NCBI GenBank assembly: GCA_026713825.1
Contig: JAPONS010000030.1
Coordinates: 1 to 42,064, forward strand
Direction of reading: 5' to 3'
Length of the DNA: 42,064 nt
Source of the DNA: Chloroflexota bacterium
GTDB taxonomy: Bacteria; Chloroflexota; Dehalococcoidia; Lucifugimonadales; UBA1127
The position numbers and the translations under genes are program-made. How positions within the stretch are numbered: the stretch's first letter is position 1; every line of letters starts with the position of its first letter. Under the pieces are notes generated by a model, which worked only from the letters and a program-made list of their open reading frames with translations, was not told the origin of the DNA and made no database searches. Shown piece after piece: positions 1 to 42,064 of the stretch.

Positions 1-861
<861 letters not shown>

Positions 862-2019
862 ATGAAGGTCACCAAAATCACCAGCATACCCGTCCGCGCC
901 GGCGCCTTCGGCGGCTTCTACGTCCGCGTCGACACCGACGCCGGCGTCTACGGCCTCGGCGAAGCCCTCATGGTCCTCGCCGGACAGGCCGTCGCCGCAG
1001 CCGTCGACCACCTCTCCGAGCTCGTCGTCGGCGAGGACCCCTTCTCCACCGAGCGCCACTGGCAGCACATGTTCCGCCGCGGCTTCTTCCCCGCCTCCGG
1101 CGTCTACTCCTGCGCCATCAGCGCCATAGACATCGCCCTCTGGGACATCAAGGGCAAGGCCCTTGGCATCCCCGTGCACGCGCTCCTCGGCGGCCCCGTC
1201 CGCGACAAGGTCATCTGCTACCCCCACTGCCAGGCGCCCTCGACCGATGCGCTCATCGCCAGCTGCGTCGACCACGTCGAGCGCGGCTGGAAGTTCGTCC
1301 GGTGGGGCCTGCCCGACAACAGCGGCCTGCACGGCGCCTCCGAGGGCGTTCTCGACCCCGTGAAGGCCGTCGATATCGGCGTCGAGCAGATGGCCCGCGT
1401 CCGGGAGGCCGTCGGCCCCGACATTCACCTCGCCTTCGACGTGCACACCCGCCTCGACACCGCCCACGCCGCCGCCTTCTGCCGCCGCGTCGAGGGTTAC
1501 AACCCCTTCTTCATCGAGGACCCGCTGCGCGCCGAGAACCCGGCCAGCTATCGGACCCTCGCCCGCACCGTCAACGTCCCCATCGCCGCCGGCGAGCAGT
1601 GGTCGAACAAGTGGCAGTTCCGCGAGGCCATCGAGGACGAGACCATCAGCTACGCGCGCATCGATCTCTGCGGCGTCGGCGGCATCACGGAAGCGGCCAA
1701 GATCACCCACTGGGCGGAGACCCACTACATCGACATCGCCCCCCACAACCCCCTCGGCCCTGTCAGCGCGGCCGCCGGCGTCGCCCTGTGCACAGCGTCG
1801 ACCAACGTCGGCGTGCTCGAGATGCCGAGGGCGCCGGGCACGTACGAGGCCGACCTGTTTCCCGTCCAGGTCGGCTTCCAGGACGGCTACGCCTTCAGCG
1901 AGGGCCGCCCAGGCCTCGGCGTCGAGATCGACATGGACGTGGCCGAAGCCAGGGCGTGGACGCCGAGCGGCTTCTACCCCCGCGTCACCCGCAGCGACGG
2001 CGGCCTGAACAACTGGTAG
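862..2019 (+). CDS. Enolase-superfamily sugar-acid dehydratase (mandelate racemase/galactonate dehydratase-like)
   Basis: The 385-residue protein has the full mandelate racemase/muconate-lactonizing fold: an N-terminal capping domain (about 1-120) and a TIM barrel. The three carboxylate metal ligands of the family are visible as D193, E219 (in FFIEDPL) and E245 (in AAGEQW). The D-x-H pair D193/H195 and H295 (in IAPHNPLGP) are typical of the galactonate/mannonate dehydratase subgroup, so dehydration of an acid sugar or related hydroxy acid is the best guess; the substrate cannot be read from sequence. The ATG at 862 was chosen because GGAGG sits 7 bases upstream and the protein then begins at the usual MKxTxI strand, although the frame stays open further upstream. 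Enolase paralogues of this kind are known to be expanded in SAR202 Chloroflexota. Confidence 0.9.
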   Translation: MKVTKITSIPVRAGAFGGFYVRVDTDAGVYGLGEALMVLAGQAVAAAVDHLSELVVGEDPFSTERHWQHMFRRGFFPASGVYSCAISAIDIALWDIKGKALGIPVHALLGGPVRDKVICYPHCQAPSTDALIASCVDHVERGWKFVRWGLPDNSGLHGASEGVLDPVKAVDIGVEQMARVREAVGPDIHLAFDVHTRLDTAHAAAFCRRVEGYNPFFIEDPLRAENPASYRTLARTVNVPIAAGEQWSNKWQFREAIEDETISYARIDLCGVGGITEAAKITHWAETHYIDIAPHNPLGPVSAAAGVALCTASTNVGVLEMPRAPGTYEADLFPVQVGFQDGYAFSEGRPGLGVEIDMDVAEARAWTPSGFYPRVTRSDGGLNNW

Positions 2020-2060
2020 CCCCACAATTGCCCGGCTGCCCGCACACGCGCGCCGCTGCG

Positions 2061-2089
2061 TGTACACGCCTTGCGCCGTCTGCTATCAT
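2061..2089 (+). promoter_or_regulatory. Sigma-70-type promoter for the first LigB-like gene
   Basis: TGTACA (2061-2066), 17 bp, TATCAT (2084-2089). It lies 58 bp before the start codon at 2147, within the 127-bp gap after the dehydratase gene. Called by eye. Confidence 0.45.
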
Positions 2090-2146
2090 TGGGCTACAGG
2101 GATATTGTTTATCGTTATGTCAGCGTTTGCTTGAGAGGAGAGCGCA

Positions 2147-3217
2147 ATGGGAGAAATCGTGCTTGGCATCGGAACGTCCCACAGCCCCATGCTCGCCCAG
2201 CCGCCGGAGCTCTGGGCCGTGCACGGGCAGAACGACAAGCGGAATCAGGAGCTGGTCTTCCCGCCTGACGGCCTCATCTACCCCTACGAGGAGGCGGCGG
2301 AGCGCGCCAACCCCGACATCGCCAGGCTGGTGGACGAAGAGCTCTACAAGAAGCAGCACGCCAACCTCACCAACGCCATCGAGGAACTGGCGAGCAGCCT
2401 GCGCGCCGCTAACCCCGATGCCGTCGTCATCATCAGCGACGACCAAGATGAGGTCTTCTTTGAAGACAACATGCCCATGTTCAACATCTACTGGGGCGAC
2501 ACCATTCCCCTCATCGCCCGGACGCCCCCGGACGACGCGCCGCCCGCCGTCAAGGCGATGGCGTGGGGCTACGGCGACGTCTCCATGGACGTCCCCGTCG
2601 ACACCGCCCTGGCCCGCCACATCATCGAGCACATGATCGACAACGAGTTTGACGTGTCGCACTCCAAGTACCTCAAGGAAGAGTCCGGCGGCTACGTTGC
2701 CCGGCGCTACCCCACTCCCAACGGCGAGTCCACCTACGGCCGCATGACGGCCCCCCGCCAGCAGGGCATGCCCCACGGCTTCGCCTATGTCATCAAGCGG
2801 CTCATGCACAACGATCCCTTCCCCATCATCCCCGTCTCCCTGAACACCTGCTACCCGCCGAACCAGCCGACCCCGCGCCGCTGCTACGCCTTCGGCCAGC
2901 AGATCAAGGCCGCGGTTGACAGCTGGCACAAGGACGCCCGCGTCGCCGTCATCGGCTCCGGCGGCCTCAGCCACTTCGTCGTTGACGAGGAGCTCGACCG
3001 CGCCGCCCTCAAGGCGATGGTCGACAACGACGCCGAGACCCTTTCCAACCTCCCGCGACACCGCCTCAACTCCGCCGCCTCTGAGACCCGCAACTGGATC
3101 TCCGCCGCCGCGGCCTCCTCACACCTCAAGGGCGAGGTCCTCGCCTACGAGCCCGTCTACCGCACGCCCGCCGGCACCGGCGGCGGCTGGGGCATGGTCC
3201 GCTGGAACGGCCACTAG
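2147..3217 (+). CDS. LigB-type class III extradiol dioxygenase homologue (copy 1)
   Basis: The 356-residue product belongs to the catalytic (B) subunit family of protocatechuate 4,5-dioxygenase. H12 in GTSHSPML matches the first iron ligand. H210 in MPHGFAY fits the active-site His region, and E281/E282 in VDEELDRAAL fits the Glu ligand. The segment that normally carries the second His ligand (V-x-N-D-H in LigB) reads SDDQ here, with Q100 at the ligand position; the second copy at 11521-12594 has the same change. It is longer than LigB (about 300) because of an extra C-terminal block ending in a GTGGGWGM motif shared with copy 2. No LigA-like small subunit gene is nearby. The start is supported by GAGAGGAGAG upstream. 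Ring cleavage of a catechol or gallate-type acid is inferred from family and neighbours; activity is uncertain given the ligand change. Confidence 0.8.
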   Translation: MGEIVLGIGTSHSPMLAQPPELWAVHGQNDKRNQELVFPPDGLIYPYEEAAERANPDIARLVDEELYKKQHANLTNAIEELASSLRAANPDAVVIISDDQDEVFFEDNMPMFNIYWGDTIPLIARTPPDDAPPAVKAMAWGYGDVSMDVPVDTALARHIIEHMIDNEFDVSHSKYLKEESGGYVARRYPTPNGESTYGRMTAPRQQGMPHGFAYVIKRLMHNDPFPIIPVSLNTCYPPNQPTPRRCYAFGQQIKAAVDSWHKDARVAVIGSGGLSHFVVDEELDRAALKAMVDNDAETLSNLPRHRLNSAASETRNWISAAAASSHLKGEVLAYEPVYRTPAGTGGGWGMVRWNGH

Positions 3218-3239
3218 TCCCGATCGACACGGCATAGGA

Positions 3240-3270
3240 AGGGGCCTCTCCGGCAGCCGGAGAGGCCCCT
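3240..3270 (+). terminator. Hairpin terminator after LigB-like copy 1
   Basis: A near-perfect inverted repeat of about 14 bp (AGGGGCCTCTCCGG ... CCGGAGAGGCCCCT) begins 22 bp after the stop codon and is followed by CTACGTTTCT. The T tract is weak, but this is the common form of terminator in this window. Confidence 0.75.
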
Positions 3271-3358
3271 CTACGTTTCTCTCGCCACCGACTGACTCGA
3301 TGGCATCCTGCGCCCGGCGAAGGGGGGCCCCACAACCGCCGACCCTGCCATTTGCTCC

Positions 3359-3388
3359 TTGCCCCTGAGTCCAGCGCGTCCGTACGCT
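3359..3388 (+). promoter_or_regulatory. Promoter next to a possibly leaderless start
   Basis: TTGCCC (3359-3364), 18 bp, TACGCT (3383-3388). Only 6 bases separate the -10 hexamer from the ATG at 3395, and no Shine-Dalgarno sequence is present, so transcription may start at or very near the A of the start codon. Confidence 0.35.
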
Positions 3389-3394
3389 GGCCTC

Positions 3395-3730
3395 ATGAAC
3401 AAGAAAGACAAGCAGGACAAGGACCCCAAGCCGGCGCGAAAGCGGCCGGGCGCCCCGAAGGGCAACCAGAACGGCAGGAGGCACGGCCTCTACTCCAAGC
3501 TGTATCCCGTTGAATTCATGGACACGTTCGAGCGCCTCCGGCGGGAGCAGGGCCACCCGCCCTTGGACCCTGCGACGGCGCGTCAGCTCGAAGCAGTCAC
3601 CCGCGACCCCCGCATGAACAAGCGGCTCCTTGTTGACTCAATCAACGCCATGCGCACGATGATCACCTTTGAGAGGGCGATAAGGACATTGCAAATGATG
3701 AGGAGACTGGAGCAGCGGAATCGGCCATGA
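3395..3730 (+). CDS. Small basic protein with GAPKGNQN...HGLYS motif
   Basis: The 111-residue product is very basic at its N-terminus (MNKKDKQDKDPKPARKRP) and then carries GAPKGNQN-GRRHGLYSK. That signature occurs in small proteins of unknown function and near the start of some phage terminase small subunits. The rest is predicted helical, with Met- and Arg-rich segments (about 70-111). No catalytic motif is seen. The ATG at 3395 was preferred over a TTG at 3359 because the motif follows directly and a promoter lies just upstream. It stands alone between two terminators, in DNA less GC-rich than its neighbours downstream, which could mean lateral origin. No integrase or other phage gene is near, so a terminase role is not supported. 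Confidence 0.55.
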   Translation: MNKKDKQDKDPKPARKRPGAPKGNQNGRRHGLYSKLYPVEFMDTFERLRREQGHPPLDPATARQLEAVTRDPRMNKRLLVDSINAMRTMITFERAIRTLQMMRRLEQRNRP

Positions 3731-3973
3731 ACCCAGGCACAGCATTGATTCCTTCAACCCAATGCAACACAACCCGTTTTCCATACGTTTTGAGTCAGAC
3801 GGCCCAATACGGCGCAATGCAAGACAATAGGGTTTCAGCTACAACCACGTCGCGGCATCACGTCGCAAAACGCGCAACTGCGCCCAAGCTGAAATGCGTG
3901 ATTTCAGATACACACGTTCCGCAGAGATTTACTCTGGGACTCAACTCAATTCACGGGTCCCATCGATCACTGG
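3731..3973. other. Gene-free stretch with a palindrome
   Basis: No gene is recognised here. The DNA is visibly less GC-rich than its surroundings. It contains a perfect inverted repeat, CTGAAAT (3889-3895), 5-bp spacer, ATTTCAG (3901-3907), which could be an operator or a weak hairpin. A long plus-strand reading frame across this stretch and the next gene is an antisense shadow of the hydrolase. Confidence 0.4.
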
Positions 3974-4021
3974 AAAGGGCGCCGCAGGCGAGGGTCTTGC
4001 CCTCTGCCTGCGGCGCCCTTT
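3974..4021 (-). terminator. Hairpin terminator of the alpha/beta hydrolase gene
   Basis: A perfect 16-bp inverted repeat, AAAGGGCGCCGCAGGC (3974-3989) with its complement at 4006-4021, lies 26 bp beyond the stop codon of the minus-strand gene. The stem ends in A/T on both sides, so it may work in both directions. Confidence 0.8.
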
Positions 4022-4047
4022 GCGGGGTCCGTGAAGAGCCGTGGCCC

Positions 4048-6057
4048 CTAGTTCGTGAGCGCCAGCGGCGCCAGCGGCACGTTCGGGTCCAGCGGATTCC
4101 GGTTCCTTGCCGCCTTGACGTACCGGTCCGCGTCCTCCTGCAGCAGCAGCCGCTGGCCCACCAGCGCCTCCGCCGCTGCCTGGATGCGCTGCACGTACTC
4201 GTCGTGGCTGGCGTACCGCTCCTCGATCGACGGCCGCGGGTCGCCCGTGGCCTCCCGCTCCACCCTGGTGCGAGCGAAGGGCACGAAGCTGCCGGACAGC
4301 GAGAAGAAGTCGCCCGTGCCGACGCCCTCCTTGCGGAGACTCCAGCCAGTGTGCGTCCCCACGGGCGTCTGGATCTCCGGCGTGCGGATGCCGCCGAGGT
4401 CGTTGCCGTCATCGTCCACGACGGGCAGCTGAAGATGGTACTCCTGCCCCGGCACCGGCTGCGGCGGGTGCGCGCTGATGTGCCCCCGCTCGAAGTCGGG
4501 GCCGTAGTCGTACTTGGGCAGCCTGCTCGGCGATGGCGGCAGGTTGAAGCCCGGGATGGACGGGTAGTTGCCGATCACTTCCTCCCACCAGTCCAGCGTG
4601 CCGTCGGCGCGGCGGGGCACCAGGCTCTCGGGCGGCGCCGTGCCGTTGGTCGCCCACTGGTCCATGTTCTCCAGCATGGCGCGGAGCGTCGGCCCATTGG
4701 ACATGGGGTTGTTCGGGTGCTGCGTGTAGTCGCCCTCGCCCAGGCCCGCGCCGCCGTGCTGCGCGCTGGCGATGACGTACATGCGCACGTTGTCCTCAAA
4801 GTCCAGGTCGTCGCCGTTGCGCGGGTCCGTGTGCCCCAGCGACGCGTGCCGCTGCCAGTACTCGGTGTTGGTGTGCGTGTGTACCACCAGCGGGTCCGAC
4901 TCCGGTCGCTTCAGGACGGCGTCCACCTCCTCCGTGAACGGGTCCGGCACCGCCGAGTAGGCGAACGGGTACCACTCCGAGGGCCACTGGTGCTCCTCGT
5001 GCTGCCGTGGGTAGCGCCCTACCTGCGCGAAGCGGATGTTGAGGAAGACGCGCCCGCCGCCCGACACGTGCGGGTAGACGGCGTCGAAAACCCGCCGGCC
5101 CGTCGGGTCGACGTTGTAGCCGTCGTAGATGAACTGCCGCACCACCCGCGACGAGAGCGATTGCCCGTAGGTGTACACCTTGTCGACCGAGCCCGCGAGC
5201 GGGTTCGCGTTGCCGTCGGCGTCCTCGTCGTCGTACCGCAGGAAGGAGAGCAGGTCGCGGACGCCCACAAGGCCAAGTCCCATGACCCGCGACCGGCTGG
5301 TGGCGTAGATGAGCTCGTAGATGTGGCCGGGCTGGAAGCCATCCTTCAGGTACAGGTGCGTCTTGGAGGGCATGACCTTCACGTTGCCCGTTGCGTCCGG
5401 CCCGATTGTGGCGAAGGACCACTCGTCGCGCGGCACGTCCTCACGCTCGTCACGCTCCAGCTCCCGGCGCGTCAGCGTTGCGCCGTCTGGGTCGATCGGC
5501 TCGTAGCTGCGAATGGCCTTGTGGCCGCTGAGGGGGATGGAGAGCACGCCGGGGTCGTTGGCGATGAACTCCTGCCGCACAACGCCCTCCACGGGCTTAC
5601 CGTTCTCCATCGCCTCGGGCAGGTCGCATGTGATCAGGCCGTCGCCGGGCAGCAGGTCGCCCTGCCAGCCCGAGAAGACAACAGTGTAGCCCTTTCGCAT
5701 CAGGTAGCCGTTGCCGGCATCGGCCAGCGTGATCGGGTCCGGCGACCGTGGCGAGTCGTTGAAGCTCGACAGCGCCGTCCGGTTGCCCCGGTTGTTGACG
5801 TCGTACAGGATGCGCCGGTTCCCCTTGTCCAGGTCCACCGGCTTCAGGATGTCGAGGTCGGCGCTGAACTCCACCAACCCCTTGTCATTGCGCGGGGCGA
5901 GCTGCAAGTCGACGACGTTGCCGTTGGACGGGTCGTCGGGATCGAGGGCGAAGTGGACTTTGCCCACCAGTCGCTCGTACGGCCCAACGTCGCCGAACGA
6001 GTGGCCGTCGGCAAAGCCGAGCTGCTTGTTGAGGTCCAGGCGAATCTCCGTGTTCAT
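4048..6057 (-). CDS. Alpha/beta hydrolase domain protein (Abhydrolase_10-like)
   Basis: This 669-residue protein matches the large family of putative esterases with an atypical alpha/beta-hydrolase fold (PF20091 type). Family landmarks seen are ILYDVNNRGN (83-92), GYTVVFSGWQGD (123-134) and the nucleophile-elbow region YTYGQSLSSRVVRQFIYDGYN (296-315). S300 in G-Q-S-L-S is the likely nucleophile; many relatives read GxSQSG here. No signal peptide is visible, so it is probably cytoplasmic. The start at 6057 is followed by the expected strand of the family. It is transcribed divergently from the SDR gene and ends at a strong hairpin. Function in ester or lactone hydrolysis is inferred; substrate unknown. 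Confidence 0.8.
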   Translation of the reverse strand: MNTEIRLDLNKQLGFADGHSFGDVGPYERLVGKVHFALDPDDPSNGNVVDLQLAPRNDKGLVEFSADLDILKPVDLDKGNRRILYDVNNRGNRTALSSFNDSPRSPDPITLADAGNGYLMRKGYTVVFSGWQGDLLPGDGLITCDLPEAMENGKPVEGVVRQEFIANDPGVLSIPLSGHKAIRSYEPIDPDGATLTRRELERDEREDVPRDEWSFATIGPDATGNVKVMPSKTHLYLKDGFQPGHIYELIYATSRSRVMGLGLVGVRDLLSFLRYDDEDADGNANPLAGSVDKVYTYGQSLSSRVVRQFIYDGYNVDPTGRRVFDAVYPHVSGGGRVFLNIRFAQVGRYPRQHEEHQWPSEWYPFAYSAVPDPFTEEVDAVLKRPESDPLVVHTHTNTEYWQRHASLGHTDPRNGDDLDFEDNVRMYVIASAQHGGAGLGEGDYTQHPNNPMSNGPTLRAMLENMDQWATNGTAPPESLVPRRADGTLDWWEEVIGNYPSIPGFNLPPSPSRLPKYDYGPDFERGHISAHPPQPVPGQEYHLQLPVVDDDGNDLGGIRTPEIQTPVGTHTGWSLRKEGVGTGDFFSLSGSFVPFARTRVEREATGDPRPSIEERYASHDEYVQRIQAAAEALVGQRLLLQEDADRYVKAARNRNPLDPNVPLAPLALTN

Positions 6058-6103
6058 GGCGTTTCTCCCATAGCGTAGTCAGAGACGTGCTTGTGACGCG
6101 TGC

Positions 6104-6132
6104 AGTCTATGCGGACGCGATTCGGCTGGCAA
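6104..6132 (-). promoter_or_regulatory. Promoter of the alpha/beta hydrolase gene
   Basis: On the minus strand: TTGCCA (6127-6132), 17 bp, TAGACT (6104-6109), 46 bp before the start codon at 6057. It sits back-to-back with a TATACT -10 element (6155-6160) facing the SDR gene, so the two genes share a divergent control region of about 145 bp. Confidence 0.6.
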
Positions 6133-6202
6133 GGCATTGCCCATGCGCATAGCCTATACTGGCAACGACCGGAATACTGACGGGCACGCGAAAGGGGCAG
6201 CA

Positions 6203-6952
6203 ATGCGGCTGGAAGGCAAGGTAGCAATAATCACCGGCGCCGCGCGCGGCATGGGCGCCGAAGAGGCCCGGATGTTCGCTCGTGAGGGCGCAAAGGTCGC
6301 CGTCGCCGACATCGCCGAGGAGGAGGCGCAGGCGGTCGTGGCCGAGATCGCAGAGGCGGGCGGAGAGGCGATGTTCCTCTCTCTCAATGTGGCCAGCGAG
6401 GAAAACTGGGCGGAGGCGGTTGCCACCGTGGTGGCCCGGTTCGGCGGTGTGGACATCCTCGTGAACAACGCCGGCGTCGACGGCGCCCACGAGCCTCACC
6501 TGCTGGACACTGAGCCCTGGGACGAGGTCATGGCCGTCAACGCTAGGGGGGTCTTTCTCGCCATGAAGACTATGATTCCGGAGATGCGGAAGGCGGGAAG
6601 GGGCTCCATCATAAACGTCTCGTCCATCTCGGGCTTCGTGGGCATGGAGGGCACCCACATGGGCTACAACGCCTCCAAGGCCGCGGTCCGCATCATGACC
6701 AAGTCGGCGGCCGTCCAGAACGCAAAGCAGGGCATCCGGGTGAACTCGGTGCACCCCGGCATCATGCCGCCTATGCAGCGGACCGTGCGCACGCCCGAGC
6801 GGGTTGAATACTTGGTGACGGAGAAGATTCCCATGGGGCGCATCGGCAGGGTCGAGGAGGTCGCGGCCGGTGTGCTCTTCCTCGCGTCCGACGAGGCGTC
6901 GTACATTACCGGCACGGAGCTCGTCATCGACGGCGGCTACCTGGCGATCTGA
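6203..6952 (+). CDS. Short-chain dehydrogenase/reductase (SDR)
   Basis: The 249-residue protein is a classical SDR. It shows the cofactor motif TGAARGMG (11-18), an acidic D37 after strand two that favours NAD(H), NNAG (88-91), catalytic S141, Y155 and K159 (YNASK), and the C-terminal [12 protein letters not shown] signature. The length is typical of FabG-like enzymes. The ATG at 6203 was chosen over upstream in-frame starts because it begins the first Rossmann strand and has AAAGGGGC upstream. Within this catabolic island it probably oxidises a hydroxyl intermediate, but the substrate cannot be deduced. Confidence 0.93.
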
Positions 6953-6973
6953 GGGATCGAGGCGAGGCTGTCC

Positions 6974-7342
6974 CTACTCCTGGAAGTCCACGCGAATCAG
7001 CGGGCTCTCCGCCACCCATCGGTCGACGTCCATGTGGGCCATGCGCGCCTCCGCCGCCTTCATCCTCGTGAGAATGTCCCGCTTCTCGTCGGAGTCCGTG
7101 ATTGGCACGGCCTTCGACGGGATGTCGCGCTGGGCGCTCTCCTTGACGTGGAAGGTCATGTCCGGGTTGGCCAGCATGTTGGCGAACCAGGACCGCTTGC
7201 CGGGCAGGCTGGTCAGGTAGACGGCCCCGTCGACAAGGTGGTGCCATATCTCGATGCGGCGGGCCTCGCCGGACTTGCGGCCAATGGTGGTGATGTCAAC
7301 GTTGCGGTCGACTTCCAGCGCCTGCCGAACGGCGTCGTCCAT
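6974..7342 (-). CDS. Deazaflavin (F420)-dependent nitroreductase-family protein
   Basis: The 122-residue product fits the small split-barrel family once called DUF385 (F420H2-dependent quinone/nitro reductases). Signature elements are TTIGRKSGEARRIEIWHH (about 17-34), YLTSLPGKRSWFANMLANPD and a conserved Trp before the last helix. The start codon at 7342 is preceded by AGGAG; the frame extends further upstream without sense. It converges with the SDR gene with 21 bp between stops and has its own promoter. If the organism makes F420 this would be a redox enzyme; no F420 synthesis gene is in the window to confirm it. Confidence 0.8.
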   Translation of the reverse strand: MDDAVRQALEVDRNVDITTIGRKSGEARRIEIWHHLVDGAVYLTSLPGKRSWFANMLANPDMTFHVKESAQRDIPSKAVPITDSDEKRDILTRMKAAEARMAHMDVDRWVAESPLIRVDFQE

Positions 7343-7369
7343 GACAGTTCTCCTGCGTAAGGTGACCCC

Positions 7370-7398
7370 ACTGTAGTTGGCGTCGGACGCAGTGTCCA
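7370..7398 (-). promoter_or_regulatory. Promoter of the F420-type reductase gene
   Basis: On the minus strand: TGGACA (7393-7398), 17 bp, TACAGT (7370-7375), 27 bp before the start codon at 7342. It is back-to-back with the promoter at 7415-7443. Confidence 0.6.
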
Positions 7399-7414
7399 CC
7401 GTGACACCCGTCCG

Positions 7415-7443
7415 TTGACGCGCCATCGGGCGCTCACTACACT
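7415..7443 (+). promoter_or_regulatory. Promoter of the VOC gene pair
   Basis: TTGACG (7415-7420), 17 bp, TACACT (7438-7443), 34 bp before the ATG at 7478. It is one of the best sigma-70-type matches in the window. Confidence 0.7.
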
Positions 7444-7477
7444 ACGGGCATCCCCAACCCCTCCCCGGAGGTGCTCT

Positions 7478-7894
7478 ATGGCAAGGATCAGGCACATCGC
7501 TCTGGCCACTGACGACCCGGAGGCCACCGCGAAGTTCTACAAGGAGGGTCTGGGCCTCAAGGAGGTGGGGAAGGTCAATTCCACCACCGCCGAGGGCTAC
7601 TACCTGAGCGACGGCCACGTCAACCTGGCCGTGCTCAAGTTCAAGGGCGACGACCCCGCCACCACCGAGGGCATCCTCCGCTACACCGGCGTCCACCATT
7701 TCGGCCTGCAGGTGGACGACATGGACGAGGCCCGCGCCCGCATTGAGGCCGCCGGCGCCGTCCACCGCCCCTACCCTGGCACCGAGGAGATGGCCGCCCG
7801 CGGCAACGTCGAGGTGAAGTTCTCGGGCCCCGACGGCGTCACCGTCGACCTGTCCGAGACCGGCTGGCTGGGCACGTCCGAGCCGGAGGACTAG
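7478..7894 (+). CDS. VOC-family (glyoxalase/bleomycin-resistance fold) protein, copy 1
   Basis: The 138-residue protein is a single VOC module built of two beta-alpha-beta-beta-beta halves. It opens with MARIRHIALATDDPEATAKF, a typical first metal-binding strand with H7; the middle strand carries HHFGLQV (about 75-81) and the end has VEVKFSGPDGVTVDLSE with the usual C-terminal acidic residue. The family includes lyases, epimerases and type I extradiol dioxygenases; this size suits a dimeric enzyme, but the reaction is not readable. GGAGG lies 8 bases before the ATG. It is followed after 70 bp by a close paralogue (most residues identical by eye), so the two arose by tandem duplication. Confidence 0.88.
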   Translation: MARIRHIALATDDPEATAKFYKEGLGLKEVGKVNSTTAEGYYLSDGHVNLAVLKFKGDDPATTEGILRYTGVHHFGLQVDDMDEARARIEAAGAVHRPYPGTEEMAARGNVEVKFSGPDGVTVDLSETGWLGTSEPED

Positions 7895-7964
7895 CGGCCG
7901 TTCGCCCTGAGGGAAATCGAAGAAGGAACGGGCGGTCAATACGCAGCGGAGAGAGGAGAGCATC

Positions 7965-8384
7965 ATGCCAAGGATCAAGCACATCGCCATCGCAACCCAG
8001 GACCCGGAGGCCACCGCCAGGTTCTACAAGGAGGGCCTCGGCCTGCGTGAGGCCGGCCAAGTCAACTCTGTCGCGGCGGAAGGCTACTACCTCACCGACG
8101 GCTACATCAATGTGGCCATCCTCCGCTTTAAGGACGACGACGCCGCCACGACCGAGGGCGAGATCCGCTACACAGGCATCCACCACTTCGGCTTTGAGGT
8201 GGACGCAATGGCTGAGGCGGAGGAGCAAATCCTGTCAGCGGGAGCCGTCCACCGGCCGAGTAGCATCACGACGGAAAACGCCCAGCTTCCACGCCACGGC
8301 AACGTCGAGGTGAAGTTTGTCGGCCCGGACGGCGTCACCGTCGACCTCTCGGAGGCCGGCTGGGTGGGAACTGCCCCGGACTAG
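7965..8384 (+). CDS. VOC-family protein, copy 2
   Basis: This 139-residue paralogue of the preceding gene begins MPRIKHIAIATQDPEATARF and keeps the same order of motifs: KEGLGL near 26, HHFGFEV in the middle and a final VEVKFVGPDGVTVDLSEAGW strand. The region before the last strand differs (a short insertion rich in Ser/Thr near 97-107), which may alter substrate choice. AGAGAGGAGAG precedes the ATG. Probably co-transcribed with copy 1; a hairpin follows 27 bp after its stop. Confidence 0.88.
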   Translation: MPRIKHIAIATQDPEATARFYKEGLGLREAGQVNSVAAEGYYLTDGYINVAILRFKDDDAATTEGEIRYTGIHHFGFEVDAMAEAEEQILSAGAVHRPSSITTENAQLPRHGNVEVKFVGPDGVTVDLSEAGWVGTAPD

Positions 8385-8411
8385 GCGCCGCAGCGCTGCA
8401 CAACGAAACGG

Positions 8412-8431
8412 GGGCGGCCGAGTGGCCGCCC
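8412..8431 (+). terminator. Hairpin terminator after the VOC pair
   Basis: GGGCGGCC, GAGT loop, GGCCGCCC: a perfect 8-bp GC stem 27 bp after the VOC copy 2 stop. There is no T tract. Confidence 0.6.
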
Positions 8432-8488
8432 TCGCTCCGCTGTCTTGCCCCAATTCCCGTGCTGACATACAGCCCTTGACCGAGCGCC

Positions 8489-9883
8489 CTAATTGAACAG
8501 ATCCCGCAGTTTCTGCAGTTCCGCTTCACTATATCGGAAGGTGGCCGGGTCCCACACCATGGTGATCTCCGGTAGTTCTACGTGTTTGGTGATAGTCCCC
8601 GTAATCCGCGTAATCGCGACCTGTGTGTAGATGAGCAGCGCTGCCCCATCTTCCACGATGCACTCATTGGTGAAAAGGGTCGGCGTGCTGCCGCATTCCA
8701 TGTACTGGTTGTCCTCATCAAAATAGTCGTCCTCGGGCGTGACACCCGGCTTCAGCACGGCAAACTGGTACCCCTGTCCTATGTCAGGCTCCTGGAACAC
8801 GAAGGTGAAGGTTCCTTCGCCACACAGCGGAATGACGTGGGTGATGCTGGGCGCCATGACCAGCTCCACCTCTTGGTCGACCGCAAACTTCGTCGTCAGA
8901 TCCGAGTGCATGACGTTGTTCGCGTCCTCGCTGTTGCCATAGCCGAAGGCGTGGCCGAGCTCATGCCAGAGGAGGCGCCGGACGGTCTCTCCGTCGTACG
9001 GCACCCAGTCACCGAGGCAGTTGGTCTCGCCCAGGGGTGCGAGGAGCCGACGGCTCTCGCCGACGATGGTGGCCTGGTGGCCGCCCGCGTCGCGCAGCCA
9101 GCCGATGGTGAAGTCGGGGGTCTCTTGCGGCCCGGAACGGCTGACCGTAAAGCCCTCCTCGGTCCAGGACGCCAGATCTTCGGTCAACAATTGGAGCGAT
9201 TCTTCCACCCCATCCGCAGCGTACTCCGGCAGGTCGTCGACGGTGTAGGTAAGCAGGCCGGTTACGATCCCTCGCAAGAAGAGGTGGCCCAATGCCCGCT
9301 CCCACTCCGCCTCCCGCTGCAGCTCCGTCCGCGTAGAAGCAAGCTCCCGCTCCGCCCGCTGCTTCGCCAAGCGGTCACGAGACGCCACTTGTTGAGCCTC
9401 CTCCGCGGCATCCATTGCTGTTTGCGCCGCCGCTTCCGCCGCGATGCGCTCCTGCTGCTCCTCTCTGGCCTGCTGCAGCGCCTCATTCTTCAGCATCTCT
9501 TGGCTGATGCCCTCCTGCTCAGCGGTCGTCCTGGCAAGTGACTCGCGCTGCGTGGCCGCCTCCGCGACGCCCCTCGCAATGCGTGCGGCGTCAAGCTGCT
9601 GCTGCAGCGTCGCCTGTTGCTGTTGCAGGGATGCAACCTGCGACTCCGCATTCACCCGGCTTTGCGTTTGCACCTGGATCTCGGCCGCCGCTTCAGTGTC
9701 GTCCAGCTTGGCCAGGTCAAGGTCGCTGCGGACCGTGAAAAGGAGGTAAGTCGTCAGGCCAATGAGGCCCAGCATCACAAGAAAACCAAGGACTGTTCCG
9801 TTCAGAAATCGTGCGTTGCCGCGCCGTCTGTTCACTTGCATGGCCAACTTCCCAAGTAGGAAAGCCAGGCCATGTTGTGGCAT
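8489..9883 (-). CDS. Membrane-anchored coiled-coil metzincin-like protein
   Basis: The 464-residue protein has a short cytoplasmic start, one membrane helix (about 31-50), a long Gln/Ala/Glu-rich coiled coil (about 60-195), and an extracellular C-terminal domain resembling matrixin/metzincin proteases. The zinc site reads HELGHAFGYGN (307-317) and is followed by a NNVMHS Met-turn (M325); an IGWLRDAGGHQ strand (260-270) also recalls matrixins. In matrixins the third zinc ligand would be His at 317, but here it is Asn, so the enzyme may be inactive or bind metal differently. Two starts are possible (9883 with GGGAG upstream, or 9841); the first is kept. A C-terminal beta-rich region (about 335-450) is unassigned. 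It is not obviously part of the catabolic pathway. Confidence 0.8.
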   Translation of the reverse strand: MPQHGLAFLLGKLAMQVNRRRGNARFLNGTVLGFLVMLGLIGLTTYLLFTVRSDLDLAKLDDTEAAAEIQVQTQSRVNAESQVASLQQQQATLQQQLDAARIARGVAEAATQRESLARTTAEQEGISQEMLKNEALQQAREEQQERIAAEAAAQTAMDAAEEAQQVASRDRLAKQRAERELASTRTELQREAEWERALGHLFLRGIVTGLLTYTVDDLPEYAADGVEESLQLLTEDLASWTEEGFTVSRSGPQETPDFTIGWLRDAGGHQATIVGESRRLLAPLGETNCLGDWVPYDGETVRRLLWHELGHAFGYGNSEDANNVMHSDLTTKFAVDQEVELVMAPSITHVIPLCGEGTFTFVFQEPDIGQGYQFAVLKPGVTPEDDYFDEDNQYMECGSTPTLFTNECIVEDGAALLIYTQVAITRITGTITKHVELPEITMVWDPATFRYSEAELQKLRDLFN

Positions 9884-9902
9884 GGTCTGGCTCCCGTGTG
9901 AT

Positions 9903-9944
9903 ACGGAGAAAGGAGGCTCACGGAAGGGTCAGCCTCATCTCCGT
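9903..9944 (-). terminator. Hairpin terminator of the RraA operon
   Basis: A two-part stem, ACGGAGA (9903-9909)/TCTCCGT (9938-9944) enclosing GAGGCT (9913-9918)/AGCCTC (9931-9936), lies about 25 bp beyond the RraA stop on the minus strand, with CCTTTCT on the outgoing side of the inner stem. Confidence 0.6.
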
Positions 9945-9969
9945 GGTCTGGTAAGTAGTCTGTGTGCAA

Positions 9970-10626
9970 TTAGCTGGTCTGACGGGTCTGGAGCGCGTGG
10001 TAGCGGAACTTCTCCCGCGCCGCGTCCAGCCGGCCTCCCTTGGCGATCTCCTGCCGGATGTTGTCTTCCGCCTCTTCAATCTCTCGGCTGATGTTCAGCA
10101 CCTCTTCAACACGCTCCTGCGGGATCACCACGATGCCGTCGGCGTCGCCGATGAGGACGTCGCCGGGCGTCACGTGGACCTCGCCCAGCGAGCAGGGCTC
10201 ATTGATGCCGACGCACTCCACGCGGTCCTTGCCGGTGCGCATGGTGTTGCCCCGGCTGAAGATGGGGTAGCCCAGCTCCAGGCTGCGCATCGCGTCTCGG
10301 CAGACACCGTGGATAACCGTGCCCGCAACCTTGTTGCGGTGGGCCATGATCGTCAGGATGTCGCCCCAGACGGTTGCGTTCGGCTTGCCCTCGTTGTCCA
10401 GGACCACCACGTACCCCTCGGGCACCTCGTCGATGTAGTCGCCCACGTTGCCCGGCTTCACCGCGTCGACGGGAATGGTCTTCACCGTGAAGGCCCGCCC
10501 GGCCAGTCGGAAGCTGCGGGCCAACGGCATGATGCCGACGGCCTGCCCGTTGATCCCCAGCCTGTCCAGGGCGTCGCTGATGGCGGTGGTCCCCATTGTG
10601 TTCAGCTCTTCAATGACCTTCTCCAT
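9970..10626 (-). CDS. RraA-family aldolase (LigK/CHA-aldolase-like), copy 1
   Basis: The 218-residue protein belongs to the RraA fold shared by 4-hydroxy-4-methyl-2-oxoglutarate / 4-carboxy-4-hydroxy-2-oxoadipate aldolases and the RNase E inhibitor RraA. The active-site stretch WGDILTIMAHRNKVAG (87-102) and HGVCRD with R110/D111 match the substrate- and Mg-binding motif of the aldolases, including LigK of the 4,5-cleavage pathway. Given the LigB and LigJ homologues here, cleavage of a carboxy-hydroxy-oxoadipate to pyruvate and oxaloacetate is the favoured role, by inference. The start lies 3 bp after the stop of the second RraA gene, so the two are translationally coupled. Confidence 0.85.
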   Translation of the reverse strand: MEKVIEELNTMGTTAISDALDRLGINGQAVGIMPLARSFRLAGRAFTVKTIPVDAVKPGNVGDYIDEVPEGYVVVLDNEGKPNATVWGDILTIMAHRNKVAGTVIHGVCRDAMRSLELGYPIFSRGNTMRTGKDRVECVGINEPCSLGEVHVTPGDVLIGDADGIVVIPQERVEEVLNISREIEEAEDNIRQEIAKGGRLDAAREKFRYHALQTRQTS

Positions 10627-10629
10627 GGA

Positions 10630-11304
10630 CTACTTCCTTTCCAGCATGGTTTCGTAGTTGGACCCCATGACCTGGCTGATGGGCACGCCCGACAGCACGT
10701 CCTTGGTCATGAGCGCCTCTCTGGCCGCGATATCCTCCGCCGCAGCCACCGCTTCCTCCGCGTGGTCGGCCGAGATGAAGACGACGCCGCTGCTGTCCGC
10801 GATGACGAGGTCGCCCGGCTTCACCCAGACGCCGCACATCTCGATCAGCTCGTTGCACGACTCTTCGATAATGCGTGTCCGGGCGGTTACCTGCACCCCG
10901 GCGCGCCCGTAGACCGGCAGGCCCAGCTCCCGGCTCTCGTCCACGTCCCGAACGGCCCCGTCGACGATGACGCCCGCGACGCCCTTGACCTTGGCGCCGT
11001 TCGATAGGATGCCGCCCCACGCAGCGCAGTCGAGGCGCCCGCGGTGGTCGATGACAATGACGTCGCCCGGATTGGAGGCCTCGATGGCTGCCGCACCCAA
11101 GTGTCGCGTCGAACGCTCGCCACCGAAGGCTTTCATACGCGTCGTGACAACACGCCCGCAGATCTTGGCCGTCACCGTGAGGGGCCGCAGGCCAATGACC
11201 GAGCCCTTCAACCCCAACCGGTCCAGGGCGTCTGAGGCCGCACAGGCGTCGACCTTGGAGAGGCGTGCAACCAGGGTTTCCTGGGCCGCTTCCTGCGTTG
11301 CCAT
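10630..11304 (-). CDS. RraA-family aldolase, copy 2
   Basis: This 224-residue paralogue lies upstream of copy 1 in a two-gene operon. It has the same core motif, WGGILSNGAKVKGVAG (96-111) and DGAVRD with R119/D120. The N-terminus differs and the region around 55-70 (TRMKAFGGERSTRHLG) is unlike copy 1, which may mean a different substrate. The ATG at 11304 was chosen, with a GGGGGT stretch 6-8 bases upstream; the frame runs about 100 bases further upstream without support. A TACACT -10-like element lies on the minus strand near 11338, without a clear -35. Confidence 0.85.
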   Translation of the reverse strand: MATQEAAQETLVARLSKVDACAASDALDRLGLKGSVIGLRPLTVTAKICGRVVTTRMKAFGGERSTRHLGAAAIEASNPGDVIVIDHRGRLDCAAWGGILSNGAKVKGVAGVIVDGAVRDVDESRELGLPVYGRAGVQVTARTRIIEESCNELIEMCGVWVKPGDLVIADSSGVVFISADHAEEAVAAAEDIAAREALMTKDVLSGVPISQVMGSNYETMLERK

Positions 11305-11466
11305 AGGAGTACCCCCACAAGCGGAATGCTGTGCGCAGTGTAACGCCTTGGGAGGCAATACGCTAGCAGTTTGGAGGGAATGAATTTCGCGTTTCTTGGG
11401 CAATTTCGCGAGAAACGGGGGGAGTCCGGACGGCCTGGGGCGCCGGTGTCGGGCCGCCAGAGAAGC

Positions 11467-11499
11467 AAAAAGGGGCCCCGCCTGACAGGCGGGGCCCCT
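11467..11499 (-). terminator. Intrinsic terminator of LigB-like copy 2
   Basis: On the minus strand a 14-bp stem (11486-11499 with 11471-11484) is followed by a run of five T (11467-11471). It begins 22 bp past the stop of the LigB-like gene at 11521. This is the most canonical rho-independent terminator in the window. Confidence 0.9.
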
Positions 11500-11520
11500 G
11501 GTATCCGTGTCAGCTTGGAC

Positions 11521-12594
11521 TTACGTCCACTCAACCATGCCCCAGCCGCCGCCGGTGCCGGCGTTGGTGCGGTACACGGGCTCGTAGCCGATCTTCTCTG
11601 CCTTCAGGTGTTCCAGCGCCCCCGCGATGGTGACCCAGTTCAGGGTCTCAGAGGCGGCGGAGTGCAGGCGATGGCGCGGCAGGTTCATCAGGATGTCCGC
11701 GTCGTTGTCCACCATGCCCTTGAGCGCGGTGCGGTCCAGCTCCTCGTCCACCGTGAAGTGGCTCAGGCCGCCGGAGGTCATGATGGCCACCCGGGTGCCG
11801 TTGCCGCCGCTCCAGGACTCGACGGCCTGGCGGATGGCACGGCCAAACTCGAAGCAGCGCTTGGCGCTGGGCTGGTTCGGCGGGTAGCAGGTGTTCTGCC
11901 AAATGGGAACGATGGGGATGAGGTTCTCCTCCATCACGCGCTTCACCACGAAGCTCCACGCGTGGGGCAGGCCGAACTGCCGGGGCTGGGTCACGCGGAC
12001 AGTCTCCATCTCGCCGCCCTTGGAGTGCGGGTACCGGTGGCCCACTGTGCCGCCGGGGTTCTCCCGCAGGTACTTCGAGTGGGACACGTCAAAGTCGTGG
12101 TCAATCATGTACTCGATGATGTGGCGGCCCAGTTCGGAGACCACGGGGATCTCCAGCTCGCGCTGGGGGTAGCCCGCCGCGGAAGCCTTGGCGGCCTCGG
12201 ATGCGTCCGGCGCCACCTTGCGGGGGTAGTAATTGATGGAGTCGCCCCAGTAGACCATGAAGGCAGGCATGTTGTCCTCGAAGAGCATCTCGTCCTGGTC
12301 GTCGCCAACCATGACGGCGATGTCGGGCTTGATGCGCTTGTAGGTCTCCGCCAGGTGGGCGATCGCCGCGTCAGTGTTTTCCTTCTGCCGCTTGTGGGTC
12401 TCATAGTTGCAGAGGTCCGCAATGCTGGGGTTGGCCCGCTCCAGGGCCTCCTCGAAGCTGTAGATCTCGCCGGTCGGAGCGAAGCACAGCTCCTTGTTCC
12501 GCTGGTCGTTGAGGGCGTGGTTTGCCCAGAGCTCAGCCGGCTGCATGAGCATCGGGCTATGGGAGGTCCCTATTCCCAAAACAATCTCTGGCAT
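11521..12594 (-). CDS. LigB-type class III extradiol dioxygenase homologue (copy 2)
   Basis: The 357-residue protein aligns with copy 1 (2147-3217) over its whole length and is almost the same size. H12 in GTSHSPML (first iron ligand), the LPHAWSF His region and VDEELDRTAL (Glu ligand) are present. The segment VMVGDDQDEMLFEDNMP again places Gln (Q100) where LigB has its second His ligand, so the change is a subfamily trait rather than a sequencing slip. The C-terminal NAGTGGGWGM tail is shared. GAAGGAGGAAGAG precedes the ATG. It has its own promoter and terminator. The role in aromatic ring opening is inferred from family and surroundings. Confidence 0.82.
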   Translation of the reverse strand: MPEIVLGIGTSHSPMLMQPAELWANHALNDQRNKELCFAPTGEIYSFEEALERANPSIADLCNYETHKRQKENTDAAIAHLAETYKRIKPDIAVMVGDDQDEMLFEDNMPAFMVYWGDSINYYPRKVAPDASEAAKASAAGYPQRELEIPVVSELGRHIIEYMIDHDFDVSHSKYLRENPGGTVGHRYPHSKGGEMETVRVTQPRQFGLPHAWSFVVKRVMEENLIPIVPIWQNTCYPPNQPSAKRCFEFGRAIRQAVESWSGGNGTRVAIMTSGGLSHFTVDEELDRTALKGMVDNDADILMNLPRHRLHSAASETLNWVTIAGALEHLKAEKIGYEPVYRTNAGTGGGWGMVEWT

Positions 12595-12649
12595 CTCTTC
12601 CTCCTTCGTCCTGTGAACCCTTACTCTTCCTGGCCGTTCTTGGTCGCAG

Positions 12650-12678
12650 ATTATAGACCCCGGTGGGGAATGCGTCCA
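12650..12678 (-). promoter_or_regulatory. Promoter of LigB-like copy 2, inside the upstream terminator
   Basis: On the minus strand: TGGACG (12673-12678), 17 bp, TATAAT (12650-12655), a perfect -10. The -35 lies in the loop, and the spacer in one arm, of the hairpin that ends the upstream amidohydrolase gene. Confidence 0.65.
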
Positions 12679-12689
12679 CCACCGGGGTC
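12656..12689 (-). terminator. Hairpin terminator of the amidohydrolase gene
   Basis: GACCCCGGTGG (12656-12666) pairs with CCACCGGGGTC (12679-12689), an 11-bp stem 14 bp beyond the stop at 12703. The loop holds the -35 of the next gene's promoter. Confidence 0.65.
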
Positions 12690-12702
12690 AAGTGCGCAGA
12701 AA

Positions 12703-13707
12703 CTAGGCGATGGAAAAGCGCGGGAACGCCTTCTTCGCGGTGTCCTCAAACACGTTCTTGCGGTCCTGGTCCGACAGCCAGTCAATGGACTCGATGACGG
12801 GCTTCAGGTCGTCCAGCCACTCGCCCGTCTCGGGGTTCTGGCTGGAGCCGGAACCCGGGTTCTCCGTGCCGAACATGCAGCGGTCAGTGCCGCAGATCTG
12901 GAACAGCAGGTCCAGGCTCTCCTTGTTGTACAGCACCGCGTCGAAGTAGAGCTTGCGCAGGGACTCGTCGAAGGTCTCGACGTCCTTCTCGCGCCAGCGG
13001 TGGGCGCGCCACCGGCCAATCTGGTAGGGCACCGAGCCGCCGCCGTGGCACACAATGATCTTCAGGTCCGGGAAGGTGTCCAGCGTGTTGTGGTCCATGA
13101 GGGACATGATGGCGATGCCCTCTTCCGTGATGAAGTGGTTGGAGTAGGTCTCCCTGTTGTTGCGGCAGGACGCCGTGTGGATCAGGGCGGGCACGTCCAG
13201 CTCAATCATCTTCTCATAGAGGGGGTACCAGTACTCGTCGCCCATGGGAGGCATGTAGGGGTCCTGCCCCTCTGAGGGGTCAGGGTCGATCATGACGCCG
13301 ACGAAGCCCAGCTCCTTGACGCACCGCTCCATCTCCTCGAAGACGATGCTCACGGGCTCGCCCCACACCTGCGGCAGGCCGCAGACGCCGCGGTAGCGGT
13401 CGGGGTAGTAGTCGACGGACTGCTTGATGGCGTCGTTGTTGGCCTTGCAGAAGTCCTCGACGATGCTGGCAAGCGGGTCAGAGTGCATCAGCTGGAAGGG
13501 CCGCGGCGAGAGGAATTGGACGTCCGTGCCGACGCCGTCCATGCGCTTGACGTGGTTGTCGACCACTGGGCGCATGCGCTCGTCGGAAATCTTCAGGCTG
13601 CCGCGCTTGCGGTGGATGCGGCTGGAGAGCAGTCCCGCCTTGAACGCCATGAGCTCCGGCGGGCTGTTGAGGTGCCCGTGAATGTCTACAACCTTGTAGT
13701 CCGCCAT
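12703..13707 (-). CDS. Amidohydrolase-2 family protein (LigJ/ACMSD-like)
   Basis: The 334-residue protein has the amidohydrolase TIM-barrel metal site: HGH (H10/H12) on the first strand, an ALIHTAS strand, IIVCHGGGS and a late FGTEN strand where hydratases and decarboxylases of this group place their acidic residue. It is related to the two LigJ-like proteins at 19439 and 20465 but more distant, with shared IDPDPSEG and WYPLYEKMIEL blocks. Members of this group include 4-oxalomesaconate hydratase and non-oxidative decarboxylases such as ACMSD and gamma-resorcylate decarboxylase, so a hydratase or a decarboxylase is possible. AAGGAGG lies 6 bases before the ATG. It sits upstream of LigB-like copy 2 in the same direction. 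Confidence 0.85.
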   Translation of the reverse strand: MADYKVVDIHGHLNSPPELMAFKAGLLSSRIHRKRGSLKISDERMRPVVDNHVKRMDGVGTDVQFLSPRPFQLMHSDPLASIVEDFCKANNDAIKQSVDYYPDRYRGVCGLPQVWGEPVSIVFEEMERCVKELGFVGVMIDPDPSEGQDPYMPPMGDEYWYPLYEKMIELDVPALIHTASCRNNRETYSNHFITEEGIAIMSLMDHNTLDTFPDLKIIVCHGGGSVPYQIGRWRAHRWREKDVETFDESLRKLYFDAVLYNKESLDLLFQICGTDRCMFGTENPGSGSSQNPETGEWLDDLKPVIESIDWLSDQDRKNVFEDTAKKAFPRFSIA

Positions 13708-13807
13708 GGGGCCTCCTTACGCTCTGATTTTCCTTGCGGCGGAGGAGAAAGTAGATAACACGGGCGCACGCGTACGCGCGCCGCCGCCATAAGTTAAGAG
13801 CGCCCAA

Positions 13808-13836
13808 AGTATCGTTCTCGGAGGGGCCCGTGTCAA
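13808..13836 (-). promoter_or_regulatory. Promoter of the amidohydrolase gene
   Basis: On the minus strand: perfect TTGACA (13831-13836), 17 bp, GATACT (13808-13813), about 100 bp before the start at 13707. It is divergent from the Rieske promoter; the two -35 boxes are 28 bp apart. Confidence 0.6.
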
Positions 13837-13864
13837 TCGCGCCAGCGGCAACCCGGAATTTGCC

Positions 13865-13893
13865 TTGACCCGATGCAGAAACCGGCGTATCCT
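13865..13893 (+). promoter_or_regulatory. Promoter of the Rieske oxygenase gene
   Basis: TTGACC (13865-13870), 17 bp, TATCCT (13888-13893), 74 bp before the ATG at 13968. Confidence 0.65.
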
Positions 13894-13967
13894 CTGCGCA
13901 CCAAAGTGGGTGGCGTGTGCCGTCCACATCACCTTGGATTGGCAAAGACATAGGGAGGATTAAAGGC

Positions 13968-15272
13968 ATGCTCACACAGGAAGACAATGAACTGATCTGT
14001 CGAGTAGGCCCCGGCGCGCCCATGGGCGAGGTGATGCGCCGCTACTGGCACCCCTTGCTCATCTCCGACGAGCTCCCGGAGCCGGACTGCCCGCCCGTCC
14101 GTGCCCGGCTGCTGGGCGAGGACCTGATCGCCTTCCGCGACACAAACGGCAAGATCGGACTCATCGCCGAGTCGTGTCCCCACCGGGGCGCGTCACTGTT
14201 CTTCGGCATCAACCAGGAATGCGGCATCATGTGCATCTACCACGGATGGAAGTTCGACGTGAACGGTGACTGCGTCGACATGCCATCCGACATGCCCGGC
14301 AGCCAGTTCAAGGAGAAGGTGCACGTCACGGCATACCCCACCGTCGAGTCGGCCGGCGTCATCTGGGCGTACATGGGACCAAAGGAGAAGCAGCCCGCGC
14401 CGCCAAACTACATCTTCAACAACCTGCCCCCGGATCACGTCATCGCCTACCGCGTGCCCATCTACTGCAACTACCTGCAGAGCATGGAGGGCAACATCGA
14501 CTCCACCCACCTGGGCACGCTGCACGTCTACCACCAGGACAAGGTTCCCGTTGACCTCGACACCGACAGGCCGGGCTACCCGTCTCCCAAGTTCGCGCTC
14601 TACTCCCGCGCAAAGTACCGCTACGCCCGCGTCGACGTACAGGACACGGACTACGGCTTCCGCCTCATCGCCGAGCGCCCCACTGACGCCGGCAACAAGT
14701 ACATCCGCACTAACTGCTTTGTCCTGCCGTACACGGCCTTCATTGCAGCCCAGCGCCGAGGCGCAGCGGGCGTGCTCATCCAAGTGCCGATTGACGACTA
14801 CACGAACCAGCGCGTGGGCATCCGTTACAACGTCCACGCCCCATTCACCGCCGCGGAGCGACGGCAGACCATCGAAACAGGCGCGCTAATGGACCCGAAC
14901 GAGCCCAAGAAGCGGCTCAAGAGGGCCGAGAACGACTACATGGTCGACCGCTGGGCCCAGAAGAACACCATTCTGGCAGGCATCTGGCCCATCCCCGAGC
15001 AGGACTACGCCCTGATCGAGACCATGGGCGCAATCTACGACCGCACCAAGGAGCACCTCTACGGCGGCGACGCGGCCATCATCCGCTGCCGTCAGATGCT
15101 TTTGGCGATGGCCCGCAACATCCAGGAAGGGATTGACCCGCCGGGCCTCGACCCAGACATTCCGACGCACATGATCCAGTCGGAAGAGATAGTTATCGGC
15201 CCCGACGACGACCCGTGGCTCGTCGCGGCAGACGCCGGCGAGACCACCAAGCGAGGTGAGCGCCTCCGGTAG
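13968..15272 (+). CDS. Rieske non-heme iron oxygenase, alpha subunit
   Basis: The 434-residue protein has an N-terminal Rieske domain with C70-x-H72 (CPHRGAS) and C89-x2-H92 (CIYHGWKF) binding the 2Fe-2S cluster. A catalytic domain follows with the mononuclear iron site D178, H181 and H186 in GNIDSTHLGTLH. The arrangement resembles phthalate dioxygenase / vanillate O-demethylase-type oxygenases (e.g. LigX) acting on aromatic acids. GGGAGG precedes the ATG by about 9 bases. No reductase or ferredoxin partner is encoded in the window, so electron supply must come from elsewhere. Demethylation or hydroxylation of a lignin-like aromatic upstream of ring cleavage would fit the neighbourhood, as inference. 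Confidence 0.92.
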   Translation: MLTQEDNELICRVGPGAPMGEVMRRYWHPLLISDELPEPDCPPVRARLLGEDLIAFRDTNGKIGLIAESCPHRGASLFFGINQECGIMCIYHGWKFDVNGDCVDMPSDMPGSQFKEKVHVTAYPTVESAGVIWAYMGPKEKQPAPPNYIFNNLPPDHVIAYRVPIYCNYLQSMEGNIDSTHLGTLHVYHQDKVPVDLDTDRPGYPSPKFALYSRAKYRYARVDVQDTDYGFRLIAERPTDAGNKYIRTNCFVLPYTAFIAAQRRGAAGVLIQVPIDDYTNQRVGIRYNVHAPFTAAERRQTIETGALMDPNEPKKRLKRAENDYMVDRWAQKNTILAGIWPIPEQDYALIETMGAIYDRTKEHLYGGDAAIIRCRQMLLAMARNIQEGIDPPGLDPDIPTHMIQSEEIVIGPDDDPWLVAADAGETTKRGERLR

Positions 15273-15290
15273 CTGACCTCAGCAACGGAA

Positions 15291-15332
15291 AGGGGGACGG
15301 GTTTTCAGGCTAAACGCCTGTACCGTCCCCCT
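15291..15332 (+). terminator. Hairpin terminator after the Rieske gene
   Basis: AGGGGGACGG (15291-15300) pairs with CCGTCCCCCT (15323-15332), with an inner CAGGC/GCCTG stem, followed by ATGTTTT. It starts 18 bp after the stop. Confidence 0.8.
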
Positions 15333-15390
15333 ATGTTTTGGCAAGGTGACCGAGCCCGGACTGGCAACAAGAGGAGAAAGGAGCGGATCA

Positions 15391-17202
15391 ATGACAATGC
15401 CACTTAGTGGAATGGGGTTACGGTTGCTCCTGATTATGGTGCTGGCAGTCGCCCTCTCCGCGGCCTGCTCCAGCAGTGACACCGGTGGAGGAACCCAGAC
15501 GGCGCCCGTACAGCAGGCCGCGCCCGCCGCTCCTCAGGTCCCGGCCCCAGCGCCGGCGGCCGCAATGCCCGCCGAAAGCGCGCCAGGCACCGCAATGGCG
15601 CCGGCCGCAGCAGCCAAGCCCGTTGCGGACCCAGGGGCAGCGCCCAGAGAAGCCCTGGAAGCCAAGATCCAGCGTGTTGTATTTGGCGTCAACGTGCTGA
15701 GCCAGGAGTACAGCATCATGCGCCACGGCAGTCAGACCCAGTCCATCCAGTACCGCCCGGAGTACGAGCATCTCGTTGCCCTGGACCCTGATACCGGGCA
15801 AACGATCCCGGAGCTGGCGACGGAGTGGTCACTTGAGCCGGACGGCCTCTCCTTCCGTTTCAAGTTGCGGAAGGGTGTCCAGTTCCACCGCGGCTGGGGA
15901 GAGTTTACGGCGAGGGACGTAATCCACACCCATGAACAGCTCGCGCTCCCGGACTCGGAGCACGCCCAGGCCTTCAGCTGGGCGCGGGACGTCAGCAGGG
16001 TGGATGCCGTTAATGACTACGAAGTGATCTTCCGCCTCACCAGCCCCGACGCGAACTTCCTGAGCAAGTTGGGTGAGCAGCAGAGCATGATGCCCATCCA
16101 GAGCAAGGCCAACTTTGACGCTGAGGGCGAGCCGACAACTCCGGAAGCGTTGTTCATCGCCGGCACGGCGCCGTACCAGATGCAAAGCCGGTCCCTCTCC
16201 AGCTACATCCGCTTTGAACGGCCTGAGGGGAATCACTGGCGCATCACACCGGACTTCGAGGAGTTTGAGTACAAGTTCGTGGCTGAACCTTCAACCCGCC
16301 TCGCCGGCTTGCTGGCGGGCGAAATGCACATAGCCGACATTCCCAAGGACCTGCAGCCGCAGGCAACCGGCAAGGGCATGGGCATCGCCAACGGCAACGT
16401 TCCCGGCCTGCGGACGTGGGTCAATATTTCCTGCTGCTGGGCGGACCCGGAGACGGGGGCATACCCCGCCAGACCCGACAGTCCATTGACCGACGTTAGA
16501 GTGCGTAAGGCGCTGTCCAAGGCCATTAACCGCCCGCTCCTCAATGAGGCCTTCTTCCGGAACTCGGCCTCCCCAATGTACATGAACCACTTCCACCCCA
16601 CTCGGCTGGCGTGGAACCCTGACTGGGAGACCAACTTCCCGGAGCAGCACGGCTATGACCCAGCCGCGTCCCGAGCGATCCTTGCGGAAGCCGGGTACAA
16701 CGAGAACAACCCGCTCGAGACCAACTTCGACATCGCGGAGTTGCCCCACTACGCTGGAGCCAGCGACCTGGGCGAGGGCATCATCGGCATGTTCGACGAC
16801 GTCGGAGTGAAGGTGAACATACTCACCAGAGAGTCCGCGATACGCTCGGCCGCGCGACGAGCATTCAAGGACGCCAACCACCTCATCGTCTCGGCGTCCA
16901 GTTCTGACCATTTCTTCGGGTTCGCGGTGTGGACCACGCCCATCTTCTCAAAGACCAACGCCAACAACATTCCCGCAATCAACGACATTACGAGGACGGG
17001 AATGCAAACACTGGACCCTGAGGCGCAGTTTAACGTTTGGAGGGACATAGGGAACGCATACTATGATGCCTACCTGACCCTGCCGCTCTTCTGGCTCCCG
17101 GCGGAGGCGGTATACAACCCGGAGTTCATCTCCGACTATGTCTTCCCGGGGTCCATCACCGGCACGTGGACGCACATCCAGAACATCAGGGCAGCCCAGT
17201 AG
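15391..17202 (+). CDS. ABC-type solute-binding lipoprotein, family 5 (peptide/nickel type)
   Basis: The 603-residue protein begins with a lipoprotein signal peptide (LLLIMVLAVALSAAC, Cys26 as the lipidated residue), a low-complexity Pro/Ala linker (about 27-85), and a family 5 extracellular solute-binding domain. The latter is recognisable from LATEWSLEPDGLSFRFKLRKGVQFH near 147-171 and VRKALSKAINRPLL in the second lobe. The ATG at 15391 was chosen because AGGAGAAAGGAG precedes it and the signal peptide follows. Such proteins deliver oligopeptides, nickel, sugars or other solutes to ABC permeases; no permease or ATPase of that system is present, making it an orphan. In this setting it may capture an aromatic or sugar-acid substrate, but nothing in the sequence shows this. 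Confidence 0.88.
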   Translation: MTMPLSGMGLRLLLIMVLAVALSAACSSSDTGGGTQTAPVQQAAPAAPQVPAPAPAAAMPAESAPGTAMAPAAAAKPVADPGAAPREALEAKIQRVVFGVNVLSQEYSIMRHGSQTQSIQYRPEYEHLVALDPDTGQTIPELATEWSLEPDGLSFRFKLRKGVQFHRGWGEFTARDVIHTHEQLALPDSEHAQAFSWARDVSRVDAVNDYEVIFRLTSPDANFLSKLGEQQSMMPIQSKANFDAEGEPTTPEALFIAGTAPYQMQSRSLSSYIRFERPEGNHWRITPDFEEFEYKFVAEPSTRLAGLLAGEMHIADIPKDLQPQATGKGMGIANGNVPGLRTWVNISCCWADPETGAYPARPDSPLTDVRVRKALSKAINRPLLNEAFFRNSASPMYMNHFHPTRLAWNPDWETNFPEQHGYDPAASRAILAEAGYNENNPLETNFDIAELPHYAGASDLGEGIIGMFDDVGVKVNILTRESAIRSAARRAFKDANHLIVSASSSDHFFGFAVWTTPIFSKTNANNIPAINDITRTGMQTLDPEAQFNVWRDIGNAYYDAYLTLPLFWLPAEAVYNPEFISDYVFPGSITGTWTHIQNIRAAQ

Positions 17203-17238
17203 CGCTTGACGCCCAGCGAGGCGCCAAAACCAGGGCTG

Positions 17239-17285
17239 AACACCCCACCCTTGCGCGGGGTTCCTGCGCTCAGGGGTGGGGTGTT
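17239..17285 (+). terminator. Hairpin terminator after the solute-binding protein gene
   Basis: AACACCCCACCC (17239-17250) pairs with GGGTGGGGTGTT (17274-17285), followed by CTTAA. It starts 36 bp after the stop. Confidence 0.75.
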
Positions 17286-17350
17286 CTTAAGCATTGAGGT
17301 GAACTCCTTACACCCTTCTGGTTAAAGGCGGGGGCTTGCAAAGGCACGCA

Positions 17351-19308
17351 ATGACGGATATGACTCATCATCCGGGGTGCAATCGAGCAAGGCAGACCGA
17401 CTTGCGGGCGCTGCTTCTGTGCGTGTTGGCGTTGGCTGCAGCGTGTGTGAGTCAGCAGCCCGCAGCCCTTGAGGGTCCCGCCCCGGCGTCGGCGCCGCGG
17501 CTGCCCGTTACGCCGGAGTCTGGACTGGTTCCACCGCCCTCCCCACTTCCTGTCGCTGCGGTCTCGACTGCCCCCCCTGCGCCCGTGTCCACAGCCACTC
17601 CGGTCCCCGCCACCACGGTGCCCACGGCGGTTCCCACGCCCGCGTCGACCCCAACACCCGAACAGGACCCATGGGCTGCCTTCTGGTCTATCCCCTGGAT
17701 TGCGGACGGCGTGCGTCCCGTCCCGGAATCTGGTTCCTCCGGCATCTACGACGACCCTATGAAGTATGAGGTCGAGTACGTCGCGCTGTTGGAGGGTCTG
17801 GGCCACACCTCTCCCCGCTTCTTCTCTGTCCTGGTACGGGAGTCGTGGGTTCGGGACGGGTTCAATCGTGTTGAGATGAACGTGTTCTCTGACCTCCTGG
17901 ATATCGGCTTCCGGGATGAAGAGGCAGCATTGAGGATCATGGGGCTCCCCATCTTTGACGCCATCACGCTCGGGACCCATTCCATTGTTGACACGCTGTC
18001 CCAGCTCTTGGAAAGGTCCGGCCAGTTGGCGTTGCGCTCGGTGCTTGAACACCCGTCCCTCGACGTCTCCAGCCATGATCGGATGTTCCTGAGTATCAAC
18101 CAGCTGGGATTGGCGCAGGAAAACCCGAGGGCTGCGGAGGACCTCGATTCCTTGCCGTGGGTGGCGGACGGCGTTTCTCCCGCAGAGGCTCCCGGCTTCA
18201 TCACCCTGGCCTACCTTGCAGTGGAGCACGATGCACTCTTTGACCCGCTCTTTGCAGCCGTGATGGCCAAGCACTGGATGCAGGACGATTTCACCGCCAA
18301 TGAGCGCCGCGCCGTCATTGGGCTGCAGGGAATCGCTCGGGGGATTGAAATGGATGGGCTGTCCACAGCCTTGCGCATCCTCCGGATGCCTTTCATGGAT
18401 TCGGTGAACGGGGCAGACGGCGCGGCGGCGGATTCCCTGGGAGACCTCTTCTGGAGCCTCGGCGGAGATGCGTTCAGGCAACTGCTGGAGCATCCCGCCC
18501 TGGTAGACGGCATCACTGACGACCAGGCTGTTCAGGTAGGGATGCTGCCGATGACAGCCCCTGACCGCCCAGATTTGACGGAGGCATTGCTCGACCCTTC
18601 CCGGATCACCATAGACAAACGGGACATCCAACTCCCACACACCGGGGATGTGGTGCTGGCCGTGGTGCACGTCACCCCCGGCGCGCAACACCCCACCATG
18701 GACATTCTGGAGCGCATGGTGCGCCACCACGAGGCATTCATGGGCATCCCCTATCGCTGGGACTACATCGCCGTCCTCGTCGCGGACGTCAACAACGCGG
18801 CCGGCGGTGGTGGGCCCGCCGCGTTGTTGACCATTGATCCGGGCAGGGAGCCGGACGCTTTGCTCATCGCCCATGAGTTGGCCCACGTGTACTGGCCCTA
18901 CTCCCCCGGTGGATCGCCGAAGGCGCGGCGACGTTCATGGAGCGCCTGACGTATGAGGAGCCGTTCTCACCGCCTGTGTGCAGCAGTGCGGACAATCTGC
19001 TCCAGTGGGAGGAGAGATCACAAGGTCTCCCACGGCTTGGAGACAGCTGCCACTACTGGTTGGGGTATGGCCTCTTCCAGGACCTGTACGAGGCCCTCAG
19101 CGACACCGCCTTCCGCCCGGCCTTCTCCCGCCTCTACGTCTCGCTGCGGGACGAGGCCCATGCCGGCCCCTGTTTCGGGATCGAGCGCGGCGTCTGCTAC
19201 GTTCGGGCCGCCTTCATGGATGAAGCCGACTCGGAGGAAGCGGCTGCCACCGCCGAGCGCATCATCGACCACTGGTATGACGGTCCCGGTCAGACGGCTG
19301 CGCCGTAG
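17351..19308 (+). pseudogene. Gluzincin-like lipoprotein gene interrupted by a -1 frameshift
   Basis: The first part (17351-18949) encodes a lipoprotein signal (LLLCVLALAAAC, Cys32), a Pro/Thr-rich linker (about 38-95), an alpha-helical region with two similar segments (WIADGV near 105 and WVADGV near 268), and HELAH at 18872-18886, a zinc-protease motif. The frame then runs into a stop at 18947-18949. The natural continuation, RWIAEGAATFMERLTYEE, carrying the likely third zinc ligand Glu (codon 18919-18921), lies in the -1 frame and stays open to 19308. The shift falls in a run of five C (18903-18907); a sixth C would restore one protein of about 650 residues. This is either a recent mutation, a homopolymer error in the assembly, or, less likely, programmed slippage. 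Function of the intact protein is unknown. Confidence 0.75.
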
Positions 19309-19438
19309 CCGCCAGGCCACCCCTCGCCTGCCTCCTTCGCCACCCCGCCCTCTTCCCCACCTCGCGCCCCTGTGCTACCATCCCGAAAGTTTCGCTCTTG
19401 CATGGCCTACGGCCGTGCTATGCCGCAAAGGAGAAGTC

Positions 19439-20449
19439 ATGATTATCGACGTCCACGGGCATTACACCACCGCCCCGCGTCAGCTCCGCGAGTGGCGAGA
19501 CCGCCAAATCGCCGACTACCCCTCGGGTCGCCCGTTCCGCGAGCCTCTGGATATCAGCGACGATGAGATACGCAAGACCATCATCAACGGGCAGCTCAAA
19601 CTGCAGCAGGAGCGCGGCACAGACGTCGCCCTCTTCTCACCCACTGCCGGGGGCATGGCCCACCACTACGGCGACTTCAACACCAGCCTCCAATGGACCC
19701 GGACCGTCAACGACCTGGTGAAGCGCGTCGCGATGCTCTTCCCCAGCAACTTCATCCCCGTTTGCCAGTTGCCGCAGTCGCCCGGCGTGGAGCCGGAGAC
19801 GTGCCTGGAGGAGCTGGACCGGTGCGTGAATGAGCTCGGCTTTGTCGCGTGCAACGTCAACCCAGATCCGTCGGACGGCTACTGGACCGGCCCGCCCATG
19901 ACGGACAAGTGGTGGTACCCGCTCTATGAGCGGATGGAGGAGCTTGAAGTGCCCGGGATGCTGCACGTCAGCATGTCCTGCAACCCCAATTTCCACGGAA
20001 CGGGCGCCCACTACATTAACGGCGACACCACCTTCTTCATGCAGCTCATAGAGGGGGACCTCTTCAAGGACTTCCCCAATCTGAAGTTCGTCATCCCCCA
20101 CGGCGGCGGGGCCGTTCCCTACCACTGGGGCCGCTACCGGGGCATCAACCAGGACAGGGGCAATGCGCCCCTGGAAGAGCGCTTCCTGAACAACATCTAC
20201 TTCGACACCTGCGTCTACCACCAGAAGGGCATCAACGCGCTCACGGAGATCATCCCGGTCGACAACATCCTCTTCGCGTCCGAGATGATCGGCGCCGTGC
20301 GTGGCGTCGACGCCAACACCGGCCGAAACTTCGACGACACCAAGCCCTACGTCGACAACTCGCCGCACCTGTCGGACGAGGACCGGCAAAAGATCTTCGA
20401 GGACAACGCGAGGCGCGTATACCCACGCATCAACAACTACCTGAAGTAA
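19439..20449 (+). CDS. ligJ: LigJ-type 4-oxalomesaconate hydratase, copy 1
   Basis: The 336-residue protein closely resembles LigJ of Sphingobium, an amidohydrolase-fold enzyme that hydrates 4-oxalomesaconate in protocatechuate/gallate 4,5-cleavage. It starts MIIDVHGHYTTAP with the H6-x-H8 metal pair and continues with ISDDEIRKTI, CVNELGFVACNVNPDPS, WWYPLYERMEELEVP, FVIPHGGGAVPYHWGR and LFASEMIGAVRGVD, all characteristic of that enzyme. AAAGGAGAAGTC precedes the ATG at 19439; the frame extends upstream without meaning. It heads a five-gene cluster (two LigJ, two FAH, one HpaI aldolase) with gaps of 15-36 bp. The direct product would suit the RraA aldolases encoded at 9970-11304. Confidence 0.88.
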   Translation: MIIDVHGHYTTAPRQLREWRDRQIADYPSGRPFREPLDISDDEIRKTIINGQLKLQQERGTDVALFSPTAGGMAHHYGDFNTSLQWTRTVNDLVKRVAMLFPSNFIPVCQLPQSPGVEPETCLEELDRCVNELGFVACNVNPDPSDGYWTGPPMTDKWWYPLYERMEELEVPGMLHVSMSCNPNFHGTGAHYINGDTTFFMQLIEGDLFKDFPNLKFVIPHGGGAVPYHWGRYRGINQDRGNAPLEERFLNNIYFDTCVYHQKGINALTEIIPVDNILFASEMIGAVRGVDANTGRNFDDTKPYVDNSPHLSDEDRQKIFEDNARRVYPRINNYLK

Positions 20450-20464
20450 GGGGCAGTATCGCGC

Positions 20465-21469
20465 ATGATCATCGACAGCCACGGGCATTACACGACGCTG
20501 CCGCCGGCAGTGGATGCTTGGCGCTCACGCCAGATAGCTGAGCTTGCGTCGCCCGCCAAGGGCTCCATTCGCGTCAGCGATGACGAGATCCGGGAAACCC
20601 TTGAGAACGGCCAGATAAAGCGGCTGCGGGAGCGCGGCACGGACAAGATGTTCTTCTCGCCGCGCGCGTCCTCCATGGGGCACCACTTCGGCGGCGAGAA
20701 GATCAGCCTCTACTGGACTCAGCACTGCAACGACCTCATCGCGCGTGTCGTCAGCCTCTACCCGGACGACTTCATCCCCGTATGCCAGCTTCCCCAGTCG
20801 CCCGGTGTGCCGCCCAAGGCATCCATCGAGGAGCTGGAGCGGTGCGTGAACATGGGCTTCGTCGGCTGCGTGATGAACCCTGACCCATCGGGCGGTTACT
20901 GGACTGACCCGCCCCTCAGCGACAAGGATTGGTGGTATCCCTTCTACGAGAAGCTGATGGAACTGGACACGCCTGCAATGGTGCACGTTAGCGCCACGTG
21001 CAACCCCAACTTCCACAGCACCGCGTCTCACTACATGAACGCGGACACCACGGCCATCGTCCAACTGCACCAGAGCACCGTCTTCCAGGACTTCCCCGGC
21101 CTTAGGATCATCGTTCCCCACGGCGGCGGCGCCATTCCCTACCAGTTTGGCCGCTACAGGGGCATTGCTCTGCGCGACGGCTTCCAGCCCTTTGACGAGT
21201 TCATCAAGAACATCTACTTCGACACGGCCATCTACGACAGGAACGGTCTGGAGCTGCTGCTCAAGGTGGCGGGCATCGACAACGTGCTCTTCGCCTCGGA
21301 GATGATCGGCGCGGTCAACGCCATTGACCCGCAGACTGGCCGCTACTTTGATGACCTCAAGCCAACCATCGACGAGATCGACTGGCTTACCGATGAGGAC
21401 CGCACCAAGCTCTTTGAGGGCAACGTCAAGCACGTTTACCCTCGGCTCAGGCAGCACTTGAAGGACTAA
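20465..21469 (+). CDS. LigJ-type 4-oxalomesaconate hydratase, copy 2
   Basis: This 334-residue tandem paralogue of the preceding gene begins MIIDSHGHYTTLP with H6 and H8. It shares almost every block with copy 1 (SDDEIRETL, VCQLPQSPGV, MNPDPSGGYW, PHGGGAIPYQFGRYRG, LFASEMIGAVNAID). It is close enough to LigJ to expect the same chemistry, perhaps on a differently substituted substrate. It starts 15 bp after copy 1 and is followed 17 bp later by an FAH-family gene. No strong Shine-Dalgarno sequence is visible beyond AAGGGGC about 15 bases upstream, so it may rely on coupling. Confidence 0.85.
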   Translation: MIIDSHGHYTTLPPAVDAWRSRQIAELASPAKGSIRVSDDEIRETLENGQIKRLRERGTDKMFFSPRASSMGHHFGGEKISLYWTQHCNDLIARVVSLYPDDFIPVCQLPQSPGVPPKASIEELERCVNMGFVGCVMNPDPSGGYWTDPPLSDKDWWYPFYEKLMELDTPAMVHVSATCNPNFHSTASHYMNADTTAIVQLHQSTVFQDFPGLRIIVPHGGGAIPYQFGRYRGIALRDGFQPFDEFIKNIYFDTAIYDRNGLELLLKVAGIDNVLFASEMIGAVNAIDPQTGRYFDDLKPTIDEIDWLTDEDRTKLFEGNVKHVYPRLRQHLKD

Positions 21470-21486
21470 GCCAAAGGAGGCAAGCC

Positions 21487-22392
21487 ATGAAGCTGGTGTT
21501 CTTCAACGATTACCGCCTCGGTGTCCTGAAGAAGGAAGAGGACCGGGTTGTGGACATGACCCTGGCCCTTGAGGAGATACCCCGCGTGGGCCCCGGTGAC
21601 TATATGTGCCGGCTCATCGAGCGTTGGAACGGCTTCAAGGTCCGGCTGGAGCGCAACGCCATCGACCTGCCCGGCATCCCGCTCAGCGACGTGCAGCTCC
21701 GGGCGCCCATCCCCAAGCCGGGCAAGATCCTCTGCATGGCCGCCAACTACCTGGAGAACGGCTACCTCACAGAGCCTCGGCCCATCAACGGTTTCCTCAA
21801 GAACCCCAGCGGTGTCATCGGCGACGGCGACACCATCCACCTGCCCGCCGCTGAGGCGACCATCTTCCACCACGAGGCTGAGCTCGGGCTGGTTATCGGC
21901 CGCAAGGCGCGGAACATCTCCGAGGACGAGGCATACAGCTACGTCTTTGGCTACGTGAACTTCATCGACGTTTCTGCGCGGGGCCTCGGGCCGCAGGGCG
22001 CCGACACCTTCCTGCAGGGCAAGTCCTACCACTACTTTGCCCCCATGGGCCCCTACCTCGTCACCGCCGACGAGGTGCCCGACCCACAGGACGTGAAGGT
22101 GCAGCTCTGGGTAAACGACGAGCTCCATCAGGACTACAGCACCAGCGACATGGGCCACTCCATCCCCAAGACCATCGCGTGGCTCTCCACCATCGTCACC
22201 CTCAACCCGGGCGACGTGATCGCGCTGGGCACGAACCACCAGGGCCTCGGCGCTCTGCAGGACGGTGACAAGGTGGAGCGAGAGAGCCCCGGCCTCGGCC
22301 GCCTGACCAACTACGTCTCGGACCCGAGGAAGCGCGAGTGGCCCCGAGGCATCGACCAGGAGATGGCGGACCGCGTCGCCGGCAGGATCTAA
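21487..22392 (+). CDS. Fumarylacetoacetate hydrolase-family protein, copy 1
   Basis: The 301-residue product has the FAH fold used for C-C bond hydrolysis, hydration or decarboxylation of oxo acids from aromatic degradation. Metal ligands E130, E132 (FHHEAELGLVIG) and D161 (NFIDVSARG) are visible, as are GKILCMAANYLEN (79-91) and the late GDVIALGTNHQGLG region. AAAGGAGG lies 6 bases before the ATG. It is third in the LigJ-LigJ-FAH-FAH-HpaI cluster and followed by its own paralogue, so a step after ring opening is likely; whether it is a hydrolase, hydratase or decarboxylase cannot be told. Confidence 0.9.
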   Translation: MKLVFFNDYRLGVLKKEEDRVVDMTLALEEIPRVGPGDYMCRLIERWNGFKVRLERNAIDLPGIPLSDVQLRAPIPKPGKILCMAANYLENGYLTEPRPINGFLKNPSGVIGDGDTIHLPAAEATIFHHEAELGLVIGRKARNISEDEAYSYVFGYVNFIDVSARGLGPQGADTFLQGKSYHYFAPMGPYLVTADEVPDPQDVKVQLWVNDELHQDYSTSDMGHSIPKTIAWLSTIVTLNPGDVIALGTNHQGLGALQDGDKVERESPGLGRLTNYVSDPRKREWPRGIDQEMADRVAGRI

Positions 22393-22428
22393 GCCAACGG
22401 CCTTATGCCACGGAGGTAAGAAGCAACC

Positions 22429-23352
22429 ATGAAGCTGGTCATGTACAACAACTATCAACTGGGCCTGCTCCAGGATGGGGGCGTCATCAACCTGTCCGAG
22501 TCCCTCTCGGACGTAAACGCGCCCACGCCGCAGGACCTTGTCAACGCCGTCATCGCCGACTTCGAGGGCACGTTCCGGGCACGCATTCAGGAGATCGCCT
22601 CCAAGGCGCAGCCCATCTCGTTGGATCAGGTGCATCTCCGCTCGCCGCTGCCGCGGCCGGGCAAGATCCTCTGCATGGCGGCCAACTACCTCGAGAATGG
22701 CGCGCTCCCGGAGCCCAAGCCCATCAACGGGTTCTTCAAGTCGCCGGAGTCCGTCATCGGCGAGGGCGAGACGGTCGTCCTCCCTACCGTGCACGAGGCG
22801 CCTGTCTTTCACCATGAGGCTGAACTCGGCGTGGTAATCGGCAAGGAAGCGGTTGACGTTTCCGCGGAGAACGCCTTTGACCACATCTTCGGTTACGTCA
22901 ACTTCAACGACGTCTCCGCGCGGGGTCTGCATCCCAACAGCTTCCTTTGGATGAAGTCCCATGACACCTTCGGGCCGTTGGGGCCGTGGCTTGTGACCGC
23001 CGACGAAGTCGAGGACGCACACAATCTGCAGGTGCGGCTGTGGATCAACGGCCAGATTCGACAGGACTACAGTACCAACGACATGGCCTACAAACTCCCG
23101 GAGACCATCGAGTGGCTCAGCTCTATCGTCAAGCTGGAGCCGGGAGACCTCATCGCCACCGGCACCAACCACCAGGGCCTCGGCCCTATCCAGAACGGCG
23201 ACATCATGGAGATGGAGATCGACGGGCTGGGCAGGATCACAGTGACCGTGAAGGACGAACTAAACCGGGAATGGCACCGGGGGGTGGACACCGATATTGC
23301 GGACTGGGTCGCGGGCCGCTCGTCGGAGCCCCCGTCTTGGGCGCGCCGATAA
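22429..23352 (+). CDS. Fumarylacetoacetate hydrolase-family protein, copy 2
   Basis: This 307-residue paralogue of the gene before it keeps the ligands at identical positions (E130, E132, D161) and the GKILCMAANYLEN and GDLIATGTNHQGLG blocks. The C-terminus differs, with an intact EMEIDGLGRITVTVKD strand typical of the family; in copy 1 this strand reads VERESPGLGRLTNYVSD and is less regular, so copy 2 may be the more standard enzyme. GGAGG precedes the ATG. Copy 1 and copy 2 share many residues by eye, consistent with tandem duplication. Confidence 0.9.
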   Translation: MKLVMYNNYQLGLLQDGGVINLSESLSDVNAPTPQDLVNAVIADFEGTFRARIQEIASKAQPISLDQVHLRSPLPRPGKILCMAANYLENGALPEPKPINGFFKSPESVIGEGETVVLPTVHEAPVFHHEAELGVVIGKEAVDVSAENAFDHIFGYVNFNDVSARGLHPNSFLWMKSHDTFGPLGPWLVTADEVEDAHNLQVRLWINGQIRQDYSTNDMAYKLPETIEWLSSIVKLEPGDLIATGTNHQGLGPIQNGDIMEMEIDGLGRITVTVKDELNREWHRGVDTDIADWVAGRSSEPPSWARR

Positions 23353-23378
23353 CAGTTGGAAAGAACAAAGGAGGAGTC

Positions 23379-24239
23379 ATGGCAGGACAACGGCTGAACA
23401 ACATCATCAAGGCCTTGGAAGAGGGGAAGCCCGCCATCACGACGTTTGCAGGCCCCAGCATCGACAACGCAATCTCGGTCAGTTCGGCCAAGTACGACGG
23501 GGTCGTGTATGAGTCCGAGCACAACCCGTACGACATCGGGGTGCTGCGCCACTGTCTGCAGTACATGCTGAACCGCAAGCAGATCCTGGACGGCGGCACC
23601 TTGGCGCCGGCAGTGACCCCCACGGTCCGCATCCCCCCCAACGGCGGCGAGATGAACCAGTGGCTGGCCAAGCAGGTACTGGACATCGGCTACTACGGAA
23701 TCGTGTGGCCGCACGTGAGCACGGTTGAAGAGGCCTACAACGCCGTTTCCGCCTGCCGCTACCCCCGCCCGCGCGATGCCGAGTACTTCGAGCCCGAGGG
23801 CCAGCGCGGCGACGCCCCCGGCAACGCCGCCCGCTACTGGGGCCTTTCCCAGCAGGAGTACTACAAGAAGGCCGACGTCTGGCCCCTCAACCCGGAGGGC
23901 GAGATCCTCTGCATCATCATGTGTGAAGAGGTCAAGGCCATTGAGAACCTGCCGGACATGCTGAAGGAAGTCCCCGGCATCGGCGTGGTCCTCATCGGCG
24001 AGGGCGATCTGTCGCAGAACTTGGGCCACCCGCGTGACTACTACCACCCCATCGTGGTGGAGGCCATGGCAGAGATCCGGGCGATCTGCAAGGAGCACAA
24101 CGTGCCCGTAGGCCACCCGCACGTGGGCCTGGACAACATCGACCACGTCATCGAGGACGGCTACCGCTACCTCATGGTCGGAGCGGAGCGCTCCTACAAC
24201 GGCCTCAACAGAGCGCTGGAGCTGGCCGGCAGGGCGTAG
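23379..24239 (+). CDS. HpcH/HpaI-family aldolase
   Basis: The 286-residue protein matches the class II 2-keto-3-deoxy aldolase family that splits hydroxy-oxo acids into pyruvate and an aldehyde. Likely active-site residues are H48 (YESEHNPYD), R84 (PTVRIP), the metal ligand E183 (MCEEVKAIEN) and D210 (IGEGDLSQNLG). An insertion rich in Tyr/Arg/Pro at about 127-165, between WPHVSTVEEA and the metal Glu, is longer than in typical HpaI. AAAGGAGGAGTC precedes the ATG at 23379. As the last gene of the cluster, ended by a strong hairpin, it probably performs the final aldol cleavage. Malyl/citramalyl lyase-type activity is an alternative. Confidence 0.88.
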   Translation: MAGQRLNNIIKALEEGKPAITTFAGPSIDNAISVSSAKYDGVVYESEHNPYDIGVLRHCLQYMLNRKQILDGGTLAPAVTPTVRIPPNGGEMNQWLAKQVLDIGYYGIVWPHVSTVEEAYNAVSACRYPRPRDAEYFEPEGQRGDAPGNAARYWGLSQQEYYKKADVWPLNPEGEILCIIMCEEVKAIENLPDMLKEVPGIGVVLIGEGDLSQNLGHPRDYYHPIVVEAMAEIRAICKEHNVPVGHPHVGLDNIDHVIEDGYRYLMVGAERSYNGLNRALELAGRA

Positions 24240-24265
24240 ACCACTAACCGCTAGTCCTGGAATGT

Positions 24266-24306
24266 AAAGAAGAGGGGTCCCCAAAATCGCGGGACCCCTC
24301 TTCTTT
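24266..24306 (+). terminator. Strong hairpin terminator ending the ligJ-FAH-hpaI cluster
   Basis: AAAGAAGAGGGGTCCC (24266-24281) pairs perfectly with GGGACCCCTCTTCTTT (24291-24306). Both sides carry A/T-rich ends, so it can serve the minus-strand gene ending at 24350 as well. Confidence 0.9.
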
Positions 24307-24349
24307 GGCTGTCAGCAGTATGTTGAGAACTGCCTGTCAAGTGGCTCGG

Positions 24350-24898
24350 CTACTCTGACTCCGCCTCCTCGAACACCCACCGCGTCGCGTTCTGCGGGAA
24401 GTTCGCCTCCGTCCACCCGAACGCCACCCGCGGCGCCATGCGGTACATCACAGCGCCCATGTTGACCAGATCCATTTCCTCGGAACCGGGTTTGAAGCCA
24501 TACTTGGGATTGAAGGTTTCCTCAAATCGGCGAATAGCCTCGGCGTCGCCCGTAACCTCGGTCATGACTCCCTCAAGCACCACCACCTCGTCACCGCTCT
24601 CCAGATGCACAGTCGCCCTTGGGTCCGCCGAGATGTTGCGTCCCTTGCGTGAATTGGCCCCGGTCCCGAAGTGAAAGGCGCCGTCGAACCACACACCCCA
24701 AACCGGCATCGCATGTGGTCTGCCGTCCGGTCGGGCGGTGACCACCCAGTAGTTTCGCGACGCCGTCAGCCGCTCCTCGGCCCACGCCCACGGAAGGATC
24801 TCACCCTCCTCCGGTGACGCCAATCCATATGACTCAGGCATCACGGGCCGGCTTGCGGTGGGAGGACTGTCGTTTGTGGGAACTCGTTGCTGTTCCAT
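24350..24898 (-). CDS. Pyridoxamine 5'-phosphate oxidase-family (split-barrel) protein
   Basis: The 182-residue protein has the flavin/F420-binding split-barrel signature: NYWVVTARPDGRPHAMPVWGVWFDGAFHF, then SRKGRNISADPRATVHLE and a later VMYRMAPRVAFGW strand. Many members of this family act with F420 or FMN and the exact cofactor is not visible. The ATG at 24898, preceded by GGAGG, was chosen over an upstream in-frame start. The N-terminal 20 residues are polar and disordered. It converges on the HpaI gene and shares its terminator. Confidence 0.83.
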   Translation of the reverse strand: MEQQRVPTNDSPPTASRPVMPESYGLASPEEGEILPWAWAEERLTASRNYWVVTARPDGRPHAMPVWGVWFDGAFHFGTGANSRKGRNISADPRATVHLESGDEVVVLEGVMTEVTGDAEAIRRFEETFNPKYGFKPGSEEMDLVNMGAVMYRMAPRVAFGWTEANFPQNATRWVFEEAESE

Positions 24899-25041
24899 GA
24901 AGGCTTCCTCCAGCGAGTGTGAAAAAGAGACCATGCGTATGAAATCAGAACAGCGTATCAGGTCGGCGCTCCGCTCCGTACTTTGGGGACATGCAGAGCT
25001 GCTGAAAGCACTGCGTGTCACGGTCAGCGCGGCAGTCAAGC

Positions 25042-25779
25042 CTACGCCCGGCGGGCTGGCGCCTGGTACTCACCCACCAGCATCGAGCCCTCCGTGACCC
25101 GCTCCTGCGGCGCACGGGCCAACACCATCTTCTCGGGGAGCACGATGCCGCCGGAGAACACCAGTCGCATTGCGGCGTCAACGCTGATGTCGGTCTCCAT
25201 CACGTCGTCCTCGTGGATGAATGCCATGTTGCCGGATGTGGGGTTGGGTACAGTCGGGATGTACACCACTGCTAGTGACTGGGACCGGTCGGGGGTGAAG
25301 ACTCGGCCGGTGACAAACCCTAGAGCCACCATGCCCTCCCTGGGCCACTCCACAAACACCACCCGGGTAAACGTGGCCGACGAGGTGAGAGAGGTGATGC
25401 CCTGCTGGGTAATCTTGTAGAACGTCTTGACCATGGGAACACGGCTCAACACCTCATCCTTGAATACCAGGATCTTGCCGCCGATACGCGTGGAGTCCAT
25501 CCACCCGATGAAATAGAAGATGACAATGAGCGTGATGAGCCCGAAGCCGGGAAAGTCCCATGCCCGGTTCATGACAAAGGGCAGGGAGCGAATGTAGCCG
25601 TCCGCCTTTCCAATCAGGAACGCCAGCAGTATCACCGTCACAAGGAGGGGGATAAGCGCCACAAAGCCCTGTAAGGTGCGCGACTGGATGTGGCTCTCCA
25701 CTCGCTCGAATATGTTGGGTTTCTTCTCTTCTTCCTGATCCAACTCCTCTGGAGTGTTGCCGTCGTTCTGGTTCGTCAT
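25042..25779 (-). CDS. DUF502-family membrane protein
   Basis: The 245-residue protein has an acidic, Gln/Glu-rich start (about 1-30) and two transmembrane helices: GFVALIPLLVTVILLAFLIG (about 38-57) and FGLITLIVIFYFIGWM (about 80-95). A cytoplasmic region follows with the family blocks VPMVKTFYKITQQGITSL, FVEWPREGMVALGFVTG and VYIPTVPNPTSGNMAFI. These match DUF502 (PF04367), whose function is unknown. GGGAGGAGAGG precedes the ATG at 25779. The last strand (SGGIVLPEKM) is the common ending of the family, followed by a short tail. Confidence 0.88.
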   Translation of the reverse strand: MTNQNDGNTPEELDQEEEKKPNIFERVESHIQSRTLQGFVALIPLLVTVILLAFLIGKADGYIRSLPFVMNRAWDFPGFGLITLIVIFYFIGWMDSTRIGGKILVFKDEVLSRVPMVKTFYKITQQGITSLTSSATFTRVVFVEWPREGMVALGFVTGRVFTPDRSQSLAVVYIPTVPNPTSGNMAFIHEDDVMETDISVDAAMRLVFSGGIVLPEKMVLARAPQERVTEGSMLVGEYQAPARRA

Positions 25780-25921
25780 CCTACCTCTCCTCCCTCTAGC
25801 CGGAAACCAGAGTGCTTCGGCGCCGGAATGCAGCTGTTTCACCGTAAGCCGTGCCGTCATTCCTATGTCCGTCCGACACGGCTCCCAAAGGAAATAGATG
25901 CTCTTGCGGAATTCAGCACAA

Positions 25922-25950
25922 ATTGTGTCCCAGGACGCCCTCCACGTCAA
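25922..25950 (-). promoter_or_regulatory. Promoter of the DUF502 gene
   Basis: On the minus strand: TTGACG (25945-25950), 17 bp, CACAAT (25922-25927). It lies about 140 bp from the start codon, implying a long leader. Confidence 0.5.
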
Positions 25951-26047
25951 GGCATTTTGTTACCGATGGGCCCGTATGCAGGAGAAATTAACGCGACTAA
26001 TGAGCAACACCATTACGTGTTAGACAGTATCGTCGTCATATCCGGTG

Positions 26048-26076
26048 TTGTACCTGTGACGACGCCATGATATGCT
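26048..26076 (+). promoter_or_regulatory. Promoter of the small membrane protein gene
   Basis: TTGTAC (26048-26053), 17 bp, TATGCT (26071-26076), 27 bp before the GTG at 26104. Confidence 0.55.
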
Positions 26077-26103
26077 GGGTAAAAGACTAGGACTGAGGGA
26101 AAC

Positions 26104-26385
26104 GTGGGAGATAGTACGCTCGTCGAATTCATACGGGACATCTTCATCATTCTTGCCGGCGGCGCATTGGTGTTCTGGTCGTTGGTGATGGTAATCATCG
26201 CAATTCTGGTCTACAAGAGACTGAACGCCACCCTGTCCGCCGCCCGCAATGCCGCCCACAATCTCTCGGAAAGCGGACAGGCCTTTAGGGACTCGTTCGC
26301 AGGTAAAAATCCCCTCTTCGGCATCGCCGCAGCGGGATTCGGCAAGGCGATCAGCGCACTTGTCCGCTCCGCTTTCAGGCGATAG
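26104..26385 (+). CDS. Small single-pass membrane protein of unknown function
   Basis: The 93-residue product has one strong transmembrane helix (IFIILAGGALVFWSLVMVIIAILVY, about 13-37), then an amphipathic helix (38-68) and a Gly/Ala-rich C-terminus ending in RSAFRR. It starts with GTG at 26104; GAGGG lies 5 bases upstream and a promoter 27 bp upstream. It is followed 38 bp later by a YtxH-like gene and probably forms an operon with it. The layout (membrane helix plus coiled tail beside YtxH) recalls the DUF948/YtxH pairs of Gram-positive bacteria, but the similarity is only architectural. Confidence 0.6.
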   Translation: MGDSTLVEFIRDIFIILAGGALVFWSLVMVIIAILVYKRLNATLSAARNAAHNLSESGQAFRDSFAGKNPLFGIAAAGFGKAISALVRSAFRR

Positions 26386-26423
26386 CCCAGAACACCAGGG
26401 GGCAAATACATGGAGGAAGTGTT

Positions 26424-26651
26424 ATGGCAAACGACAATGGAGGACATTTCATGAATGCATTCATCCTGGGAGCGGCTATTGGATTCGTCGCTGGTGTCCT
26501 GGCGGCGCCACGATCCGGCCAAGAGATGCGCGATGAGATCAACGAGCGCACGCGCGGAATCCGCGAGCAGGTGGAGCACTTGGCGGAACGCGTCCGCCAC
26601 CAGTTGTACCCTGAGAGTGACGCCTCCGGCGACGGCCCTCGGGACAACTAG
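26424..26651 (+). CDS. YtxH-like small membrane protein
   Basis: The 75-residue protein shows the YtxH pattern: a short glycine-rich hydrophobic segment (FILGAAIGFVAGVLAAPRSG, about 13-32), the typical APxSGxEMR turn, then a charged helix (EINERTRGIREQVEHLAERV). Members are general-stress or envelope-associated in Bacillus, but their biochemical role is not established. GGAGG precedes the ATG by about 10 bases. A hairpin terminator follows 29 bp after its stop. Confidence 0.75.
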   Translation: MANDNGGHFMNAFILGAAIGFVAGVLAAPRSGQEMRDEINERTRGIREQVEHLAERVRHQLYPESDASGDGPRDN

Positions 26652-26680
26652 TCCGGGAACCCTTTCCCCAGTTCACACCC

Positions 26681-26716
26681 AACAGGCGGGCCTGGAATGA
26701 CACAGGCTCGCCTGTT
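26681..26716 (+). terminator. Hairpin terminator after ytxH-like gene
   Basis: AACAGGCG (26681-26688) pairs with CGCCTGTT (26709-26716), with an additional GCCT/AGGC inner stem; CTCCAGTTTCC follows. Confidence 0.7.
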
Positions 26717-26881
26717 CTCCAGTTTCCAAGAATTCCCTGCTGTCTGCCGCCCGTAATACAAGCATTAAGCAACCCGGTGGCCCTGACTCTACTTGCCCGG
26801 CACAGAGCAGTTTTTTCATTCACATTTAACGCTCTTTTTACGCTCTGTTATTTCCTAGGGCGTAATTGCGGATGACAGCGA

Positions 26882-26910
26882 TTGTCAACCGTATTAACAA
26901 GGGTTGTGAT
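26882..26910 (+). promoter_or_regulatory. Possible promoter upstream of a short broken reading frame
   Basis: TTGTCA (26882-26887), 17 bp, TGTGAT (26905-26910). It lies in an AT-richer stretch. The next gene-like items are the short frame at 26955 and the YbjQ-like gene at 27191. Confidence 0.4.
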
Positions 26911-26954
26911 GGTTGAGCCTGACAACCACACCACTCTCCCAAGATCCAGCCATA

Positions 26955-27045
26955 ATGAGATTTCTCAAATACCAGAAGATCGCGGAGCAGGCCAAGGTTC
27001 ATTCAGGAGGCTCAGGAAAAGCTCCAGAAGCTGCTGGAGGACTAG
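26955..27045 (+). pseudogene. Remnant of a small coiled-coil protein gene (uncertain)
   Basis: From the ATG at 26955 the frame reads MRFLKYQKIAEQAKV. In the next frame it continues IQEAQEKLQKLLED and stops at 27043-27045. The two halves join into one plausible 30-residue amphipathic helix if a single base is removed around 26999-27001. Either this is a decayed small gene or chance similarity. The 145 bases after it, up to the YbjQ-like gene, hold two short hairpins (GGCGCTC 27069-27075 with GAGCGCC 27091-27097, and GTCCG/CGGAC near 27140) and no other gene. Confidence 0.25.
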
Positions 27046-27190
27046 CAACGGACACCTGCGTACGTTCGGGCGCTCCCCGCCTCATGAAATGAGCGCCGCC
27101 GGCCAATCCCTCGTTCCGCCGGAAGGTCCCTTGCCTCAGGTCCGCCAGACGGACACAATGCGTCCAACCGTCCACCAAGGAGTCGAGCAA

Positions 27191-27514
27191 ATGATCATGG
27201 CCACTACCAGCGAACTGCCCGGCATGACCGTCAAGGAAGTGAAGGGACTGGTCCAGGGGAACACCATTCGGGCGCGTAACGTCGGCCGCGACATCATGGC
27301 TGGCCTTCGCACCCTCGTTGGCGGGGAGATCACGGAGTACACACGGCTGATGACCGAGTCCCGCGCCCAGGCCACGCAGCGCATGGTCGACGAAGCGGAG
27401 AAGCTTGGCGCGAACACCATCCTGGGTGTGCGCTACACCACATCGACGGTCATTGCCGGCGCCGCGGAGCTGCTGGCGTACGGCACGGCCGTCGTCGCAG
27501 AGGAGTCCTCGTAG
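27191..27514 (+). CDS. YbjQ/UPF0145-family heavy-metal-binding-like domain protein
   Basis: The 107-residue protein matches the YbjQ family (PF01906): VKGLVQGNTIRARNVGRDI (about 16-34), LVGGEITEYTRLMTESRAQATQRM, and GANTILGVRYTTSTV followed by AYGTAVV. The fold forms pentamers related to dodecin-like or TolB-like assemblies in solved structures; function is unproven and metal binding is only an annotation. AAGGAGT precedes the ATG at 27191; a second in-frame ATG lies 6 bp later. It is convergent with the metal-transport permease gene, 10 bp between ends, with a weak GAGGG/CCCTC hairpin in between. Confidence 0.85.
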   Translation: MIMATTSELPGMTVKEVKGLVQGNTIRARNVGRDIMAGLRTLVGGEITEYTRLMTESRAQATQRMVDEAEKLGANTILGVRYTTSTVIAGAAELLAYGTAVVAEESS

Positions 27515-27524
27515 AGAGGGCGCC

Positions 27525-28364
27525 TTACCCCTCTTCTTCCTCTATCCGGCGTCGCAAGAAGTGCCTGCCAAAGGCCACACCGGCAAAAAAGGCTGTAGCC
27601 ACCAGCGCCATTGCGGGCCCGGACGGCAAGTCAGCGTAATACGAGAGGTAGAGTCCCGCCACTGCCGAAGTCCCGCCAATCGCCGCGCCCCACAGCATGA
27701 CGCCCACAAACCGCCGGGCGATCAGGTAGGCCGTCGCAGCTGGAGTGATGAGCATCGCCATGACCAGCACAATGCCCGCCGCCTGAATGCCGATGACGAT
27801 CACCAGCGCCAACAGACCCAGGAGAATGTACTCCACCACTCCCGTCTTGATGCCGATGACCTTGGCCCCTATTGGGTCAAAAGTTGTGTACACCAGTTGC
27901 CAGTGGTACACATAGAGCCCAACCACCACCAGGGCAGCCAACCCCAGCGAAACCACAACTTCAGTCGAGGAAACGCCAAGGACCTGACCCAACAGCAAGT
28001 CCTCAATGTTGACCGTTATGCCAGTCGCGCGAGACATCATGACGAGGCCCAGTGCAAACATTCCCGCGAAGATTATGCCAATAGACGTGTCCTCGCTGAT
28101 GCCGGTGCGGCGGGCGACCCCTCCCATTATGACTGCGAGGAGGACAGCCGCGGGTACAGCGGCAATAAACGGGCTGAACCCCAGCAGAAAGGCCAGCACC
28201 ATCGCCGGCAGGACCGAGTGCGCCAGGGCATCCCCCATGAAGGCTCGCCCCCGGGTGATGACGTAGGCGCCCAACGCCGGGCACATGATGCCCACGAGCA
28301 ATGACACGATGAGCGCCCGAACCATGAAGCTGTATTGGAAGGGGTCGAATAATATGTCTATCAT
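27525..28364 (-). CDS. Zn/Mn ABC transporter permease (ZnuB/MntB type)
   Basis: The 279-residue protein is a polytopic membrane protein of the ABC-3 metal permease family with about eight hydrophobic helices. Family marks are ALGAYVITRGRAFMGDALAHSVLPAM (about 30-55) and the GIQAAGIVLVMAMLITPAATAYL block (about 190-212). It transports zinc or manganese with the ATPase and binding protein encoded upstream. Its ATG overlaps the stop of the ATPase gene (ATGA), so the two are translationally coupled; the frame continues upstream but only inside that gene. The C-terminus is charged (RRRIEEEEG). It is the last gene of the Fur-headed operon. Confidence 0.92.
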   Translation of the reverse strand: MIDILFDPFQYSFMVRALIVSLLVGIMCPALGAYVITRGRAFMGDALAHSVLPAMVLAFLLGFSPFIAAVPAAVLLAVIMGGVARRTGISEDTSIGIIFAGMFALGLVMMSRATGITVNIEDLLLGQVLGVSSTEVVVSLGLAALVVVGLYVYHWQLVYTTFDPIGAKVIGIKTGVVEYILLGLLALVIVIGIQAAGIVLVMAMLITPAATAYLIARRFVGVMLWGAAIGGTSAVAGLYLSYYADLPSGPAMALVATAFFAGVAFGRHFLRRRIEEEEG

Positions 28365-29155
28365 GCAGGGCCGTTCGTCTCTGCCTCGGCCATGTTGTGA
28401 GAGTGGCCATGCCACATGCCTCGCCCGTGCCAGTGGCCTTGTGTGAAGTCCATCCCGTGCGACCCGTAGAGCTCTTGCAGCACCTCCGGGGTGAAGGCCT
28501 CCACCGGCGGGCCCCATGCGCAAACGTGACGGTGGAGGCACAGGACCATGTCAAAGCGCTCGGCGAGATTGGACAGGTCATGGGTGGCCAGCATGATGAT
28601 ACAGCCGTCGTCCCGAAGGGAGCGCAGCACATCCACGATTTCTTGCTGCGCCCCAACGTCGACGCCGCTGAATGCCTCGTCCAACAGGACAATATTGGCT
28701 TCTTGCGCCAGCGCCCGGGCGATGAATACCCGTTGGCGTTGCCCGCCGGAGAGTTCGGTCATCAGGGATGAGCGCCGGTCCCAAAGTCCTACGCGATCGA
28801 GGCTGTTTCGCACCAATTCGCGGTCCTGGCGCCCCGGGCGGCGGAGCGGGTTCCCGCCGCTCCGCCCCAGCATGACGACGTCCATGACGGTTGCCGGAAA
28901 CCGCCAGTTGATGCTGTCCTTCTGAGGGACATAGGCCAACGCGCCGTGGAAGTCCACTTTGCCCTTCGTGGCGGGCAAGACGCCGGCGATGACGTCAAAC
29001 AGCGTGCTTTTGCCTGCGCCGTTCGGCCCAAGGATCCCCACAAGGGCGCCCCCTCGGACGTTGAAGGTAACGTCTGAAAGGGCTCGGAAGGCGCTCCGTT
29101 CCACCGTTACGTGGGCGACGCTCAGTTCCGGACGCGTAGCAATTGAAGTTGCCAT
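28361..29155 (-). CDS. Zn/Mn ABC transporter ATPase (ZnuC/MntA type)
   Basis: The 264-residue ATPase has a complete nucleotide-binding domain: Walker A GPNGAGKST (43-51), Q-loop VPQKD, signature LSGGQRQR (about 134-141), Walker B IVLLDEAFSGVD and the switch His in LATHDL. The C-terminal 35 residues are His-rich (GHWHGRGMWHGHSHN), unusual for the ATPase and matching the His-rich ends of its neighbours. It powers metal import with the permease (4-bp overlap) and the lipoprotein encoded 21 bp upstream. Confidence 0.93.
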   Translation of the reverse strand: MATSIATRPELSVAHVTVERSAFRALSDVTFNVRGGALVGILGPNGAGKSTLFDVIAGVLPATKGKVDFHGALAYVPQKDSINWRFPATVMDVVMLGRSGGNPLRRPGRQDRELVRNSLDRVGLWDRRSSLMTELSGGQRQRVFIARALAQEANIVLLDEAFSGVDVGAQQEIVDVLRSLRDDGCIIMLATHDLSNLAERFDMVLCLHRHVCAWGPPVEAFTPEVLQELYGSHGMDFTQGHWHGRGMWHGHSHNMAEAETNGPA

Positions 29156-29176
29156 CCCTACCCCTCGCTTCGGATC

Positions 29177-30370
29177 CTACCGCAATGCCGCGACTATGCG
29201 GTCTACGTTGGTCCGCACCATGGTTATGTAGGTGCCCGCGTCGCTGCCGGGGGTGCCCAGCGAGCCTGAGTATAGGCGGACAAGCTCTGCTCCGGATTCT
29301 TCTGCGACGGCCTGCGCCAGCCGCTCGGTGACCGTCGTCTCACCGAATATCGCCGGGACTTCGTACTCTTCAACATCATGTGTCAGCTCTGCCAGGTCTG
29401 CAGGAGACGGCTCGACGTCAGTCGTTGTGCTCAGCACGACGCCCACGACCTCGAAGCCGTACCGTATGGCGAAGTAGCCGAAGCTGTCGTGAGAGGTAAC
29501 CAGCAGGCGGCGCGCCTCCGGCACCTCGCTCACTCGGCCCGTGGTCCATTGGTCCAGCTCCAACAGCTGCCGGTTGTACGCGTCTGCGTTGAGCAGGTAG
29601 GTGTCAGCGCGGTCGGGGTCGAGGGCCCCAAGACGTCCCGCTATGTCATTCACCGCGCTCTGGACTCGGATAGGATCGAACCAGAAGTGGGGGTCTTCAA
29701 GCCCATGGCCATGCCCCTCGTGCTCTCCCTCGCCTTCCTCGGTGAAATGCTCGATTTCCTCGATGACCTCTTCAGGGGTAAGCGTTCCAGCCTGGGCTTG
29801 CAGCAGCAGCTCAACCACCATGGCCGGCAGCTCTTCTTCCTCCTCCATTGCCATGCTTTCCATCAGCTCGCCAATCTCTACCAGGCCTTCCACGGCTGTG
29901 ATCTCGCCTTCTTCAACCTCATGGACGATATGGCTCAGCTCTTCGAGCAGTTCCACCTCGTCCGCGTGGGTGGCCGCAAACTCAATGGGGTCGATACCCT
30001 CGCCAAGCTCGATGACCGTCGCGGGGTCCCTTGTGGCGTTGTGCAGCAACTCCTGCAGCCACGCTCCCTCCAGACCCAGTCCGATGCTCAGGACCAGCTC
30101 AGCGTCAGCTATCTGGGTAACGTCCCGGGCGCCTGGCTGGAAGGTGTGTGGGTCAGCGCCGACTGGCAGGAGACTGAAGACCTCCACGTTCTCCCCGCCG
30201 ATGTTGCGCACCCAGTCCGCGACGATGTTGTTGGTGGTGACTACGCTCAACTTGGGCTGGGCGGCGGCCCCGCCGGAACATCCCGCAAAGGCAGCGGCCA
30301 GCAGCAGCCCCATTAGCAACGCCGCAATCCATCCCATGACCCGAACCTTGTGCATTCCTCGCATGTCCAT
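29177..30370 (-). CDS. Zn/Mn-binding lipoprotein with a long acidic insert (ZnuA/TroA type)
   Basis: The 397-residue protein has a lipoprotein signal (AAAFAGC, Cys31) and the cluster A-I metal-binding fold. Likely ligands are H75 (GADPHTFQP), H228 (DPHFWFDP) and H294 (TSHDSFGYF), with an acidic fourth ligand near IFGET (341-344). Zinc-binding members often have a short His/Asp/Glu-rich loop before DPHFW; here that place holds about 85 residues (132-218) of strongly acidic helices ending in EGEHEGHGHG. The insert contains several Glu runs and few His until its end. GGGAGAAGG precedes the ATG at 30370. The protein is about 90 residues longer than ZnuA. Second gene of the operon. Confidence 0.92.
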   Translation of the reverse strand: MDMRGMHKVRVMGWIAALLMGLLLAAAFAGCSGGAAAQPKLSVVTTNNIVADWVRNIGGENVEVFSLLPVGADPHTFQPGARDVTQIADAELVLSIGLGLEGAWLQELLHNATRDPATVIELGEGIDPIEFAATHADEVELLEELSHIVHEVEEGEITAVEGLVEIGELMESMAMEEEEELPAMVVELLLQAQAGTLTPEEVIEEIEHFTEEGEGEHEGHGHGLEDPHFWFDPIRVQSAVNDIAGRLGALDPDRADTYLLNADAYNRQLLELDQWTTGRVSEVPEARRLLVTSHDSFGYFAIRYGFEVVGVVLSTTTDVEPSPADLAELTHDVEEYEVPAIFGETTVTERLAQAVAEESGAELVRLYSGSLGTPGSDAGTYITMVRTNVDRIVAALR

Positions 30371-30402
30371 ATCACCTTCTCCCAGTATTTGTGCGCTATT
30401 GG

Positions 30403-30915
30403 CTAGGAACCCACTAACTCAGCGTAGGCGTCATCGTGGTCGTGCGTGTGCGCATGCCCGTGCCCGTGCAGATGGACGGGCGGCTTCATGTGTTCGTCCT
30501 GGAGGCACGTCGGGCAGGTGACGTACAGATCGATGCGATGCCCGACAATGACCCCTGGAATCTCCGCGCTCAGCGCTCGAAGGAACCGTTCCAGCGTGGC
30601 GGCGCGGAACTCTGAGACCATGCCGCAGCGGATGCAGACCGTGTGGTGATGGTGTTCCACCCGGGAGGGGCTGTACCGCGGTGCGCCATTCATCATATTC
30701 AGCCGGCAAATGGCCCCGACGTCCTGGAGGAGTTTCAGCGTGCGGTAGATTGTGGCCCTGCCCAGTCCCGGCAGCTCCGTCACAATCTCCTCGGCGGTGA
30801 AACCCTCCTGTTTGGCCTCCAGCGCGCCAATGATCTCCCGGCGCGGAAGCGTAAGGCGGTATCCGTTGTCCTCAAGGATCGCCATGAAGTTGGATCGAAC
30901 TGCTTTTTCTGTCAT
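30403..30915 (-). CDS. Fur-family metalloregulator (Zur-like)
   Basis: The 170-residue repressor has the winged-helix domain (YRLTLPRREIIGALEAKQEGFTAEEI, about 19-44, and RATIYRTLKLLQ) and the dimerisation domain with the regulatory HHHH (about 89-92), CIRCG and CPTC zinc-binding pairs. The C-terminus is a His-rich tail (HLHGHGHAHTHDHDD) absent from most Fur proteins. It is the first gene of an operon with metal uptake genes, so it probably senses zinc (Zur) and represses its own operon via the palindrome touching its start codon. No Shine-Dalgarno sequence precedes the ATG at 30915, suggesting a very short or absent leader. Confidence 0.92.
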   Translation of the reverse strand: MTEKAVRSNFMAILEDNGYRLTLPRREIIGALEAKQEGFTAEEIVTELPGLGRATIYRTLKLLQDVGAICRLNMMNGAPRYSPSRVEHHHHTVCIRCGMVSEFRAATLERFLRALSAEIPGVIVGHRIDLYVTCPTCLQDEHMKPPVHLHGHGHAHTHDHDDAYAELVGS

Positions 30916-30934
30916 ATTGATACTCTATATCAAT
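30916..30934 (-). promoter_or_regulatory. Fur/Zur-box-like palindrome adjoining the regulator start
   Basis: ATTGATA, 5 bp, TATCAAT: a perfect 7-5-7 inverted repeat that ends one base from the start codon of the Fur-family gene. On the minus strand a TTGAGA hexamer lies 16 bp upstream of the TATCAA half, so the operator may overlap the promoter. Such repeats upstream of fur/zur genes usually mediate autorepression. Confidence 0.7.
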
Positions 30935-31239
30935 TTTTTCTCAATTGACCCGCCGTTTGTATCAATTTCATGTTATCCGAGTTCCGCTTAGATATGGCCG
31001 ACGGGCAAGACGCTATGATGATACTTTATCTCAATAATCTTGTCAAGATGCTCAATACCACTATTTTTGCCTTGCCTGTCACCTTGTCGCCGGACTGGCG
31101 GCGTGGAGGGAGCTATAGAATCAACGCGCGCGCCGCCGGGCGCTGTCACAACGCGGTCTCCGCGGTCTCCGGACCCTCGCCCCGGTCCTCGCGGTGGCGG
31201 CGCCCGCATGACCAAGGCGTCCTCGGAAAGAGAGGGGCA
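30935..31239. other. Intergenic region between the metal operon and the STAS remnant
   Basis: No intact gene is seen. The left half is AT-rich and holds a half-site TTGTATCAAT near 30957 and a second Fur-box-like repeat at 31017-31035. The right half turns GC-rich toward the broken STAS gene. Confidence 0.5.
31017..31035. promoter_or_regulatory. Second Fur/Zur-box-like repeat (imperfect)
   Basis: GATGATA, 5 bp, TCTCAAT matches the perfect repeat at 30916-30934 at 11 of 14 arm positions. With the half-site near 30957 it suggests several operator copies spaced over about 120 bp. Confidence 0.4.
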
Positions 31240-31628
31240 ATGGCGAAATCAGGTGAACCCGCCCCCCAATCGATTGTAACAACCTCCTCCTTGTCGGTGC
31301 TCGCGGAGACGCAGGATGGGGTGCTCTTCGCTCATATAGCTGGACGCCCGGACGGCCAGAACATTCCCATCTTCCGGCAAACGCTTGAGTCGCTGCCACT
31401 CGGCGGGCGCCAATTGTTCCTCCTCGACACGAAGGGTCTCACCTGCATCGCCAGTGACGGGCTCCGCGTTCTCTGGGCCTTCGGCGGAGTCTCTCAGAGG
31501 GATCATACAAAGTGGCCCTTTGCACCGTCCTGCCCAACATCACAACCATCTTTGAGATCAGCGGCTTTACCCGGATCATAGCCATCTGCCCCAATGTGCC
31601 GGCAGCCAAAGCGGAGGTCCCAGGTTAG
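31240..31628 (+). pseudogene. STAS-domain (anti-anti-sigma-like) gene broken by a frameshift
   Basis: Starting at the ATG 31240 (AGAGAGGGGC upstream) the frame encodes an STAS-like N-terminal half: LAETQDGVLFAHIAGRPDGQN, LFLLDTKGLTCIASDGLRVLWAF. The continuation, KVALCTVLPNITTIFEISGFTRIIAI, which corresponds to the end of the intact STAS gene 250 bp downstream, lies in the -1 frame and stops at 31626-31628. One extra A in the AAA run at 31509-31511 would restore one protein of about 130 residues. The usual phosphorylatable Ser of the SSAGL motif is replaced by IASDGL (S-D instead of S-S), so the region had also diverged. It is best read as a decayed duplicate of the intact STAS gene; a sequencing error cannot be excluded. 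Confidence 0.7.
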
Positions 31629-31691
31629 GCTGCAATACCGCAGAACTTCCTTCCAGCCCTCCTCTATATTCCCAAGTTGCGGAAAAGGCAC

Positions 31692-31720
31692 TAGACCCAA
31701 CGCCGCATCTTGGCTACAAT
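31692..31720 (+). promoter_or_regulatory. Promoter of the partner-switch/sensor operon
   Basis: TAGACC (31692-31697), 17 bp, TACAAT (31715-31720), about 158 bp before the STAS start. The leader carries a GCTCGCC/GGCGAGC hairpin near 31783-31802, which might act in attenuation or RNA stability. Confidence 0.5.
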
Positions 31721-31877
31721 CTGCATACCTTACGTTCGGGGTGGGTCAGTCTTTGGCCAATCCGTTCCCGGTAGGGTAAGGCTCGCCGCCGCAGGCGAGC
31801 GCCCTCGCAGGGAGCGGAACCGGGACTTCGGCCAGGACGGTCTTCCACACTTGAGCCTACCGGAAGGAGCAGGGTCA

Positions 31878-32270
31878 ATGAGCACAGATGACCGCCAGAG
31901 TGAAGCCAGGACAGTTGCCGACTCCAAGAACCTCACCGTCAGCGGTGAGACCAGCAATGGTGTTTTGCTAGCCAGCGTCGCCGGCCGTGTCGACGGCAGC
32001 AACGCCCAGGACTTTCAGAGCGCCATAGAAACACTTTTGGGTGACGGCGCCGCTGCCCTTGTCATGGACTTGGAAAACCTCGCCTACATCAGCAGCGCCG
32101 GTCTCCGTGTAATCCTGCTGATCTCCCGGCAGATGCAGGGTCGGTCCGGCAAGTTTGGCGTCTGCGGGTTGACCGGCCCCATCAGCGAGGTGTTCGCCCT
32201 CAGCGGCTTCGACAAGATTATCCCCATCCACGCCGCTCGGGCAGACGCCCTTTCGGCGCTTGGTGGCTAG
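31878..32270 (+). CDS. STAS-domain anti-sigma factor antagonist (RsbV/SpoIIAA-like)
   Basis: The 130-residue protein is a stand-alone STAS domain: VLLASVAGRVDGSNAQDFQSAI (about 29-50), VMDLENLAYISSAGLRVIL with the phosphorylatable Ser of ISSAGL near 75, and VCGLTGPISEVFALSGFDKIIPI. In partner-switching systems the unphosphorylated form binds the RsbW-type kinase and frees its target. AAGGAGCAGGG precedes the ATG. It is the first intact gene of a cluster that also encodes the opposing phosphatase and kinase, so the regulatory circuit is complete apart from the sigma factor or other target. Confidence 0.92.
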   Translation: MSTDDRQSEARTVADSKNLTVSGETSNGVLLASVAGRVDGSNAQDFQSAIETLLGDGAAALVMDLENLAYISSAGLRVILLISRQMQGRSGKFGVCGLTGPISEVFALSGFDKIIPIHAARADALSALGG

Positions 32271-32375
32271 GGCAACTCTCAGTCGTACCGTGACTGGCCC
32301 GGCCATCCAGGGAAGTCCCTGTAGGCGTCAATGCCGGATACGCTTCTAGTAGCCCTGCCAGGGAGTGAAATACGC

Positions 32376-33560
32376 ATGGAACAACCTGCGGAGAACGAAC
32401 GCACCTATAAAATCCTCGTGGTAGACGACGAGCCCGACGTTGAGCCGCTGGTGCTCCAGCGCATGCGGCGGCGCATTCGCTCGGGCAGGTATTCGTTCGT
32501 GTTCGCGCAGAATGGCGTCGAGGCCCTTGAGCGGCTCCAGAATGACGGCACCATCGACATGGTGGTTTCCGACATCAACATGCCGCAAATGGACGGCCTG
32601 ACGCTGCTGCAGCAGATTCCCAACGTGGACCCGGACATTCGCGCCGTCATTATTTCCGCCTACGGCGACATGAAGAACATCCGCACAGCCATGAACCGCG
32701 GAGCCTTTGACTTTGTCACCAAGCCCATCGACTTCGAGGACCTGGAGGTCACCATCGATCGTACTCTTGGGCACATTGCCCAGTGGCGCGAGGCCCTCTC
32801 CTCCCGCGACAAGCTGGTAGCCCTCCAGAATGAGTTGGATGTCGCGCGCAATATGCAGCAGTCCATCCTCCCCACCGCATTCCCCAAGGGCGACGATTTT
32901 GAGATTTACGGAAGCATGGAGCCTGCACGCAGCGTCGGCGGCGACTTCTTCGACGTCGTCCAGCTGGACCATGAACGCGTCGGCGTCGCCATTGCGGACG
33001 TCTCCGGCAAGGGCGTGCCCGCCGCGCTCTTCATGATGTCCAGCCGTACCCTGCTCAAGGGTTCCGCCATTGGCCACCCGGAGCCTGCGGAAGTGCTGAA
33101 GGAAGTGAATGACCTCCTCACCCAGGACAACGATGCCGCCATGTTCGTCACCGTTTTCTACGCGGTATACGATGCCTACACGGGAAGGTTCACTTACGCC
33201 AACGGCGGTCACAATGCTCCCCTGCTCATCAAGGCAAACGGAGAACGCTCCCTTTTGCCCCTGACCGCCGGGCTGGCGTTGGCCATCGTTCCGGACATGG
33301 AATTCCAGCAGGACTCCATTGTGCTCAGCCCCGGCGATACCGTGGTCCTGTATACCGACGGCGTCAACGAGGCCATGAATCGAGACCATGAAGAGTTTGG
33401 CAATGACCGGCTCCTCGAAATCTTTGCCGGCCGTCCACCCAAGTCAGCGACTGAAGCCAACGACGTCACGTTTGCCGCGGTGGCAGAATTTGTGGCAGGC
33501 GCGGCCCAGTCCGACGACATCACCTGCTTGGTCCTCCACCGCAAGGGGGCTAACACTTGA
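32376..33560 (+). CDS. Response regulator-PP2C phosphatase (RsbU-like)
   Basis: The 394-residue protein has a receiver domain (about 11-130) with acidic pocket D17/D18, phospho-acceptor D66 (VSDINMP), S94 and K116, then a coiled linker (about 135-165) and a SpoIIE/PP2C phosphatase domain. The phosphatase motifs are SVGGDFFD (D190 region), IADVSGKGVPAA, NGGHNAP, LYTDGVNEA and SDDITCLV. Phosphorylation of the receiver would control dephosphorylation of the STAS protein. The ATG at 32376 was preferred over one at 32331 because CAGGGAG precedes it and the receiver follows directly. It overlaps the next gene by 4 bases (TTGA). The histidine kinase two genes on is the likely partner. Confidence 0.93.
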   Translation: MEQPAENERTYKILVVDDEPDVEPLVLQRMRRRIRSGRYSFVFAQNGVEALERLQNDGTIDMVVSDINMPQMDGLTLLQQIPNVDPDIRAVIISAYGDMKNIRTAMNRGAFDFVTKPIDFEDLEVTIDRTLGHIAQWREALSSRDKLVALQNELDVARNMQQSILPTAFPKGDDFEIYGSMEPARSVGGDFFDVVQLDHERVGVAIADVSGKGVPAALFMMSSRTLLKGSAIGHPEPAEVLKEVNDLLTQDNDAAMFVTVFYAVYDAYTGRFTYANGGHNAPLLIKANGERSLLPLTAGLALAIVPDMEFQQDSIVLSPGDTVVLYTDGVNEAMNRDHEEFGNDRLLEIFAGRPPKSATEANDVTFAAVAEFVAGAAQSDDITCLVLHRKGANT

Positions 33561-33976
33561 GCGAAACCCTCGCACTGAAGGTCCGCACCAACCGCGATGA
33601 GATCGGTCACATCACAGCCGAGGTGGAGACCCTTGCGGAGCGCGAAGGCTGGGCTGCAGAACTTTCCTATAAGGTCAACCTGGCCTTGGAAGAGTTGGTC
33701 ATCAACATCATGGACTACGGGTTCGAGAGCGGTGACCATGAGATTGACATCACCCTCATCTCAGAGGACCACCGGCTTACCATCGAAATCGCGGACAGCG
33801 GGAAGCCATTCGATCCGCTGAATGAAGCCCCCGTGCCCGACGTGAATGCCCCCATGGCCGAGCGTCCTATCGGTGGCCTGGGCGTCTATCTTGTCCGAAA
33901 CATGATGGATGACATGCAGTACCGCAGAGAGGGAGACCGCAACTACCTCACCTTGATCGCCAATAGGGAGAAGTAG
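33557..33976 (+). CDS. Anti-sigma factor/serine kinase (RsbW/SpoIIAB-like)
   Basis: The 139-residue protein is a GHKL ATPase of the RsbW type. It shows the N box NLALEELVINIMDYGF (about 37-52), G1 box EIADSGKPFDPL and G2 box GGLGVYLVRNMMD. It would phosphorylate the STAS protein and hold an unknown partner, usually a sigma factor, when the STAS protein is phosphorylated. It begins with TTG, whose bases overlap the TGA of the phosphatase gene, so the two are translationally coupled. No sigma factor gene lies nearby. Confidence 0.92.
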   Translation: MSETLALKVRTNRDEIGHITAEVETLAEREGWAAELSYKVNLALEELVINIMDYGFESGDHEIDITLISEDHRLTIEIADSGKPFDPLNEAPVPDVNAPMAERPIGGLGVYLVRNMMDDMQYRREGDRNYLTLIANREK

Positions 33977-33981
33977 ATCGG

Positions 33982-35292
33982 ATGTCTGGAGAACAGACGG
34001 CCATGCGCCCCACAGTTCGGAGCGGATTGGCCAAGGCTCTCTTGATTGCCGCCGCTCTCTTCGCCATCGTGTCGGGTTCCTGCGACTTTATCCCCTTCTT
34101 GGGCGGAGAGAACGCGGAAGGAGGCGGCACCCAAACCCCGGATAACGTCGTCACCCTTACTCCGACAGCAGAGCCTGTGAATGCGGGCGTCCCCGGCGTC
34201 GCGCCGAATCGCATCCACTTTGGACAGAGCGCCGACTTCAGCGGCTCCGCCGCCGCGCTTGGCCAGAACATGCGCATCGGAATACAAGCGGCGTTCAATG
34301 AGGTGAATGACCAGGGCGGCATCAATGGCCGGCGCATGGAGCTCTCCAACCTTGATGACCTCTATACTCCTGAGAAGGCTGTCATCAACACGATCAGGCT
34401 CATTGAGGAGCTTGAGGTATTCGCGCTTATCGGCGCCGTCGGCACGCCGACATCCCGTGCCGCCGTCCCCGTTGCGCAGGAGGCCGGCGTCCCGTACATT
34501 GCGCCCTTCACCGGCGCGGAATTCCTTCGGGACCCCCAGCTCGAAAATGTGCTCAACCTCCGCTCCTCCTACTTTCAGGAGACAGAGGAAATGGTGGAGC
34601 GGCTGACTACGGACTTGGGCATCACCCGCATTTCCATTCTCTACCAGGATGACTCGTTTGGCCGCGCCGGACTTCAGGGCGTCCTCAACGCCATGGAAAA
34701 GCGTGATATGGAGTTGGCCTCCATCGGCCTTTACCAGCGGCTTACCACCGCGGTCAAGGCTGCCCTTCTTGACATCCGTCAGGGTGACCCTCAAGCCGTC
34801 ATCATCATCGGCGCGTATCAACCGGCTGCTGCGCTCATTAAATGGGCCCGGCATCTGGGCATGGACCCGGTGTTCATCGCAGTGTCCTTTGTCGGCAGCA
34901 ACGCCCTGGCTGAGAGTCTGGGATCGGGCGGAGAGGATGTCTTCATCACGCAGGTCGTGCCCTTCCCCTCGGACGCCTCCCTTCCCATAACCCAGGAATA
35001 CCTGCGTGCCCTCGAACGGTACTTCCCCAACAGAGAGCCGGGCTTCGTGTCCTTCGAGGGATACCTGGCGGGCAGGTTGGCCATCGAGGGAGTCAAGCGC
35101 TGTGGTGAAGACATCACGCGGGAGTGCTTCCTTGAGTCACTCCGTGACGGCGAGCCTATCGACCTCGGCGGGTTCCATGTACAGTACGGCCAGGGTGACA
35201 ATCAGGGCTCGGACAGGGTATTCATCACCCGAATTGACGAGAACGGCGAGTTTCAGCCTGTAACAAACATGCGCGACGCATTTGTTCAATAG
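33982..35292 (+). CDS. Leu/Ile/Val-type (family 6) periplasmic-binding lipoprotein
   Basis: The 436-residue product has a lipoprotein signal (IAAALFAIVSGSC, Cys34), a polar linker with a Thr-rich stretch (about 40-75), and the two-lobed binding domain of family 6. Recognisable pieces are RIHFGQSADFSGSAAALGQNM, GGINGRRMELSNLDDLYTP, ALIGAVGTPTSRAAVPVAQ and ISILYQDDSFGRAGL. It starts 5 bp after the kinase gene and ends 10 bp before the histidine kinase gene, so it belongs to the signalling operon, not to an ABC transporter; no permease is near. It is therefore a candidate ligand sensor that hands a signal to the kinase across the membrane, by inference. Confidence 0.9.
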   Translation: MSGEQTAMRPTVRSGLAKALLIAAALFAIVSGSCDFIPFLGGENAEGGGTQTPDNVVTLTPTAEPVNAGVPGVAPNRIHFGQSADFSGSAAALGQNMRIGIQAAFNEVNDQGGINGRRMELSNLDDLYTPEKAVINTIRLIEELEVFALIGAVGTPTSRAAVPVAQEAGVPYIAPFTGAEFLRDPQLENVLNLRSSYFQETEEMVERLTTDLGITRISILYQDDSFGRAGLQGVLNAMEKRDMELASIGLYQRLTTAVKAALLDIRQGDPQAVIIIGAYQPAAALIKWARHLGMDPVFIAVSFVGSNALAESLGSGGEDVFITQVVPFPSDASLPITQEYLRALERYFPNREPGFVSFEGYLAGRLAIEGVKRCGEDITRECFLESLRDGEPIDLGGFHVQYGQGDNQGSDRVFITRIDENGEFQPVTNMRDAFVQ

Positions 35293-35302
35293 GGGCAGAG
35301 TC

Positions 35303-37537
35303 ATGTTTAGGTCAATACTGAATCTCCGGTATAGGATCTCAACACAGCTCTATATGGCGCTGGGCAGCGCGGTGGCCCTCACCATCGCCGCCAGTCTTGT
35401 CGGCTGGTTCTCCTTCAACAACCTCGGCGAGGTCCAAAGCCGTGTGAACGATGACACGGTGCCGGAGCTTACGGCGGCGTTCAAGGTCGCCCAGAGCACC
35501 GCGTCCCTCACCGACGCAGCGCCCCGCCTGGCCAGCGCCAACTCATTCCAGGACTTGGCCTCCATTGCCTCCAGTGTTGAGCAGTCCCACCAGAACCTCC
35601 TGGAAGATCTGTCGGCGCTGCGGAGCGGGGAGCAGCACACCGCCACCTTCCTCGGCATCGAGTCGAACATCGATAACCTGCTCGGCAATATCGACGCCAT
35701 TCGGGAACTGCGCGCCATGCACTTTCAGCTGGAATCTCGCTCTGAGTTTCTTCGCCAGGATCTCGCAGATGTCCGTGAGCAGTTGGATGAACTGCTGGTA
35801 TCTGAAGTCGACGACCAGATCTTTTTCACCATGACGGGCTTCCGGACACTTGAGGACCCACCGATCCTCCCTGAAGAACACTTCTCCACGGAGCAGCTTG
35901 GCCGCTATCGCCTGCTGGCGGACCTTCACGCTCAATCCGACAGCTCGACGCTCCTGTTGGAGAGCGCCTTCAGCATCTCCGCTGCGGCTCTCCTGAAGCC
36001 GCTGGAGGAGAGCTTTGAGTCCTCCTCCGGTGAAATCCTCCGCATTCAGACAGCCATGGGTAACAGTAATCTTCAGGAGGAACTGGATCCTTTGCTGGAC
36101 CAGCTTGTGGAGTTGGGCCTTGGCGATCAGGGAGTGTTCATTACACTGAGTGAATCACTGCGCCTTGCGGAGAGGCAGGATCTTCTTGCCGCGGAAAATC
36201 GGGGCATCTCGGTCGCACTGGTGTCTCAAGTTGACGGCCTTGTAGACGCCGCCAACGTGCGGGCGGCAGAGGCAACGCTAGCGTCAGAGGAAGCAATCTC
36301 CACTGGTCAGGCGCTCCTCCTCTCCATCAGCGGCATCAGCGTCGGCGGCGCCATCCTCATCGCCTGGCTCTTCGTCGGCCGCTCTCTGTTGCGGCGCCTT
36401 GCAACCCTCTCAGCCTGGATGCGCCGAATGGCCAGCGGTGACCTCGAAGCCAAGGTCGAGATGAAGGGCCGCGACGAGGTAGCCAACATGGCCGCCGCGC
36501 TGGAGGTCTTCCGCCAGCACGCCCTGGAAGTGCAACGCCTCAACCTTGTTGAAGAGCTGGCAGGTGAGCTACAGGGCAAGAACGAGGAATTGGAGAGCGC
36601 CCTTTCCCAGCTCAACCGCGCACAAGACCAGATTGTGATGCGTGAGAAGCTGGCTGCGCTCGGTGAGCTTACGGCCGGCGTTGCCCACGAGATCCGCAAT
36701 CCGCTCAACTTCGTCAAGAATTTCTCCGAAGTCTCGACGGAGCTCCTGGAAGAGCTGCATGAGGTGCTCGACGAAGCGGGCGACAGCATTCCACAGAAAA
36801 AGCGGGACGAGATTCAGGAAATCTCCGACGACCTGTCCAGCAACCTTGACCGCATCGGCTCTCACACGGCGCGCGCCAACCGCATCGTCCACGACATGCT
36901 CATGATGGGCCGCGATACGGCCGAGTGGCAGACCATCGACGTCAACAACATCGTCGATGAATACTCCCGGCTGGCGTTCCACAGCGCACGCGCAACCGAT
37001 CCCGACTTCCAATTGGACTTGCAGGTATCCCTGGATAGCAACGTTGGCCAATTGGAGGCCATCCCGCAGGACCTTGGCCGCGTCTTCCTCAACATCGTCA
37101 GCAACGCCTGTTACGCCACTGACGAGAAGAGAAAGGAAATCCTCCGCACAGGCGGCAACTACATGCCAACGGTGTGGATCGAAACAATCAGGGACGAGGA
37201 ACGGATCACCATCAAGGTTCGGGACAACGCCAACGGCATGCCCCCGGATGTTGTCGAGAGGATCTTCAATCCGTTCTTCACCACAAAGCCCACGGGACAG
37301 GGTACAGGACTGGGCCTGGCAATCTCCAACGACATCATCCGGGAGCATGGCGGCTCAATCGATGTTATGAGCACGCCGGGCGAGGGTACGGAGATGACCA
37401 TACATTTGCCTTTGGTGAACGCGGCCCGCGCCACCGAGACTGCCGAAGAACCCGTGGCAGCAGAGGATGACCTCGATGACGACGATGATGAAGAGGTGGT
37501 GGGCGCCGTGGAGTCCGATGCTGCGGACGGCGCCTAG
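35303..37537 (+). CDS. Membrane sensor histidine kinase (HAMP)
   Basis: The 744-residue kinase has a TM helix (about 18-36), a long helical periplasmic sensor (37-335), a second TM helix (336-358), a HAMP domain (about 360-412) and a coiled coil. The kinase core follows with H462 in VAHEIRNPLN, N601 in NIVSNAC, the G1 box DNANGMP and the G2 box GTGLGLAI. The C-terminus ends in a highly acidic tail (EDDLDDDDDEE, about 721-731). No receiver is attached, so the receiver of the phosphatase in the same cluster is the natural acceptor. The ATG at 35303 was chosen over a TTG at 35282 inside the previous gene. The long periplasmic sensor could dock the neighbouring binding lipoprotein. Confidence 0.93.
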   Translation: MFRSILNLRYRISTQLYMALGSAVALTIAASLVGWFSFNNLGEVQSRVNDDTVPELTAAFKVAQSTASLTDAAPRLASANSFQDLASIASSVEQSHQNLLEDLSALRSGEQHTATFLGIESNIDNLLGNIDAIRELRAMHFQLESRSEFLRQDLADVREQLDELLVSEVDDQIFFTMTGFRTLEDPPILPEEHFSTEQLGRYRLLADLHAQSDSSTLLLESAFSISAAALLKPLEESFESSSGEILRIQTAMGNSNLQEELDPLLDQLVELGLGDQGVFITLSESLRLAERQDLLAAENRGISVALVSQVDGLVDAANVRAAEATLASEEAISTGQALLLSISGISVGGAILIAWLFVGRSLLRRLATLSAWMRRMASGDLEAKVEMKGRDEVANMAAALEVFRQHALEVQRLNLVEELAGELQGKNEELESALSQLNRAQDQIVMREKLAALGELTAGVAHEIRNPLNFVKNFSEVSTELLEELHEVLDEAGDSIPQKKRDEIQEISDDLSSNLDRIGSHTARANRIVHDMLMMGRDTAEWQTIDVNNIVDEYSRLAFHSARATDPDFQLDLQVSLDSNVGQLEAIPQDLGRVFLNIVSNACYATDEKRKEILRTGGNYMPTVWIETIRDEERITIKVRDNANGMPPDVVERIFNPFFTTKPTGQGTGLGLAISNDIIREHGGSIDVMSTPGEGTEMTIHLPLVNAARATETAEEPVAAEDDLDDDDDEEVVGAVESDAADGA

Positions 37538-37587
37538 CCCGCCACAGTCAGTGCGGTCGCAGCTCCGTAGCCGACGATGATGAGGGT

Positions 37588-39468
37588 CTAGACCGTGGCT
37601 TCCTGCTGCTGGGGAAACATCTCCAGCACCATCTGAACGATGCCGTCCGTGTCCAGTTGAAGCTGCCTTCGTTGGTCGGCTGCCGTGCCGTGCTCCACGA
37701 AGGAGTCCGGCATGCCGATACGGCGCACGGTCACCCCCTCCGCCCTCGCGTCCGACAACGCCTCGAGGACTGCGGATCCAAATCCCCCAGCCAGGACGTT
37801 TTCCTCGATGGTCACGATGCGGCCCGTATTGCGGGCAGCGTCGAGCAGCAGGTCCACGTCAAGGGGTTTCACAAAGAGCGCATTCACCACGCCACACGCG
37901 ATTCCGTGCTCCGCCAGCCTGTCTGCGGCCTGCATCGCCGCCGTGCCGGGCTTGCCTAGCACGAAAAGGGTCACGTCGCGCCCCTCGCGCATAACAATGC
38001 CCTTCCCAATTGGCAACTCCTGCAGTTCGGCGTCCAGCTCCGCGCCGGCGGCCGACCCCCGGGCGATGCGAATGGCAAACGGCCCCGGATGCCGGTAGGC
38101 CGTGTAGATCAGGTGCTGCAAGTCGTTTTCGTCCATCGGCGCCGCCACGATGGCGTTGGGCAGCACTCGCAGGTACGATATGTCGAAGGCGCCATGATGG
38201 GTCTTGCCGTCCTCCCCCACAATGCCGGCCCTATCCGCGATGAGCGTGACCGGAAGGTTGGGCAAGCAAACGTCGTGTACCACTTGGTCAAAGGCGCGTT
38301 GCATGAACGTGGAATAGATGGACACAAACGGGTGCATGCCATCCGCGGCCATGCCGGCAGCCATGCTCACCGCGTGCTGCTCAGCAATTCCCACGTCAAA
38401 CACCCGGTCGGGAAACTCCTGCAGCACTTCCGCCAGCCCGGTGCCTTCCAGCATGGCGGCGGAGATGCCCACGACCCCGCGGTCTTCCTGCATGATGTGG
38501 CTGATGGTCTTGGCAAACACCGCCGAATAGGTAGGGGCGCCGGAGCCTGCTCCAAGCGGTGAGCTGGGCTGGTGGAACTTCACAGGGTCGTCCTCGGCCG
38601 GCTTGTAGCCATGCCCCTTGTGTGTCACAACGTGGACCAAAGGCACCCGGCCCAACGTGACCTTAGCCTGCTCCAGCGTCTCCTGGAGTTGCTTTATGTC
38701 ATGTCCGTCAACGGGTCCCAGATAATGGAAGCCCATCTCCGTCCACATGACCGTTGGCAGGATGAAGCCCTCTATGCCGCCGCCCATGCGCTTCACGAGC
38801 CGGTAGATCGCCTCCCCGCTGGGCACCCGCCTCGACAGGGCCCGCATCCGGCCGATCATCGCCTGGTACTCCGGGTGGCTGATGAGCTTTCTTCGCCAAT
38901 TGGTGAGGAAGCCGATGTTCTCAGAGATCGACATTCCATTGTCGTTCAACACGATGATGAGCCGCTCCGGGCTGCGGTGGACAAGGTTGTTCAGCGCTTC
39001 GAGGCTCGATCCGGACGTCAGCGCGCCGTCCCCAACGACGCACACCGTCCACGCCTCGGTTCCCCGGTTCGCGACGCTCTCGGCAATGCCGTGGGCCACA
39101 GAAAGGCCGGTGCCCGCGTGCCCGGCTACCAGGACGTCGTGCGGGCTCTCCGTGGGCTCGCCGAAGCCCGATATGCCGCCCGCAAGTCTGATGTCCTTGA
39201 ACTCGTCACGCCGGCCGGTCACCAGCTTGTGCGTGTAAAGCTGGTTGGTGGTGTCCCAGACGATGCGGTCCGTGGGGCTCTCGAATACCTTGTGGATCGC
39301 CAGCGTGAGCTCTACTACGCCGAGGTTGGAAGCCAGGTGACCGCCACGCTCCGTGATGACCTCGACGATAGTGTCTCGCGCTTCTTGGGCAAGCTGCTCC
39401 ATCTCCGCTTGCGACAGCTGCTTGAGGTCGGCTGGGCCCTCTATTCTGTCCAACAGGCGGTCGGTCAT
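37588..39468 (-). CDS. dxs: 1-deoxy-D-xylulose-5-phosphate synthase
   Basis: The 626-residue protein condenses pyruvate and glyceraldehyde 3-phosphate in the first step of the MEP isoprenoid pathway. Visible are H44 (RGGHLASNLGVVELT), the TPP motif GDGALTSGSSLEALNN (146-161), LGPVDGHD, the acceptor-side GIAEQHAVSMAAGMA with its catalytic Glu, and DRAGIVGEDGKTHHGAFD. Length matches E. coli Dxs (620). One strongly conserved motif, usually D-x-GHQ-x-Y-x-HK, reads DTTNQLYTHK here, so the conserved His is Asn (N75). GGAGG precedes the ATG at 39468, and a promoter lies about 70 bp upstream. It is transcribed toward the histidine kinase gene and is not functionally linked to it. Confidence 0.93.
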   Translation of the reverse strand: MTDRLLDRIEGPADLKQLSQAEMEQLAQEARDTIVEVITERGGHLASNLGVVELTLAIHKVFESPTDRIVWDTTNQLYTHKLVTGRRDEFKDIRLAGGISGFGEPTESPHDVLVAGHAGTGLSVAHGIAESVANRGTEAWTVCVVGDGALTSGSSLEALNNLVHRSPERLIIVLNDNGMSISENIGFLTNWRRKLISHPEYQAMIGRMRALSRRVPSGEAIYRLVKRMGGGIEGFILPTVMWTEMGFHYLGPVDGHDIKQLQETLEQAKVTLGRVPLVHVVTHKGHGYKPAEDDPVKFHQPSSPLGAGSGAPTYSAVFAKTISHIMQEDRGVVGISAAMLEGTGLAEVLQEFPDRVFDVGIAEQHAVSMAAGMAADGMHPFVSIYSTFMQRAFDQVVHDVCLPNLPVTLIADRAGIVGEDGKTHHGAFDISYLRVLPNAIVAAPMDENDLQHLIYTAYRHPGPFAIRIARGSAAGAELDAELQELPIGKGIVMREGRDVTLFVLGKPGTAAMQAADRLAEHGIACGVVNALFVKPLDVDLLLDAARNTGRIVTIEENVLAGGFGSAVLEALSDARAEGVTVRRIGMPDSFVEHGTAADQRRQLQLDTDGIVQMVLEMFPQQQEATV

Positions 39469-39537
39469 CTGATGCCTCCTCTGTAGTTGGGCGGCCACAC
39501 GAAGCCGTGAGGGAAAGCGGCCCCCTTCATATACGCT

Positions 39538-39566
39538 ACTCTACGGGATTCAACACTTGGATACAA
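39538..39566 (-). promoter_or_regulatory. Promoter of dxs
   Basis: On the minus strand: TTGTAT (39561-39566), 17 bp, TAGAGT (39538-39543), about 70 bp before the start codon. The -35 box overlaps the inverted repeat at 39557-39582. Confidence 0.5.
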
Positions 39567-39582
39567 GGAAAGCAGTATCCAA
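39557..39582. repeat. Inverted repeat over the dxs promoter
   Basis: TTGGATAC (39557-39564), 10-bp spacer, GTATCCAA (39575-39582): perfect 8-bp arms. The left arm overlaps the -35 of dxs. It could be a repressor operator or a hairpin. Confidence 0.5.
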
Positions 39583-40081
39583 GGGGGCAAAACTGAGACC
39601 GCGTGCCATTTCGGCAACGGCGCTCCCGCCCCTGTCGCCAACCCCGTGATTGTTCGTCGTAGACGTGGTCCGGCAACCCGTAGCTGATGCCGGCCTCAGT
39701 TAAGGCGGACACGCTCTGGAGCTGCGTGAAGTCATTGATAATGACTGGAGTAAAGCCGAATGGCGCAATTGCTTGGCCCCTCAAGCGCCAAGTATCTCGG
39801 CCAACCAAACAGTAAGTGCAGTGACAACCAGGGTGAGAAAGGAGTTCCCGCCGATTCTGACGGTAAGTCACAGCGTTTCTATACGTACCCTCTGCAACAA
39901 TTGCATCAAGAACTTTTCAATTAACTTCGATATTCCAGGTCACACAGTAGTTGATTTCGGGTTAATCTCCGCCTACTGCATGAACTCTCCAAACATCGTA
40001 TAGTAGGTGGTGCTTCCGGCTTGTGGGCGTTGCATCCGCTTGCCATGCCTCCATTCCACCCAATGCATTCAAGGAGGAACT
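39583..40081. other. Long intergenic region upstream of the PhoX-like gene
   Basis: About 500 bp with no gene I recognise. A minus-strand frame of 111 codons (39536-39871, GTG start, no Shine-Dalgarno) contains several Cys (CHCTYC, CFPC) and a plausible central stretch, but nothing familiar; it is left uncalled. The second half is AT-richer than its surroundings. A -10-like TATAGT at 39999-40004 lies 78 bp before the PhoX-like start without a clear -35. Confidence 0.35.
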
Positions 40082-41992
40082 ATGTTGCTGAGTAGGATCA
40101 ACAGGATGCAGTCGCTGGCAGCCCTGCTGCTTGCGGCGTTGGCCTTGTCCTTGGCGGCCGGGGCATGTGGCGAAGAGGGCGCACAAGGACCGCCTGGACC
40201 GTCTGGGCAGGAAGGTGCGCCCGGAGAGCGTGGCGGCCAGGGTCTCCAGGGCATTGCCGGCCCGGAGGGGGCTCGTGGCCCGCAGGGCCCCCAGGGGCCC
40301 CAGGGCGAACCGGGCGTGGCCGGCGCGCCCGGCCCCCGCGGCGAGCAGGGCCCGCCCGGCATCGATGGGAGCGCAAGCGAGAGAGACATTGAGTTCACCA
40401 CCGTTGGCGGCGCCATAGCCTGGAAGTACACCGATGAGCCCTCAGACGCTTGGCGTACGCTGGCGGCGCTGCCGGAGCCCAGTTTCGCACCTTCTGCAGG
40501 CCCCAGCTTGGGCATGCTTGCTCCAAGCCCTGATTGGGAGGTCATCACCGTATTCACCATCGGAGACCGCGTCAACAATTACCGGCCGCCGGGATTCTTG
40601 GACGGCACTGGCGCATTCTCTTTGAACAGCGCCACCGTCCGGGTCCTTACAAATCATGAGCTCTTGGCAGAACAGGGTGTGGCCTACACCTTGAGCAACA
40701 ACCTCTCTCTTACCGGGTCTCGAATTTCCTACTTCGACATCGACAAGGAGACCCACAGGGTGAAGGCTTCCGGACTGGCGTACGACCGAATTGTTAACCG
40801 TGCGGGCGCTCCCCTGACGGTGCGCACGGTCGACAATGTCGACTCGGGCCCCCTTCGCCTGCTCTGCTCCGCCACCTACATTCCCAACGGGTCCTTTGGC
40901 CTTGTGGATGACGTCTACTTTACCGGTGAGGAGGTCGAGGGCGGTCAGCTCTTTGCCCTCGATGTCGATGAGGGAGACCTCTACGCCGTCCCGGTGGCTG
41001 GGCGCGCCGCTTTTGAGAACGTAACCTTCATTGACACCGGCACATCTACGTCCATCGGCATGGTTATCAGTGACGACCGCCCAGGCGCTCCCCTGAAGCT
41101 CTACATTGGCGACAAGAACGCCCTCGGCGACGGTTCATTCCTGGACCGCAACGGCCTGGCCAAGGGCACCCTCTACGTCTGGAAGACCCGGAACGGTGAC
41201 GAAACCCCCAATGAGTTTGGGAGGACCGGTGAGTTCCGCCAGGGAACCTTTGAGGAGATTGAGATATTTGACGCCGCCAAGGCGAACACTGACGGTTACG
41301 ACGCCCAGGGCTACGTGACTCAGGAGATGCAGGATGCCCTGGCCTTCGGCAGCGATGCGCTTGGCATCGATGGCGTGGGCGCATTCCACTTTTCCCGTCC
41401 AGAGGACCTTGCGACTAACCCGCGGAACTCACGCCAGATCGTCCTGGCTTCAACCGGGGACGGTGAGAGCTACCCCGGCGATGATTGGGGCGCTGTGTAC
41501 CTTATTGACGTCGCCGCCAACACTCTGTCCGCCAACGCCCGCATCCTCTACTCCGGTGACGATGGCGGCAACAGCCAGTTCCCCGGTGGCGCCGACTTTG
41601 GTCTCCGCAGCCCCGATAACGTGGCTTTGGCCGATGACGGCATGATCTACGTCCAGGAAGACCGCGCCACGCGTGTTGCCGTCTTCGGCCGTTCCAGCGG
41701 CCGCGAGGCTTCGGTGTGGCAGTTGAATCCTCAGACTGCCCAGCTCGTCCGCATCGCGGAAGTCAACCGCAGCTTTACCCCGGTGGGCACCGTGGACACT
41801 GCGCCCGACGACCTCGGCAACTGGGAGACCACCGGGGTTCTTGACGTGACCTCCCTGTTCAACAGCCGCACGACCATGCTGCTGGTGAACATACAGGCCC
41901 ACAGTATGCAGGGCGACCTGTTTGGCGGAAGCAACATCAGCAGGGAGCTCGTCGCTGGCGGTCAGATTGTCCTCCTCCGTAAGCTTGGCTAG
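40082..41992 (+). CDS. PhoX/DUF839-like lipoprotein with collagen-like stalk
   Basis: The 636-residue protein starts with a lipoprotein signal ([15 protein letters not shown], Cys29). A collagen-like run of Gly-X-Y triplets (about 33-96, e.g. [16 protein letters not shown]) follows, then a large C-terminal beta-propeller-type domain resembling PhoX/DUF839 phosphatases. Matching pieces are [37 protein letters not shown] and [28 protein letters not shown]. PhoX enzymes are calcium- and iron-dependent alkaline phosphatases, usually exported by Tat; here a lipoprotein signal without a twin Arg is seen instead, so export is probably Sec. Whether it retains phosphatase activity is uncertain. AAGGAGG precedes the ATG by 5 bases. 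The collagen segment may form a trimeric stalk holding the enzyme off the surface. Confidence 0.85.
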
Positions 41993-42014
41993 CCACTCCG
42001 TCGCGAAAACGAAT

Positions 42015-42046
42015 GGTGGGGGCGGGAGAGCGGCCGCCACCCCCGG
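42015..42046 (+). terminator. Possible hairpin terminator after the PhoX-like gene
   Basis: A GC-rich imperfect stem, GGTGGGGGCGG against CCGCCACCCCC with a bulge, begins 23 bp past the stop. There is no T tract, and the window ends shortly after. Confidence 0.35.
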
Positions 42047-42064
42047 TCCCCCGCCGGCACCGCC

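Follow-up and report, generated by a model that had tools for sequence, protein, structure and literature searches.

Two LigZ/DesZ-type genes of the LigB superfamily with glutamine at a metal-ligand position in a marine SAR202-type bacterium

Two genes of the LigB superfamily in the analysed stretch of DNA (the window, 42,064 nucleotides) encode glutamine at the position of His61, a metal ligand of LigB. The explanation that best accounts for all of the observations, to which we give a probability of about 0.72, is that both proteins are extradiol dioxygenases of the LigZ/DesZ type, associated with a ligZ-ligY-rraA-rraA gene block and probably holding Fe(II) in a site with one histidine. As parts of this explanation, the glutamine would be a fixed and ancestral feature of the branch rather than damage, and the two copies would be the products of a duplication inside the Dehalococcoidia.

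Residues of the metal site and catalytic centre

Both copies are members of the LigB superfamily (PF02900, type II extradiol dioxygenases) by sequence profile, and copy 1 also by a fold match. The genes, whose host is a marine SAR202-type bacterium, encode proteins that are 59% identical to each other, and the PF02900 scores were 75.9 bits for copy 1 and 45.7 bits for copy 2, both above the curated cut-off of 26.3. The AF2 models (pLDDT 85.7 for copy 1 and 85.4 for copy 2) presented similar elements: in each, residues 100-103 form a short helix, preceded by a strand whose last residue is 97. A structural search with the copy 1 model recovered the LigB/DesB fold, the best solved matches being DesB (Z 30.6, rmsd 2.6 over 255 residues) and LigAB (Z 29.8). 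Searching the Protein Data Bank with both copies (phmmer) retrieved no solved structure of any glutamine-type enzyme. The locations of the genes and residues are given in Table 1.

Table 1. Genes and key residues in the window, with the evidence for each assignment.
Feature	Position	Strand	Evidence
Copy 1, LigZ/DesZ-type (Gln-type) LigB-superfamily dioxygenase, 356 aa	2147-3217	+	PF02900 E 3.5e-21, AF2 model, tree
Copy 1 His12, LigB His12 ligand position	2180-2182	+	alignment
Copy 1 D98-D99-Q100-D101-E102	2438-2452	+	alignments
Copy 1 Gln100 codon, on LigB His61	2444-2446	+	alignments
Copy 1 His210, LigB His127 / DesB His124 (catalytic acid / substrate OH)	2774-2776	+	alignments, DesB paper
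Copy 1 His276, LigB His195 / DesB His192 (catalytic base)	2972-2974	+	alignments, DesB paper
Copy 1 Glu313, LigB Glu242 ligand position, in SAASE	3083-3085	+	alignment
Alpha/beta hydrolase-10 protein, at the far end of the block whose orientation is reversed with respect to L009/L010	4048-6057	-	domain match, block comparison
Short-chain dehydrogenase (SDR), within inverted block	6137-6952	+	domain match, block comparison
RraA-like a, counterpart of RraA gene adjoining SYK-6 ligY, 54%	9970-10626	-	sequence comparison
RraA-like b, counterpart of RraA gene adjoining SYK-6 ligZ, 49%	10630-11403	-	sequence comparison
Copy 2, LigZ/DesZ-type (Gln-type) LigB-superfamily dioxygenase, 357 aa	11521-12594	-	PF02900 E 5.8e-12, alignment, AF2 model
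Copy 2 Gln100 codon	12295-12297	-	alignment
LigY-like amidohydrolase, 45% to SYK-6 LigY	12703-13707	-	sequence comparison
Rieske oxygenase with LigXa_C domain (O-demethylase type)	13917-15272	+	domain match

Residue 100 is glutamine in both copies, and it was placed on His61 of LigB (reference 1b4u, sequence identical over 302 residues) by a phmmer search of the Protein Data Bank and by MAFFT alignments with LigB, DesB and MhpB. This bears out the earlier note, which had described Gln100 as the replacement of a metal-ligand histidine in both proteins. A shifted alignment, with DDQ lying away from His61, was rejected: the motif segment of copy 1, DDQDEVFFEDNMPMF, aligns without a gap over PDHYNGFFYDVMPPF of MhpB, the two methods were concordant, and DDQ stays on His61. 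The Gln100 codons differ between the copies (CAA versus CAG), which rules out one sequencing error as their source.

The iron of DesB is held by four protein ligands, His12, Asn57, His59 and Glu239, of which Asn57 in the NDH motif is an additional ligand, and the His-His-Glu sphere was called highly conserved (DesB paper). The counterparts of these ligands are His12, Asp98, Gln100 and Glu313 in copy 1, where Asp98 also aligns with Asn59 of LigB, and His, Asn, Gln and Glu in LigZ and DesZ. The two-histidine, one-glutamate set of LigB (His12, His61 and Glu242) is therefore incomplete in both copies, as the His61 column holds glutamine.

The remaining catalytic residues were retained. In copy 2 the equivalents of LigB His12, His127, His195 and Glu242 are His12, His211, His279 and Glu316, and the alignments thus place the catalytic acid and base histidines in both copies. 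His12 had already been recognised in both proteins from the sequence; the late glutamate region had been sought in VDEELDR, but the glutamate at the ligand position lies instead in SAASE (E313 and E316). Similarly, the C-terminal block GTGGGWGM is present as described, but it is not peculiar to the two copies and corresponds to a branch-wide C-terminal strand, AGTGxxxGF. The family alignment was also inspected for a different histidine able to fill the place of His61, and none was found among the 72 sequences, in which only His12, His210 and His276 are conserved.

Compared with LigAB protocatechuate 4,5-dioxygenase and DesB gallate dioxygenase, the copies share the fold (Z ~30) and the equivalents of His12, His127, His195 and Glu242. 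They differ by glutamine in place of the ligand His61/His59, by aspartate in place of Asn59/Asn57, by having neither a LigA subunit nor a LigA-like fused domain, and by an overall identity of ~30%. MhpB, a 2,3-dihydroxyphenylpropionate dioxygenase, resembles the copies in its ungapped motif region and in having no LigA subunit, but reads PDHYN where they read DDQDE.

Another paralogue of the same genome (on contig C74, hereafter C74) carries arginine in place of His12 and valine in place of the base His195, and loss of function is likely for this protein. Its relatives keep both changes, which indicates that repurposing does occur in the lineage.

Distribution of the glutamine and of the glutamate two residues on

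Relatives were collected from three sources: genomes in GTDB, plasmids, and the genome to which the window belongs. The His61 column of the first set (72 sequences) held 50 glutamines, 21 histidines and one glutamate, and that of an enlarged set (114 sequences) held 74 Gln, 36 His, 3 Glu and 1 Lys. The glutamine had previously been proposed as a stable subfamily trait, and these counts show that the proposal was understated, since every one of the 50 branch members in the first set carries the residue, as do 74 of the 114 sequences in the enlarged one. The glutamine-type branch extends over Chloroflexota, Actinomycetota, and alpha- and betaproteobacteria. Its motif is nearly always D-Q-x-E: in the first set, aspartate directly precedes the glutamine in all 50 glutamine-type sequences, and the equivalents of His12, His127, His195 and Glu242 are invariant in the same 50.

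In the maximum-likelihood tree of the 72 sequences, the glutamine type was separated from the histidine-type LigB, DesB and MhpB at 99/99 support. A single clean origin of the glutamine is supported at this level; it is less sure in a larger FastTree with the motif masked, where the branching was less certain and neither the DHxE sequences nor a small number of long branches took a firm place. By their D-Q-x-E motif and position in the tree, both copies are assigned to the LigZ/DesZ-type branch.

The coupling within the motif raises the main rival explanation, namely that Glu102 is the replacement ligand in a His12-Glu102-Glu313 site and Gln100 lies only in the second sphere. Glutamate stands two residues after the glutamine in 49 of the 50 glutamine-type sequences of the first set (the remaining one has aspartate) and in 0/21 of the histidine type, a striking coupling. 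However, the enlarged set contained a histidine-type SAR202 subfamily with DHVE or DHLE, so the glutamate coexists with histidine and need not be there to replace it; as an obligatory replacement, Glu102 is weakened by these sequences. In addition, residues 100-103 form one short helix in the models, from which side chains 100 and 102 would probably point differently. We therefore regard Glu102 as an unlikely, though serious, candidate for the missing ligand.

Characterised relatives and gene neighbourhood

LigZ and DesZ of Sphingobium SYK-6 are the characterised relatives with the same residue. The genome was taken as that of SYK-6 because it encodes LigY at 100% identity to the LigY sequence of 6e6i/5vn5; its DesB is identical to the Protein Data Bank sequence wherever the two were compared, and its LigB is off by one residue. 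LigZ is encoded by a gene of the LigB superfamily that lies three genes upstream of ligY (locus tags SLG_07720 for ligZ and SLG_07750 for ligY; PMC12997858), and it has the motif MGNDQRELF. A second LigB-superfamily gene, at 2.10 Mb and with the motif LGNDQMEIF, was taken as DesZ (SLG_19030) from its position, as ~2.105 Mb is predicted from ligZ (819 kb) and ligB (SLG_12500, 1363 kb). Both motifs thus hold glutamine at the His61 column, and the two-histidine, one-glutamate set does not define the whole LigB superfamily.

LigZ has been described as an OH-DDVA dioxygenase (PMC12997858, among others) and DesZ as a 3-O-methylgallate 3,4-dioxygenase (SYK-6 literature). Since both are reported to cleave rings, enzymes bearing the glutamine do open rings, and the option in the earlier note that the reaction might not be extradiol cleavage becomes unlikely at the level of the family. 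A SYK-6 paper cites the LigZ and DesZ studies, as a secondary citation, among those for ferrous iron in ring-cleavage active centres. No remark on the glutamine was recognised by title or abstract among open-access papers, a scope outside which the primary papers on LigZ (1998) and DesZ (2004) fall.

It could still be proposed that the copies are not dioxygenases and that their site has decayed or been repurposed, for example to serve in hydrolysis or in a partner protein without catalytic activity, as the changes in C74 illustrate for the lineage. Unlike C74, the copies keep His12, both catalytic histidines and Glu242, and they share their glutamine with the working enzymes LigZ and DesZ; this proposal is accordingly very improbable, and loss of function is unlikely for either copy.

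LigZ resembles the copies in its glutamine, its D-Q-x-E motif, its other catalytic residues and the absence of a LigA partner, and its neighbours, two RraA genes and ligY, are those of the window block. It differs in its identity of 38-39%, in reading NDQ where the copies read DDQ, in the longer inserts of the copies around residues 30-75 and 175-205, and in that each SAR202 block has two paralogues. DesZ shares the glutamine and the catalytic set at 40-41% identity, and a LigY relative adjoins its gene as in the window block; it also reads NDQ. The tree of 72 sequences grouped LigZ with DesZ and alphaproteobacterial proteins, and the copies with SAR202 proteins, so that the copies are not one-to-one orthologues of LigZ. 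Given the 38-41% identity and the placement of LigZ and DesZ in another sub-branch, their substrates are not transferable to the copies.

Copy 2 is flanked by the LigY-like amidohydrolase and the two RraA-like genes, with the Rieske gene beyond the amidohydrolase. This block matches the SYK-6 row ligZ-rraA-rraA-ligY gene for gene. The closest solved relative of the amidohydrolase is LigY (6e6i/5vn5, E 6e-95), followed by LigJ-type 4-oxalomesaconate hydratase (E 3e-59). The Rieske protein is 29% identical to a SYK-6 Rieske/LigXa_C protein encoded near ligY and is only distantly like LigXa. Plasmids of Rhodococcus koreensis, Bradyrhizobium, Aminobacter and Polymorphobacter carry similar blocks, and the LigY encoded in the Polymorphobacter block is 70% identical to that of SYK-6.

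Two related Dehalococcoidia (L009 and L010) have the order copy 1, LigY-like, copy 2, RraA b, RraA a, SDR and hydrolase, and L009 additionally has a Rieske gene after copy 2; copy 1 therefore adjoins the block in both. Inverting the part after copy 1 yields the order of the window, and such an inversion accounts for the opposite strands of the paralogues and for the 8 kb between them. The arrangement suggests that the two copies serve one pathway.

The earlier note had also found no LigA-type small subunit nearby, and this holds genome-wide: the LigA profile (PF07746) gave 0 matches in the whole draft genome (96% complete), so that no small subunit of the LigAB kind was found for either copy. 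As a positive control, the same search in SYK-6 gave four matches, which lie inside or next to its LigB-type genes, none of them with LigZ or DesZ, which indicates that doing without LigA is, by gene content, normal for the glutamine-type branch.

Proposed function and its meaning

On sequence grounds, both copies are probably active lignin-type ring cleavers, most likely acting on a lignin-type catechol or (methoxy)gallate as the predicted substrate class. A divalent metal, probably Fe(II), would be bound by His12 and Glu313, with the side-chain oxygen of Gln100 and Asp98 (Asn in LigZ and DesZ) most likely completing the site. The diol of the substrate would then chelate the metal, and His210 and His276 would serve as acid and base, by analogy with DesB, during O2 insertion and ring opening. 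The product would be hydrolysed by the LigY-like amidohydrolase, and the two RraA proteins may take it towards pyruvate.

Manganese-dependent extradiol enzymes exist, and the ligand set of the copies is unlike that of LigB. A metal such as Mn(II), Co(II) or Zn(II) might therefore be better suited to a site with one histidine, possibly with ring cleavage kept. Against this, LigZ and DesZ, which bear the same glutamine, are secondarily cited as ferrous-iron enzymes, and we consider another metal improbable.

Extradiol dioxygenases are textbook examples of enzymes with a 2-His-1-carboxylate iron site. The copies extend an established kind, LigZ/DesZ, by new members, and the interest lies in the apparent departure of this long-known kind from that rule. 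It is somewhat more probable than its opposite that the whole branch, LigZ and DesZ included, has a one-histidine metal site (His12, Gln100, Glu313, Asp/Asn98 and perhaps Glu102) and forms an unremarked exception. The case also cautions against calling glutamine-type genes inactive and against annotating the many SAR202 LigB paralogues as protocatechuate 4,5-dioxygenases. Should a single histidine ligand indeed suffice for the same chemistry in LigZ, DesZ and dozens of marine SAR202 relatives, these enzymes would constitute a natural exception to the 2-His-1-carboxylate rule, one that can be tested at once because LigZ and DesZ are laboratory enzymes.

Gene number and divergent LigB-superfamily members

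Genes of the LigB superfamily were strongly multiplied among same-order genomes, reaching 12–13 per genome (G1211, G1147 and G1219), and six were present in the genome that contains the window. The analysis further revealed a His-type subfamily of ∼379 aa in SAR202-order genomes (loci L112–L122 and L124), whose motif, D-H-x-E, combines the ligand His with the Glu usually seen in Gln-type members; this subfamily is possibly an intermediate.

A LigB paralogue on another contig of the window's own genome (C74, locus L004, 327 aa) carried Arg in place of the ligand His12, Glu at the Gln column (DDEDE) and Val in place of the base His195. Among its relatives (L142, L143, L144 and L145), all three changes were common to those at 80–81%, and Arg12 and Val195 were also observed in two further relatives at 50%. 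The paralogue and its relatives form a conserved clade with the LigB fold that is probably non-catalytic.

Neighbouring LigY-like and RraA-like genes

Features discussed in this section
Feature	Location	Coordinates	Strand
Stretch compared with L009 and L010	window	2147-13707	
RraA-like a/b pair	window	9970-11403	-
RraA-like a/b pair	L097	7776-9199	
Second LigY relative	SYK-6 (G829:C1)	2098877-2099866	

In the window, the block with the LigY-like gene at one end and the hydrolase at the other was inverted relative to the sister genomes (L009 and L010). The second LigY relative of SYK-6 (61%) was the immediate neighbour of the gene assigned to DesZ, and may hydrolyse the DesZ product. The RraA-like genes constituted a distinct a/b pair that was kept across phyla. 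Given that the hydration step following LigY is recorded for SYK-6 as not identified, one member of this pair could be the post-LigY hydratase and the other the aldolase.
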